Below are positions 1 to 64,000 of a stretch of DNA of 64,000 nt, piece after piece. The number at the start of each line of letters is the position of its first letter. The stretch's first letter is position 1. This stretch comes from Anadara kagoshimensis (taxonomy: Eukaryota > Mollusca > Bivalvia > Arcoida > Arcidae): assembly GCA_021292105.1 (NCBI GenBank), contig CM037862.1, positions 34,182,770 through 34,246,769 of the forward strand, given 5' to 3'. The notes beneath the pieces were generated by a model that was not told the DNA's origin, did no database searches, and was given only the letters and a program-made list of their open reading frames with translations. Position numbers and translations under genes: made by a program.

Positions 1-313
1 TTGAAAAATAACATGAAAACGTTCCTCAACAAGTTAGAGATTCCTGTATTTATTTTACTTTCTGTTGCAAATTATACACAAACATGAATAAATTTAAATC
101 ATTGTAATGTTGAAAATGTTGAAATATTTGCGTTTTGAATAAAAATATTAATTATAATTTATAATTAGTCATCAACTGCTGCATGATTTTTCAGCGAAAA
201 TGTAAATACACATACAAACGTTTTTGCTAAAAAAAATAACCTTAGTACTTAGTATTTGATTTAAAAAATAATGTTGCCATATTTCAACACCGTTTATATT
301 ATTTTCTACTTAG

Positions 314-1237
314 GGATTTCACTTATCAGGTGTCCACAATGTCTCCTGCAATTTGTTACCATTGGCCGGGGTTTCCTTACTTTCCCGGGAAAACAGCTAC
401 ATCGAAAACAACAAATCGGCAACCCTCCAGAATGAGGTGAGTTGGGCACGACAGTGAACTTGATACTGGGAAATTATCGCGTAACTGATGAATTTATTTT
501 TTATATGGTATTTTCAGTTTTGCGTCGGATGATGCCCAGTGCAAAAGTTAATTATATCAAAATAAATCTTCGTGAAAATTATCGATTGAAAGAATTTTAG
601 CGTCTTTTCACTCTTGCGAATTAACTCGAAATAAACGATCGCAATATTTTCACGATTTATAGTATATTACAGATATAGTCTTTTTCATTCATTTCAGTTA
701 GTCTTTATATGCGTTTGTGTTTTCTTTGGTGGTATTTCATTAGTTTGTATTGTTTCATGTTCTAGGCTGGTGTTTTTTTTATTCGCGACCAAGTAGTTGA
801 ATGTTATAAACAGATTACCTCTCGCTCAAATGTCCACAATAGTCGTTTAAATGTCCACTGAGTTTTTTAATTTTCACTCAAATGTCCTGCGCCCACACGA
901 ACAAGCAAATTAAAGATATAACAATTCAGAGAGTTGAATATTAAATAACCAGTTGGAACAATTTCCTACATACTGCATGGAAAAATATGAGAGCGGTTCT
1001 TTGCATGTTTTGTAGACACGGAAAAAAACTCCACAAAATAAAATGTTCAATGCTATATTTAATTTTGAAGGAGGTACCGGGTGATATAAAAGTTAACACA
1101 GATACAAGATCAGGCAATGATGGTAGCCCACAACATAATGCAGTTGAAAATATTACTATTAAAGAAGGAGATTTAAGCATTGTCGGAGAAAGGCTGAACT
1201 CATTATCAAGTTTATCGTGTTCTTTTGTAAGTATTAA

Positions 1238-1280
<43 letters not shown>

Positions 1281-4200
1281 CGATGATGATGATGATAATG
1301 ATGATGATGAATAAATAACAGTGTGTTGAGGTATTTGCATATCAAAATGATTTAATTGATAACTTCTATGACTGCCACTCCGCTAATGTTTACAAATGTC
1401 CAATTAGTAATTGACAGAAATATTACGATTCAATTGGTTATATTTGGAAATTGGTAGCACCTATCAAGCCAGCCAGTGGTCAAATGTCAGCTTAAAACAA
1501 TATTGGTCACCTAATATGATATAGATATCCTAAAACTGAACAATTATTGCAGTAAAACCTGCCTCTTAGACTACCTTGATTTAAGTCGTGTTCTTTTCGA
1601 AAAAAACAGACACTAAAACATTGTCTGTTTGTTTAAACAGGTTTGGGGACCAGAGATTATTATAACCCCAGCCCGTAAACAATGAAACAACGTTAACAGT
1701 CTGTCTTTTCCAATATCATGTCTGTTCCATAACTTCAACATCTATTAATTGGATTTTGATCAAACGTATACCAGTGTCATATACCATTTTTTTTTAAATT
1801 TAATCATAAAATACATTTAAAAAAATGGTATATGACACCAGCAATAAGCAGGATACGATGTATCATATTCCAAATTTAGGTCAAGGAGAATCACACAGTC
1901 AAAATTTAGATATGGTACCATTAGCAATGTTGGGGACGGTTTTTTTAATCACTCAAGAGACTATTCTAGTTTGAGGTAGTCCGTAAATGAAATTGATTTG
2001 TAACGAGTATTCTACCCTTCTATCTTGAAGTTTTTTTCATGAGACCTAATTTCTATAGTGTCGATTCTATTTTATCGTAGATATTATGTTGCCATGTATA
2101 AACTACCTTAAATGTATTAATAAGGTTTCTTATTTATAGGGAACCACACCACTAATAAGAAATCGAAAACATACGCCGGATATAGAAAAACCTGAAATGG
2201 CACCAGTTGGACCAGATGCACTCTCAGGAAAATCAATCAGCAGCCTTGAATGCAATAGTCCTGTTCTCACCCCGGGTGTCCCACCATGTTCACCTATACC
2301 TAATTATTCATCATCACCTATAAGGCGATTTGCTTCCTCACCAGTAAAACAATTTACTTTAGATGGAGTTAAGATTTGTGGATTAGCGATGTCTAAATCA
2401 GTATCACAGGTAACTAAACTACAGTACTTACACAACAGTATGACCTAAATGTTGAATGAATTCCTAATTTTAAAACGGACAATTTTGCTCACCTGGGCAA
2501 ATGTCACATGGGCTTATGATATAAAAACAACGTGCTTCATGATATAACCTATTTTCGACCTCCTTAAAACTTCTGTTCAGACTTCAATGAAATTTGGTCA
2601 GTAGGACATCATTGAATTCGGTGCAATTCATGTTTCATCACATCGTCGCCATAGTGACTAAAACTAGGTTACTGGGTCACAGTGGATAATTGTTTTAAAA
2701 CATTATGACAAGTGTAGCCAATATCTGATATTTAGACTCTCTAAAATCTTAGATTTTTATTTCGAGAAACGTTTCGTTTCGTTTTCGTTTTTGTGTTAAA
2801 TTTCGAAAAAAATCCGAAGAAATTGAAGAAACTTATTAATTTTGAAGGTCAAAGGTTAAATGAATGCTTTTTCAATCACGTTATTGTGCTTGTCCACCAA
2901 AACGTATGCCAGCTTTTTTATGTTTTAGCCCCGGGATTTTATTTCCGGTAATGTAAGAAAAGTGACTTACTGTTGTGATAAATGTGAGTTAAGAATGGCG
3001 GAACACGAGGCTTTACTTCTCCAAAGATCTAACTCTGTAAGCTACCATCGGTATACCCCCAGTAGCTGTCAATCAAATACATCACCAATCAAAAACTCTC
3101 TGGAACACAGACAGTCGTCCAATGAATTGTATGACCTCAAAGACTTGTCACAGCTACTTAAATATGGCCGTGAGCAACAACAGAACAAAGAAGAATATAT
3201 ACAAAACAGATTACAGCAAAAACAATCAGAAAACAGAGTACAAAGTAAAGGTGATTCACATGCTAGCGATGAGTTAAAGCGCGATAAATCCAGGCACAAA
3301 GAAGTGATGAAGCGTCAGCAATCCAAACATTCACAAGATACGTCATCGTCAGGGCAAAAAGGTATTGTTAAAACACCATAACTCGGAATCTGTTAAAACT
3401 GATTTTTTTTTATTTGCTTTATTAGATGAATTTGGGCATCGGCGGCCAAATGATCAAAAGTGCTTCCCTGTTCATAGATAACCACGGCTTTCAATATCTA
3501 AGTTCGAAATACACTCGTCAATGGTAGCTGTACGCCCCTATCTCTGAGCTGATTGTCTCGATATAAGGGAAGACTGGCGTAAAATATTATTATATCTCTC
3601 AATTCATTTTGTGAGGCATGGTATGCATGTCCCAAATTATCAACGCCTATTTATATACACATGTATAGGTCTATAGAAAACACATATATGTATTTGTTTA
3701 TTTGCTTGCTCCGTTTTCAAACGGAACTATATAAAACATTAGCATAACTGCTGTTGCCGGTTGCAGCATATTAGCACTTATTCAACTTTTAGTAGACTTT
3801 ACATGAATGCGATCAACTTGATTTAAGTATTGATTTTAGAACCGTCAATTTTGTAAGTTTCTTTTGCTTTGTCCGAATAAAAATTAGTACATGTATTAAA
3901 ACTATCACCAAAATATAAGATATTTCTGATATCCTCTTTTTAAATTCATCGGTATAGTAAATCTATCCATTATGTATAACTGTAGTTATCTGTCATGTTT
4001 AGGTGGAAAAGATAAGAAAAGCGAAGAAATTCAAAAACAAAAGAAAGAAGAACCAAAAGTGAATAAGAAAAACAGTGAAAATTTAAAAACGGAAAAGAAA
4101 AATTTTGATACAATTATCGCGGAAAAATCGATAACTGATGATAAAAATACGAAGGGTAAAGTACGAATTGATAAAGAAACGCAGACTCCGGGCCAAGAGC

Positions 4201-4886
4201 CCGAACGAAAAGAAACCGGCGCAACCGGAAGTGAAAGTTCTAAACGCTACCACTCGGACTTTGAACATAAACAAAAAGAAGATCCAACAAAATTTGAATT
4301 TAAGTCGGAGAAGTATCAAAGTGATAGCAATTTAGAAATGAAAATGAAGATGTGTCGTGAAGAATTAAGAAGTGCTTCAAATATGAGAAAATGTCATAGT
4401 GATATGTTTTCTGAATCGGAGGCTTTGCAAAATCTTTTTTCTACCTTTAAGGAAAAATTACTCAGATTACCTAAAATACTAAACAATTTAAAGTTGTCAA
4501 ATGATGCAATTTCGTTAAATTCGAGTACAACGGAGGATGCAGTGTCCAGTTCGGAAACCAATGGAGAACATTCCAGTGATAACAGAAGATTGAATTACCG
4601 CGATTGTTCCTCTCGATTGATGGGGATTACATCAAGGTATGTCTCTTATCAAATGGTAACATCCCCCCACTGCTAAACTGCTAGTATGTATTTTTATTCT
4701 TGATGAAAGATTGACTATAGTGATTCTAAGGAAATCCCCGGGAGCGCGCCATTCCCCAGGCAGGGCTAGGGATAGATGCAGCTACATACTTTTGAACTGT
4801 GAGTTCTCCCCTATTTTCTTTAATAGAGTTATACTAATTAATGAAAGACCTCAGTGATCATTCCTGAAGGTTTTAGATTTCCTGGA

Positions 4887-4935
<49 letters not shown>

Positions 4936-7900
4936 AATGTGTGTTATTGTTCTATTGAATAGTAATTAAAGCCCAATACAACTACAGGGGCGTAGCCAAT
5001 GGGAATTATGTTACTTGGTGCAGGGGCGTGGCATTTGGAAATTATGCGACTTGATGCCTAGGGCTATCGTGATATTTGGTCAATTGAGATTTTTATTTAT
5101 TGTTTTTATTTTGTATTTTATTTAATAAATGAATAATTCAACGTGTATAAATAAATTAAAATCTAGCAAAAAATAAAGATTTTTATACCGGATTTGATTT
5201 CATTCAATTTAAAAAAAAGTACAATGCATTCAATTGAAATAATTGAAGGGTATCCTTTCAAAACACCACAGTGAAGGCTTTTCACGTTAGTATTTATGAG
5301 TTCCTTATTTCTTAATCAGCAAGTAATTCCTTCCCATGATAGTCTGTATGAGACCGTTAGTTACAACGGTTTCAATGACTGCACTGTCGGAACAATCTCC
5401 GATGTGGAATGGGAAGGTGGCTTGATTAGTCAAGTAACGATCTACCTACAGCCCTTACGGGGGCAAACTCTCTCAATTCTTCACCCCTTTCTTATTACTG
5501 ACCAATTGGTCTACGACATCCCTTCTCGCAGCCGGGGCTCGAAATCCTATGGGCCTCATGTGAGAAAGTTTGTCAATTCACTTTTCGAAGGCGTTAGTTC
5601 CTCCGGACAATCCGCCTTTGTAAAAGTGAAAGAAGGACTCTCATGGGCAGTGGTGCATCTACCACTCTCAGCTATTGGGAGTTCAGTAATGGACTAGGGA
5701 TTTGTTTGCAATTCCTAACAAATGAACAAGATTGAGTGGTGTTGTAAATGGGATTTTTATGTTTCTGTACAGTGTGTGTGTGCATTGTCATGTATCAATT
5801 TTGATTTTTTTTTTGTATAATTTGAAAACAACACTACTACAAAGTTACTATTTGTCATGTACTGTTTTGAATGTACATTATTGAGTATTATTAGTAGTAG
5901 TATGTTCTATAGAACTTTAAAAGGAAATACATTAATTGTGAAAAAATGTTCTAAATAAGGAGATTAGCGAATATTTTGCAAAAATATAAATCAAAATTTT
6001 TATCATCAGTCTGGTTTGTTTGCAGATGGTCATCTAGTCGGTCATGATGAAGTCAATTTTGCCCTTCATCGCGTCAAGTGGCTAACTGTCCAAGCACTTT
6101 AGTCTATGCGATACATGTATTATAAAGGATAAAACAAAATGCTAAAACATTATTAACACACTCGTAAAATAAACTGCCGGTAAGACAGACACCATTTCAG
6201 AAGAACCAGTCGACAGTGTCTCAGTTCAAGTCTAATGTTCTTTATTATTGCCGAATTAAGTATTTTATTGATACAAGTAAATAAATAGGGGATTAGGTAT
6301 TTTGTTAATACAAGTACGTAATTTTCCGTTGTCACAGTTATTTGAAATCACGGATTAAGTATTTCGTATGGACGAATGTCATTTTAAAAAGAGGAATTAA
6401 GCATTTCGTATTTACGAATTAGCAATATGAAATTACTTATTAAGTTTTTCGTATATACGAATTAGTAATTTGAAAAATAGTTTGAAATGACGAATTAAAT
6501 ATTTTAAATATTTCGTATATTCAAATTACACTAAACATTTGTTATTTTCAAATTGAACATCTCGGCCTTGGTATCATCAACACGATAAGCAACACATCTT
6601 TTTTTCAATTATATCTGATCGAAAGTTCTCAAAATAATTTATTTCATTTAAGAAAATGATTTTGTTTTATTTTTTCATATATGTAGTATGGTGTTTTAAG
6701 AAAACATTTTTTTGGCATTTTACAGAGAGAAACTACAACAAATCCTACAAGATTGTGATGATTGTATAACTGACACACCTGGGAGTTTCCTACCAGGTAA
6801 GAATTAATCACAATATGAGATTAAAAAAAGACTCTGGAAAATATTTGATGGACAAGAACCACACATATGCTCGGTATGATATATAGGAGCTGTTTATCTA
6901 GTCAGTCATGATCACTTCCTTCAAAGTACACAAGTGCATCCCATTTATATATAGTAAGCAAACAGACTCCCTATCCTCGCAAATTAAACTGTATTTTAAG
7001 ATTGGATATCACAGCAATTATACATTCCATGAATATTTTCTGTATTAAACGGTAGAAAAGACAAAAATGCTTCAAGAGGTACGCCATCAGTTATTTTACA
7101 AGACAAAGTGAAATGTCTTATTAGATGTTTATATGCAATTTTGAGAAATAAATCAATAAACGAAATAACGCGCACTTTTTATAAATCTTATGACCAAACT
7201 ACATGCTGTTGTATTCGAGAGTTGTTGTTTGTATTTTCCCTACTATTGACACTTTAATGAATTTATGCTCGATGTCCTCCAAAGTCGTCAGTTTTGTACC
7301 CAGTTGCACGAGTGTGTGTTTTTCGTGTGTTTCATATAGTATTTACACTAATGTTTGATGTGTTAGGCTTATTCCAAAACGTTGATAAACAACTAAAGTT
7401 CCTAATGAAGCATGTTTTCAATTGAATTACAAAAGAAAATGTTTTCAATGTTTAAACATTGCCTTAAGTAGTCTGATGGTTTTTAAATGTGTTCAAAGAT
7501 AATGAGCTTACTGAATCCGGAAAATAGAGATCCTAACAGCCAATATAGATAATAAAAACTATAATGAAATTACAAGAATTTTTTCGTGTTTAATGCCTCA
7601 AATAAACATCGCTCATCTTTTTCTAGATATCTCTACACCGTCACGTGACCTGTGTTACACTGCAATGGTCGATAAAAGGTACAATAGATGGAAAAATAGG
7701 AAAAGGAGGAAAGCAAAAAGATACTCGCCAACACCAGGAGACAGCTCATCAGAGGAAGAGAAGGTCGGTGGCGCAAACAATACAGCAACGCCAATAGAAA
7801 TGGAAAGCGAGCAAAGAACATACATGAGAATCAGAAGGCGGAAAAGGTTACCAGACGAAGAAACAAATCCACATCCGGTGGAATACAGTGAAGAGTATTT

Positions 7901-10900
7901 ACATTACGATGGAAGTGCGGAGGTGACTACGTCATCGTCGTCTGATAAAGATGGAAGGCATTCGCAGTTCCAGGAGTTTGCTAAATATCGGCAGTATCAG
8001 AAGCAACAACAGTTATCAAAGACCGGGCACAGTAATTCCTCCATCGAAAGTTCAGCATCTGATAAAATTAACGTGATATTAAACGACAAAGGTATTTCTG
8101 CCTTATCTACTAGTAACTCACAAAATTTTCTTAATAGAACCAGTGCTAGTGACGTCCAGCATTATTACACCATGACATCTTTGTCAGTTCCTAGTATACA
8201 GGCATGTAATTAAAAGTCCATTTCCCACGTTTTAAAATAATGTTGCTAAGTTCCATAATAAAGAATTATCAAAAAGTTTGTCAAAAAAGTAATTTCCATA
8301 AACTAAATATGTTTATTTTTAAGTAGCTTTTCAGATTTTGTTCCAAGACAGCACAGCAACCCTTTTCCAACGTGGGTGTAATGGTTGTATCGTTGGATGA
8401 CCTTTTACTTTGGATTTACGACGCTGGGTTTTTAATTCATAACGTTGGTACGATGTCGATGTTGGACAAACGTAAATTCCAATGTAGGATATAATTTTCA
8501 ACATTAGTTTAACGTTGCACAATTGTCAAAAGCTGTTATTAACTGATACTGTATACTGCGTCGACAAATGAAATTTCAATTTTCTTTTTAAACTAAGTTT
8601 GCATGAATATTTATTTATATTTTGTATTTATACAATCATGTATTATTAAAGAAATACATGGAAATGCATTATCCTTGGAAATCAATTTAACCTTTTATAT
8701 AATACGCTTAGATGAATGGAGAGCCTGGAATGAGATGAGGGTTGAGATGAAAGTTGAGAAGAAAGCTGTTGTGGCAGAAATAGAACCCGAAAACCCCACA
8801 TCGTATTTCAATAATAAACCGGTGGCTCCACCTCTGATTTCAAGTGATATTGTTGAAAGCCCTTATGTTGCTGCCAAGGGTGTACCGCCACAACTTCCAT
8901 CAGTCGATGATAAAGTGAAAACGAAACCACCACCGGTCCCAATTGAAAGGTAACACGCATATATTTTATTGGTATTTCAAAGCATTGAGAGCGCAAATTC
9001 AAATGCAAATTCAGAATTTTCAGAACAGAAAACAATGAAAGTATTCTGAAACCGTTACTTATATAGAAATAAATTAATAACTTTTCGGTAATTGATAATA
9101 TGATATTCATAGAACACTACCTATTTTTCAAATGTTATAATTATATAAGCGAACAGTGGTATATAAGTTGACTATATTTTACTTAAGTTTAGTACGTTTA
9201 GCCAGGCCATTTTGCAATAATAGCAAGTTAGTCGGGTTTTTGTTTTTGAATTATGATAGACAGTTTTTAGAATACACAAATGTATTCATTTTGCAGATCT
9301 TCTAAAAACCTGAGGATTGAAAACGAAACTCCTAACAAAATTGAAGCCAAGTTATCAAATGAAAGTTCGAATAGAAAAGTGAAATTCTCAAGAAAACTCG
9401 ATGTTACCACTGCAAATGACCATGGTCTATTCACCAACAAAATAGATGTCAATAGTCAGAAATCGGCCGGAAACAGAAAACAAGCAGAGGCATTTGCAAG
9501 GAAACAAAGGCAATATGTCGGAGGTAATACTATAACGTGTGCGTGTGTCAATAGATGTGCAACATGCAATGCACCCGTAAATAAGCCAAACTGTATGCCT
9601 TAATTGTTTATATTGCAATTAAAAAGTAACTTACCATCTTTAATAGAAATGGTTTTAATTTGTCAAATCAGTAATTAACTTTAATATGCAATATTTCTGT
9701 AAATAGCTTGCATTTTTATGATGAAGTTTCGGCTTTGCTGTATTAAAACATTTTCTTCAGTGAAGCATTTTAGTACCTTCAAAAGTTGATTTTCATACCT
9801 AGTGATCCCTACATGTGTACTTGATGGTATTGTGCCTTTTGCACTCGCGAAAATACACATAAGCAGCAACTTTCTTTTTGATTTCACATGAAACTTTAAA
9901 AAAAAGAAAGAAAAAAAAACATAACAGCCTGCACCAAGAGATTGGAAAAACAGCATAATTCTGATAAAGTTTGCTAGTCAGTAAGACACTGACAGCCAGA
10001 TTTTATTCCAGTCAAATTAAAATTACATGTATTATTAATTCTGAATTTTATTTCAGAACTTGCATGGACAAGTCGTGATAAAACATACAGAAGTCACACT
10101 CCTAAATCACCTCAAAATGCATTTGAAAATAGCAATATACCGGAGAAGACATTTCACATAACCAATACTACAGAAAAGAAAATCAAACCAAAAGAAACAC
10201 TGTCACAAGAAGAGGGGGCAGAAACAAAGCATAGTTCCCCTAGTGTTCACTTTAAGGTATGTGCTAGTTCCTCACTTTTGGGTGTGTACTAGTTCATCGG
10301 TTCAGAGTATGTAACAGATCCTTGCTTCAGAATATTACAATGTACTAGTTCCTCAATTATGGGTATGTATTAGTTCCTCACTTCAAGGTATGTATTAGTT
10401 CCTTACTTTAGAGTATGTATTAGTTCCTCACTTCAGGGTATGTATTAGTTCCTTACTTTAGAGTATGTATTAGTTCCTCACTTCAAGGTATGTATTAGTT
10501 CCTCACTTCAAGGTATGTATTAGTTCCTTACTTTAAGAGTATGTATTAGTTCCTTACTTTAAGAGTATGTATTAGTTCCTCACTTCAAGGTATGTATTAG
10601 TTTCTCACTTCAAGGTATGTATTAGTTTCTCACTTCAAGGTATGTATTAGTTCCTCACTTCAAGGTATGTATTAGTTTCTCACTTCAAGGTATGTATTAG
10701 TTCCTTACTTCAAGGTATGTATTAGTTCCTCACTTCAAGGTATGTATTAGTTCCTCACTTCAAGGTATGTATTAGTTCCTCACTTCAAGGTATGTATTAG
10801 TTCCTTACTTCAAGGTATGTATTAGTTCCTTACTTCAAGGTATGTATTAGTTCCTCACTTCAAGGTATGTATTAGTTCCTCACTTCAAGGTATGTATTAG

Positions 10901-13900
10901 TTCCTTACTTTAAGAGTATGTATTAGTTCCTTACTTTAAGAGTATGTATTAGTTCCTCACTTCAAGGTATGTATTAGTTCCTCACTTCAAGGTATGTATT
11001 AGTTCCTCACTTCAAGGTATGTATTCCTCACTTCAAGGTATGTATTAGTTTCTCACTTCAAGGTATGTATTTGTTCCTCACTTCAAGGTATGTATTAGTT
11101 CCTTACTTCAAGGTATGTATTAGTTCCTCACTTCAAGGTATGTATTAGTTCCTCACTTCAAGGTATGTATTAGTTCCTCACTTCAAGGTATGTATTAGTT
11201 TCTCACTTCAAGGTATGTATTAGTTTCTCACTTCAAGGTATGTATTAGTTCCTCACTTCAAGGTATGTATTAGTTTCTCACTTCAAGGTATGTATTAGTT
11301 TCTTACTTCAAGGTATGTATTAGTTCCTCACTACAAGGTATGTATTAGTTCCTCACTTCAAGGTATGTATTAGTTCCTCACTTGAAGGTATGTATTAGTT
11401 CCTTACTTCAAGGTATGTATTAGTTCCTTACTTCAAGGTATGTATTAGTTCCTCACTTCAAGGTATGTATTAGTTCCTCACTTCAAGGTATGTATTAGTT
11501 TCCTCACTTCAAGGTATGTATTAGTTCCTTACTTTAAGAGTATATATTAGTTCCTTACTTTAAGAGTATGTATTAGTTCCTCACTTCAAGGTATGTATTA
11601 GTTCCTCACTTCAAGGTATGTATTAGTTCCTCACTTCAAGGTATGCATTAGTTTCTCATTTCAAGGTATGTATTTGTTCCTCACTTCAAGGTATGTATTA
11701 GTTCCTTACTTCAAGGTATGTATTAGTTCCTCACTTCAAGGTTTCTATTAGTTCCTTACTTTAGAGTATGTATTAGTTCCTCACTTCAAGGTATGTATTA
11801 GTTCCTTACTTTAAGAGTATGTATTAGTTCCTTACTTTAAGAGTATGTATTAGTTCCTCACTTCAAGGTATGTATTAGTTCCTTACTTCAAGGTATGTAT
11901 TAGTTCCTCACTTCAAGGTATGTATTAGTTCCTCACTTCAAGGTATGTATTAGTTCCTCACTTCAAGGTATGTATTAGTTTCTCACTTCAAGGTATGTAT
12001 TAGTTTCTCACTTCAAGGTATGTATTAGTTCCTCACTTCAAGGTATGTATTAGTTTCTCACTTCAAGGTATGTATTAGTTCCTTACTTCAAGGTATGTAT
12101 TAGTTCCTCACTTCAAGGTATGTATTAGTTCCTCACTTCAAGGTATGTATTAGTTCCTCACTTCAAGGTATGTATTAGTTCCTTACTTCAAGGTATGTAT
12201 TAGTTCCTTACTTCAAGGTATGTATTAGTTCCTCACTTCAAGGTATGTATTAGTTCCTCACTTCAAGGTTTGTATTAGTTCCTCACTTCAAGGTATGTAT
12301 TAGTTCCTTACTTCAAGGTATGTATTAGTTCCTTACTTCAAGGTATGTATTAGTTCCTCACTTCAAGGTATGTATTAGTTCCTCACTTCAAGGTATGTAT
12401 TAGTTCCTCACTTCAAGGTATGTATTAGTTCCTTACTTTAAGAGTATATATTAGTTCCTTACTTTAAGAGTATGTATTAGTTCCTCACTTCAAGGTATGT
12501 ATTAGTTCCTCACTTCAAGGTATGTATTAGTTCCTCACTTCAAGGTATGTATTAGTTTCTCATTTCAAGGTATGTATTTGTTCCTCACTTCAAGGTATGT
12601 ATTAGTTCCTTACTTCAAGGTATGTATTAGTTCCTCACTTCAAGGTTTGTATTAGTTCCTTACTTTAGAGTATGTATTAGTTCCTCACTTCAAGGTATGT
12701 ATTAGTTCCTTACTTTAAGAGTATGTATTAGTTCCTTACTTTAAGAGTATGTATTAGTTCCTCACTTCAAGGTATGTATTAGTTTCTCACTTCAAGGTAT
12801 GTATTAGTTCCTCACTTCAAGGTATGTATTAGTTTCTCACTTCAAGGTATGTATTAGTTCCTTACTTCAAGGTATGTATTAGTTCCTCACTTCAAAGTTT
12901 GTATTAGTTCCTTACTTTAGAGTATGTATTAGTTCCTCACTTCAAGGTATGTATTAGTTTCTCACTTCAAGGTATGTATTAGTTTCTCACTTCAAGATAT
13001 TCAAGGTATGTATTAGTTCCTTACTTCAAGGTATGTATTAGTTCCTCACTTCAAGGTATGTATTAGTTCCTCACTTCAAGGTATGTATTAGTTTCTCACT
13101 TCAAGGTATGTATTAGTTTCTCACTTCAAGGTATTCAAGGTATGTATTAGTTCCTTACTTCAAGGTATGTATTAGTTCCTCACTTCAAGGTTTGTATTAG
13201 TTCCTTACTTCAAGGTATGTATTAGTTCCTCACTTTAAGGTATGTATTAGTTCCTCACTTCAAGGTATGTATTAGTTTCTCACTTCAAGGTATGTATTAG
13301 TTCCTTACTTCAAGGTATGTATTAGTTCCTCACTTCAAGGTTTGTATTAGTTCCTTACTTCAAGGTATGTATTAGTTCCTTACTTCAAGGTATGTATTAG
13401 TTCCTCACTTCAAGGTTTGTATTAGTTCCTTACTTCAAGGTATGTTCCACACTTCAAGGTATGTATTAGTTCTTTGCTTTAGGGTATGTACTTGTTCTTT
13501 GCTTAAGGGTATATTCAACACTTCAAGGTATTTACTAGTTCTTTGCTTTAGGGTGTGACCTAGCTCCTCACTTCAGGTTATATACTAATTCTTTACTTTA
13601 GGGTATGAATTAGTTCCTCATTTCAAGGTATCCAATATTTCCTCACTTCAAAGTACCGGTATGTACCATTTCCTCATTATGTACTAATGCATCTTGCATG
13701 TCTATTGGTTACTTTTTTGCTTTATATTGTCAGATGGAGAGTGGAATTGAGCAGTGGTGTTTTACTCCCAGTATAGATTATTTCACTTATATTTAGGCAG
13801 TCAGTTCTGGGATGACGCAGATAAAAACCATTGATTTGATGGAAAGAGCTGTATTCTGCAAGAGGAAACTTAAACCACTTGACCATCAAGGCCCCCATGT

Positions 13901-14674
13901 AAAATAATATAGAATATAGTGATGTGTATCTTCAATATGCTGTTTACAATAGCCATTGTAACAAAGAATACAAAATCAACACAACGCACTGAGATCATTG
14001 ATAATAAACTGTTCTTATTGAATGGACACTGAATACAATAAAAGGGTATCCAATTGTGTGGACCAAACCATTTCACTCCATTGAAAATTATTGGGTCCCT
14101 TAGGCCTTAACACACACTTGAATTCAAAAATTCAAATAAGAAAATGTTATAAATGGTGAACCATCTTACACTTCTGTCCATCTGTCCAAATATCCTGTCC
14201 ACTTCGTTTAAGATACTTTACAAGTGTTTAACTAATTGATCTTCAAGCTTCTAGAAAACATCTTTTTTCCATTGTATTAGTGTCAAAATTGATGCTCATG
14301 TAATTTTGCTAAAAACTGAGGAAGTGCTTTTGGTACTGAACCATATGATAAATATTCAATATATTTTTCAGAATCTGCCAAAGAATGATAATAAGAAACC
14401 AAAACAGAAAAAGTCATCAGGGCTTGATAGAAGAAAATGTATCAACATGAAAAAAGATTCCCTGCCAACATTTAAACCTCCAAAACCAGCACAACAACAA
14501 AGACCTCAAAGTCATCAAGAAACAAAGAAAGAAATCAACAGGACATTATCCTCTCTGGCATTCTCTCCAGCATTTACGTTTTCTTTCTTTGAACTTCCAA
14601 ATGGATATAAGAACAGTAATCATGATCTTTCTCGTCGAGCATCTACTGCATTTAGTAAAATAAACCTTAGATAA
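314..14674 (+). CDS. Uncharacterised long disordered protein, 3' 11 exons (5' partial)
   Basis: I do not recognise this protein. Eleven exons follow GT-AG borders with fully compatible phases: 314-436, 1071-1226, 2140-2409, 2929-3361, 4003-4636, 6726-6796, 7627-8091, 8712-8949, 9297-9523, 10057-10256, 14372-14674. They total 3,120 nt, or 1,039 codons plus TAA. The first exon opens at an acceptor with no initiator, so the start lies upstream of the window. No catalytic domain is visible. Exon 3 is Ser/Pro-rich with repeated SSP/SP motifs. Exon 4 has a CDKC cysteine pair, then a Gln/Lys-rich, possibly helical stretch. Exon 5 is Lys/Glu-rich. Exon 7 has a basic patch (NRKRRKAKR) and acidic Ser clusters, and exon 8 a proline run (PPPVP). 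The composition suggests a scaffold or regulatory protein, but that is inference. The frame stays open over all exons with no frameshift, which argues for a live gene. Exon 7 could instead read on to a stop at 8213. Confidence 0.8.
1234..1312. repeat. (ATG)n trinucleotide microsatellite
   Basis: About 25 nearly uninterrupted ATG/GAT triplets sit immediately after the splice donor that closes exon 2 of the partial gene (exon end 1226). The minus-strand poly-His reading frame across it is a by-product. Confidence 0.95.
1773..1839. repeat. Short inverted repeat (hairpin)
   Basis: About 24-bp arms (GTGTCATATACCATTTTTTT and its reverse complement) flank an AT-rich loop of roughly 17 nt in an intron. 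It is a small foldback/MITE-like structure with no coding content. Confidence 0.75.
4891..4932. repeat. (CT)n dinucleotide microsatellite
   Basis: About 21 perfect CT units in the intron between exons 5 and 6 of the partial gene. Confidence 0.97.
5280..5700 (+). repeat. Dispersed repeat with fortuitous 133-codon ORF
   Basis: Part of this segment (about 5385-5490, around TCTCCGAT and CTCTCTCAATTCTT) resembles 42415-42510, so it is interspersed and not gene-specific. An open frame runs 5296-5697, but it lacks splice support and matches no known domain. The segment lies within the intron 4637-6725. The central part resembles the body of the local tRNA-headed SINE (GTGAGAAAGTTTGTCA). Confidence 0.5.
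6240..6535. repeat. Degenerate AT-rich tandem repeat with short palindromes
   Basis: Roughly 55-65-bp units built on GAATTAAGTATTTCGTAT recur about four to five times. Several contain the self-complementary core TTCGTATATACGAA. The segment lies in an intron just upstream of exon 6 (6726-6796). Confidence 0.65.
10257..13470 (+). repeat. 25-bp minisatellite seeded on a splice donor (about 125-130 copies)
   Basis: The unit is GTATGTATTAGTTC followed by CTCACTTCAAG, 25 bp long, with a 26-bp variant carrying TTTAAGA. The array starts directly at the donor of exon 10, whose junction TTCACTTTAAG|GTATGTGCTAG is itself a variant unit. Nearly every copy therefore carries AAG|GTATGT, a good 5' splice site. 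Degenerate copies continue to about 13660. Blocks recur at about 0.9-kb spacing (for example around 11650 and 12553), showing higher-order duplication. Reading past exon 10 into the array meets a TAG within about 40 nt. Confidence 0.97.
13735..13899 (-). mobile_element. tRNA-headed SINE, partial copy
   Basis: The reverse complement shows the tRNA-like A-box region (GATGGTCAAGTGG) and the family 3' body ending near TATAAGTGAAA. It shares this body with the copies at 14903, 20408, 23535, 45748, 51446, 54776 and 56815. The middle is deleted. It lies in the last intron of the partial gene. Confidence 0.7.
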
Positions 14675-14799
14675 TTTATATTTTATTAATTTGTATTAAT
14701 TGTATCAAATACTTTGTATACTAATTAAGAATTTTAATTTTTAAATTGATCATTTACAAAGAAGACAAATCTCTAACTGTAATAGAAATATTTTTAAAA

Positions 14800-14805
14800 A
14801 ATAAA
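14800..14805 (+). terminator. Candidate polyadenylation signal of the 5' partial gene
   Basis: An AATAAA hexamer lies about 125 nt after the TAA of the last exon, within an AT-rich stretch. The position is typical for a short 3' UTR. There is no transcript evidence. Confidence 0.45.
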
Positions 14806-14902
14806 AATTTTCAAAAAATTATAAAACAAATATTCTCTTTTGTATTGTCTGAAGTGTAGTTACGAAGGATTCATGGATTTCTAAATCAAGATGAAGTCCA
14901 TG

Positions 14903-15165
14903 CACATATTCTATGGCCTCGGGGGTCCAGTACAGTGTTTAAACATGCCCTTATGATCACATCACCTCCCATGCCTAGGTTCCAATCCCACTCTGGCTGG
15001 CTGATTCTTTGTGTGAGAAAGTTGGTGAGTTTCCTAACCAAAGGTCGGTGGTTTCTTTGGAGTACCCAATTTCCTCCACTACCCAAAGAACTAACAATAG
15101 ATATAAGTGAAAGAATCTTCACAGTGGGTTGAAATGACATTAGTCCAATCCAGTCAATGCACATA
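14903..15165 (+). mobile_element. tRNA-headed SINE
   Basis: A tRNA-like 5' region with a B-box-like GGTTCCAATCCC is followed by the family body (GTGTGAGAAAGTTGGTGAG, TTTCCTCCACTACCC, ATATAAGTGAAAGAATCTT). It lies between the convergent 3' ends of gene 1 and DALRD3. The open frames on both strands here are not genes. Confidence 0.75.
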
Positions 15166-15557
15166 ACCTAGATAGACTTGCTTGCCAATAATTTTATATC
15201 AAGTAGCTCCAATTCCACATTAATGGTATAGGTTCGTCTTATCAAGTGACCAGAATGAATGTGCGAGTTCCCAGTACATGAACAATCGGTGTATTAAATT
15301 AAATAACATCATGGAACAATTCCTTTTTTAAGAAAACAATGGTAATGTCTGATCTCTGGTATCAAATTCTGAGGAAAACTTTCACACCTGGACACAAAAT
15401 ACAAAGATTTTAGAAGAGACATACAGATCCTATTATTTTGTAGACAAAAGATAAAATTTAGTGTAATGTTAATTTTGAACACACACACACACACACAACC
15501 CTAACAATTCAGCTCCACAATGAAATATAAAACAAATACTGCATTTCAAAACTATAG

Positions 15558-15666
15558 TTTATTGCACTTTTCATATGTAACAAGTAAGTACTTTCAATAT
15601 ATACAAGTTATAATTTACAAAGTATATAGATCATAAGCAAGAAATCACCTGTACATCTTGTTTATT
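15558..15666 (-). terminator. Two candidate poly(A) signals for DALRD3
   Basis: On the minus strand AATAAA occurs at 15666-15661 and again at 15563-15558, about 510 and 615 nt beyond the DALRD3 stop (16177). Either could end the transcript. The segment between stop and signal is AT-rich and non-coding. Confidence 0.4.
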
Positions 15667-16176
15667 AAACGTTTTTAACCCAGATATTAGCATATTAGCA
15701 AGACAATGATGCTCTTATTGTGTATGGTTTAAACTTCATTTCAAGAAAACAAAAATATTTGCTATGCTTTTATTCAACTATTCAACTTACTCATCTAACT
15801 CTGCAAAGTTAAGTTTATTGTACTTGTGGTAGAAAACATCCTTTGTAGCAGTTACAGTTAGCCTACTCTTTGGAACTTTTACAGAGGTATTTGAGCAATT
15901 CACGAAGTCACAGGACTTCGTTTTATAGTATCATAAAAATACCCTACTAGTAAACAACCTTTCTACAGCATTAGTTTGGGAAAAATCCAATTCTGGAAAT
16001 TTCATTTTTGTGTCACAGATCTGAAACTCTTGAATTTTGAAAATTGGTGACTATAACGAGGGCTAATAATTCTGCCTACAGTAAAATGGTTACCAAAAAA
16101 GATTATGAGAGCTAAAGCTGGTTTAAAGCTGGTATTCCCTCGGTATTCCCATCAAGTCCAGACCATGCACCATTAC

Positions 16177-19100
16177 TTATGTATAGCACTTCAGTAAGTA
16201 AAGTCTTGCAAACATTTTTGGCATCAGATGTGGACGGCTATCCTGCAACAAAACAAAATAATATTTGTAAAATCTTCAGCTCTGTTATGGATATCTGTAT
16301 AATGTACAAACAAGAGGCCCATGGGCCTTAACGCTCACTGAGGCAGAGTACATATCTTACGCAGAGGTTCAATGGTCAATGACATTAATAAAAGAGTATA
16401 TCAAAATTTTCAGAAGAAGGGCCAATAATATGCAAGTATTTTGGGCAAATTAATTATAATAATTATTATATAAGTATGCTATATAAACATGTCTAAAGTC
16501 TAGCTACAATAAATAATTATAAAAAGCTAAAACATCTGTATATTAAAATGCGCATTAGGCCAATACCTAACCATAAGATAATTAAAACCATTTAAGATTT
16601 GTTAAATTCTATGACCTTGACCTTTGAACCTATGACCTTCATTCATATATCAAAATGATGTTAGGCCAATACCTATATATTCCAATATACATGCCTATAC
16701 AAAAAGTTTATAGTTTTTGAGATAATTAACCATTTAAGTATTTGTTCACCTCTATGACCTTGACCTTTGAACCTATGACCTTCATTCATAATCAAAATGG
16801 TTGTTGTCTAAAGGCCTACAATATTCCAATATACATGCCTATACAAAAAGTTTATAGTTTTTGAGATTAACCATTTAATAATTTAAGTATTCATTAAATT
16901 CTATGACCTTGACCTTTGAACCTATGACCTTTTTCATATATCAAAATGATCGTTAGCCAATACCTACAATATTCAATATACTGCCTATACAAAAAGTTTA
17001 TAGTTTTTTGAGATAATTAACCATTTAAATATTCGTTCGCAGCTATGACCTTGACCTTTGAACCTATGACCTTCATTCATGTATCAAAATGATCGTTAGA
17101 CCAATACTTACAATATTCCAATATACACGCCTATACAAAAAGTTTATAGTTTTGAGATAATTAACCATTTAAATATTCGTTTGCAGCTATGACCTTGACC
17201 TTCCTTGAACCTATGACCTTCATTCATATATCAAAATGATCGTTAGTTAGACCAATACTTTCAATATTCCAATATACATGCCTATACAAAAAAGTTTATA
17301 GTTTTTGAGATAATTAACCATTTAAGTATTCGTTTGCATCTATGACCTTGACCTTTGAACCTATGACCTTCATTCATATATCAAAATGATCGTTAGGCCA
17401 ATACCTAAAATATTCCAATATACATGACTATACAAAAAGTTTATACTTTTTGAGATAATTAACCATTTAAATATTTGTTTGCAGCTATGACCTTGACCTT
17501 TGAACCTATGACCTTCATTCATATTCATATATCAAATGATCGTTAGAGCACTACTTACAATATTCCAATATACATGCCTATACAAAAAGTTTATAGTTTT
17601 TGAGATAATTAACCATTTAAGTATTCGTTTGCATCTATGACCTTGACCTTTGAACCTATGACCTTCATTCATATATCAAAATGATCGTTATGCCAATACC
17701 TAAAATATTCCAATATACATGCCTATACAAAAAGTTTAAGTTTTTGAGATAATTAACCATTTAAGTATTTGTTTACGTCTATGACCTTGACCTTTGAACC
17801 TATGACCTTCATTCATATATCAAAATGATCGTTGTGCAAATGCCTACAATATTCCAATATACATGCCTATACAAAAAGTGTATAGTTTTTGTTATAATTA
17901 ACCATTTTAATATTCATTCACACCTATGACCTTGACCTTTGAACCTATGACCTTCATTCATATATCAAAATGATTGTTGTGCAAATGCCTACAATATTCC
18001 AATATACATGCCTATACAAAAAGTTTATAGTTTTTGAGATAATTAACCATTTATGTATTTGTTAAATTCTATGACCTTGACCTTTGAATCTATGATCTTC
18101 ATTCATATATCAAAATGATTGTTAGACCAATACTTACAATATTCCAATATACATGCCTATACAAAAAGTTTATAGTTTTTGAGATAATTAACCATTTAAG
18201 TATTCATTTGCATCTATGACCTTGACCTTTGAACCTATGACCTTCATTCATATATCAAAATGATCGTTAGGCCAATACCTAAAATATTCCAATATACATG
18301 CCTATACAAAAAGTTTATAGTTTTTGAAATAATTAACCATTTAAGTATTTGTTCACCTCTATGACCTTGACCTTTGAACCTATGACCTTCATTCATATAT
18401 CAAAATGATCGTTAGGCCAATACCTACAATATTCCAATATACATGCCTATACAAAAAGTTGATAGTTTTTGAGATAATTAACCATTTAAGTATTTAAGTA
18501 TCGTTTGCATCTATGACCTTGACCTTTGAACCTATGACCTTCATTCGTATATCAAAATGATTGTTAGGCCATAACCTACAATATTCCAATATACATGCCT
18601 ATACAAAAAGTTTACAATTTTTGAGATAATTAACCATTTAAGTATTTGTTTGCGTCTATGACCTTGACCTTTGAACCTATGACCTTCATTCATATATCAA
18701 AATGACCGTTGTGCAAATGACTACAATATTCTAATATACATGCCTATACAAAAAAGTGTATAGTTTTTGAAATAATTAACCATTTAAATAGTCATTCGCA
18801 GCTATGACCTTGACCTTTGAACCTATGACCTTCATTCATATATCAAAATGATCGTTAGGCCAATACCTACAATATTCCAATATACATGCCTATACAAAAA
18901 GTTGATAGTTTTCAAGATATATTGACAAATACATTAATTTTAGAGATTTTCCCCTTAAGTGCCTTGCCATTTCCCCATTTTGGCCTCAATAGCTACGATT
19001 TGTGCAAATCTGAAACTAGGTGCCCTAAGTATGTTTCACATGAAATATCTAAGCTATATCTCTTGTAAGTTCTGAGAAGATGATTTTTAAAGATTTTCAC

Positions 19101-22100
19101 AATTTCTCCCTTTATGGGGCCCCAAGGGGACATAATCCTTTCATTTGTGCAAATCTGAAAGGCCTTCACCTAGGCATCATAATCACTGAGTTTAATCAAA
19201 TTTGGCTTGGCAGTTTTAGAGGAGATGATTAAAATGTACAAAGTTAACGCACGACGCACGACGCACGACAGACGACGGACGGCGACGGGGAACCATTGCA
19301 ATAGCTCATCTGAGCTTTCAGCTCAGGTGAGCTAAAAAATACATTATACATTAGAATTAACTTCAAATTACTTACGGTATAAAGGACTTCAATTTACAAT
19401 TTTTCAGGAACAGAGTTTTCAAATTGTTTTTTAAACATAACCTACTTGTAAAATCTATATGAAAATTAGAGTTAAAGTTACGACAAAATCATACTTTTTC
19501 GGCAATGGTGGGGGTAAATTTGAACCCCGACGTTGCCCCAGTGAGGGTCCTAAATAATATATTACTTACTCCAAGAACATGTGTTCTGCTATAATAAGAA
19601 CTTAGATGATGACTCAGCTGTACCAGAAAATTACAAATCTGTAAAAAATAAAACAATATAACAAATGGTAACATTTTCAAACAAGAGGGCCCTCATAGAT
19701 GACATCAATTTGCATCTAGTTTGATAAGTTGATATGGACATAATGTACCGGTAGCCTCTACATTGTTAACCTAGCATTGTCCATATACAACATCATTCAT
19801 AGAGAGTCTGATGCAGAATTCTTTTGTTTCATCTTGTCACCTACATTTTTTTCCAACATGTACACATCTTATACTTCAAGTTATTTATTCTTGTCAAGTT
19901 TGAAAAAGATTGGATTTAAATTGCTGCTTCCATCTACAAAGTTTTGCTGTAATTTATCCTAGTGACCTACTTTTTGATTGAATATGACCCATATACAATC
20001 TTGACCCAAGTTTAATCGAACGGATCATTCTGTGCAAATTTGAAGAAAATTGGACAAAAGGTGTTGCCTCTACTGAGTGGTAACTCGTTTTTTTCTTGGA
20101 TTAAACCTTCGTTGGTGAACACATGATGGAAAATAGACAAGAACTGATAATAACATTTAATAAAGGGCGTGTGTAGAGTTAATCCTTGTATAATAATCCA
20201 ACTAAATTTAATTGTTGTGGTCTTTTTTTTAGATATTTGTACCGTTTTCAATTTTTAAACCTACATTCCTGCAAATACAGCAAAACCTCATTATAATGCT
20301 CCTCAATAACTTTGCCACATTGTTTATCACCACAGTATTATCGGTTTCTTTTATGTTTTTCTTTGTACCTCTTCCTTGATTGATTGCCAAACCCATAAAC
20401 AATGCAGGAGTCTTGATGGCCAAGTGGTCTAAAGTGTGTACTTACAGACCACAGTGCCTCTCACTATCTAGATTCGAATCTCATTCAAGCTGATCCTAGT
20501 GTGAAAAAGTTTGTCAGTTTGCTTGCATAAGGTTGTGGTTTTCTCTGGGCTCTCCAGTTTCCTTTATTCCAGAACTCGCTGCCTGGTGTAAGTGAAAGAG
20601 TCTTGACAGGGAAAAAACACCATTAATCCATCCAATTCAAGCCCTTAATAATGCCAAAATTTGACCAAAGGAAGTTTGGAAATGAATGGAGGTTTTCCTG
20701 TACGCAATACTTACCTTATGTGTATGTATTTTTGTGTGTATTTCTCCAGAATCTGGTACAATCAGTTCAACTGTTTGCTTTATTACATCTTTGTATGAAA
20801 ATATATACTGGAATAATAAGTACCACTCGGCCTGTAAAATAATGGATCAGTCAAACTCAATATATATGTAACTCTTATGGTTGTACTGGTACACTTTTGT
20901 ATCACTAGGTTTAAGAGATATATATACATTATTCAACACAAAGGAACACCAATATTCCACTCATCTCCAAAATAATGAATCGCTCAATTTAAAATTTGCC
21001 ATAAATGACAGAATCACTCAATTCAAGACTCAACTTAACCTACATGGACATAAATTCCTGTATCATCAGGTTCAATAGTATTCCATTCATCTCCAATTTG
21101 CAAGCAAACTTTACTAAAATTTGCCAGATTTAATACCACAGTAACCTGCATAGCAACCGCTGCTATATAAATGCCACTTGTCCATTTATACCATTGTTTT
21201 ACAGTCCCATTGGTTCATATTTCGACCAATTAAAACATCTATATATACCAATTGTCTGTAGAGTCAATATTTCTAAGGTTACTTCATCATGAAGTAATTA
21301 ATAATTTATACTAATATAAAGATTACCTCTTCCCTCAGAGTACTAAAGTCAACATCTTTGATATCTGGTAATGGCGGGTATAAACCTAAAATATAAAGTA
21401 CCGATTCATAAACAATTCAACTACCAAAATCATTCCAAAATATCATGTAATCTAACTTTTATGAGTTTATTACCTGTTAACACAAAACCATTTACATGTA
21501 TATTATAACAAACTTCAAGGGGAATCAGGAAAACTTGTCATGAAAACAGTTGAAAAAGTAGTCTATCTATTCAAATGATATATACCGGTACATGTAAATT
21601 AATTTTAAAATGCATATTTGTGGGACTGCTATTGTATGATTAATTAGTGAGAAAAAAAATAAAGGTGTAAAAAAGATCATTTCTAGCTGAAGGCAATAAT
21701 TTCTTGACTGATAAATGGTATACTGTTAATCTTATATGATTAAAACTAACCTTTCTGGACACCTTCTTCAAAGTGTACAAACAATGTTGACAGCCTAGCA
21801 CAGTTATACATAACAAAGGATCCCACTCTACTGTCACTAACACTGCCTGTAGCTTCATCCCTAGACAAATCTAACTTTACCTGCAAAAACAATATTGTAA
21901 AATTTTATACAATATATGTGAACCCCAAAACACAATCCAATACCATATAAATACCACCCAGATCATTTGAACTAAAACCTAACAGGACAATAATTCAAAC
22001 TGCTTTATGTTAATATGTACTTATTTTGGTGATTTAACTGTACAGAAGGTAAACACTGTTTATCTTAGCACAACACTCACAATAAATACAGCCTTACATC

Positions 22101-25100
22101 TGTGCAAAAAAATATAGAAAACATTTACATTGCAAATTCCCAGAATCATTGTTACTGGAAAGTAAGAACTTATGGAAATAATTGTTCCGTATAAACATTA
22201 TGAGATATTATGGTAGGTTAGTGAACTACATTAATCATCATAGAATTTTTACTCATGTTAAGGAACGAATTTGACAACTTAGCATTAAACTTATCTAAAT
22301 GTTGTCAGACAAGATGACAACTTTAAAACAAGCAATACAGTAATCATGATAATGATGATGCTTTTTTTACAAAACAAAATAAAATCAAGAGAGTTTTCTT
22401 TTCCTGTTTTGACTCAATTTTACAAAATCTGGGGTGATTCACATCAATTCTGTATGACATGAAAATTAAATGTATCTCCTTCGCCCCTATATATATTACA
22501 AGAGTGTATTAAAACTTACCATACTTTTACAAATTGTCTGTAAAAATTCAAACTTCAGACTAGCAATTGTAAGAGATTGAATAGTGTCTTCCCACCCAGG
22601 TCCTATGAAAAACAAAAATAACAGTTTAAAACATCTAAATAGACATGATAAAATAATAGAGATACATATATACATGCAACAATATGAATATGCTAATATC
22701 GGCTTTTGATTATACTAGTAATTATTTTAATTGTAAAGATTTCACAAATATTTCATTTTATTTCATTTGAAATAAAACTGTTTATAGCATACAGTTGAAG
22801 TAGACCTAGGATTGTTAACTAAATTTTGTTTTGTGTCTGTGTTTGATATACATGTATAACATAAAAAAACTAATCATATTGTACTTGCCCGTATTAATAA
22901 TTCCTAGGAAAATCATTGTACAATTCAGAAGTGTGTGAGATATTTTTCTCATAAAACTATAAATAAAATTTCAAAAGAATCCACAGAAGATTAAGGTCTC
23001 TTGTACTTGGATTACAACCGTTCCGATACAGACAGATAGATAAGGCTGTAACAAAAATTGAAAATGCATGTATGTATATAAAAATATAATGCAAAAATCC
23101 TGTTTTCAAACAGGCATATACATGTGCTGTATAAATTACCTTTCACAAGATCACCATACTTCATTACTGCAGCTTCTTTTGCCTGACTATATCTAAGTCT
23201 GAAACAAAATACACAAACTTCAGATTAAGAACTTTTTGAATTTATTAAAACTTTTTAAAAAAAAGTTAAAACATCAATCTGAATATTTTGTATGAAATAG
23301 TGATTTATTTTGTTTTCTTTTATTTTGCTTGTATTAAAATGTCACAAGCTATGGGTAAAATTCTAAAAAATTCTATCTATTAAAATGTGCCCATGATGGC
23401 TCCATTTCATGATATAGAACATCAGTTTTTAGTGCGGCATTCAAAGGATCTAAAATAACCCAACAGAGGATGAAAAATAACTCAAAATATTCTATTTACA
23501 AGCAGTGTTGCCTTTTAAGCAGAATGGAGTAATTGCGTTTTTTGCCTCAGTCAAGATTCTTTCACTTATATCAAGGCTGTCAGTTCTGGGGTAGTAGAGA
23601 AAAGAGGAGTACCCACAGAAAAACCACCAACCTTCTGCAAAAAAACTGATAAACTTTCTCACAAAAGCTCCAAGTGGGATTCAAAACTTGGCGGTTAGAG
23701 GTGGCCCATAAGCCAACAATGTAGATCACTTGACCACAGAGATCCCAGCTGGGGTTTAAATCTACAATCCTTGACATGTGAAGCTAGCTATAGTTTTACT
23801 GCCATTAGACCATATTCTGCCAGTTATACATATGCAAAATAACTATGCATTGATTTATCTACACTTTTTATGACATTACATTAATTCTATGAACATCGTA
23901 CTTATAAAATTCTTCTGTATCCATATCCATATCAGTGTTGCCATCACCTCCCTTCCTACTTTTAACTTTGCCATAGGTTAGGTGAACCTTTAAAAATAGA
24001 TTTCAATAAGATTTCAAAATGTATGATTCAGATGTATAAACTTATTGTAACAAATAATCCCAAACAAGTACACTAAGAAAATTATCTTTTGTAAGCAGTA
24101 GATCCTTATATTAGCTTTAATATCAAACTCCTGTTTCACAAACATACTAGTAGTTTATTTTTTCTTCCACTTCAATTTAACAAATTTCTGTTATACATGT
24201 ATTTTCTAAGTACTGGTAGGTAAAATTGCAAAAAACAGGTGTTTTAAGATATTATCTATATTCATATGTGGGATTCATGTGTACAAATAAATTGCAATAA
24301 TTAACCCTTTAAGACAAATACACTAACATGACAAAGCAAATGATATCTCATAAGCAATTGATTTTAATACTGACTTTTATAATCCTCAAACCCCAGATTC
24401 ATAAACATGACTAGTATTTTCCTTAAAGTTAATTTAACAAATTTCTCTGATTTTTTCTGGAAAACTAAAGCAAAATGTTTTAAGATTTTATCTGCATCTA
24501 CATTCATATCAAAGCAAGAAGTTACAAATGTACTACCAGTATGTTCAATATACAGAGAGTTATACCGAGACCCCAGTTTCACAATCATTACTTCACAAAG
24601 ACTTTCTTTAACTGAAATCTTGCAAATACAACGTATCAAACTTGAATATTTGGTTTTAGTTTTCATTCAAGCTACTCAGGTATCATGGATATTTAGGGCG
24701 TCATTTTGACTTTTGACACAAATTAATTTGCAGTAACAATGAATTGCCAAAATTTGCAAAAATTAAACTCAGGAAAGTTTTAGTTACGAACAGACTGCTA
24801 GGTAAGCAGACAGTGATTTCTGCATATCCCAAACTTTACTTGAAGGGGATCAAACAAAGCAAGAAACAATTACATTATTACAGTCATAATCATGCATACT
24901 TGTGAGATTTGTCTCTCTGACTCTTCATTTAACATCTGTATCAATAGATGTTCTTTCTGCTGTGTAAACTGTAGACTGTCTGGTATAACGTGTATAATAG
25001 TGTCTATGTCTTCATTCTAAAACAATAAAAATATACTTTTTATCATAACAGGACTTAGATACATGTAACTCATCCATCTATTCGTCAATAAAATAAACTT

Positions 25101-26785
25101 TTTATCATGAAAGGGCGTAAGAATACTCACTCTTCACACTAGGGATAAGAAAATATACCTATGCATTGGCAGTTGCAATATTTTTCACCATGATACCATT
25201 CACAATTCAAATGTTCTGTATTGCAATTATCTGAAATTATGTTGTCAAGGCTTAATTTGTTTTAAAACGCCGAATATTTTGACCATTTTTGACATACCAG
25301 TGGTGAAATGTTTATTATCAAAGTCATTGAAGTGTTTGACACATTAAAGAAGACAATTTTACTACCTGTGTTGGTGTTTTTTCTCTTCTTTTATTAGTTA
25401 AATTGAATAGATTTAACACAAATTTTGAATAATCAACTTTTTATTATGTTCAAAATGCTGTTATTACCAAGTTTCTAGCAAAAATCTGCTGCAGAAGAAT
25501 CGTGTTATGTATCATTTCATGAGGTAAGTATTGATACAGATGAGATATTTCATTCTCAGCTAATGTTAAGATTACAAAGTTCTTATATAAATTGTTGATA
25601 TTTAACCATTTAACTGTCTAGAAATGGCGTTTATAGTGCTATAACTTTCATTGCCGTGCAAAGCAAACTGAATAACACGTGCTAGCACGTTATGACTAGT
25701 TTGCTTTGCACGGCAATGGAAGTTATAGCACTATAAACTCCATTTCTAGACAGTTCAATGGTTATATTCACATTTCGCATTTTTTGAAAATCTTATTTTG
25801 TTATTGGATCCTGAAATAAATTTAAAACACTGTCGTGTACGACATGCAATTCCAATTCCTAGAACAGCCTATCAATGACGTCACGAGCATAGGTGTCAGC
25901 AAAAAATAGTGACGTCACATTAGCAAATGTAATTATAGTCCTATAACTTCATTTGGTCTAAAACGAAGTTTAATACAATCAAACACCATAAATGTAAATA
26001 TATTCTTATATTTATACCTCTCTAACACACTGTTGTATTCTGGATACTTGTTGAAGGATATCAGATGTTCCTGTCTTATCAACCACTGGAAATTAATGCT
26101 ATAGTATCAGTAAAATATAATGTCTACCTTTGAACATTTGTGGAAACTATTTTAATTTAAAGTTAATGAATTTATAAAAAAAAATTCTATGCAACTACTT
26201 TACATGCATGCAAATAAGTCAATTTTCTTAAATTGCCCTTTTTTTGTCCACAGTTTTGGACAAGGTGTCTGAATTTAATTTAGCTAAATCATTAAATATA
26301 CATCATGCAAAGGTATCTCTGGATTTTTTTAAAACTGAAAATCTGTTAAAATTCAACACACTGTTACCATATAACATTTTATTTGTTAAATTAAACAATA
26401 GTAAACTGTTTACTGTAATGCACAGGATGCATTTTACAAGGATAACTTACCATCTACTAAAGTAATATTCTTATCAAAACATCCTTTCCCTATTGAATAC
26501 TTTTTATTTTCAATATACTTCTTTAAATTGACAGTCAGCAAATGCCTGTCATTGCCATCACAGGGTTGAGAATCTCCTGATGCATTAGGGGTTCTTCTCA
26601 ATTTATCTTCTTTATAGCAGGAATTTTTTGCTCTCTCAATAAGCAGTTGTGTTGTCCTGTTTTCATGCTTGGTATTATCACAAAACCAGAAATGTTCTCT
26701 GTCTAATATGACTATTTCTAAAAGTCTGTTTAATAAAGTCTTGTCTATTGATGTTGTGATTTTCACATTGTACCTGCAAAAACAA

Positions 26786-26816
<31 letters not shown>

Positions 26817-28451
26817 ATGTAGAACAAATATGGTAGTTTATACAGCAGAACCTGTGAAAACTGACCCAAAGTAGACAAAAAACCTTCTAACTGAACTACA
26901 GACTGAGATGAGTGAAGTAAAGGTGTGCAACACCCTAGTCCAGATAAAACCAGGAGATCATTGATGAACATGAATCATGTCACAATGTAAACTAAATGAC
27001 TATTATTTTCCAGTTCCTGTTTTCCTGAAGAGTTGTTTGGTCTGGTTTGTATTTCAATGGAGCTCTATGTATGATACCACAAGTGTAACCCCTCTATTTG
27101 ACAACCAGCTGAAGACAGTTGTTGTCCGGCCTGCCACTTAGGGAAAAAATAATTTTCTAGTCATACCACTTAAAATATAGATGTTTGATACACCAAGAAT
27201 TAAATAACTATCTCCAGTTTGATTGGAAATGTCCAATTTAGTAAGTCTTCAAGAAATATTCATCACATCAAAGAACACATCACAACAGGCAACAAACTCA
27301 AGAATCATACAGTATGTAGCACTGTAAGTACACTTACCCATGATATTTCAACACTAACAACAAATGCTGGATTACAATAACTGATCTTAGAAGTTCTAAA
27401 GTAAAGTTTTGAGAATTTGTCGACTGGAAGCCATGATTTAACAATATACATCTGTCATTGTCCCCTTTAGAATTGAGATCATCTGCACAAAACGATGATA
27501 GGACATGTTGAAAAGTTAAGGTTCTGTTTAGGTAGAAAGCAAAACTGTAGAATTTAGATTCAGTCTCTATCCGTTGAAGTAGACATGGGTATTTATCAGT
27601 TTCTTGTTTTAATTCATCCACTATCTGTGTTAATATCTGTAACACACAAAAGTATAACAGGTAAATATACTCTATACATTTATAGACGAAATAACAATCG
27701 ACGTATCACTGAACCGGTAACTTAAATAAATGCTGGTACCAAGTACATGTACATTAAATAATTATGTATCATTAATAAGTGGGAAAATGACCAAAGACAT
27801 AATGGTGTCATTTTAGTTTTGGCTTTTGGAATTGCAAATGATTTTATTTATAACATTTCACAATAAAAATCTTTATCAAGAATAAAAACATCATAGTTCC
27901 ATGAAATAAATTAAATTTTACTATTGGTGGTACTTTGCAAACTCGCACTTTTAAATGGCATTTATCTTTTAGATATGAGTAACCCATACCTATAATTCTG
28001 AATACACGATATCAACCAACTTTCTAACTCAAGTTCACCATCTACAATTTACACAAACATGTGCTAACCAATTGTGGTACAGGGATTTTACTAGAATTGT
28101 CAGGGACACCTTGCTTCAAAGTCAATGATCAAATAAAAAAGTGAGAGTCAATCACAAATATAAATATTCAAAAAAGTTTTAAAACATAACACAGCCATAT
28201 AACATCAGATAGGCTACCGTTGGTGAAATATTTTGGATACATCCACGGGGAATTACGAAGTCTCCATCTTTAAGATCACGGGTTCTTTGGTTCAAACAAA
28301 CACTATCGTTATTTATCTCATGTTTTCTAAGGATGTCTTTCACCAATGACAGTAAATTCCTGCGTAAATCGTTTGCACACTGTGTGCAGGTCGCCAAACG
28401 TGCATCCTTGTCCTCCATCTTGGTTGTGTTTGATTTATAATAACGAACCAT
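16177..28451 (-). CDS. DALRD3: DALR anticodon-binding domain-containing protein 3 (DALRD3)
   Basis: Thirteen minus-strand exons with compatible phases: 28451-28218, 27636-27338, 26773-26451, 26085-26018, 25016-24900, 23987-23902, 23198-23140, 22602-22520, 21880-21751, 21385-21327, 20831-20715, 19638-19570, 16242-16177. They total 1,710 nt, or 569 aa, against about 543 aa in human. The C-terminal DALR (arginyl-tRNA-synthetase anticodon-binding-like) domain is clear: FVMYNCARLSTLFVHFEEG, then GLYPPLP, EWYLLFQYI, ICNFLVQLSHHLSSYYSR and SRPHLMPKMFARLYLL. Human DALRD3 is known to bind tRNA-Arg and to work with METTL2 in m3C modification of the anticodon loop. It has no synthetase catalytic core, and none is seen here. 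Start: the ATG at 28451, or the second ATG at 28418, which removes 11 residues. The exon 1 donor (ACG|GTAGCC) is the least certain border. The final 66-nt exon is separated by a 3.3-kb transposon-filled intron. Confidence 0.95.
16310..19335 (+). mobile_element. Helentron/pearl-like non-autonomous element with tandem core
   Basis: It starts at CAAGAGGCCCATGGGCC and ends in a 13-bp-stem hairpin (GCTCATCTGAGCT / AGCTCAGGTGAGC, 3-nt loop) running directly into CTAA. This resembles Helitron-group 3' ends (hairpin plus CTRR). Between the arms is a 145-bp tandem array, then a unique 3' arm containing ACGACGCACGAC repeats. Oyster pearl elements have the same arm-core-arm plan and are known to belong with Helentron-associated elements. 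It carries no ORF. It occupies most of the last intron of DALRD3. Confidence 0.7.
16605..18900 (+). repeat. 145-bp tandem array (16 units) with nuclear-receptor half-sites
   Basis: Sixteen units begin with CTATGACCTTGACCTTTGAA at about 16610, 16754, 16901, 17042, 17188, 17340, 17485, 17634, 17779, 17924, 18069, 18214, 18359, 18510, 18655 and 18803. Each then reads through an AATATTCCAATATACATGCC motif. On the minus strand nearly every unit contains TCAAGGTCA preceded by AAAGGTCA, that is, directly repeated AGGTCA half-sites. It is the core of the Helentron-like element. Confidence 0.95.
19681..20095 (+). mobile_element. Decayed relic of a second Helentron-like family
   Basis: It begins ACAAGAGGGCCCTCATAGATG, a 5' end similar in style to the element at 16310, and contains family-like text such as TGTGCAAATTTGAAGAAAATTGG. 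No clear 3' hairpin remains. It lies in the intron between DALRD3 exons 20715-20831 and 19570-19638. Confidence 0.45.
20408..20650 (+). mobile_element. tRNA-headed SINE
   Basis: A canonical A box (TGGCCAAGTGG) at about 20417 and a B box (AGATTCGAATCTC) about 50 nt on are followed by the family body (GTGAAAAAGTTTGTCAGTTT, GTAAGTGAAAGAGTCTTGAC). It is the clearest tRNA-derived head in the window. It is inserted antisense in a DALRD3 intron, close to the exon at 20715. Confidence 0.85.
23535..23765 (-). mobile_element. tRNA-headed SINE
   Basis: Reading the minus strand gives GGTCAAGTGATC (A box), then the body with GTGAGAAAGTTTATCAGTTT and TATAAGTGAAAGAATCTTGA. It is nearly full length, sense to DALRD3, in the intron between exons 23902-23987 and 23140-23198. 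Confidence 0.8.
25604..25763. mobile_element. 160-bp near-perfect palindrome (foldback MITE)
   Basis: Two arms of about 80 nt meet with essentially no spacer at the centre CACGTGCTAGCACGT. Outer ends are AACCATTTAACTGTCTAG and CTAGACAGTTCAATGGTT. Only a handful of mismatches separate the arms. It lies in the DALRD3 intron between exons 26018-26085 and 24900-25016, so the pre-mRNA would form a long hairpin. Two TGACGTCA motifs follow at 25876 and 25910. Confidence 0.9.
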
Positions 28452-29469
28452 GCTGTGTTATTACCGATAATTTTATCACCAATTTTGGGATAAATTCTAG
28501 CAAAATCATAAAATTGTCATTTAAGTATCATGTATTAAATAAGTGAGCAAGAAAATCTGACAAAAAATCAACAATTGAGTAAGTAGATACTGAAAAGTTC
28601 ATTGTAGCAGAAATACGTACATTGTATCATGTAGTATAGCTAGCATCTAAAATGTTAAGCGACTTACCATATTATACAATTATAGCATTTCAGTGAGTGC
28701 GATATGATGTTTTATCGGCAAAGAAAAGCAATATTGGCCGAGGCCGTAGGCCGAGGTCAATATTACTTTTCTTTGCCGATAAAACATCATATTGCACTCA
28801 CTGAAATGCTATAATTGTTTTATTACATGTAAACTATCTTAAAATGAGAAAACAAGTGTTATATTTTACTAATAAATATTAAATATCTTTTGCCCTTTAT
28901 GTTCCGACAATGGCCGCCATCACGGTACCAGTGCAGCGTCACGGCAACTAATGACGTACTAGTGTCTGTGACGTCATTAAATCGCGCATTTCATTCTTTT
29001 TGTGTTCAATTCCAGTTTCCAACGATGGATTTGATTGGCTTAGTGCAATATGGTGTTTTATCATCTTCCAGAGTGCAATATGATGAAAAACGGCGTTGCG
29101 CGTGCAGGCAGTTTAACCAATCAAAACAAAGGTCTCAGAAACTGGTTAATATAAGAGTTTTACTCTTGTTCCAGGATCCTGTTTTGTTAAATTGTTTCAT
29201 GATGTTATTGATTTGATTTTCAAATAAATATTGTTTAAACTAAAGGTCTCAGAGTAAAATCATATCATAATGTAATAATCTATTTTATTGGTCGGAGGTA
29301 TCCATCTAGTCGGTTACAATGGAATCTCCGGAAGACGCACCTAGCTTTATTATTTGGCAATGTATTGTAATAGTAAAATGAATAAATTTGGTCTTCTAAC
29401 TTGGACAACTTGGTCAGTCGCCGCAAGGCAGTACTGTTTAGAAAGTGATGATTTAGTCGCAACACACAA
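28452..29469. promoter_or_regulatory. Candidate bidirectional regulatory region
   Basis: This 1-kb gap separates the DALRD3 start (minus) from the proposed first exon of the small plus-strand gene. It holds a CRE consensus TGACGTCA at 28969-28976 and a locally GC-richer stretch (28905-29110) with several CG dinucleotides. A palindromic insertion lies at 28676-28818. No TATA box is convincing. The promoter role is inferred from position only. Confidence 0.4.
28676..28818. mobile_element. 143-bp palindrome (foldback MITE)
   Basis: Arms of about 60 nt begin ACAATTATAGCATTTCAGTG and end with its reverse complement. The centre is GC-rich and itself repetitive (GGCCGAGGCCGTAGGCCGAGG). It lies about 225 bp upstream of the DALRD3 ATG. 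It is typical of a TIR-only element with no coding capacity. Confidence 0.9.
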
Positions 29470-32400
29470 ATGAACACCAAAACTGCTTCAGCTCTTAGAA
29501 AGGGTAATGGTCTGAGGATAAAGACAGTTAATGGAATGACAAACTTAAGGCTTTGAAATTCTCATTGTGTCTGACTTCCAGAGCATATAAAGTTTCAGAG
29601 TTTGAAGTCATGTCGGAAAATCTATTAAAAATATCAATAATGGCTACTAAGACTACCTTACTCTAGCATAATATAAACAAGTAAGGAGTGATGTAATAGA
29701 GTTCTACAAATTCTTAATGCCAAATTCGAATAGGATTTACCAGTAGTTTAGCTGAAATATAGTGAAACAGTGCAATATGGCAACGTCAGATGATATCTTC
29801 ACATGAAAGTAATTTCGTCCCACTACTCAGAAACTACTGTAGGAACCACTCTGTTTGTGACATTGAAATAGTCTTTATATCCATAGAAAATTTAAAAAAA
29901 AATGAATAAAAATTGATATTTTTCACTTACTTGTACCTAGTCGTAACAGGAATTCTGCATGCGCATCCGCGATTGTCATAAAGTACGTCTGTAGAAAGGA
30001 AAATGTTGGCGTTATGGGGATTTTATATGGCGGAAACGGCGATATTTACACCCCGAAGTGATGTTCTTGGTGACGTTTTACGTCATATGCGCAACAGAGT
30101 CCGCCATTTGCCTGGTTTTTCAACATGTTAATTCCCCATAGCGTCAACGTTTTACCCTCTGTAGATATATTCTGGGCTAATCACGGATGTGCATACAGAT
30201 TTCCTGTTACAACTAGGTAAAAGTAAGTGAAAAATATCAATCTTTATTCAAAATTTGATTTTCTATGGATATGAAGAGTATTTCCCTGCCACAAACAGAG
30301 AATACAGTAGGCTCCGGGGTAAGATGACTGGGTGTTATGTTCACACGTCACGACTTAGCCGATACCCGACATCACGACCTACGGATTAACCGAGGTTTAA
30401 TTTGTCGGATGCAGTTTGGATTTGAATCAATCGGGACATCGCTCGACTTTGTCGACGTATCATGAGCTAAAAATGATAAAAACTGAGTGGTGTTCCGATT
30501 TGTATGAGGATTACGAGTGGTGAAATTCAAACCATGAAATATAATTATTTTTTTATTGGAAATTTTTAGTGACAGACGTGGATTATATAAAAGTTGCCCA
30601 ACTCAATTTAGAAATTGCGGGTACAAAACAGACAACGAGTCCGGGTAATTTGCAAAACTTCGCGGTGATGAAGAATTTGATGAACTATGACGTAATAGAT
30701 TTTTCCGAATCTTTGCGGTGATACGGATTTTGATAGATTATGACGTCATTCATTTTTTCATAGTTACAATCAGTTTCACAACTTTCTTGGAAACTACAAC
30801 AAACATATTCAGAAGAAAGAAAGAAAGAAGAAAAATAGAAAGACAAAGAAGTATTGAATATGGTTATAGTTACAAAGATATTTAGCACATCTCAGACGTA
30901 CCGACATACAGGTAAATTACATATCAATTGCAATTACTTTTGAATAATACCATTTTGGGAGTTCAGTGGTAGGCATCGGGCTCAAAATCCAGAGTTCGAA
31001 TGTATGTAGGTCTGAGCAAATTGTTCCTGTTAACAACAACAACAACAACAACCTTTTCTTCGCTGTTGATTACCTGTCTGCCGGGTTTTAGGATACTAGG
31101 AATGAACCTACGGAACAACATTATTTGCGTTTTATATATTTCTGGTTTTAGTTTCGCATGTTTAATAAACATTGTTGTTGTTGTTGTTATCCTAATCTCC
31201 TTCTTCGCGAGAAAATGGACTCTATGGAATTTGGAATAACACTATGGAGTTAAAAAATTATTTGCGGAAATGTTCAGATTTATAGCAAAAACGCGTTCTT
31301 AAGTTCTCAGGTATCCAGTCAATGAAGGCGTCACAAACAAGAGAATAGTACATATTAAAGCGAGCAAATAAACGCCGTTGATTTAACAAGCAACAAGGCA
31401 AGAACAAAAAGGCGTCTACAAGTCTGACTTGATTAGGCAATACAGCGGCGCATAGCACAGCAAATTGCTGATATTGACGCCTCTGACTTGATAATGCAAG
31501 AAAATTTTTCATATCACAGCAAGCTGCTGAAATTAACGCTCTGAATTGATAAAGCAATAAAATAGCCCATATCACAGCAAGCCACTGATATTGACGCACT
31601 AAATTGATTAGGCAAGGGAATAGCTCATATCACAGCAAGCCACTGATATTATCGCTCTAAATTGATTAGGCAAGGGAATAGCTCATATCACAGCAAGCCA
31701 CTGATATTATCGCTCTAAATTGATTAGAAAAGGGAATAGCTCATATCACAGCAAGTCACTGATATTGACGCTCTAAATTGATAAGGCAAGAGAATAGCGC
31801 ATATCACAGCAAGTCACTGAAATTGACGCCTCTGGTGTGATAACGCAAGAGAATAGCGCATATCAAAGCAAGCCGCTGAAACTTAGCAAATTTTAATCAA
31901 ATTCGTTAGACTTTCTTTAAAACTTTTCCAAAACACGCCGGTGGCAAAGAGAGTGACAACGATAGTAGGTCAGTATGTTGCATTATGATATTTACTGATA
32001 TAATAACTTTTGTATTATGTTTTATAGAGGCTGTAAATTTTCCAGGATGGGGATGGACCCATCCCCGTTTTCCTCTTGATGGGGCCTTTATAACTAGGAT
32101 ATACAATACAGAAGTAAGTGCTGCCATATGTCCCCGAACCCCCCTCAAATATTTGTTAAATATTAGGAACCGGGGGTGTATACTGGATCAATGATCATGA
32201 CCCTAGTAGGCAAGTAACTTCATTCTATAATGCTGGTTTACCTCGAATCAGGTTAATAGAATGATAGAGATATCACATTTGCCAATTCCTGACTCGACGG
32301 GTTGCCAATAATGCATTCAAAAAGACAAAAGCAACGATATACTGAAAAAAAACCTACAGAAAGTGACTTAAAATATGAATCTTTTAAAAATTGTTGGTGT

Positions 32401-32481
32401 TGCTGATTTAAATTGTTAGAATTTTCATTATCTCTTTATATCTTTATTCGTGTTTAACTTATTGGTTTTAGGGGTTTATGT

Positions 32482-32532
<51 letters not shown>

Positions 32533-33082
32533 CATGTATTTATTTATTTATTTATTTATTTATTTATCTATTTATTTATTTTATTGACTTTTTTAAATTT
32601 CTTTATTTTGCATAGGTGCGTGGATATGAAGAAGAGGAAAGCAATGATAAAAAGAAGCACAACAGTGTAGAAAACAAGGCCACCAAAGAACTAGATCCAG
32701 GTAATCAATAATCTAATTATAATAAATAATATCTATAGACACAACCAGTATGTTTTGTCACTTAAAATGAGTTATTTGGCGAAATATGCAGAAATGTGAT
32801 ATTTTATCAGATTCTGCAGTCTTCTTTGAAACTACTGAACCAATATTATCCTTTGACATACATGGTAGCTTTGTAACTGATTTTGTTGTTATTGTTGCTA
32901 TGGTATCAAGTTAAGCCATGTACAAGTAAGTCCCTAAAGGTAGCTTTAGAAAATGTTGCAACTACCTCAAGAATTGCTTACAATCTGCGACATTGCATAC
33001 AAGTAGGCTAGCACTTTAAAGATGGTGTGCGCTACTTCCAAACAAAACTGCACAGAAACTGTGTTTTAAATAAATTTTCGTG

Positions 33083-33124
<42 letters not shown>

Positions 33125-36100
33125 TTCGTAGTTTTAACGTACCAGAACGTAATAAAAGATATAAAGCAGGTGATTCCGCAGGACTACGTGTACAGTACTG
33201 TACCAATACATGTAATAGAAACAATTAATGTTTGTACACCCACACACAGTGGTTTTTTTAAATGTAATGCGGATGTAGAAAAATTCCGACATGAAAATTG
33301 AAGCACTTCCAGTAAATGCCAGTTCATTGCTACCACTTGCTCTGTCAGATTTTGACGACAAATTGGATGCGACTTCAAAATATTGTGGCGATAGGCAATG
33401 TGGCAAAGATACCAGCGAGGGACATATAATAACGATGTTTTACTGTATAAGTACAGGTTATATAACAATAAACCATCACGTCATTGAAATTTTCATAAAC
33501 ATCTATTTAAAAACAAAACAAAAATACGCGTTAAATTAGTGGAAAGGGTATTACACGCAGTTATCATAAAATCAAATTCTTCCTAACTTTCAGCATAATG
33601 TTTGTAAATATATTTACATGGAATGTTAGAGGCATAGGCGTAGGAGCAGGGGGGGGCCAGCGGGGGCCGGGCCCCCCCAATGTCAGAGAAGGGGGGGCCA
33701 GGCCCCCGCAATATATTGTGTGAAATTTTGTATCATGCTAAAAAATAGAAAAAAAAACCAAAAAACCAAGAGCTTTAACAGGAAATGTCCATCTGGTAAC
33801 CAATCAATTATCAATTTCATCATTATACTTGTAAAAAAGCGTCAAAATTTCCCGGGGTATCCCCATATCCAGTGGCGGATTCAGCGGGGGGCGTACCCCT
33901 CCCCCTTTTATCGCATATAATACATATTGTTCAGCTCAGATTGCACCAGAATGCAGGATTTTGCGCCATTTTTTCAAAATTTTCCGGGGGAGCATGCCCC
34001 CGAACCCCCTAGAAGGTTCGAGCCTTCGACTTTTACATTATACGCCCCTTTCTAAAATTCTGGATCATCACCAATGAGAGAGATTGATTATGGAACTTGT
34101 GTCATACGGTTATTTCTTATAATCTTGCCTTGATATCACAGTATTTTTACCTATCAAAACGATGCACAATACATTGAAAATGCGTCTAAAGAAGACTTAG
34201 TTTTGAAAATTTTCCGGGGGAGGCCCCCCGGACCCCCACCTATGCGTGGGGTTTAGCACCCCTCTCATACTCTCCCCGCCTCGTGCCATAGGCACGAGGT
34301 CGTACCTGCGGCACGACATAGACATAGCTTCGGTTTGGCCCCCCCCCAATATTAAAAACCTTCCTACGCCTATGAGAGGTGTCATGTCTTCTGCAGTATG
34401 CTTGTCAGAATTATTAGATTTGACTAACTGTGATATTGCAGTAATAAGTGAACACAAACTTAAACAAAGTACTCTACATTTTTTGAACTCTATAGACAGT
34501 AACTATTCCAGTGTTGGTAAAGCTAGTTGTAATTTAGATGAGAGAACTAGATGTGGTAAAGCAGGTATAGCTGTATTATATAAGAACTCCATATCCCCAT
34601 ATATAACACACATAGATGATACAATGTCAGAACGCATTGTAGGTATTGAGTACAAAGACCATATCAATACTCCCCTATATATATTCGGTGTATATCTCCC
34701 CGCTGATGGTTATATAGAACACTATAAGAATGAGTTATTACAGTCAGTATGGGCATGTAATAATTGCCGGGGACTTCAACGCCAGTTGCAGGTCCGTAGA
34801 TATGTCTAGTTGTAATTATTACAAGTCTATGGAGTTTAACAAATTTGTAAATAGTTGTTGTTTAACCCCTGTAAATATTGGTAACCATTGTAAAGGTAGT
34901 AGTTATAGTTATGTTACATGAAATTCTATGTTAGACTATATTCTTGCTGATGAAATATTGTGTAACAGCTTTAGTGCTTGTGAAATCCTTGCTGAGGGCA
35001 GTATAGGGAACACGTCCGATCACTTACTTATTGTAGCATCGCTAAAATACAGTGTAAAAATTCAAAAACTGAACACGTCTAACGAATGGCCAAAATGGCA
35101 TAAAGCAGATAGAGTTATACTCGAAACTTATGCTAAAGAAATGGAGGATGCATTCCACGAATTAGAAACTCCAAAGATTACCGATATTGACAATATTAAT
35201 CAATTTTACAATTCTCTAGTAAATGTTTTATTAACGGTATCTGATAGGGTAATTCCAAAATCAAAATACAAGGCCCATACGAAACCATACTGGAATAATT
35301 CGGTGAAAGAAGCGCATAAAAAGGAAAGAGAATTGCGACGTGAATGGATACTGGAAGGGCGACCACGTGGATCAGAATACAATAGTTATAATGCGTATAA
35401 GCAAGCAAAAGATGAATTCCGCAGAATACAAAAGTCATCGTGTGAAAAGTTTCTAAACGATGTTTACAGTGATATAGACCGAGCTGCGGAGTGTGATATA
35501 AGACTGTTCTGGCAACTCATTAAACGCCAAAAACCAAAACAGAAGAGTAACTTTTCAGCTATCGTAGTTGATGATAAAGTGCATTCAACACCCGAGGATA
35601 TAGCAGAGGCATTTGGTGAATACTATCGAAATATATACACACCAAAACATAACCCGGAGTTTGATAGTGACTTCCACGACAATATCTGTAATGATGTTGA
35701 CGCCATCTTCTCACAATGTACAAATGACCAGTGTCCTATACCAGGAGGCGATTTTACAACAGCGGAGATATCAAACTGTATTAAACAGCTTAAACTACGG
35801 AAAGCCCCTGGTTGCGATAATGTACAGAATGAACATCTCATCTATGGCGGTGAACAATTGTGTAACAATATAACGTTGTTGTTTAATGGCATAGTTAAAG
35901 TTGGTAGAATTCCAGAAACTTGGAAACAGGGATTGGTCATACCGATACACAAAGGCAATGGAAAAGATAAATCTAATCCGGACAATTACAGACCAATCTC
36001 TTTATTGGTAACCATCTTTAAACTCTTTGAAAGAGTATTGTATGATAGACTCATTAACAATTCAGTCATAAAACAGCCCTTCCCAAACTGTCAACAGCAG

Positions 36101-38010
36101 GGATTTCAGAAGCACTTAAGCTGTGTAACTGCCTCTTTTAATTTGAATGAAACGATACACCATGCTATTGAAAGAGGTAGCAGAGTATTTACTGCTTTCT
36201 TAGATAGTCAGAAAGCCTTTGACACGGTATGGCGCAAAGGCATGCTATATAAGCTATACCATTTAGGTGTAATAGGTAAGATGTGGTCTATTATCTATGA
36301 TTGTCACCACAATACATCTGGCTCTGTTGTTATAAACTCCACACGTTCAACATGGTTTGCTGTTGACCAAGGTATTAGACAAGGGGGTGTTTTGTCTACA
36401 TTTTTATACTCTGTCTTTATTAATGAACTGTTATGTATATTAGAGTCAAATCCCCACGCAGCATGTGTAAATGTCATACAGGCAGGTAACCCTACGCTAG
36501 CAGACGATCTAGTCTGTATCAGTATGACGCCGCTTGGTCTCCAGTCTATGCTAGATATGGCTTACAAGTATTCTTGCTTTTGGAGATTTAAATTTAACGC
36601 TAAAAAATCGCAGATAATGGTATTCAGCAAAAGCAAAGCAAACTCTGACGATAACTTTATGTTTTATTTGGGACCTAACAGTGTTGAGTTAGCTACCGAG
36701 TGCACACACCTTGGAATTCTACTTAACTCGCAACTTAAAAGTATTAACCGTACTACTGAGATGTGTCGCAAAGGATGAAATGCTTACTTTGCTATCAATG
36801 GAATAGGCTCGTCAGAATTAAATCCTATTACAACAGTTGGACTATATAGAAAAATTGTTATTCCTACTACTCTGTATGGGTGTGAAGTGTGGACTAACCT
36901 CAAAACTTCTGATATTGACACATTAAATAAGTTTCAGCATTTTGTAGTTAAACACATACAGAAGCTACCACAGTATACTAGATCTGATATGGCAGAAAGT
37001 TTGTGCAATCTATTTCCAATTACTGCTGAGATTTCCAAACGAAAATTACTGTTCTTTGGGAAGTTGTGTAATATGGACTGTTCATTACTACCAAAGAAGA
37101 TATTTATAACCAGACTTTACGAATTTGTAATTGGTTCAACACCCACTCACCTAGGATTTATCCCCGATATATGTGAATTATTAAATAAATACAGCCTAGT
37201 TTCACACTTGTATAAATATATTACATCAGGAAGCTTCCCTTCACATACACATTGGAAAAAGCTGGTAAACTCTTCAATCAGAGATCACGAATTGTCGCTC
37301 CGATTAAACAGAATGGATAACGACCCGGACTTCATCCGATTTAAATACCTACACAACGGTGCTCACTATGGACGTTTATGGTCATTGGCAGCTAATAGTT
37401 TCCAATTATCATTAGCAAACTACATTATGGCATTATGGACACTACCTCCTCTAACTACCAGGAAAATATGTTTGCTGTGTAACACCGAGTTCAGGGACTG
37501 TCTGACACATATTGTTCTATTTTGTTCTACACCCGAACTAGTATCCATACGGCATATGTTCTGGACTTCAATCAATTATGTTAATGCCAATAATGGTGAT
37601 CTTTACGATATACTCATGTCTTACGAACCGGAAATTCTTATACAGGTTCTGCTTGGCAGTGGTTTACATGTTAAAGTAACAAATGAACTTACTTTTGGGT
37701 TCTTGCGCTACGTAAGACTATGTTACCAGATCCATCGGTCTCGCTTTATCCTAGCATAGACCGGAGACCATGGCACATGTAAAACTATAATTAGTTACTA
37801 TGTAAAATATGTATATATGTTATGTACGTTAATATTGCTTTGCTTAGTTTTATTATGTAATACATGTATATGTTTTGAATTATCATAGAATCACTATTGT
37901 AGTGGAATTAAATAAATGATGATGATGATGTGTCAGATTATTATTTATTATTATTATTATTCATGTTTTCTTTTTAAGGTAAGAAATCAAAGAAGAAGAA
38001 GATAAATTGA
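29470..38010 (+). CDS. Predicted small Lys-rich protein (78 aa, four exons)
   Basis: I do not recognise this protein. Exons 29470-29503, 32028-32113, 32616-32700 and 37979-38010 have good GT-AG borders and compatible phases, ending in TGA. The second exon encodes an aromatic/proline motif (FPGWGWTHPRFPLDG) and then ITRIYNTE. The third is acidic then basic (GYEEEESND, KKKHNS). The last gives a Lys tail (KKSKKKKIN). The start is the least secure part: MNTKTASALRK comes from a 34-nt exon chosen for its ATG, donor (AAGG|GTAATG) and phase. Further exons could lie in the 2.5-kb first intron. The GW/HPRFP block looks conserved and structural, and the Lys tail recalls nucleic-acid-binding or axonemal small proteins, but no function is assigned. 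A LINE fills the last intron. Confidence 0.55.
29833..30318. mobile_element. Foldback element, about 480 bp
   Basis: Imperfect inverted arms of about 210 nt pair across this segment. Left-arm landmarks (TATCCATAGAAAAT, GATATTTTTCACTTACTTGT, CATGCGCATCCGCGATT, GCGTTATGGGGA) all recur as reverse complements on the right. It lies in the first intron of the proposed small gene. Confidence 0.8.
31032..31191. repeat. (AAC)n and (GTT)n facing microsatellites
   Basis: An AAC run (about 31032-31051) and a GTT run (about 31169-31190) face each other across 115 bp and could pair. The open frames that cross both runs on each strand have no other support. Confidence 0.7.
31360..31885. repeat. 58-bp tandem repeat, about 9 units
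   Basis: The unit reads GCAAGAGAATAGCGCATATC then ACAGCAAGTCACTGATATTG and a CTCTAAATTGATAAG segment, 58 bp in all. Early units near 31360-31430 are degenerate, later ones nearly identical. The array lies in the first intron of the small gene, ending about 140 bp before its second exon. Confidence 0.9.
32478..32585. repeat. (TTTA)n microsatellite
   Basis: About 25 TTTA units with one interruption (ACATG) end about 30 bp upstream of the acceptor of exon 3 of the small gene (32616). They form part of its pyrimidine-rich approach. Confidence 0.95.
33089..33124. repeat. (TTA)n microsatellite at the LINE 5' side
   Basis: About 12 TTA units precede the LINE. A similar (TTA)n run lies beyond its 3' end (37938-37962), suggesting insertion into a TTA-rich site. 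Confidence 0.9.
33598..37759 (+). pseudogene. LINE ORF2 (endonuclease-reverse transcriptase), broken
   Basis: The endonuclease begins MFVNIFTWNVRG at 33598, is split by a nested element (33633-34374), and resumes at 34380 with ISEHK, AGDFNAS, LDYIL and TSDHLLIV. RT motifs follow: NYRPISLL, AFLDSQKAFDTVW (motif A), IRQGGVLS (motif B), LADDL (motif C, with Leu where the usual residue is Tyr/Phe) and NAKKSQIMVFSK. The C-terminus holds CLLC...HIVLFC, a CCHC-like motif. Damage: a frameshift near 34740-34770 and in-frame TGA codons at about 34919 and 36776. The rest is open, so decay is recent to moderate. The parent protein would be about 1,130 aa. Confidence 0.92.
33633..34374. mobile_element. 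742-bp TIR element nested in the LINE
   Basis: Terminal inverted repeats CATAGGCGTAGGA / TCCTACGCCTATG bound the segment, followed inward by G or C runs. Both sides carry a 5-bp target duplication, AGAGG (33628-33632 and 34375-34379). Removing the element and one copy restores the LINE reading frame. It has no ORF. Inside is a further repeat edge (CAGTGGCGGATTCAG at about 33872), possibly a third level of nesting. The superfamily is uncertain. Confidence 0.9.
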
Positions 38011-38309
38011 TTAAGACCTTTAAATCTTTACAAAAAACAAAGGAAAGAAATATGATGTGTAAACATAAATTTCAAAGTTTCTCAAAAAATCTACAAGCAG
38101 TATTTATTTTGTTCGCTTGGTTTTAATACCGATGAGATTGCACACATGTATTGTGTTTCACGACATTTTACAATTGGTAGTTAATTTTTGATTGTTTGGT
38201 TTTTTTAATTCTAAATATACATACATGTATTATACAAAGGGTGTTTCAGACTTTGTCAGTATTTATACGTGTAATTTAAAACATTCAGTTTTCAGACTGT
38301 GATAAATTG

Positions 38310-38380
<71 letters not shown>

Positions 38381-38858
38381 TTCATGTTGTTTAATCATGA
38401 CATGATTCTCTGTTCCTGCTGATTCATGATATATATTTATGTTAAGTTGGACTTAGAATGGATGGTGTTACTGTTGTATAGATTGCAATTTACACAACTT
38501 GCAAGTTAGCTAGGTTGATCTGAGGTTTTAATTCATAGTTTATTTCCTCTTTAAAGAGATGATAAAAACATATTAAAAATAACTAAAAAATTAGTTAATG
38601 CACATCTCAAAAACAAATAGCGGCGTTACACATAGAAATAACTTTTTGTGTATTTTTTCCTTGGCGAAAGATCAACAAGGGTCAAATGTGTATCCTTATT
38701 TATTGAAAACAAAATGTTGAAATCCCGGAAAAATTATGTATATCGGATTTTGGTTGTTGTTCACATAAATATTAGGAACTGAATACATTTTCACTATAAG
38801 TTATCCAAAAGTTTTCAAAGAAATCGTATACATTGTATGTGTAATTACTTTTTTAATA

Positions 38859-38889
<31 letters not shown>

Positions 38890-39290
38890 GTAATTAAATT
38901 GCATTTCACGCCATATCAATGCATCATATGGATCAACCACACTTGGGTTGTTATTGTTTTGTTCAATGTATATGTACCTTGTTTTTTTTTGGCATTAATT
39001 ATGACGAAGCATTTTAAATGCAATCTGTTTAACGAGTAGGAGACTTTACAAATCATGATGTTTTTTACAATAGATTCTAATGATATCTTTTAGTTAACCG
39101 AGTTTTGGGGAACTCAGCCATCTTGTTATATACAAGAAATACGCAAATTGTGATATTGGATTATTTTGTATTATATTTTCATTTTATATCCGTTATGTTA
39201 TTTATACAAATCATGTTAATATTATCAAACCAAAATTGTATAAAAAGGCCAGACCAAATTTAATAATACATGTAGTTTATCACTTTACCG
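38011..39290 (+). other. 3' flank of the small gene; AT-rich, no genes seen
   Basis: This likely includes the 3' UTR. It contains (TTTA)n at 38311-38382 and (TTA)n at 38862-38889 and is otherwise unique-looking AT-rich sequence. No AATAAA signal close to the stop stands out. At 39294 a MITE edge (CCGTATAGCGGGTTATTTTC) begins. Confidence 0.6.
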
Positions 39291-39329
39291 TATAGCGGGT
39301 TATTTTCGCGGGGTGTAAATTTTGGCGTT

Positions 39330-39640
39330 TTTCAGTGGCATCTTCAAAATACACCAGTAAGAGCTTACAAATTGGGCAACTGCCTACATATAGACGTTAA
39401 ACCAACACAACTGTATGCTAAGATGACAAGAAATACACCCGGCGATGATTGTCACAGTGTGTATTTGTGTCTTTTATCAACGCGTTGTTTAATATTATCC
39501 GTATTTCTCTGGGTCAAGTTTTACATGTAATTAACCCTATAACTGGAACTGTGTTATATTGGGGTAGTAAAGAGTTACGTGGTATGGCAAAAATAAGAAT
39601 AATTTTAATTGTATTTTATCTAATATTTCAATAAACAGAC
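39330..39640 (+). repeat. Dispersed repeat, copy 1 (second copy at 41870-42190)
   Basis: It shares GTGTATTTGTGTCTTTTATC, ATCCGTATTTCTCTGGGTCA and TATTGGGGTAGTAAAGAGTT with the second copy, in the same orientation 2.5 kb away. The small ORFs inside are not conserved between copies, so the repeat is non-coding. Confidence 0.8.
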
Positions 39641-40269
39641 AACATTTCCGCACCTTCGACTATAGCTGGCGACGTCTCGATATATTCTTGACTGGGACGT
39701 TAAACACCATTACTCAACTCAACTCAACTCAACTGTTATGGTCAGGGTATGCGCACAATAGTCTTGGCACGGCCCCATTCTTAAGTGGAAATATGTAGAA
39801 AAATATGGTATATGTTGTGTTCCCAAAAAATGGGATTGAAATCAGATCTAGAAAACAGTACGGACGTTATCGAAAACATCCTTCTTCATTACACGCTCTA
39901 TGATTGGCCAACCTCACACAAGCCATACATCGAATCCCAGTGGAGATTACGAACTGACTTGTTACGGACGTCATTGAAAAGGGGTACCTAACCAAAGAAC
40001 CCAGAAAGGATGTCACGGCCGCGGATTGGTCAATCAAAGAGACACTCTTAATCATCACTTGCACCATTTGCACAGTTTTAATACCCGCTACGTTTGGGAC
40101 CGTACCAGGGCTATGACTGCTAATAGGCTGAATAGCAGGTCAGAATTACCAAAAATATCAACAAACCCCCATCACTGGCCAAAGTTACTAACACATCCTA
40201 TTATACACAAACACTGCAAACATAATGGTGAAAACAGGATTGAGCAAATGCGCGAGTACATCTGCCCTC

Positions 40270-40730
40270 TCTATGGTGTGTGCACGGGCAAATCAGCAAG
40301 TAAAAAGTGCGTATATATATGAGCCCGAACAACAAATTCACTTATATCGTTCCCCTTAAAAGGTATAAATGTGGGAGTGGAAGACCAACGTTAACGTTTT
40401 ATATGTGTTGTCCACCGAATGAATCTGCAAAGCAAAAAAAAACATATGTTGTCAACTCTTAACTTCTGTGTCGTCTATATTTGTATTTAATTTGTGGTGT
40501 GTGCTAGGACAAATCAGCGAGTAAAAGTGCATTTATGAGCCCAAACAACAAATTCACTTATATCATGTCCCTCCCCCCCCACCCCCCCCCCCCCCCCCCC
40601 CCCCCCCCAAAAAAAAGGTATAGACGGTTGAAGGAAAGACAACTTTTAATACGTAATGTCCACAGAATAAATCTGCAAAGCAAACAGAAATAAATAATGT
40701 GTTGTCAACTCTTAACTTCTGTGTCGGTTA
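40270..40730 (+). repeat. Tandem duplication of about 240 bp with a poly-C run
   Basis: Two copies share ACAACAAATTCACTTATATC, GAATCTGCAAAGCAAA and GTTGTCAACTCTTAACTTC, at about 40320-40470 and 40540-40720. The second copy contains a C homopolymer tract at about 40568-40608, broken by one A, then a run of A. Confidence 0.85.
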
Positions 40731-41238
40731 TATTTTTAATGATTTATTTTATTATTCATTTTATAATTTATATTATATATATTGTTATTTATATGCAGCC
40801 CTCTTACTTTATCTATCGGCGCACTCTGCTCGCCAATAAAATAAATTTCATAAGTTGTCCTATATACAGCGCTTCTATCTCTTTAAGCCACCCTCAAAAG
40901 TGGCACCCAGCCACTCTATCCTTACTTTGGCCGTCTACAAATAAGGCCACCAATAATAAAATTCATAAACTGCACTATACAGTATTTCTCATCTTTTTAC
41001 TCTTTTGTATCTAAATGCGAAGTGTGGTCCATCGGATAGGACGGATATTTAAACGGATGTCATGTGTGCGTAGGTTTGCTCGCTTCGTGCAAGCTAAAGA
41101 TCCCCTATGTTTATCGTATACAGAGCAGGCGTTTACGCCGGCATAGGGATCTCCCCCCCTTTTTTCAAAATTAATTCCCACTTCGACCTCTCACTTAAAG
41201 CACCGATATTAGAAACATGCTTTAAATAACCCCAACCC

Positions 41239-41362
41239 ATGTACAACCCTCAGTATTAGATCGAGTCCTTTTTTCGTAGTCGTATCACTACGAGTCGCGC
41301 TTGCGCGACGAGTAATGATACATGTACGAAAAAACGACGAGACCTGATACGAAGGGTTGTAC
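41239..41362. mobile_element. 124-bp foldback element
   Basis: Ends GTACAACCCT / AGGGTTGTAC and inner arms around TTTTTTCGTA and TACGAAAAAA pair to a GTCGCGCTTGCGCGAC centre. Arms are about 60 nt with several mismatches and small gaps. Confidence 0.75.
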
Positions 41363-41869
41363 AAACACAATGTGTATATGATATTTTTATCTAACATTTC
41401 TTATTAGGTCATTAAAATAATAAGAAACCCAATACTTTATGTGAAAAAAATACATTTTACCACAGAAAACTACTGAACTATGTTATGACATGTTTTGTAG
41501 TAATGACGTCATTGTTTACATTTTTCCCAATGACGACACAATGAAAAGTGCACGTGTACTTTACTGCCAATGTTGTATCACCACAGTTTTTGTATCACCA
41601 CAGTGTGGTGATACAAGATTTTGTATCACGCGTGTTCGATAAAACTTGTATTTCATCAAATCAGACAGAAAAACTAGTCTAATGTTAGATAAAATACTTT
41701 ATTCAAAATTGAAAAATTACAACACACGCATTGACCTTTCACTGCCTCGACATCCATGAAACTGCGACGGACGGCTAAGGCCTGGCTTTTTGTTGTCTTC
41801 GGCGTGTCACGCCCCTCCTCTGGCTCTTGCCACCCCCTTCTCCTTGTCTTTGCTCCCAATACCACTACT

Positions 41870-42190
41870 GGCATCTTCAAAATACATCAGCACATTTGGC
41901 AACAGCTTACATCACAACTGTATGCGAAGATGACAAGCAATACTTCCCGTGGTGTATGCCACCGTGTGTATTTGTGTCTTTTATCAAGGCTTTGTTTAAC
42001 TTGAATTAATTATCCGTATTTCTCTGGGTCAAGTTTTACAATGTAATTAATCCTATAGGTAAGTCGTGCATGTTTTCCACTTGGAACTGTGTTCACTATT
42101 CTTTAACATATATTGGGGTAGTAAAGAGTTACGTGATATGGTAAATAAAACTAAGAATAATTTTAATTGTATTTTATCTAATATTTCAAT
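41870..42190 (+). repeat. Dispersed repeat, copy 2
   Basis: This is the second copy of the repeat at 39330-39640. It shares the GTGTATTTGTGTCTTTTATC and TATTGGGGTAGTAAAGAGTT blocks, with an internal insertion around 42055-42110. Small open frames here are not supported. Confidence 0.8.
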
Positions 42191-42595
42191 AATCCGACAT
42201 CAATGTGATGAAATTAATAAACATAAAAATGATTTATTTTTTTATCTTTATACCTACATAAAATATAAAATAAAACACGCATTTACAAGGAAAATGTCAA
42301 ATAAAATAATTCATGACACCAGAATGAAGTGAAATCAGATATCTTTATATAACACAACATTGCGCCAAGATGACAAGCAATAATTCCCGTGCTGTTCTTA
42401 ACAGAACAGTGTAGACGTCGGAGCAGTCTCCGATCTCAAACGGGATAGTGGTTGAGTATTTCCGTGATGGATATTCAACCACTCGCCCTTACCGGGGCGC
42501 TCTCTCAATTCTTATACTTCTGACTTTTAGCTTTCTGGTTTCTTTCTGTTGCATTGTAGTTGGTGTTCTATTGCATGCAATAGCCATCATCTGCC

Positions 42596-42750
42596 CCTGG
42601 ACTACGGTTGCCTAGTGGTCAATGCATTAGCCTTTACCACAAGGTGTCTAAGGTCCAGAGTACATTTTCCCTGGGCTATGGTTGCCTAGTGGTTGAAAGC
42701 ATCGGCTTTTAATCACAAGGTCTCTATGGTTCAGGGTTCGACTCGAATAA
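42596..42750 (+). mobile_element. Two tandem tRNA-like SINE heads
   Basis: Two consecutive tRNA-like segments contain A boxes GTTGCCTAGTGGT (about 42605 and 42681). The second has a good B box (GGGTTCGACTC, about 42736). Neither forms a convincing complete tRNA by eye. They are read as tRNA-derived repeat heads. Confidence 0.55.
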
Positions 42751-43101
42751 TGACAATAACCATTGTACTATTGTCTTTGGCATTTATTAGTTGTCAAGAT
42801 AAAGTCTGCAAATTTTAATTTGAAAGGATGTATGCAAAGTAGATCAGGAGTCGCGCACCACATGGAACATATATGCGGAATTGATATTTACGTTGTAAAA
42901 CTACCGACCAACCATCCTCTTTCCCTTGAGGTTGAAAGTCTCTGAACTCATCTTTGTATAAATCATTATCAATAATTCATCATTTGGCTGTTACTGGTTG
43001 GCACGGTTCCGTTATCCGTATGCACCGCAACTAACCGCCCCCAGATGCTTCATCATTAAAAATCATTGTCACCATTAATATGCCATACTTAAAAGATAAT
43101 A

Positions 43102-43103
43102 GC

Positions 43104-43134
<31 letters not shown>

Positions 43135-43135
43135 T
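43102..43135. repeat. (CG)n(TG)n alternating purine-pyrimidine run
   Basis: About eight CG units run directly into about eight TG units. This is a classical Z-DNA-prone sequence in otherwise CG-poor surroundings. Confidence 0.95.
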
Positions 43136-43281
43136 TGAGCACCACAGCGTGTATGTTTGCGTTAATATGCCAGGCCGACTGGAAAAATCAAGGCCTTCGG
43201 TACTTTATCCGGGATAAATGTGAACCATTTAACATGTTATAAGGTAAACATACTTGGGCATAGTCAGTTTTTTTTTCAATA

Positions 43282-43494
43282 TCAAACTAGCCAACCTTTG
43301 TTTGACGAGTTCACATCAGGTCCGATAGCATTAGAGTCCGGAGTAGAGTTAGGTGGTTTATCTGCCAGAACACTGGCAGTGTCATCATCAGAGCCACTTA
43401 TTTCGCTCTCTCCATCAGAACCAGTTTCCTTATCTGAATCACTTTCAGAATCCGAAGATGAATTTTCTCTGAATTTCTGTCTCTTACTCTGAAT
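43282..43494 (-). other. Acidic Ser/Asp/Glu-rich ORF fragment (71 codons)
   Basis: The minus strand is open with a biased, protein-like composition (SSSDSESDSDKETGSDGESE, then SGSDDDTASVLADKPP). It has no initiator ATG and ends in TGA. An acceptor-like CTAAATTCAG lies at its 5' edge. Such acidic segments occur at the N-termini of piggyBac-type transposases and many nuclear proteins. No partner exon was found, so it may be a stranded fragment of a mobile element or gene. Confidence 0.35.
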
Positions 43495-43867
43495 TTAGAT
43501 TAGATGGCGATACATTCCCATCATCAGTTTTTTGTTTACCACCTCAAGGGGTACTCAGTGAAGCCGATGATTTTAAATAAGTCAGTCTGAAATTTGAAGT
43601 GCACTAAGTGGTGTAGGGCTCTACGTGAAGCATCCGCCTAAAAAGCACAGAGTTGTGAGTTCAGACCCCGACGATGGTAGAAATATAAATAATTTACTAT
43701 AGTTTAGGTAGATAGTTCGGACTAAACTTTCACCATAATGGGCTGAAGAAACTGCAGAGTCATCACCTGGTGCAACTTGATTACTGTTACTTTGCGGCAG
43801 GAGTGATTTTCCATTTATACCAAACAATCCTCACGTATGAAAATACAAATAATCAGTACATTTACAA

Positions 43868-43883
43868 AAAAAAAAACAAAAAA

Positions 43884-43927
<44 letters not shown>
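43868..43927. repeat. Poly(A)-rich tract
   Basis: About 60 bp of A are broken only by single C residues. It may be the tail of an unrecognised retroelement. The Lys-rich frames here are artefacts of the tract. Confidence 0.9.
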
Positions 43928-43928
<1 letters not shown>

Positions 43929-45000
43929 AAGCAAACAAACAAAACACCTCCTTTTATCGATATTTTTCATTCTGGTTGATTATTTGTATCAGATTACCTA
44001 TATTCTCATACACGAAAATTGTTTAAAATTAATGAAAAAATCACTCCTGTCCCAAAGTATCTGGTGTGAGACCGGGTGTTGAATCATCACCGATTTATTG
44101 CCCAAAATTCGTGTATAGACATAAGCTTCCAGCAGTGATATCTGTAACTAGCGACATTTAATACAGGATTGTAAATGTCGCTGTTGTTACTAACTGTGAC
44201 TTTAAAACGCATGTAACACGTATACTCGTACTACTGTACTAAAATAATATCAAATGCACCCGAAATTTTGAAACATTTAGCAGACCGCGATTTTAAGATG
44301 TTGCGTTCGGAACGCTGTATATTGAGAGCCGTTGTTAACTTAAACCGTCAATTATTCACTTTCTTTCTTTGTAACTTATTGAATAACCTTTGAATTTATT
44401 TCTTAATGAAACTATTCTATGCCTAGAACTGTAATATTCATTTTGATTTCTAAAAACGATACGTAACCTTAGTGGCTACTAGATTGTCATCGACGATTTA
44501 AAACCGAACGCATCCATGATATCGTGAAACCACAGAAAAAACAGCGGGATTCAAACTGGAAACGTTGTATGCCAATATATGGTAGAACGGAAAGCATGAA
44601 GTACTAACTTTGGTAAATTTACTGTCATAGCATTTCATATACTGGTATATAACACGCAGTTACTCCGAAACTGTATACACAATAAGCCTGGACAATGTTT
44701 CGTTCTTGTTGCTTTCTGCAAAGATCCCCTATAAATAATTTACACTTCTTACAATTACGAATCGCAATATATCAATATAGATACCTACACACGAATGTTT
44801 AAATCCCACATCATCTGTGCACTGTAGGCTACTTAATAGACTTATGCAAAGATTACAAGATATCCAACTGGGTCACTTAAATAGTAGGCATGATTGACAA
44901 CATGAACCAGTAAACAGGGTTACCCCATTAACCTCCCACCCCTACCCTACCTTACCTAGTTCAGTACAGTACTTGCTTCGTTTGTGGGAGGTCATGGGTA
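43928..45000. other. Intergenic, no gene recognised
   Basis: AT-rich sequence with many stops in all frames. There is a short inverted motif near 44150-44190 (CGACATTTAATACAGGATTG against GTAAATGTCG). Nothing else could be identified. Confidence 0.5.
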
Positions 45001-45290
45001 GGTCTGACCAGAACTTGAAAATGGGTAGTGACTGTTCGTTTGACGGGGACTTAGCATTTAGAAATGAAAGTCACAGGATCCTTCGGAAAAGACCTTAAAA
45101 TTTGATACCCTGTGTCATGGCATGTTAAAGAAGCCTTCCTGCTCATTGCCCTGAGCACACTGCAAATACATGGTCAGAATTTCTTCCATTCCACCTATTG
45201 TTGACTCGCTTTTGGCATCTTGAATCGATATAAGTGGAAATTACTTACTGGGGTGTTAAACCCCAATCAATCAATCCCACCCCCATTTTA
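45000..45290 (+). repeat. Dispersed repeat, inverted copy at 62690-62890
   Basis: It shares GAAAGTCACAGGATCCTTCGG and an ATCGATATAAGTGGAAATTA-like block ending in CAATCAATCAATC with the reverse complement of 62690-62890. The 3' (CAAT)n tail recalls a retroposed SINE or LINE end. Confidence 0.7.
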
Positions 45291-45408
45291 ATGACAAAAT
45301 GAATGATGATGAAATGGCATAATAAGCCATACTGTTCCCCAAATCACTGCTGTACCACATGATCAACACACCATAACATTTGTGTGGGACATTTTGGAAG
45401 ACGTTTAC

Positions 45409-45608
45409 AATGGGGTTCGCCACTGTACCACGTGGTCATTACCTCTTAATATTTGTGTGGAACATTTTGGAAAACGGCAACATCACAAATTACCGGAATA
45501 ACTTCGTTTTTACGGGAAAACGTCATATTGTGCGATTCCATGTCCATTGGAAACAAGCGTTTCGCAGACACGTTAGAAGGTGTCACGTGGTACAGCGGCA
45601 AACCCCAT
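45409..45608. mobile_element. MITE family A, copy 1
   Basis: Terminal inverted repeats read AATGGGGTTCGCCACTGTAC on the left and GTACAGCGGCAAACCCCAT on the right. The interior (GGAAAACG, TACGGGAAAACGTCAT, CCATTGGAAACAAGC) matches the copy at 53049-53239. Partial extra copies of the interior lie on both sides. Confidence 0.85.
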
Positions 45609-45747
45609 ACATCACAAATTCCAGGAATAACATCATTTTACAGGAAAATGCCATCTGATTTGATTCCATATCTGATGGTAACAATTTGTTCCACACAAAC
45701 ATAAGTAATGTCTTTTTGTTTTTATTTACTGCCTATAGTCTATAGGC

Positions 45748-45965
45748 TTCGATGGTGTTAAGGATCACCGTGCTTCTCACCGCCAAGGTTAGAATCCAAC
45801 TTGGGACTGTATTATATATGCTAGTATGAAAATGGTTGTCAGTTCACTTGATGAAGGTCAGTGTTTTTCTCCAGGCACTCTGGTTTTCTCCACTATCCCT
45901 GAACTGACCACTTTGATATAAGTGAATGAGTCTTTATGGTATTTCTGAAACATTGTTTAGATTAG
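45748..45965 (+). mobile_element. tRNA-headed SINE
   Basis: A decayed head (GATGGTGTTAAGGATC, then GGTTAGAATCCAAC) is followed by the family body with TTTTCTCCACTATCCCTGAA and TTTGATATAAGTGAATGAG. Confidence 0.7.
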
Positions 45966-46281
45966 TTTTGTGAATCTTAATATGTGTTGTGATTGTCAGC
46001 ACAAAAAAACTTTACAACATATGTCAATATGGCTGTCAGGGATTCAAAATTGTTTTTGTAATGTAAGGTCCAGAACCTTTTGCCTTATAATTTTGGCAGG
46101 TTCCACATAAAATTTTCAAAGTTCAGTATCATCACTGAAAGGTCCATTGCAATTATGTAGTTATATAGAAAAAGTAATATCATCATGGTAAAAATGGCAG
46201 GTCGGGTGTCTCAAACCCAGGGGATTTTGAGCCCCTGATAACTGTACATGTACTACTTTAAGAGTTGACTTTTTACCTTGG

Positions 46282-46500
46282 TACTGTATATTGCTTTATT
46301 TTCACGTTGTCAAATTTTCGCGGTTTGACGATGACTAGTGTATTCACGGTGGCAAATTTTCGCAGTCTTTTCTGATTAAAGGAAAACAACTCTATGAAGA
46401 TTAATGGGCTGGTAATTCCAGTGTATATTCACGCGGGAATACACATGACCGCGAATATAGTGAAAATAAAACCACAGCGATATATGAGCATTATACAGTA
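46282..46500. mobile_element. MITE family B (TACTGTATA TIRs)
   Basis: Inverted ends TACTGTATATTGC and GCATTATACAGTA, with inner arms TTTATTTTCAC and GTGAAAATAAA, bound a TTTTCGCGG / ATTCACG-rich interior. It lies about 280 bp upstream of the USP48 copy. The related edge at 39294 shares the TTATTTTCGCG motif. Confidence 0.75.
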
Positions 46501-46770
46501 GTTAGTTATTCACATCAAAGTTAGTTGCTGTACTGTTTATCACAAAATACTGAATAAATAATAAATGTCACCTTAGACATTTATATTACTTTGACATTTA
46601 ATAACTTGAGCAGTTTTAAGACTTTTTTGTGTCCAAATTAAGACATTTAATCGTTTTAAACAACATGACAAAACAATAAAAAACAATACACTACAAAATT
46701 ATTAATCTTATTTTTTTGTATTTTTTAGGTAAAGATATTCTTGAAAAGACAGAAGAAAAAAGCAGACTCT

Positions 46771-49700
46771 AGATAAAGTTACTTGGCATGGGCGGAAACT
46801 ACAGATCCTAATGACATCAAACTAGAGCATGTAAGAACAGCTTATAGACTGAATGTGAAGCCTTGTAAAGCAGGCTCTTGTAAGAGGAACTGTAAAACTA
46901 ATCCATATTGTTTGAATGGTATCGGAGAACGTTCTTGGTTTACTGAACGTAACGATGACAGCTGGCATGATTTGAAGATCCAAATGAGCAGAGAAGGCCT
47001 GATAACGCATATGCAGGACTTAAAAATCTAGGGGCAACCTGTTATGTTAATACATTTCTTCAGTTGTGGTTTCATAATCCTATTATAAGAACTGCAATTT
47101 ACAAATTCAGAGAGCAAGATCCACCTTTAACGGAAAAGGAAATAGAAGTTTGGTTACCGTCAAGTATTGGAGGTCATCTACAAGCGTTGTTTGCTTTGTT
47201 AGAATTTACCAAAAGAGCCTCTGTTGATCCTGATAGCTTTATTACTCATCTTGGTCTGGACGCTGGTCAACAGCAAGATGCACAAGAATTTTCCAAATTA
47301 TTTCTGTGTCTTCTAGAAGATGCCTTGTCTCAACAAGATGTTAGTGTTAGGAATGTCATTCAGCAACAGTTTAGAGGTGATTATGCGTACGTCACAACTT
47401 GTAGTAAATGTGGAAATTCATCTGAGAGATTATCCGAGTTTTATGAATTAGATTTAAACATTCGGGGCCACAAGACTTTGGAAGAGTCCATTTTGGATTT
47501 TTTAGGGGAGGAGAAGTTAGATGGGGATAATCAGTACATGTGTTCACATTGTTCCAGTAAGCAAAATGCAAAAAGAGCAATTCAGTTGAAAAATCTCCCT
47601 CCAGTGCTAAATTTACAACTTCTACGTTTTGTGTTTGACAAAAAATCTGGTCACAAAAAGAAACTGAACAGTTTCATTCAATTTCCGGAAGTATTGGACA
47701 TGAATAAAGTTTTAGAAAAGAGTAAAAGTAAAACAGGGAACCAGAAATCGGACAACAAGGAGGGCACCATTTCAAATGACCAAGTTCCAAGTTCTACTGC
47801 AGAACAGTCGTCCAGTCTAAATCAAAACTGCAATATGATTTATGACCTTAAAGCCGTACTAATCCACAGAGGTCCAACAGCATATAGCGGACACTATACA
47901 GCCCACATTAAGAAAAATAATGTATGGTACAAGTTCAATGATGAGGAAGTGGAACGGATGAAGGGATCAAATTTACATCTTGGCATGGAAGATGACCTTC
48001 AGGAGGGATCAACAAAACAGAAAGGTTCATGTCCTAAGGGATACTACTCTACCAGAAATGCTTACATGTTAGTTTATGAGGTAAGAGCCAATGGGTGTAA
48101 TGAACCAAATGGGAAACAGAAAGAGATATCGGTTAATGCAAATGAATTGTTGCCATATCACGTCCTGGAATATGTCAACAGAGATAACGAGAGTTTTGAA
48201 CAGTGGGTAGCCGAGACCATGGTTCTCCGAGATCAAACCATCGAAAACGGGAAAGAAAAACAAGAGGTTGTGAAAAATACCTATGATAAATTGTCATTTT
48301 CTGGAATGGAGAATCCAGAATCGGAGCAACAGGAATTTGAATGGATAAGTATAGCTTGGCTCGGAAAATGGCTGAGCGAGCCTTCAAAAGCACCAGCAAT
48401 AGATAATCAGACTTTCCTCTGTAAACATGACAAATTATCTCCTGATGTCTTGACAAAAATGAAATGTATTAGTATACGAGGGGCAGACACTTTGTTTGAA
48501 AAGTACCAAGGTGGTCCCAGATTGAAAGGTGAAGATGTGTTATGCTACACATGTGTGAAACAGAAGTGTAACATTATAAGGACTAAACAGAAAATAGCAG
48601 ACGATGAAAAGTTGTTTAGCAATACAAAGAAATTGTCAAATTTGCAGGATGGAGATGCATTTTGGGTAGGAAAATCATCAATGCGAAGTTGGAGAAGATT
48701 GGTCCTCGAACAACTTAGTGAAAATGGAGATGATTCCAATATGGACAAATCTGTAACAGCGAATGATACTTCAGCAGCGAATGATGGCTCCCCAAGAAAT
48801 GAAAATGCTGTTGCAAATGACGATTCTTCAGCAGATCAAAATGTCAGCAAAAGTTGTGATGATGTCAGTAAATTAGCGATAAAAGAGGAAAAGGCTGAGA
48901 AAAAATCTACAGATGAGGATGATGATGAAAATAGTAACCTCTTGTTTAATGAAGATGTCTTGTGTGAAAAGCATGGAAATCTGGATCCAGATGAGAGTTG
49001 TAGAAAACTTGTGCCAGGTGTAATATGGCAAAGGTTACGAGATTATTTCCCAGAATGCCCAGAGTTTCCTCGTGATTCACCTGTTTGTGATTTGTGTTGT
49101 GTTCTTAATCATGAAGAAAACCAAGCTCTGGATTATAACAAGCAAGTAGCAGCAGAACAGAGGTCTGGTCTGAATGACTTGTTAAATGACAGGAAACGGC
49201 CGTCAAATTTACGAAATCCTTCAGAAGTCTTTGTTGTAAACTCGTCATTTGTTGAAGAATGGAGAAAATTTGTAAGAGATCCTCAAAAGAAATGTCCAGT
49301 AACAGAGATACTGAATGGTACACTTCTTTGCCAGCATGGAGGCTACCTGTATCCCCCTAAGCAAAATGGTCTTGACCCCACAACACATGAAAATGTTGTC
49401 TACTTGTGGCCAGAAGAATGGACAAAAATTTGTCAGTATTTCAGCATAGACTTTGAAATTTCTGTAGTTAAGTATGAAGAAGGAGGACAGACATGGTTTG
49501 TTACCTCCCTGCTAGTTGTGAGGAATGCGTTACGAATCGTTTAACCCAGCGACATAAAGAACGATTTCAGTTTACTGATGCTGTCATGTACATAAGAAAG
49601 ATGTCCAAGGACAAGAATGGGAAAATGAATAATTTATCAGATGAGAAAAACAAAGAAGACCCAGATTACAATCTGCCGGACAACAGCACTAATAGGGACA

Positions 49701-50070
49701 GCATTGAAGAACCCCCGGAAAAAATGCCAAGGTATGACGAAATGGCTAGGCGTAAAAGTCAGAGACATAGAAAAGTCAGAGGCGAAAAGGAAGTCAAAGT
49801 TTCATCTACTAACACATTAAAAGAGTTGAAACTGGAAATCATGAAGCAATTTGCCGTTCCACCATTTGATCAAAATTTAAGTATTTGTGGAAAGTCGCTC
49901 GAGGATGATGCAGCAACGCTGGAGAGTTTAGAGATTGAACCCGGTTCTATTATATGTTGCAGGCTGATGAACCACTGGAGGATGCCCTGGAACTTCAGGA
50001 TATGATACATGTGTCATCGGGTCCCGAGTCTGGGTTCAAAGGAACTGGACTATTAGGTGCATGTAAATAG
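46771..50070 (+). pseudogene. USP48: Intronless USP48 (ubiquitin C-terminal hydrolase 48) with frameshifts
   Basis: About 1,095 codons align with the whole of vertebrate USP48 (1,035 aa). The C19 peptidase comes first. Its Cys box NLGATCYVNTF (catalytic Cys codon at 47040), GQQQDAQEFSKLF, two CxxC pairs (CSKC, CSHC) and His box YSGHYTAH with WYKFNDEE are all intact. Then come three DUSP-like modules (WISIAWLGKWL, FWVGKSSMRSWRRL, VVNSSFVEEWRKFV) and a C-terminal ubiquitin-like domain (LKELKLEIMKQF, PPFDQNLSICG). The end matches FKGTGLLG. USP48 is known as a nuclear deubiquitinase linked to NF-kB RelA and histone H2A. Here the frame shifts by -1 at about 46786, 46974, 49507 and 49956, each at a 2-4-base homopolymer, with no nonsense codon. 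The vertebrate gene has many introns, whereas this copy has none. It is either a processed copy or a gene with sequence errors. The exact N-terminus is unclear, and a good acceptor (TTTTTTAG) lies at about 46728. Confidence 0.93.
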
Positions 50071-53048
50071 ATGTATTATACTAAACTTGGGAGTATTTAA
50101 ACATTTAAAATGTTGTAAAATTAAGCTTTATCATCATATCACTTTTTAAAAATCTTTACTATTAATAAGTTATGTGATCTAGAAAGTTTTGTGTTCAATG
50201 TGTTACCATGGCTAGACCCACAACTGAAAGTTATAATACATTTCAATACATTTGCAAAAAGTTGCATACATGATTTGCATTGGCTTTCACCACAACAGCA
50301 TGAAAGTAAAAGTATGGAAATACCTCGTAATTTTTGTTGAAGTAAACCAACATAAAAAGTACCAGTACTGTAAATGTATTATTTTTAGCAGCGTAATTTT
50401 AGTATTTTTGCAAAAAAAAATGCCAGTTTAAATCCACCGCCAAATTAAATACGATCATAGTACACAATTTGAGTCATTAACATTTATGCTAATTTTATTC
50501 TTTGTGAATTTACCCCAATTATAATTTGCATTAAAATTTCTAACATTCTAAAATTAATACATTTACAATATCTAAGCTTCTATATAAAATCCTTGAATTT
50601 TTGTGTGACTTGGGGTCAAAACTACCATTTTATAAAGGATTGTAAATCATTTCTTTAAAAAATTCATTTTATTCAATATTTGGAAGTTATGATAAAACTT
50701 TGAGAGTTAGAGACATTCTTTGAGAAACTGTCTGGACTTTTGTTTACTCTTTGTGCTATTGTTATCTTTGCTTTGTAAGGTGACAAACAATATTCTTCGT
50801 GTTAAGTTTGTGAATCTGAAATTTACGAATGTTAGATTTCATTTAAATTTTGGAAGTAAAATCATGGTCTATTAGAGTTGGAATGTATTTTTCATAACTC
50901 AAACTATTGATAGTGATTTAATGAAACTTTTGTGTCTATATTGTTATATCACTGTTATTTAAGGTACTTTTTACATAGACAATTTATTTACACTTTTAGT
51001 TCCAAGATTGCCAATTATGGACGTGTCACGAGAATTGTTTTTTCTCATGGTTTCATTTGAGTTATCTCCCTTTCCATATGTGAAATAGCAAGCATTACTG
51101 ACAAATTCTCACATCATGGTATGTTTGACTCTTAAATACACTTTTTTGTGAATACTTAAGGTTTAATATTTGTAAGTGTGGCTTATTTATAACCTATCTG
51201 TCTTTAAATCAAGAGAAAAACAATTATATAAGCACCTTTAGCCAAATTGACTTAGTTTTTGAAAGTAGTAATTTTTGATTTTCCTTAACTTAAATCCTAC
51301 AATATTTCAAATCTTTATAATTTTCAGGAAGTTAATTTGTCCTTTAAAAGGTCAAGATTAAAACATTTGCATTTACAGAAATATTTATCAGTAGTTCCAA
51401 AATTTAAGATAAGGAAAATCTTACGTAAGAAATGATTGTGAAATGGGGGCCTGTGATTAAGTGGTCTAAAGTGCAAGCTAAATGATTACAGTTCTTTGTA
51501 CCACCTAGGTTTGAATCCCACGTGGGCAAGCGGATCATAGTGAGAGAAGGTTTGTCAAAAGCTGGTGGTTTTTGAAGACACTTTGGTTTCCTCTACCATC
51601 CCAGAACTGACCAGTGACCACATTGATATCAGTGAAAAAATCTTGACTGGTATAAAACAAGAAATGACTCCACTCCACTTTGTTTAAGTAAACAGTACTG
51701 TGACAGTACCAAGATGATTGATGGATACCAACAACAGTAACAACAATTACCTTGACTTTCTGTCCATGGAGTATATTTTTGAGTTACTTCATATAAAGTA
51801 TTTTGAGATGGTATGTTTCAAAAATAGAAACATTAAAATTATCTGTTGTAATCATGTTTTAAATATGTTTTAAGTGAAATCCAGATGAAAATCCAATTAA
51901 ATTGGTCTGAAGAGTATATCATGGGGGTGATTGAATTATCTCCCTTTTCATGCAAAAGGCAGCAAGACTTGGATGTATATTTTGTATGAAAATATGTTTA
52001 AGATATAACTAAGAATGCTTTGTAAATAGTGTAATTATTATTCTTCGTTGTTGTTAATATCATTTGTTGCCTACTGCAGTAAACATCCCCATAATTCAAG
52101 CACCAAAATTATAAGTATATATATATATTCTGAAAATTGCATACTGTAAAGCAACTTTAATTCGCAGTTACATTGTGTTAACTTTTGTGATTCTCTTACC
52201 AAACCATTTCAAGACTATTAGTTTTCATGATATGGTCTATAGCTGATTATTTGGTATAAGTATTACCATTTGCGCATTTAACTTTAGGGATTTTTTTGTC
52301 CTCATGAAACATGTCAAAGAAAATCACACAGGAATAATATTTGGTTTACAGTATTTTATTTTTTTTCAAGTGCTGTTTTGGTGATCATAATATCATTATA
52401 AATATAATATTTATTGTATACATTGGTCACATGTATACAGATGTTTGATCCTTCAATTTCTTAAGAAATATTTTCTTTCTGAAACAGATTTAAAGGTGCT
52501 TAAATTTTTTGGATGTTTACAGTATGAAAATCTTTAATCATGTTTATTGTTATTGTATTTAAATATATATTTGTTGTTCATATATCAGTACATAAATTAT
52601 ATAGTATTTATCCCGAAAGAAAGATAACGGAAAAATTTCTACTTTGTTGACTTTTCATCATTATACTCCCGCAAACTTAGTGGGGAGGGGTGAAGATAAA
52701 TAGGAATCATTATGTCCTTCTCTGCACTTCATACATAACCTTAAATGGATTTACATCAAACTTGGAACATATGTTTACCAGCATGAGACAATGTGCTGTA
52801 TACTACCTTAAGCGGTTTACTGTTTAAAGTCAAAGGTCAAGGTCATAAGGTCAAACTTTATCTAGGAGCATTCTAGTAAAATTGGCTATATTACGTCTAA
52901 TATTTGGCATATTGTGCTGTTATTATCATGTCAATTGATTCATTTCAAAAGACATTTGAACATTAAAAATTCATTGGTGAATGTAACAGATTTTTTGTTT
53001 CTGTATATCATATTTTGATAAAAAAGGAACTCGAATATTAACCTTTTG
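50071..53048 (+). other. Downstream flank of USP48; AT-rich, no further gene
   Basis: The segment may include the USP48 3' UTR. No poly(A) tract marks a retrocopy end. It contains a SINE (51446-51690). At about 52660-52870 lies a dispersed mollusc-type repeat beginning CTCCCGCAAACTTAGTGGGG, with AAAGGTCAAGGTCATAAGG at its 3' part. All frames are broken. Confidence 0.55.
51446..51690 (+). mobile_element. tRNA-headed SINE
   Basis: An A-box-like TGATTAAGTGGTC and a B box GGTTTGAATCCCAC are followed by the family body (GAGAGAAGGTTTGTCAAAAG, TGGTTTCCTCTACCATCCCA, GATATCAGTGAAAAAATCTTG). Confidence 0.8.
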
Positions 53049-53239
53049 AATGGGGTTCGCCGCTGTACCTCTTAACGTGTGTGCAGAACGTTGTGGAAAA
53101 CGTCAAGTTACGTCACAGATTCCCGGAATGGCGTCGTTTTCACGGGAAAATGTCGTCTCATGTTATTCCATAACCATTGGAAATAAGTATTCCGCACAAA
53201 CCTTAGAGGGTATCACGTGGTACAGCGGCGAACCCCATT
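53049..53239. mobile_element. MITE family A, copy 2
   Basis: 191 bp with near-perfect terminal inverted repeats of about 21 bp (AATGGGGTTCGCCGCTGTAC and its complement). It has the same interior as the copy at 45409. The two copies bracket the USP48 copy. Confidence 0.9.
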
Positions 53240-53679
53240 GAAATTGTTCTGTTATATGGACAATGAATGGGGAATTTTAAGAGGCACCACTTTAATGTTT
53301 AGATGTTTAAAAAATTCAAATTTACATGTGTTACTACTTTGTAATGACTTTAACAATAGTAACTTTCATAAGACCCAAATGCACTACTTCAGAAAGGATT
53401 GTTTCTGTATTTGATTTTTTTCTCAGAATTTACATGTTTATCTTGATATTTAAGAAATGCTGCAATGTTTATCATGATTTCTTAGCCTTGATTATTTGTC
53501 TTGGTATTTGTAATGAATTCAATGTTGTTATTTATGATTAGTTATCTGTGCGAGATAGATTACTGGCACTGTAGTCTATCTGTTGTAGAATTAAGTCATA
53601 CATTATGTTTTGATGTAATACACTTGTATCACTATGGATACATATCATTATCAATTTGTGTTGTATTTTCCCTCCCTTG

Positions 53680-53990
53680 TAAACCCTTGTTTTATTGGAT
53701 TCATTCATCAAGCCAGTGTAATCCATTGTTTGATTGGAGGTATTCATCTAGTCATTGTGCTTCCTTGATTGATTGGATACATTAATCTAGTGAGTATGGC
53801 ATTTTGTTTGATTGGAATTATTCATCAAGCCAGCATATTCTCTTGGTTGATTTGATATATTCAAGTAGTCAGTGAAATCCCTTGTTTGTTTGGAGGTATT
53901 CATCTAGCACTGTAATATCTTGGGGGATATTTATCTAATTAATGTGTTCTCTCGTTTGATTGGAGGTATCCATCTAGTCAGCGTGATTTC
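53680..53990. repeat. Degenerate tandem repeat, about 42-bp unit, 7-8 copies
   Basis: Units resemble TTGTTTGATTGGAGGTATTC followed by ATCTAGTCAGTGTG. Single related units occur at 29285 (GGTCGGAGGTATCCATCTAG) and, more weakly, at 6020 and 6890. No coding function is evident. Confidence 0.8.
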
Positions 53991-54775
53991 TTAGCTCGTC
54001 TGAAAAAGCAAAATTTGACCTATTCAAATGTTCTTTTATCCTTCGTCTGTTGTCTGTAGCATTTTCATTTAAACAACATCTTCCCCAAAGTCAGTAAACT
54101 CATTGCAATATTAATGAAACCCCTTTCACGTTTGCAAAGCTGGTTGACCTTGGCCTTCATTTAATGTCACAGTGACCTGAAATAGTAAAACCATCATACA
54201 TGTTGTCACAAAACGAAAGACACACGAGACAATAGTTACTAGAAACGTCATTATATGAAGCTGCACCAATTATGTAAAGATGGTTGATCTTGACCAACAC
54301 CTCGCTAGTTCTAAATTTCGGCTACTAGTATTTGAAAATGCATATCGATGTACCTCTTGTAAAGACATCCCCGACCTTAAGAGGTTCGACTTTTAGCCAT
54401 CGGATATTTGTATACCTCGAGGTATATGAAGTTTATATGCTGGTAAAAGATCATTTACTTGTGACCCATTTGGTGGTCTGTGTGGTAGGGTTTAACTGAA
54501 AGTCATTCCATTTATCGATGTGTTTCAATGGTGCGAATCACTCTTTCCACCACAGGTGTTTGAAGGTTTGATGTCCTGCCGGTGAAACCGATACGTTGCC
54601 ATGTACCAAGACTATTTAGGACCTATTGATTCTTATCACTCAATGCATTTCCTAAAGTACGTTAAATACTTATCCTTACTGGAAGGCGTCTCGATATAAG
54701 TGGACATAATGCCTTCAAAACCAAATGGGTCACATTATCAAACGAGTTTATGAGAACAATTGGGTTCTATGCAAG

Positions 54776-54920
54776 TCTAGATTCTTTCACTTAATATCCA
54801 GACGATCAGACCAGAGGTTGAGGAAGCCACTGACTTTGGCAAGCCACGAAGTAACTTTCTCACACTAGGATCTGCCCCCAGCCGGATTCGAACACCGAGG
54901 ACTCTTATGGCGCGGTAGCA
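54776..54920 (-). mobile_element. tRNA-headed SINE, interrupted
   Basis: The minus strand shows GGTGTTCGAATCCGGC (B box) and CCTAGTGTGAGAAAGTTACT, ending with AAGTGAAAGAATCTAGA. Its 5' head appears cut by the adjoining TIR element at 54920. Confidence 0.75.
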
Positions 54921-55402
54921 GGATCAAAATTACTTATGCATATGCTTCAACTGAATTTAGGGTACACTAAAATAATTATATATGCATATGCTTCATCTGA
55001 ATTTAGGGTACACTACTGTATTTCCAGAAATAAGAAGGGATAGTCTTGACATGGTCATATTTGTTGTTTTGTTTAAAAGTTAAAAAATTGCTCTATGTAC
55101 GGATGAATGAAAAATGATTTTTTTCCTATTAGGTCAGTAAATTTGGTATTAAGTTTTGACAATTTTTTGTGAGTTTGTTAAAAAATACGACTTTATTCTT
55201 GCATTTTCCATGTGCACTGAATTTGTGGAAATACGGTAATTTATATGCATATGATAAATATCAAAGCATAAGCTTAATTTTATTTTTTGCAAACCCTGAA
55301 ATAAATTCAGCATATGATATAATATTTTTAATCAAAAATATTGATGCATGTGCTTAAAATAGATTTTAGGGTACCCTAAATTAATACATTTGTAATTTTG
55401 AC
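54920..55402. mobile_element. 483-bp TIR element
   Basis: The left end GGATCAAAATTACTTATG and the right end reversed (GGTCAAAATTACAAATG) form inverted repeats. Subterminal TTTAGGGTACACT / AGGGTACCCTAAA motifs recur three times. It appears inserted beside or into the SINE head. Confidence 0.65.
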
Positions 55403-55862
55403 CACGATACTGTGCCATACCCTATTAACTCAAGGGACATAATGTTTAATTCGCGTCCATCTTTTGTGTCATTGGGTCATGTTATCAAACAAGCAAAACT
55501 TGTCTGAACTGTGAAGTAGTAAGCCGCTCCTTGTGAACTTGTTACTCTTTACTCTATCTTGTAAAGTGGTGATAACTCCCCAAGTCATTCATTAGATGTA
55601 CTTGTTATTCAAATATGCACTCTGTACCTTTGCCGTGTTATCGGGTTATACCCGGTAGTTATATGTACAGCAATGTCGGGTGAATGTGGCTGAATTATCA
55701 GAATTCGTTAAGAATTTCTGGGGTTGGAGAAAGGTCTAGATAATTTTTGTATTGACCAGTACGGGGTGGAGATAATCTAGAGATGTCTAGATAATCGCTG
55801 ACCAGTACGGCTAGTTGGCGAGACCAATAATGTCGACGTACTATTTAGTCTAGATTTTTTGG

Positions 55863-55985
55863 GGTTCATTTCTGGGATTGCATAGGAAACCAGGTAATCC
55901 GGAGAAAACCACGTGCCCGATCTGGATTGAACCTACGGAAGGACTGAGGCACTGATACATAAACCACTCGGCCAGCGAGGCCCCC
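55863..55985 (-). mobile_element. SINE head with intact tRNA A and B boxes
   Basis: The minus strand reads TGGCCGAGTGG (A box) and, about 35 nt on, AGGTTCAATCCAG (B box), then a truncated body. The spacing and boxes resemble a tRNA-derived Pol III promoter. It is too short and poorly paired to call a tRNA gene. Confidence 0.65.
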
Positions 55986-56814
55986 GTCAAAGTAAACTGG
56001 GGAAGGGATTAATGCAAGAAAAATGTTTGCAACACCATGCGCATATAATGCGTTATTGGTATATAAAGAAATTCTAAGTCTCCCGAAGAGTCCGGTCTCA
56101 CTTCAATTACATGCACAATCCGATCATATTCTAGTATGCCCACTGACAAGTTATCTAGTTTGTTTCTGTCGTTGACTCCGGTCTGAAGCTGTAGGGCTGT
56201 TCGCTCAACTAAAAAATCGCATTTCCCCAAAGTTCAATGTTTGATTTATTCATTAAAGCTTATAATCTCGGCACACGATGTCCTTTTATCAACAAACTAA
56301 TAACAATTTTATAGCATTGTCATATCAGATTTTTTTCAAATTATTTAATTTTTTTATCTGAACCTGTTAAAAGTTTAACATTATTTTGATATCAAGGATA
56401 AACATCGTTAATCATAATTTGGTTTAAGCTATTAAGCTAATGGAGATATTTTGTCTTAATCTAATTAACATCAATAGGTAATTGCACTATTACGATAAAA
56501 GCTACATTAAAATAGAAGATAGCGATTTACAGATGAAAAACACGTACAGCAAAACCTCTAAGCCCTGCCATTCCGCTTATCGTCATAGTAAAGTAAAACA
56601 CACACGTAGCTCATTGTAATGTCCTTACATAAATTTGTCACTTAAGTTATCCCTTTAGTACAGTTGAACCTCGTTATAATGCACCTTGATGACTTGTCAT
56701 AAGTATACTATTTCGTTGACATTTGGTTCACGGTGTCCACGAAAACAACGAATATTGGGACGCCACTTAAATAATTTTATAGTCTATGGTACAAGATTTT
56801 AACAGTTCGGACAG

Positions 56815-57065
56815 ATGACGGTGGTATCTTTGACCGGGTGGTCCAAAGTGCGCGCTTTTAACAGGATTTGTCACAACCTCTTTCACTGCCAAAGTTTCAG
56901 TCCCACTCGGCACAGATATTGGCGTGACAAAGTATGTCAGTTTGCTTGCCAAAGGTGGGATGTTTAATCCGGGCACTTCGGTTTCTTCCAGTATCCATGA
57001 ACTCACCGCCTCGATAAAACAGCATTCATTCCACTGCACTCCACTCGTACACTTGGACCTTACAA
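56815..57065 (+). mobile_element. tRNA-headed SINE
   Basis: A weak A box (TTGACCGGGTGGTCC) and an AAGTTTCAGTCCC B box precede the body (GTATGTCAGTTTGCTTGCC, AAAGGTGGG, CCATGAACTCACCGCCTCGA). Frames on both strands here are not genes. Confidence 0.75.
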
Positions 57066-57749
57066 CGGAATGTCGTTCTACATCTAGTCTATTCCCTACA
57101 GGGCCATTGTTCAGTAATAATTATGATGATTTTATTACTTTGAAGATGAATTACTCTCGAAACTTTAAAGTCACTTGACAGGTCGCTGAAGTACTTTATC
57201 TGTAACTTGATTTTACTTTCAAATTAAACTCCTGAAGTCATAAACACCTTCAAAATATACAGAGTTAACCAAACAAATATTATGTTACATATACTAACGT
57301 TACTCTGTGAAGGTAATATTATTTTGTCTTATATCAATATTTACCTCGATGACATTAAAATTTAGAGTACATGAATTCATTGATCAAATTTATATACTAT
57401 ACCTCAGTGAATTTGTAGTTGTATTTATTATAAAGAAGAGTGCGATCTTGGAGGGGAAACGCGTAACTTGCTTCATGTCTTTCACTTAAATCGAAACAGT
57501 AAGATTTTGGTTGTCGGAGAAAACGACAAAATCCAGAAAACTGTCACATATACCCACATGAAAATGGAACCCAGTGGCGACAAGAGTAGCTGCAAGTGTT
57601 TGTATAATGTCTCTAGAAATAAATATTGATAACTTCAAAACCAACATGTCTTTCACACATTTTGTTGTTTGGATGAACAGTAATGCTATTTTACGCTCAA
57701 GTCAAAGTTTTTCACTTGTACATAGAGGTGGTGAGATTAGAAATGGTAG
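57066..57749. other. Intergenic, nothing recognised
   Basis: AT-rich sequence with frequent stops. The small open frames lack motifs or splice context. Confidence 0.5.
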
Positions 57750-58318
57750 AGAAAACCAGAGGAACTTCGATCGGAGCACACTGAGCTGTGAGGAAACCAG
57801 AGGAACTTCGATCGGAGCACACTGAGCTGTGAGGAAACCAGAGGAACTTCGATCGGAGCACACTGAGCTGTGAGGAAACCAGAGGAACTTCGATCGGAGC
57901 ACACTGAGCTGTGAGGAAACCAGAGGAACTACGGTCGGAGCACACTGAGCTGTGAGGAAACCAGAGGAACTTCGATCGGAGCACACTGAGCTGTGAGGAA
58001 ACCAGAGGAACTTCGATCGGAGCACACTGAGCTGTGAGGAAACCAGAGGAACTTCGATCGGAGCACACTGAGCTGTGAGGAAACCAGAGGAACTTCGATC
58101 GGAGCACACTGAGCTGTGAGGAAACCAGAGGAACTACGGTCGGAGCACACTGAGCTGTGAGGAAACCAGAGGAACTTCGATCGGAGCACACTGAGCTGTG
58201 AGGAAACCAGAGGAACTTCGATCGGAGCACACTGAGCTGTGAGGAAACCAGAGGAACTACGGTCGGAGCACACTGAGCTGTGAGGAAACCAGAGGAACTA
58301 CGGTCGGAGCACACTGAG
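57750..58318. repeat. 41-bp minisatellite, about 14 units
   Basis: The unit is GAGGAAACCAGAGGAACTTC then GATCGGAGCACACTGAGCTGT, 41 bp. Two forms alternate, ACTTCGATCGG and ACTACGGTCGG. The minus strand has no stop in any frame of the unit, so three overlapping long frames of 114-200 codons arise by composition. No gene is inferred. Confidence 0.95.
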
Positions 58319-59289
58319 ATGTTTTAAATAGAAATCGACATGAGGAACATATCCAATAAAACTGGCGATAGTGATGCATGTATAGATCTGGTTGACATTT
58401 TAGATGTGGTTTCGTGATGCTCTGGTTAAACAATTGTAAAGTACAACTCGATAGTCAAGACATTTCAACTGAGACATGTGTCGTTGCTCAACGACATTCA
58501 ATATTCTATATTTCATTTTATATCACTTGCATCTGAATCGACTTCAGCTGTCATCTACCAAGACAGTGGAAGTTAATCAAAATTCAGAAAAACCATCAGA
58601 AACTCGTAATTTAAAATGGCAGACGACAGACACGTCTCCAATTTTAGATCAAATAATCCGGTATTTTCTCGACTAACAAGCTTTTTTAACGAACCCCTGG
58701 ATTATTTGTTATTTCCGGTGTAGCAGCCGACAGTAATAAAGTATTACACAATAGTTTCTGTTTCAGTAATTTGTCAAGTTTTTTTCCACAATGACACGGT
58801 AGTCTGCTTCAGTAAAATATACTTGTCGATCATTTCACAAAAATATTTCCATGACGCTGTTCAGATCTACTTTAAATCACATCACTGCATCAATACAGTG
58901 TCACTTCAGAAGTCGGGCGATTTTGATGTTTTCGCTATAACTTCCATTTTGAATAGATCTGAATGTGTATCCCTATGGCGATTGTGAATCTGATGAAATT
59001 TTCATTTTTAAAATACATGTAGATTTAATTCTCACAAATTTGCTATCTAGTTTCCTTTGTTATATAAATTCACTTAGAAAACGTCAACAACTCGAATACG
59101 GTTGTTGTACAGCGGTTCTGTAGATAACGGCAACTGAGTATTTTTAAATCTTATCAATCCCAGGTTTTATTGGAGATGGTCATTTAGTTATACACTACAA
59201 AGACTTTAACGTAACAGTTCTGTATAAATGTAAATTGTAACAAGTACTAGTAACGTAATTCCTTGTACATGCTTACAACGAGTGCATTA
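58319..59289. other. Intergenic, nothing recognised
   Basis: Unique-looking AT-rich sequence. No exon, RNA gene or repeat family could be supported. Confidence 0.5.
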
Positions 59290-59790
59290 TATATATCGAT
59301 TACAAACTGAAAGGACAGATATTAGAGGCAGCTGAGACCACCAAATACTTAAGAGTAGATCTGTGTAGTGATATTCAGTGGTACCATCATATAGTCAGGC
59401 TTGTTAAGAAAACAAACAACATAATTGAGTTTTAAAGGAAAATCTGGAGATCTCGAGTAAAGACACTAAGACGGCTGCATATTTTCACTGGTAAGATCCA
59501 ACCTGGAATATTGTATGTCGGTTTGGGTTCCCTCACCATTCACCTTCTCAGTCCAGAAGCTTGATATGGTCCAACGATGAGCAGCGAGATATGTACCACC
59601 AGAAGATACCGTAATACCAACAGCGTGACGGATTATTGCTACCGAGTCTAAATTAGGAGTCACTAATGTATAAAGTTCAGAAATATGTTCTATAAGTCCA
59701 TTAACCAACTACCTAGCACTGCCAGGAACTAGGACCAGAGCTGCACATGATAAGAAAATGCTATACAGTATCACACAGTTGCAAGAACAT
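59290..59790 (+). mobile_element. LINE reverse-transcriptase C-terminal relic
   Basis: The conceptual translation shows the usual region after RT motif D of CR1/L2-like LINEs: TTKYLRVDLCSDIQWYHHI, SNLEYCMSVWVP and LDMVQ-AARYV. Several stops and shifts interrupt it. It is a different LINE from the one at 33.6-37.9 kb and much more decayed. Confidence 0.75.
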
Positions 59791-59840
59791 ACACACTGAA
59801 GTTCAGCTTCATTCAAAGCATAAGTATGTTTCCATCTCAG

Positions 59841-59959
59841 GACTCAGGAAACATGCAAGAGTGTTCACGTGTGTATTCTTAATAAGGATACACACGTGAA
59901 CACTTTTGCAGGTTTGACTAAGGATACACACGTGAACACTTTTGCATGTTTCCTGAGTC
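59841..59959. repeat. 119-bp inverted repeat
   Basis: Ends GACTCAGGAAACATGCAAGA and its complement pair over about 41 nt, with an extra tandem copy of the GATACACACGTGAACACTTT half inside. It has a stem-loop form. Confidence 0.85.
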
Positions 59960-60046
59960 AGTTATGTATCTGTTTGAATGTGAACGCATGCACGTGTGTG
60001 TGCAACGGTGTGTGTTATGCCACTACGAATGCGCATTGCATGCCCG

Positions 60047-60048
<2 letters not shown>

Positions 60049-60094
<46 letters not shown>
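60049..60094. repeat. (GT)n dinucleotide microsatellite
   Basis: About 23 perfect GT units. Related short GTGTGTG stretches lie just upstream. Confidence 0.97.
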
Positions 60095-60095
<1 letters not shown>

Positions 60096-60129
60096 TGGGT
60101 TATTTTGGATTTTTATAGAATACATTTAG

Positions 60130-62080
60130 AAGTAGCACATGGCACAGTCAATACTTAAAGTATATATGTATCTGTCTTGTGTTTTACTTGTTTTGTTGCA
60201 GGTGTTCTTAATCTTTCCACCTATTGCCAAGTATAGGTTTCCTCAGGGGCAAATTTCCATGTTCCACATTCAGTGCAATATGGGATTCGTACTGGATCGA
60301 ACCCGAGATCTTACCCAATGGTAATCTTTTAAATCGCTGTAATATTTGTGTGTTATCACTTAACAATTCATATTATAAAACATTCCGATAATTATAAATG
60401 AATCACAATGAAGATACGGTAACACTTAGCCAGTAGATTAACATGATGATTCAGGTTACAGATATCGACCGTGCCCCTCCTTATATGGACTATGTGCTTA
60501 ATGCATGTTAATCAGTTTAAATTCATTCAAAAATTTCCCCAAATCAAGATTATTTCTATAAATAAATTTGATACAAGATAACAGTTTACAGTTATCAAAA
60601 CCTACCAAAATGATTTGAACTGATTTCATGATGAGAGCATTTATTTAATTAAACATGATAAAACTTGGAATGCAAGTTTAATGCTATATATGCATTAAGG
60701 AATTCCATTCCTATTGTAATATAAATCGGTGCTTCTAGGACATCATTCCAATAGGAACAATTTGTGCACTAAACGAACAAAAACACATCTGAGCTTGTGT
60801 TTTGTTACCATGGCTGTGATTCAATCCCCAAAAATGAATTTTACATCACAACAAAAGAATTAAGATCCCAACAAACACAGTCTTACACAATACAAAACGC
60901 CAACCTTCGCTGCGTTACCTAATGCATTATGTTGTCCCTCGCGCAGCATACATAGGACACGCTTATGTAGCAATTTTATTTCACATAATCAGAAATCATA
61001 TGAACCCTTCAGTTATCTTATCAACAAATATTGTATGTATGTATTGATACTAATTCTGATTTTTAACACTATACAATCTGTAAGCATAAGCACATGACAG
61101 TCATCATATTGTCTGTATCTATTACAATTTTTTATCATATCCGTAACACTGTAAAACCACACAAATTGCTGAAATTGAAAGATTATTTTAACTTTACATA
61201 TCTTCAATAAGTATATAACGGTCATCATAATGTCACTTCTAAGTAGGAAGAACAATCTCTATTCGCCTGTCATGATATGATCGACGTTTGTGTTTAAAGA
61301 AGCTTAAATTCATATATAATTGCATTATTTGCTTGCTTACAGTCTAAATTAAATTACTCCCTTATAGCTCTGTTAAACTAAGGATAGTCTAATGAGTTAC
61401 TTTCAAATGCAACGACTAGATGAACATATCCAATAAAACCAGAGACCAAACCTTCTTTATTGCAATTGTTCACAAGCGCATTATGATCCGCTTCTAAAAC
61501 ACCAGGCCTCGTCCCTCTCATGGATATAAATCGTTTTACAATGCAACATCCATTGCAACAGAAGACCGTTTCGTCGTCAATTGCACACTTCCTTTTGCTC
61601 TCCAATCACATTTGCATTGTTTTGTTTTAATCAGTTGGCGGTCGGTTTGTCTGTCCATAATATATTCTTGTGGCCTGATTCCCATGTTAATCGTCACCAA
61701 ATATTTGCCCTCGTAAGCTTAACATTCAAACAGCTTGACCTCTGACTTACGTACATTACCGGTTTGACTCAAAATATACCGGGTTGATGATTTGAGCGAC
61801 CTTAAAATCATTGATTTTGCAGCTTTCATTTTTATATACCAATTTGTATTCGAATCAATCCCAAATTAAAATGAATCAACTCCCGGTGGTAATGAATGTG
61901 ATTATAATATCCAGTTATGTTGTTCATCGGAATCCAATTAATTAGAGTTTGATTTGCAGCTTCCGGTATTACTATCGGAACTGTTAAAGAAAGTTGCGGT
62001 ACTATATACATTTTACAGCGCTAACATTATGAGGTTCAATAGCTTACTAAGTGTTCAGCACCATATTACGTTTGTGCAGT
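60130..62080. other. Intergenic; one small Cys-containing frame, otherwise nothing
   Basis: Mostly AT-rich sequence with broken frames. On the minus strand at 61605-61378 a 75-codon frame reads CAIDDETVFCCNGCCIVKRF and then a non-repetitive sequence ending at a GTAACT donor-like site. It lacks an ATG and a matching exon, so it is not called a gene. Confidence 0.45.
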
Positions 62081-62084
62081 GTAA

Positions 62085-62415
62085 CAACTCCTAATGAAGT
62101 CCGACGCCTAATGAAGGTCGAAATTGCAACGCCTAATGAAGTCCGGACTACATTAGGCGTTGACAATTTCGACGCCTAATGAAGTCCACAGATTGGGGCT
62201 CCAGACGAGGAGACTTTTTGATATTACCAAAAAAAAGTCTCAAAATTTTACGACTTCAATTTAGACCAACTAGCAATAGCAACGTACATTCAGGCACATA
62301 CATCGTGTGATTTGTCCAATCGTACCATACCCCCGCAAAATGTTTAGGGGGTATTTATACGAATCATCATGTCCGTCCGTCCGTCGGTCCGTCCGTCCGC
62401 CCGTTCGTCAAAATA
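62085..62415 (+). repeat. Direct repeat unit, copy 1
   Basis: About 330 bp that recur nearly identically at 63688-64000: TAACAACTCCTAA, CCGACGCCTAATGAAG, AGATTGGGGCTC, GACGAGGAGACTTTTTGATA, CGTGTG-TTTGTCCAA, then GTTTAGGGGGTATTTATACG and a GTCC-rich run. The 3' part is a dispersed mollusc-type repeat. Confidence 0.9.
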
Positions 62416-62689
62416 TCGTGTAAGCTTAAATATGTAGCTTCCATGTCTATGAATTGATTTTGATCAAACTTGGAACCAAAGTTATTGTCCGTCTGTCTGT
62501 CCGTTCGTCCGTGTGGACGTTGGGAAAGGGAGGTATTTGTCTCTCCAAAGACCGTTATAGTTTTAGCTCTTTTTGGGGAGGCATAAAAGGTACCAATCGA
62601 GAATCATCGATACATTGATGGATTGATTGATTGATTGAAAGACTGACTGATTGATTGATTGATTGGTTTGTTGAATGGGTTTTTTAGAT

Positions 62690-62890
62690 CTAGTCAAGAA
62701 TATTTACTTATATCGAGATGTCACCAGCTATAGATGGAATATTTGAAGTTTTTACCTTTGAGGTGCGTACAGTGTACAGGGAGGGTCTCCAACGAGCCAT
62801 ACTTTCTGTGATACATTGTAATCATGTGATGCTTTAGTTTATCAGGTCTTTTCCGAAGGACCCTGTGACTTTCATTGCTAAATGCCGAGC
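62690..62890 (-). repeat. Dispersed repeat, inverted copy of 45000-45290
   Basis: The reverse complement matches the 45-kb copy at GTCACAGGGTCCTTCGGAAA and at the ATATAAGTAAAT / CAATCAATCAATC end. Confidence 0.7.
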
Positions 62891-63393
62891 TGCACATGTA
62901 AATAACATTAGCAACACTCTGCTATTGTTTTGCATTTTACAATATTTTAATTTTGCGTGCATTACCATGCATGTAATGAGGTGCCCAAAATATAATAATA
63001 TTTATTTATTTATCTTATTTTTATCTATCTTCTCCGCTAAATTTCTCAACAAGGTTTTTTAGAATCCATCATACGTACATGTATATGAAATCAAAATGTG
63101 ATTTTTCCCCAAACTCCCGTGCTTACTTTATCATGTGATGAATTTCATTAAGCTTCGAGGCAACAACATGGCTAACGATGTCCCATAGTATTTCATCCGT
63201 TTTAATAATGTGCAACAGATATATTTATTTTTACCATGAAAAAAAGGTTTGCAGTGGACTTTATATCAAGCGTTTTAATGAGTTAAAACGCGGAGGATCG
63301 TTGATATAGACAAAATCTTGTTAGCAGTATTAGATAAAGTAGTAGTATACCTTTCTGAAGCTGAACTTCCCTTACTTTATCTTATCACATAAT

Positions 63394-63710
63394 GGACTTC
63401 ATTAGACGTCGAGGTAACTTAACGCCTAATGAAGTCCCTTACTATATATTATTACACAGTGGACTTCATTAGGCGTGGAGGTAACTTAACGCCTAATGAA
63501 GTCCCTTACTATATATTATTACACAGTGGACTTCATTAGGCGTCGAGGTAACGTAACGCCTAATGAAGTCCCTTACTATATCTTATTACAAAAAGGATTT
63601 CATTAGGCGTCGAGGTAAATTAACGCCTAATGAAATCCAATATGTACAAAGATATAGTAAGGGACTTCATTAGGCGTTAAGTTACCTCGACGCCTTGTAA
63701 CAACTCCTAA
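63394..63710. repeat. Array of 44-nt hairpins with exact 67-bp period
   Basis: Perfect or near-perfect stems (GGACTTCATTAGGCG / CGCCTAATGAAGTCC, 15 bp) close a loop of about 14 nt containing GAGGTAACTTAA. They start at 63394, 63461, 63528 and 63595, exactly 67 bp apart, separated by CTTACTATATATTATTACAC-like spacers. A fifth unit from about 63662 is inverted and truncated at its distal stem. Stem changes are partly compensated: in unit 4, GGATTTCATT pairs with AATGAAATCC. Confidence 0.92.
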
Positions 63711-64000
63711 CGAAGTCCGACGCCTAATGAAGTCCGGACTTCATTAGGCGTTGACAATTTCGACGCCTAATGAAGTCCACAGATTGGGGCTCAAGACGAG
63801 GAGACTTTTTGATATTACCAAAAAAAGTCTCAAAATTTTACGACTTCGATTTAGACCAACTAGCAATAGCAACGTACATTCAGGCACATACATCGTGTGC
63901 TTTGTCCAACCGTACCATACCCCGCAAAAATGTTTAGGGGGTATTTATACGAATCACCCTGTCCGCCCGTCCGTCCGTCCGTCCGTCGGTCCGTCAAAAT
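63688..64000 (+). repeat. Direct repeat unit, copy 2 (runs off the window)
   Basis: Near-identical to 62085-62415, 1.6 kb downstream. It lacks one short GCCTAATGAAGG segment present in copy 1. It continues beyond the window edge. Confidence 0.9.

What the first reader, a model, noticed from the sequence alone, without database searches (positions are those of the whole stretch)
10240..13470. Minisatellite grown from a splice junction: about 125 tandem copies of a usable 5' splice site
The last 11 nt of exon 10 plus the first part of the intron (TTCACTTTAAG|GTATGTGCTAGTTC) match the 25-bp repeat unit. The array therefore seems to have begun by duplication across the exon-intron border. Nearly all copies keep AAG|GTATGT, a good U1 target, beside the true donor. 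Using any downstream copy would add an in-frame TAG, so either the first donor is strongly preferred or splicing here is noisy. The array could also sequester U1 and influence elongation or length of this 4.1-kb intron.
Basis: partly seen in the sequence, partly recalled or inferred. Interest (0 to 1): 0.78.

Follow-up and report, generated by a model that had tools for sequence, protein, structure and literature searches.

The report
Splice-donor minisatellite beside an exon
In a gene of an animal-like genome, a 25-letter repeat carrying a good splice-start signal runs for about 138 copies straight from the end of an exon, an unusually large example of a known kind of oddity that could show how cells choose among identical splice sites.

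Summary
The array is real: 138 units of about 25 bp in one register from 10257 to about 13720; 97 of 138 keep the exact donor 9-mer AAG|GTATGT. 10257 is very probably a true donor, since exons 8-11 join in one open frame across it; no RNA was available. The last 10 exonic bases match the unit in register, better than at 419 control AG|GT sites, but a gapped extension is not significant (9 of 419 as good). Exon end and array are probably homologous; which gave rise to which is open, as no orthologue could be reached.

Two claims fail: "nearly all copies" is 70%, and copy 2 would frameshift rather than add an in-frame TAG. Donors 2-5 are weak; the next exact copy is 131 nt downstream. The far end has decayed too, so ordinary edge decay suffices, and the motif shows no clear selective protection.

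Best reading: a neutrally amplified donor-edge minisatellite whose first copy is the working donor. Related precedents exist (human IFI6/6-16, UBC, fission-yeast repeats).

The parts
   Evidence: CAG| acceptor before 10057, AAG|GTATGT at its end; frame continues from exon 9 and into exon 11
10246..10256 (+). exon tail that matches the repeat unit in register (10 of 11)
10257..10262 (+). inferred true 5' splice site GTATGT
   Evidence: open frame SVHFK|NLPKND across the junction
10257..10362 (+). left edge of array, 4 decayed units; donors of copies 2 to 5 are weak
   Evidence: identity 18-20 of 25; donor scores 5.1, 4.4, -13.9 (partly an alignment effect), 5.9 against 9.9
10363..13438 (+). homogeneous core of array, 122 units, 24 unit types, 95 with AAG|GTATGT; contains internal block duplications
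13439..13720 (+). right edge of array, about 12 decayed rows
14372..14674 (+). exon 11, last coding exon, ends in TAA
   Evidence: CAG| acceptor and frame
14003..14042 (+). two intronic AATAAA motifs (14003, 14037) downstream of the array

Best explanation
A donor-edge minisatellite. A 25-bp stretch including a 5' splice site became tandemly repeated, and later block duplications (the clear ones 13 to 23 units long) homogenised the middle and left both ends to decay. The first unit serves as the real donor of exon 10; the rest is removed with the 4.1-kb intron. I infer that the first copy wins because it is the one paired with the exon-10 acceptor 200 nt upstream (exon definition), because its nearest rivals are weak, and because distant choices would mostly be destroyed: copies from 10363 on place the TAG at 10290 at least 70 nt before the last junction, a nonsense-mediated-decay geometry. 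Copies 2-4 would give a protein with 11-13 new residues in place of its last 100. Shown: array, open frame, in-register match, block duplication, edge decay. Inferred: donor use, exon definition, decay of misspliced transcripts, and the absence of a selected function.
For: 138 units in one register starting at 10257. Of copies 1-8 tried as donor, only copy 1 keeps the frame to the TAA. 10-base exon match against a maximum of 8 at 419 control sites, and 0 of 419 with 7 of 8. Four block duplications (scores 32.5, 25.7, 18.4, 18.2) exceed the highest value of 200 order shuffles, 16.9. 15 edge rows are 16-23 of 25 identical, core 96.3%. Distinct substitutions: 6 in 9 donor positions, 8 in 16 others, so no depletion. 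Donors of copies 2-5 are weaker; the next exact 9-mer is at 10388.
Against: The gapped extension of the exon match is not significant (9 of 419 AG|GT controls as good or better; 7 of 167 AAG|GT). The true donor has the same 9-mer and score as 96 other copies, so the site itself does not explain the choice. Its predicted RNA accessibility is lower than that of 94 of 96 exact copies. GT itself is kept in 122 of 122 core units, which leaves room for some constraint, though 7 of the 16 positions outside the donor are invariant too. No transcript, orthologue or second allele was examined.
Confidence: 0.66

Rival explanations
1. Donor capture: the minisatellite existed in the intron first, reached or replaced the old donor, and exon 10 now ends inside it, so its last residues (such as VHFK) are array-derived.
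For: The same in-register match. Unit 1 is itself a 20/25 array unit carrying the CTAG letter that 7 of 11 edge units have and 0 of 122 core units have.
Against: The match ends after 10-11 bases, as expected if only a short exonic stretch was duplicated; but decay would look the same.
Confidence: 0.3
2. The array acts as a U1 platform: many U1 snRNPs bind it and protect the transcript from premature polyadenylation at the intronic AATAAA motifs, or detain the last intron.
For: 97 exact AAG|GTATGT sites in about 3.5 kb, against 8 sites of equal or better score in the rest of the + strand of the window. AATAAA at 14003 and 14037 in the same intron. U1 telescripting is a described process (search listing with starts of abstracts).
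Against: No clear protection of the donor motif among unit types. U1 binding and use of the AATAAA sites are untested; AATAAA is common in AT-rich DNA.
Confidence: 0.08
3. Dual-specific splice-site array: each AG|GT serves as both 3' and 5' site, so the intron is removed in steps or with variable retained units, as in UBC.
For: 106 of 138 units have AG|GT, always AAG|GT. The 15-base stretch before it is 74% pyrimidine on average in core units, against 60-67% at the four acceptors of exons 8-11. UBC precedent (PMC10809524, abstract and passages).
Against: 0 of 138 units have CAG or TAG directly before the GT, the usual acceptor letters; 11 have it one base earlier. Retained units would bring stops.
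Confidence: 0.06
4. Chance: the exon tail resembles the unit only because donors share AAG and the region is T-rich.
For: Only 10-11 bases match; strict-consensus match is 6 of 8; the gapped test is weak (9 of 419 controls as good).
Against: 0 of 419 AG|GT sites and 209 of 120,842 positions do as well over the 8 bases outside AAG.
Confidence: 0.1

Closest known systems
Human IFI6 (6-16, G1P3) minisatellite providing multiple splice donor sites (Turri, Cuin and Porter 1995)
   Same: A minisatellite at an exon border whose units are splice donors. A citing paper states that two downstream repeat units are used as donors, giving three mRNA species (PMC4526556 passage).
   Different: Here the units are 25 bp, there are about 138, the extra donors would truncate the protein, and use of downstream copies is unknown. 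The 1995 paper was seen only as a title in reference lists; it is not held. That its repeat is 12 bp in about 26 copies is recalled.
Dual-specific splice-site array of human UBC (PMC10809524; abstract and passages seen)
   Same: Tandem AG|GT sites at the repeat units.
   Different: UBC repeats are coding and use as both kinds of site is reported there; here the repeats are intronic with AAG|GT and no 3' use is shown.
Tandem-duplication intron gain (Rogers model; fission-yeast 24-bp AGGT repeats as cited in PMC4974935; passages seen)
   Same: Short tandem duplication carrying AGGT, associated with an intron.
   Different: There the intron spans duplicates of an exonic segment; here the intron has its own acceptor at 14372 outside the array. 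Whether the intron is older than the array is unknown.
Ordinary intronic minisatellites with homogenised core and decayed edges (recalled as a general pattern)
   Same: Block duplication, edge decay, few unit types.
   Different: Its unit carries a donor and its edge is the donor.

Membership tests
Splice-donor minisatellite (IFI6 kind) | Tandem array whose units match the 5' splice-site consensus | tested here: met
   97 of 138 units AAG|GTATGT
Splice-donor minisatellite (IFI6 kind) | Array overlaps or abuts a real donor | tested here: met
   Frame-supported junction at 10256/10257, unit 1 starts at 10257; by sequence only
Splice-donor minisatellite (IFI6 kind) | More than one unit used as donor in transcripts | not testable with these tools
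   No RNA data
Dual-specific splice-site array (UBC kind) | Repeated AG|GT | tested here: met
   AG|GT in 106 of 138 units
Dual-specific splice-site array (UBC kind) | Usual acceptor letters YAG before GT | tested here: not met
   0 of 138 units have CAG or TAG directly before GT
Dual-specific splice-site array (UBC kind) | Units used as 3' splice sites | not testable with these tools
   No RNA data
Tandem-duplication intron gain | Intron bounded by duplicates at both ends | tested here: not met
   Acceptor at 14372 lies about 650 bp beyond the end of the array

The most novel reading that the evidence does not exclude
The array is a working element: about a hundred identical donor sites load many U1 snRNPs in the last intron, and copy number tunes intron removal, polyadenylation choice or the fraction of unproductive transcripts of this gene.
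Probability: 0.08. Interest if true: 0.7.

Novelty: new member of a known kind. Interest (0 to 1): 0.4.

Why it matters
Choice among identical neighbouring donors is, as far as I recall, mostly studied with built constructs of a few copies. Here nature offers 97 copies of the same 9-mer after one exon, with weak copies next to the real site. RNA from this animal would show directly how strongly position and exon definition override site strength, and whether minisatellite copy number can tune splicing.

Tried and rejected
Tried without result: the whole-genome search for other copies of the unit did not complete. Exact scans of viral contigs and genome contigs for one unit pattern each gave 0 stretches, which is no surprise for collections of viruses, bacteria and archaea. 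Pfam gave no family for the five exon or ORF pieces given, PDB sequences none for exons 8-11, Rfam none in the window at gathering scores. By their descriptions the collections that I could search do not cover animal genomes, so the decisive orthologue comparison could not be made.

Considered and rejected or left weak: RNA accessibility as the reason for choosing the first donor (the true donor is predicted less accessible than 94 of 96 exact copies); selection keeping the donor motif (6 distinct substitutions in 9 donor positions, 8 in 16 others, although GT itself is unvaried in 122 of 122 core units); an exon match reaching beyond 10-11 bases (9 of 419 controls as good); other copies of the unit in the window (the best single 25-mer elsewhere has 7 mismatches).

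Row 4 of the cyclic alignment is split by an insertion, so its donor score of -13.9 is partly an alignment effect. Control AG|GT sites left out before counting: those from about 10200 to 13750 or 10150 to 13800, and those within 30 or 60 bases of the start of a strand. Literature was searched with eight answered queries in an open-licence library only; I do not claim that this locus is absent from print.

Full report
What was checked. The window looks like animal nuclear DNA (an inference from its intron-bearing genes, a USP48-like open frame and a reverse transcriptase); the species was not identified. The sequence from 8500 to 14700 was read. Tandem Repeats Finder reports one main array, 10340-13655, period 25, 132.0 copies. 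A cyclic alignment to GTATGTATTAGTTCCTCACTTCAAG, written so that each unit begins at a putative intron start, gives 138 unit rows from 10257 to about 13720 in one register.

The splice junction. ORFs and splice-site letters give exon 8 8712-8949, exon 9 9297-9523, exon 10 10057-10256 and exon 11 from 14372. Joined, these read through one frame to a TAA. Exon 10 ends and exon 11 begins in phase 0. Among the first eight possible donors only the first keeps the frame to the end. The intron is 4115 nt. This is good sequence evidence but not RNA evidence. There is no Pfam family in the five exon or ORF pieces given and no PDB relative for exons 8-11.

The motif. Exact AAG|GTATGT stands at 97 of 138 units, 95 of 122 in the core; GTATGT at 112 of 122 core units. 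With a human-like donor matrix recalled from memory, the true donor scores 9.9, the same as 96 others; 41 score lower and none higher. Copies 2-5 score 5.1, 4.4, -13.9 (partly an alignment effect) and 5.9. The next exact 9-mer lies at 10388, 131 nt on. The rest of the window's + strand has 8 GT sites scoring as high.

Consequences of using other copies. Copy 2 adds 25 nt and shifts the frame into a TGA in exon 11. Copies 3-8 end at the TAG at 10290-10292, and later copies must do the same. From copy 5 (10363) on, that stop lies 70 nt or more before the last junction, where nonsense-mediated decay would be expected from general knowledge.

Match of exon end and array. The last 10 exonic bases match the unit without interruption when common unit variants are allowed, and 10 of the last 11 match. 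The AAG part is expected of any donor, so positions -11 to -4 were tested alone: 7 of 8 match (6 of 8 to the strict consensus). None of 419 AG|GT sites outside the array, on both strands, reaches 7 (three reach 6), and 209 of 120,842 positions of any kind do. Against this, a gapped extension further into the exon is not unusual: 9 of 419 AG|GT controls and 7 of 167 AAG|GT controls score as well or better. I conclude probable homology of about 11 exonic bases and no evidence beyond that.

History of the array. The 122 core units fall into 24 types and average 96.3% identity to the consensus, while 15 edge rows match at 16-23 of 25 positions. At the eighth base of the unit, 7 of 11 edge units tested carry C (TACTAG) and 0 of 122 core units do, so the core looks like one younger amplification. 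Blocks of types recur: 19 units at 11388-11867 and 12293-12771, and 13 units at 10565-10889 and 11943-12267. Their scores of 32.5 and 25.7, and those of two further blocks (18.4 and 18.2), exceed the highest of 200 order shuffles, 16.9. The donor positions as a set are not protected: 6 distinct substitutions in 9 donor positions, 8 in the other 16. GT itself does not vary in 122 of 122 core units, but several positions outside the donor do not vary either. The weak copies beside the donor could be read as selection against competing sites, but the far edge has decayed equally, so edge decay is enough.

Mechanism. The true donor differs from 96 copies neither in 9-mer nor, favourably, in predicted accessibility (lower than 94 of 96). 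Position must therefore decide: pairing with the exon-10 acceptor, earliest transcription, and the weak neighbours. This is inference. A U1-platform role (two intronic AATAAA motifs follow the array) and use as dual-specific sites (AG|GT in 106 of 138 units; CAG or TAG directly before GT in none) stay open at low probability.

Known relatives. The same kind of structure was described for human IFI6/6-16. I saw the 1995 title in the reference lists of PMC4526556 and PMC2572611 and one sentence on its result in PMC4526556; the paper itself is not held. Tandem dual-specific sites in UBC (PMC10809524, abstract and passages) and AGGT-bearing tandem duplication as a source of introns, including 24-bp repeats in fission yeasts (PMC4974935, passages), are further neighbours. 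The present case is longer than the IFI6 array as I recall it, and lies within an intron except for its first exonic bases, but is not a new kind.

Verdict. A real, large donor-edge minisatellite with a frame-supported donor as its first unit. The origin direction is unresolved and a function is not shown. It is a useful natural test case rather than a new system.

Noticed in passing
4637: Another probable donor in what may be the same gene also reads TCAAG|GTATGT, the same 11 letters as the array unit.
   Followed up: partly
46971-49544: USP48-like open frame: UCH, UCH_1 and DUSP domains above the Pfam cut-off, Usp-48 domain below its cut-off.
   Followed up: partly
34922-36778: Open frame with a reverse transcriptase domain (RVT_1), LINE-like by inference; neighbouring long frames at 34207-34809 and 36779-37759 were not scanned.
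   Followed up: partly
16576-18919: Second large tandem array, 145-bp unit, 16 copies, containing TGACCTTGACCTTTGA.
   Followed up: no
57749-58322: 41-bp array, 14 copies, 97% matches; one - strand frame over it is open for 203 codons.
   Followed up: no
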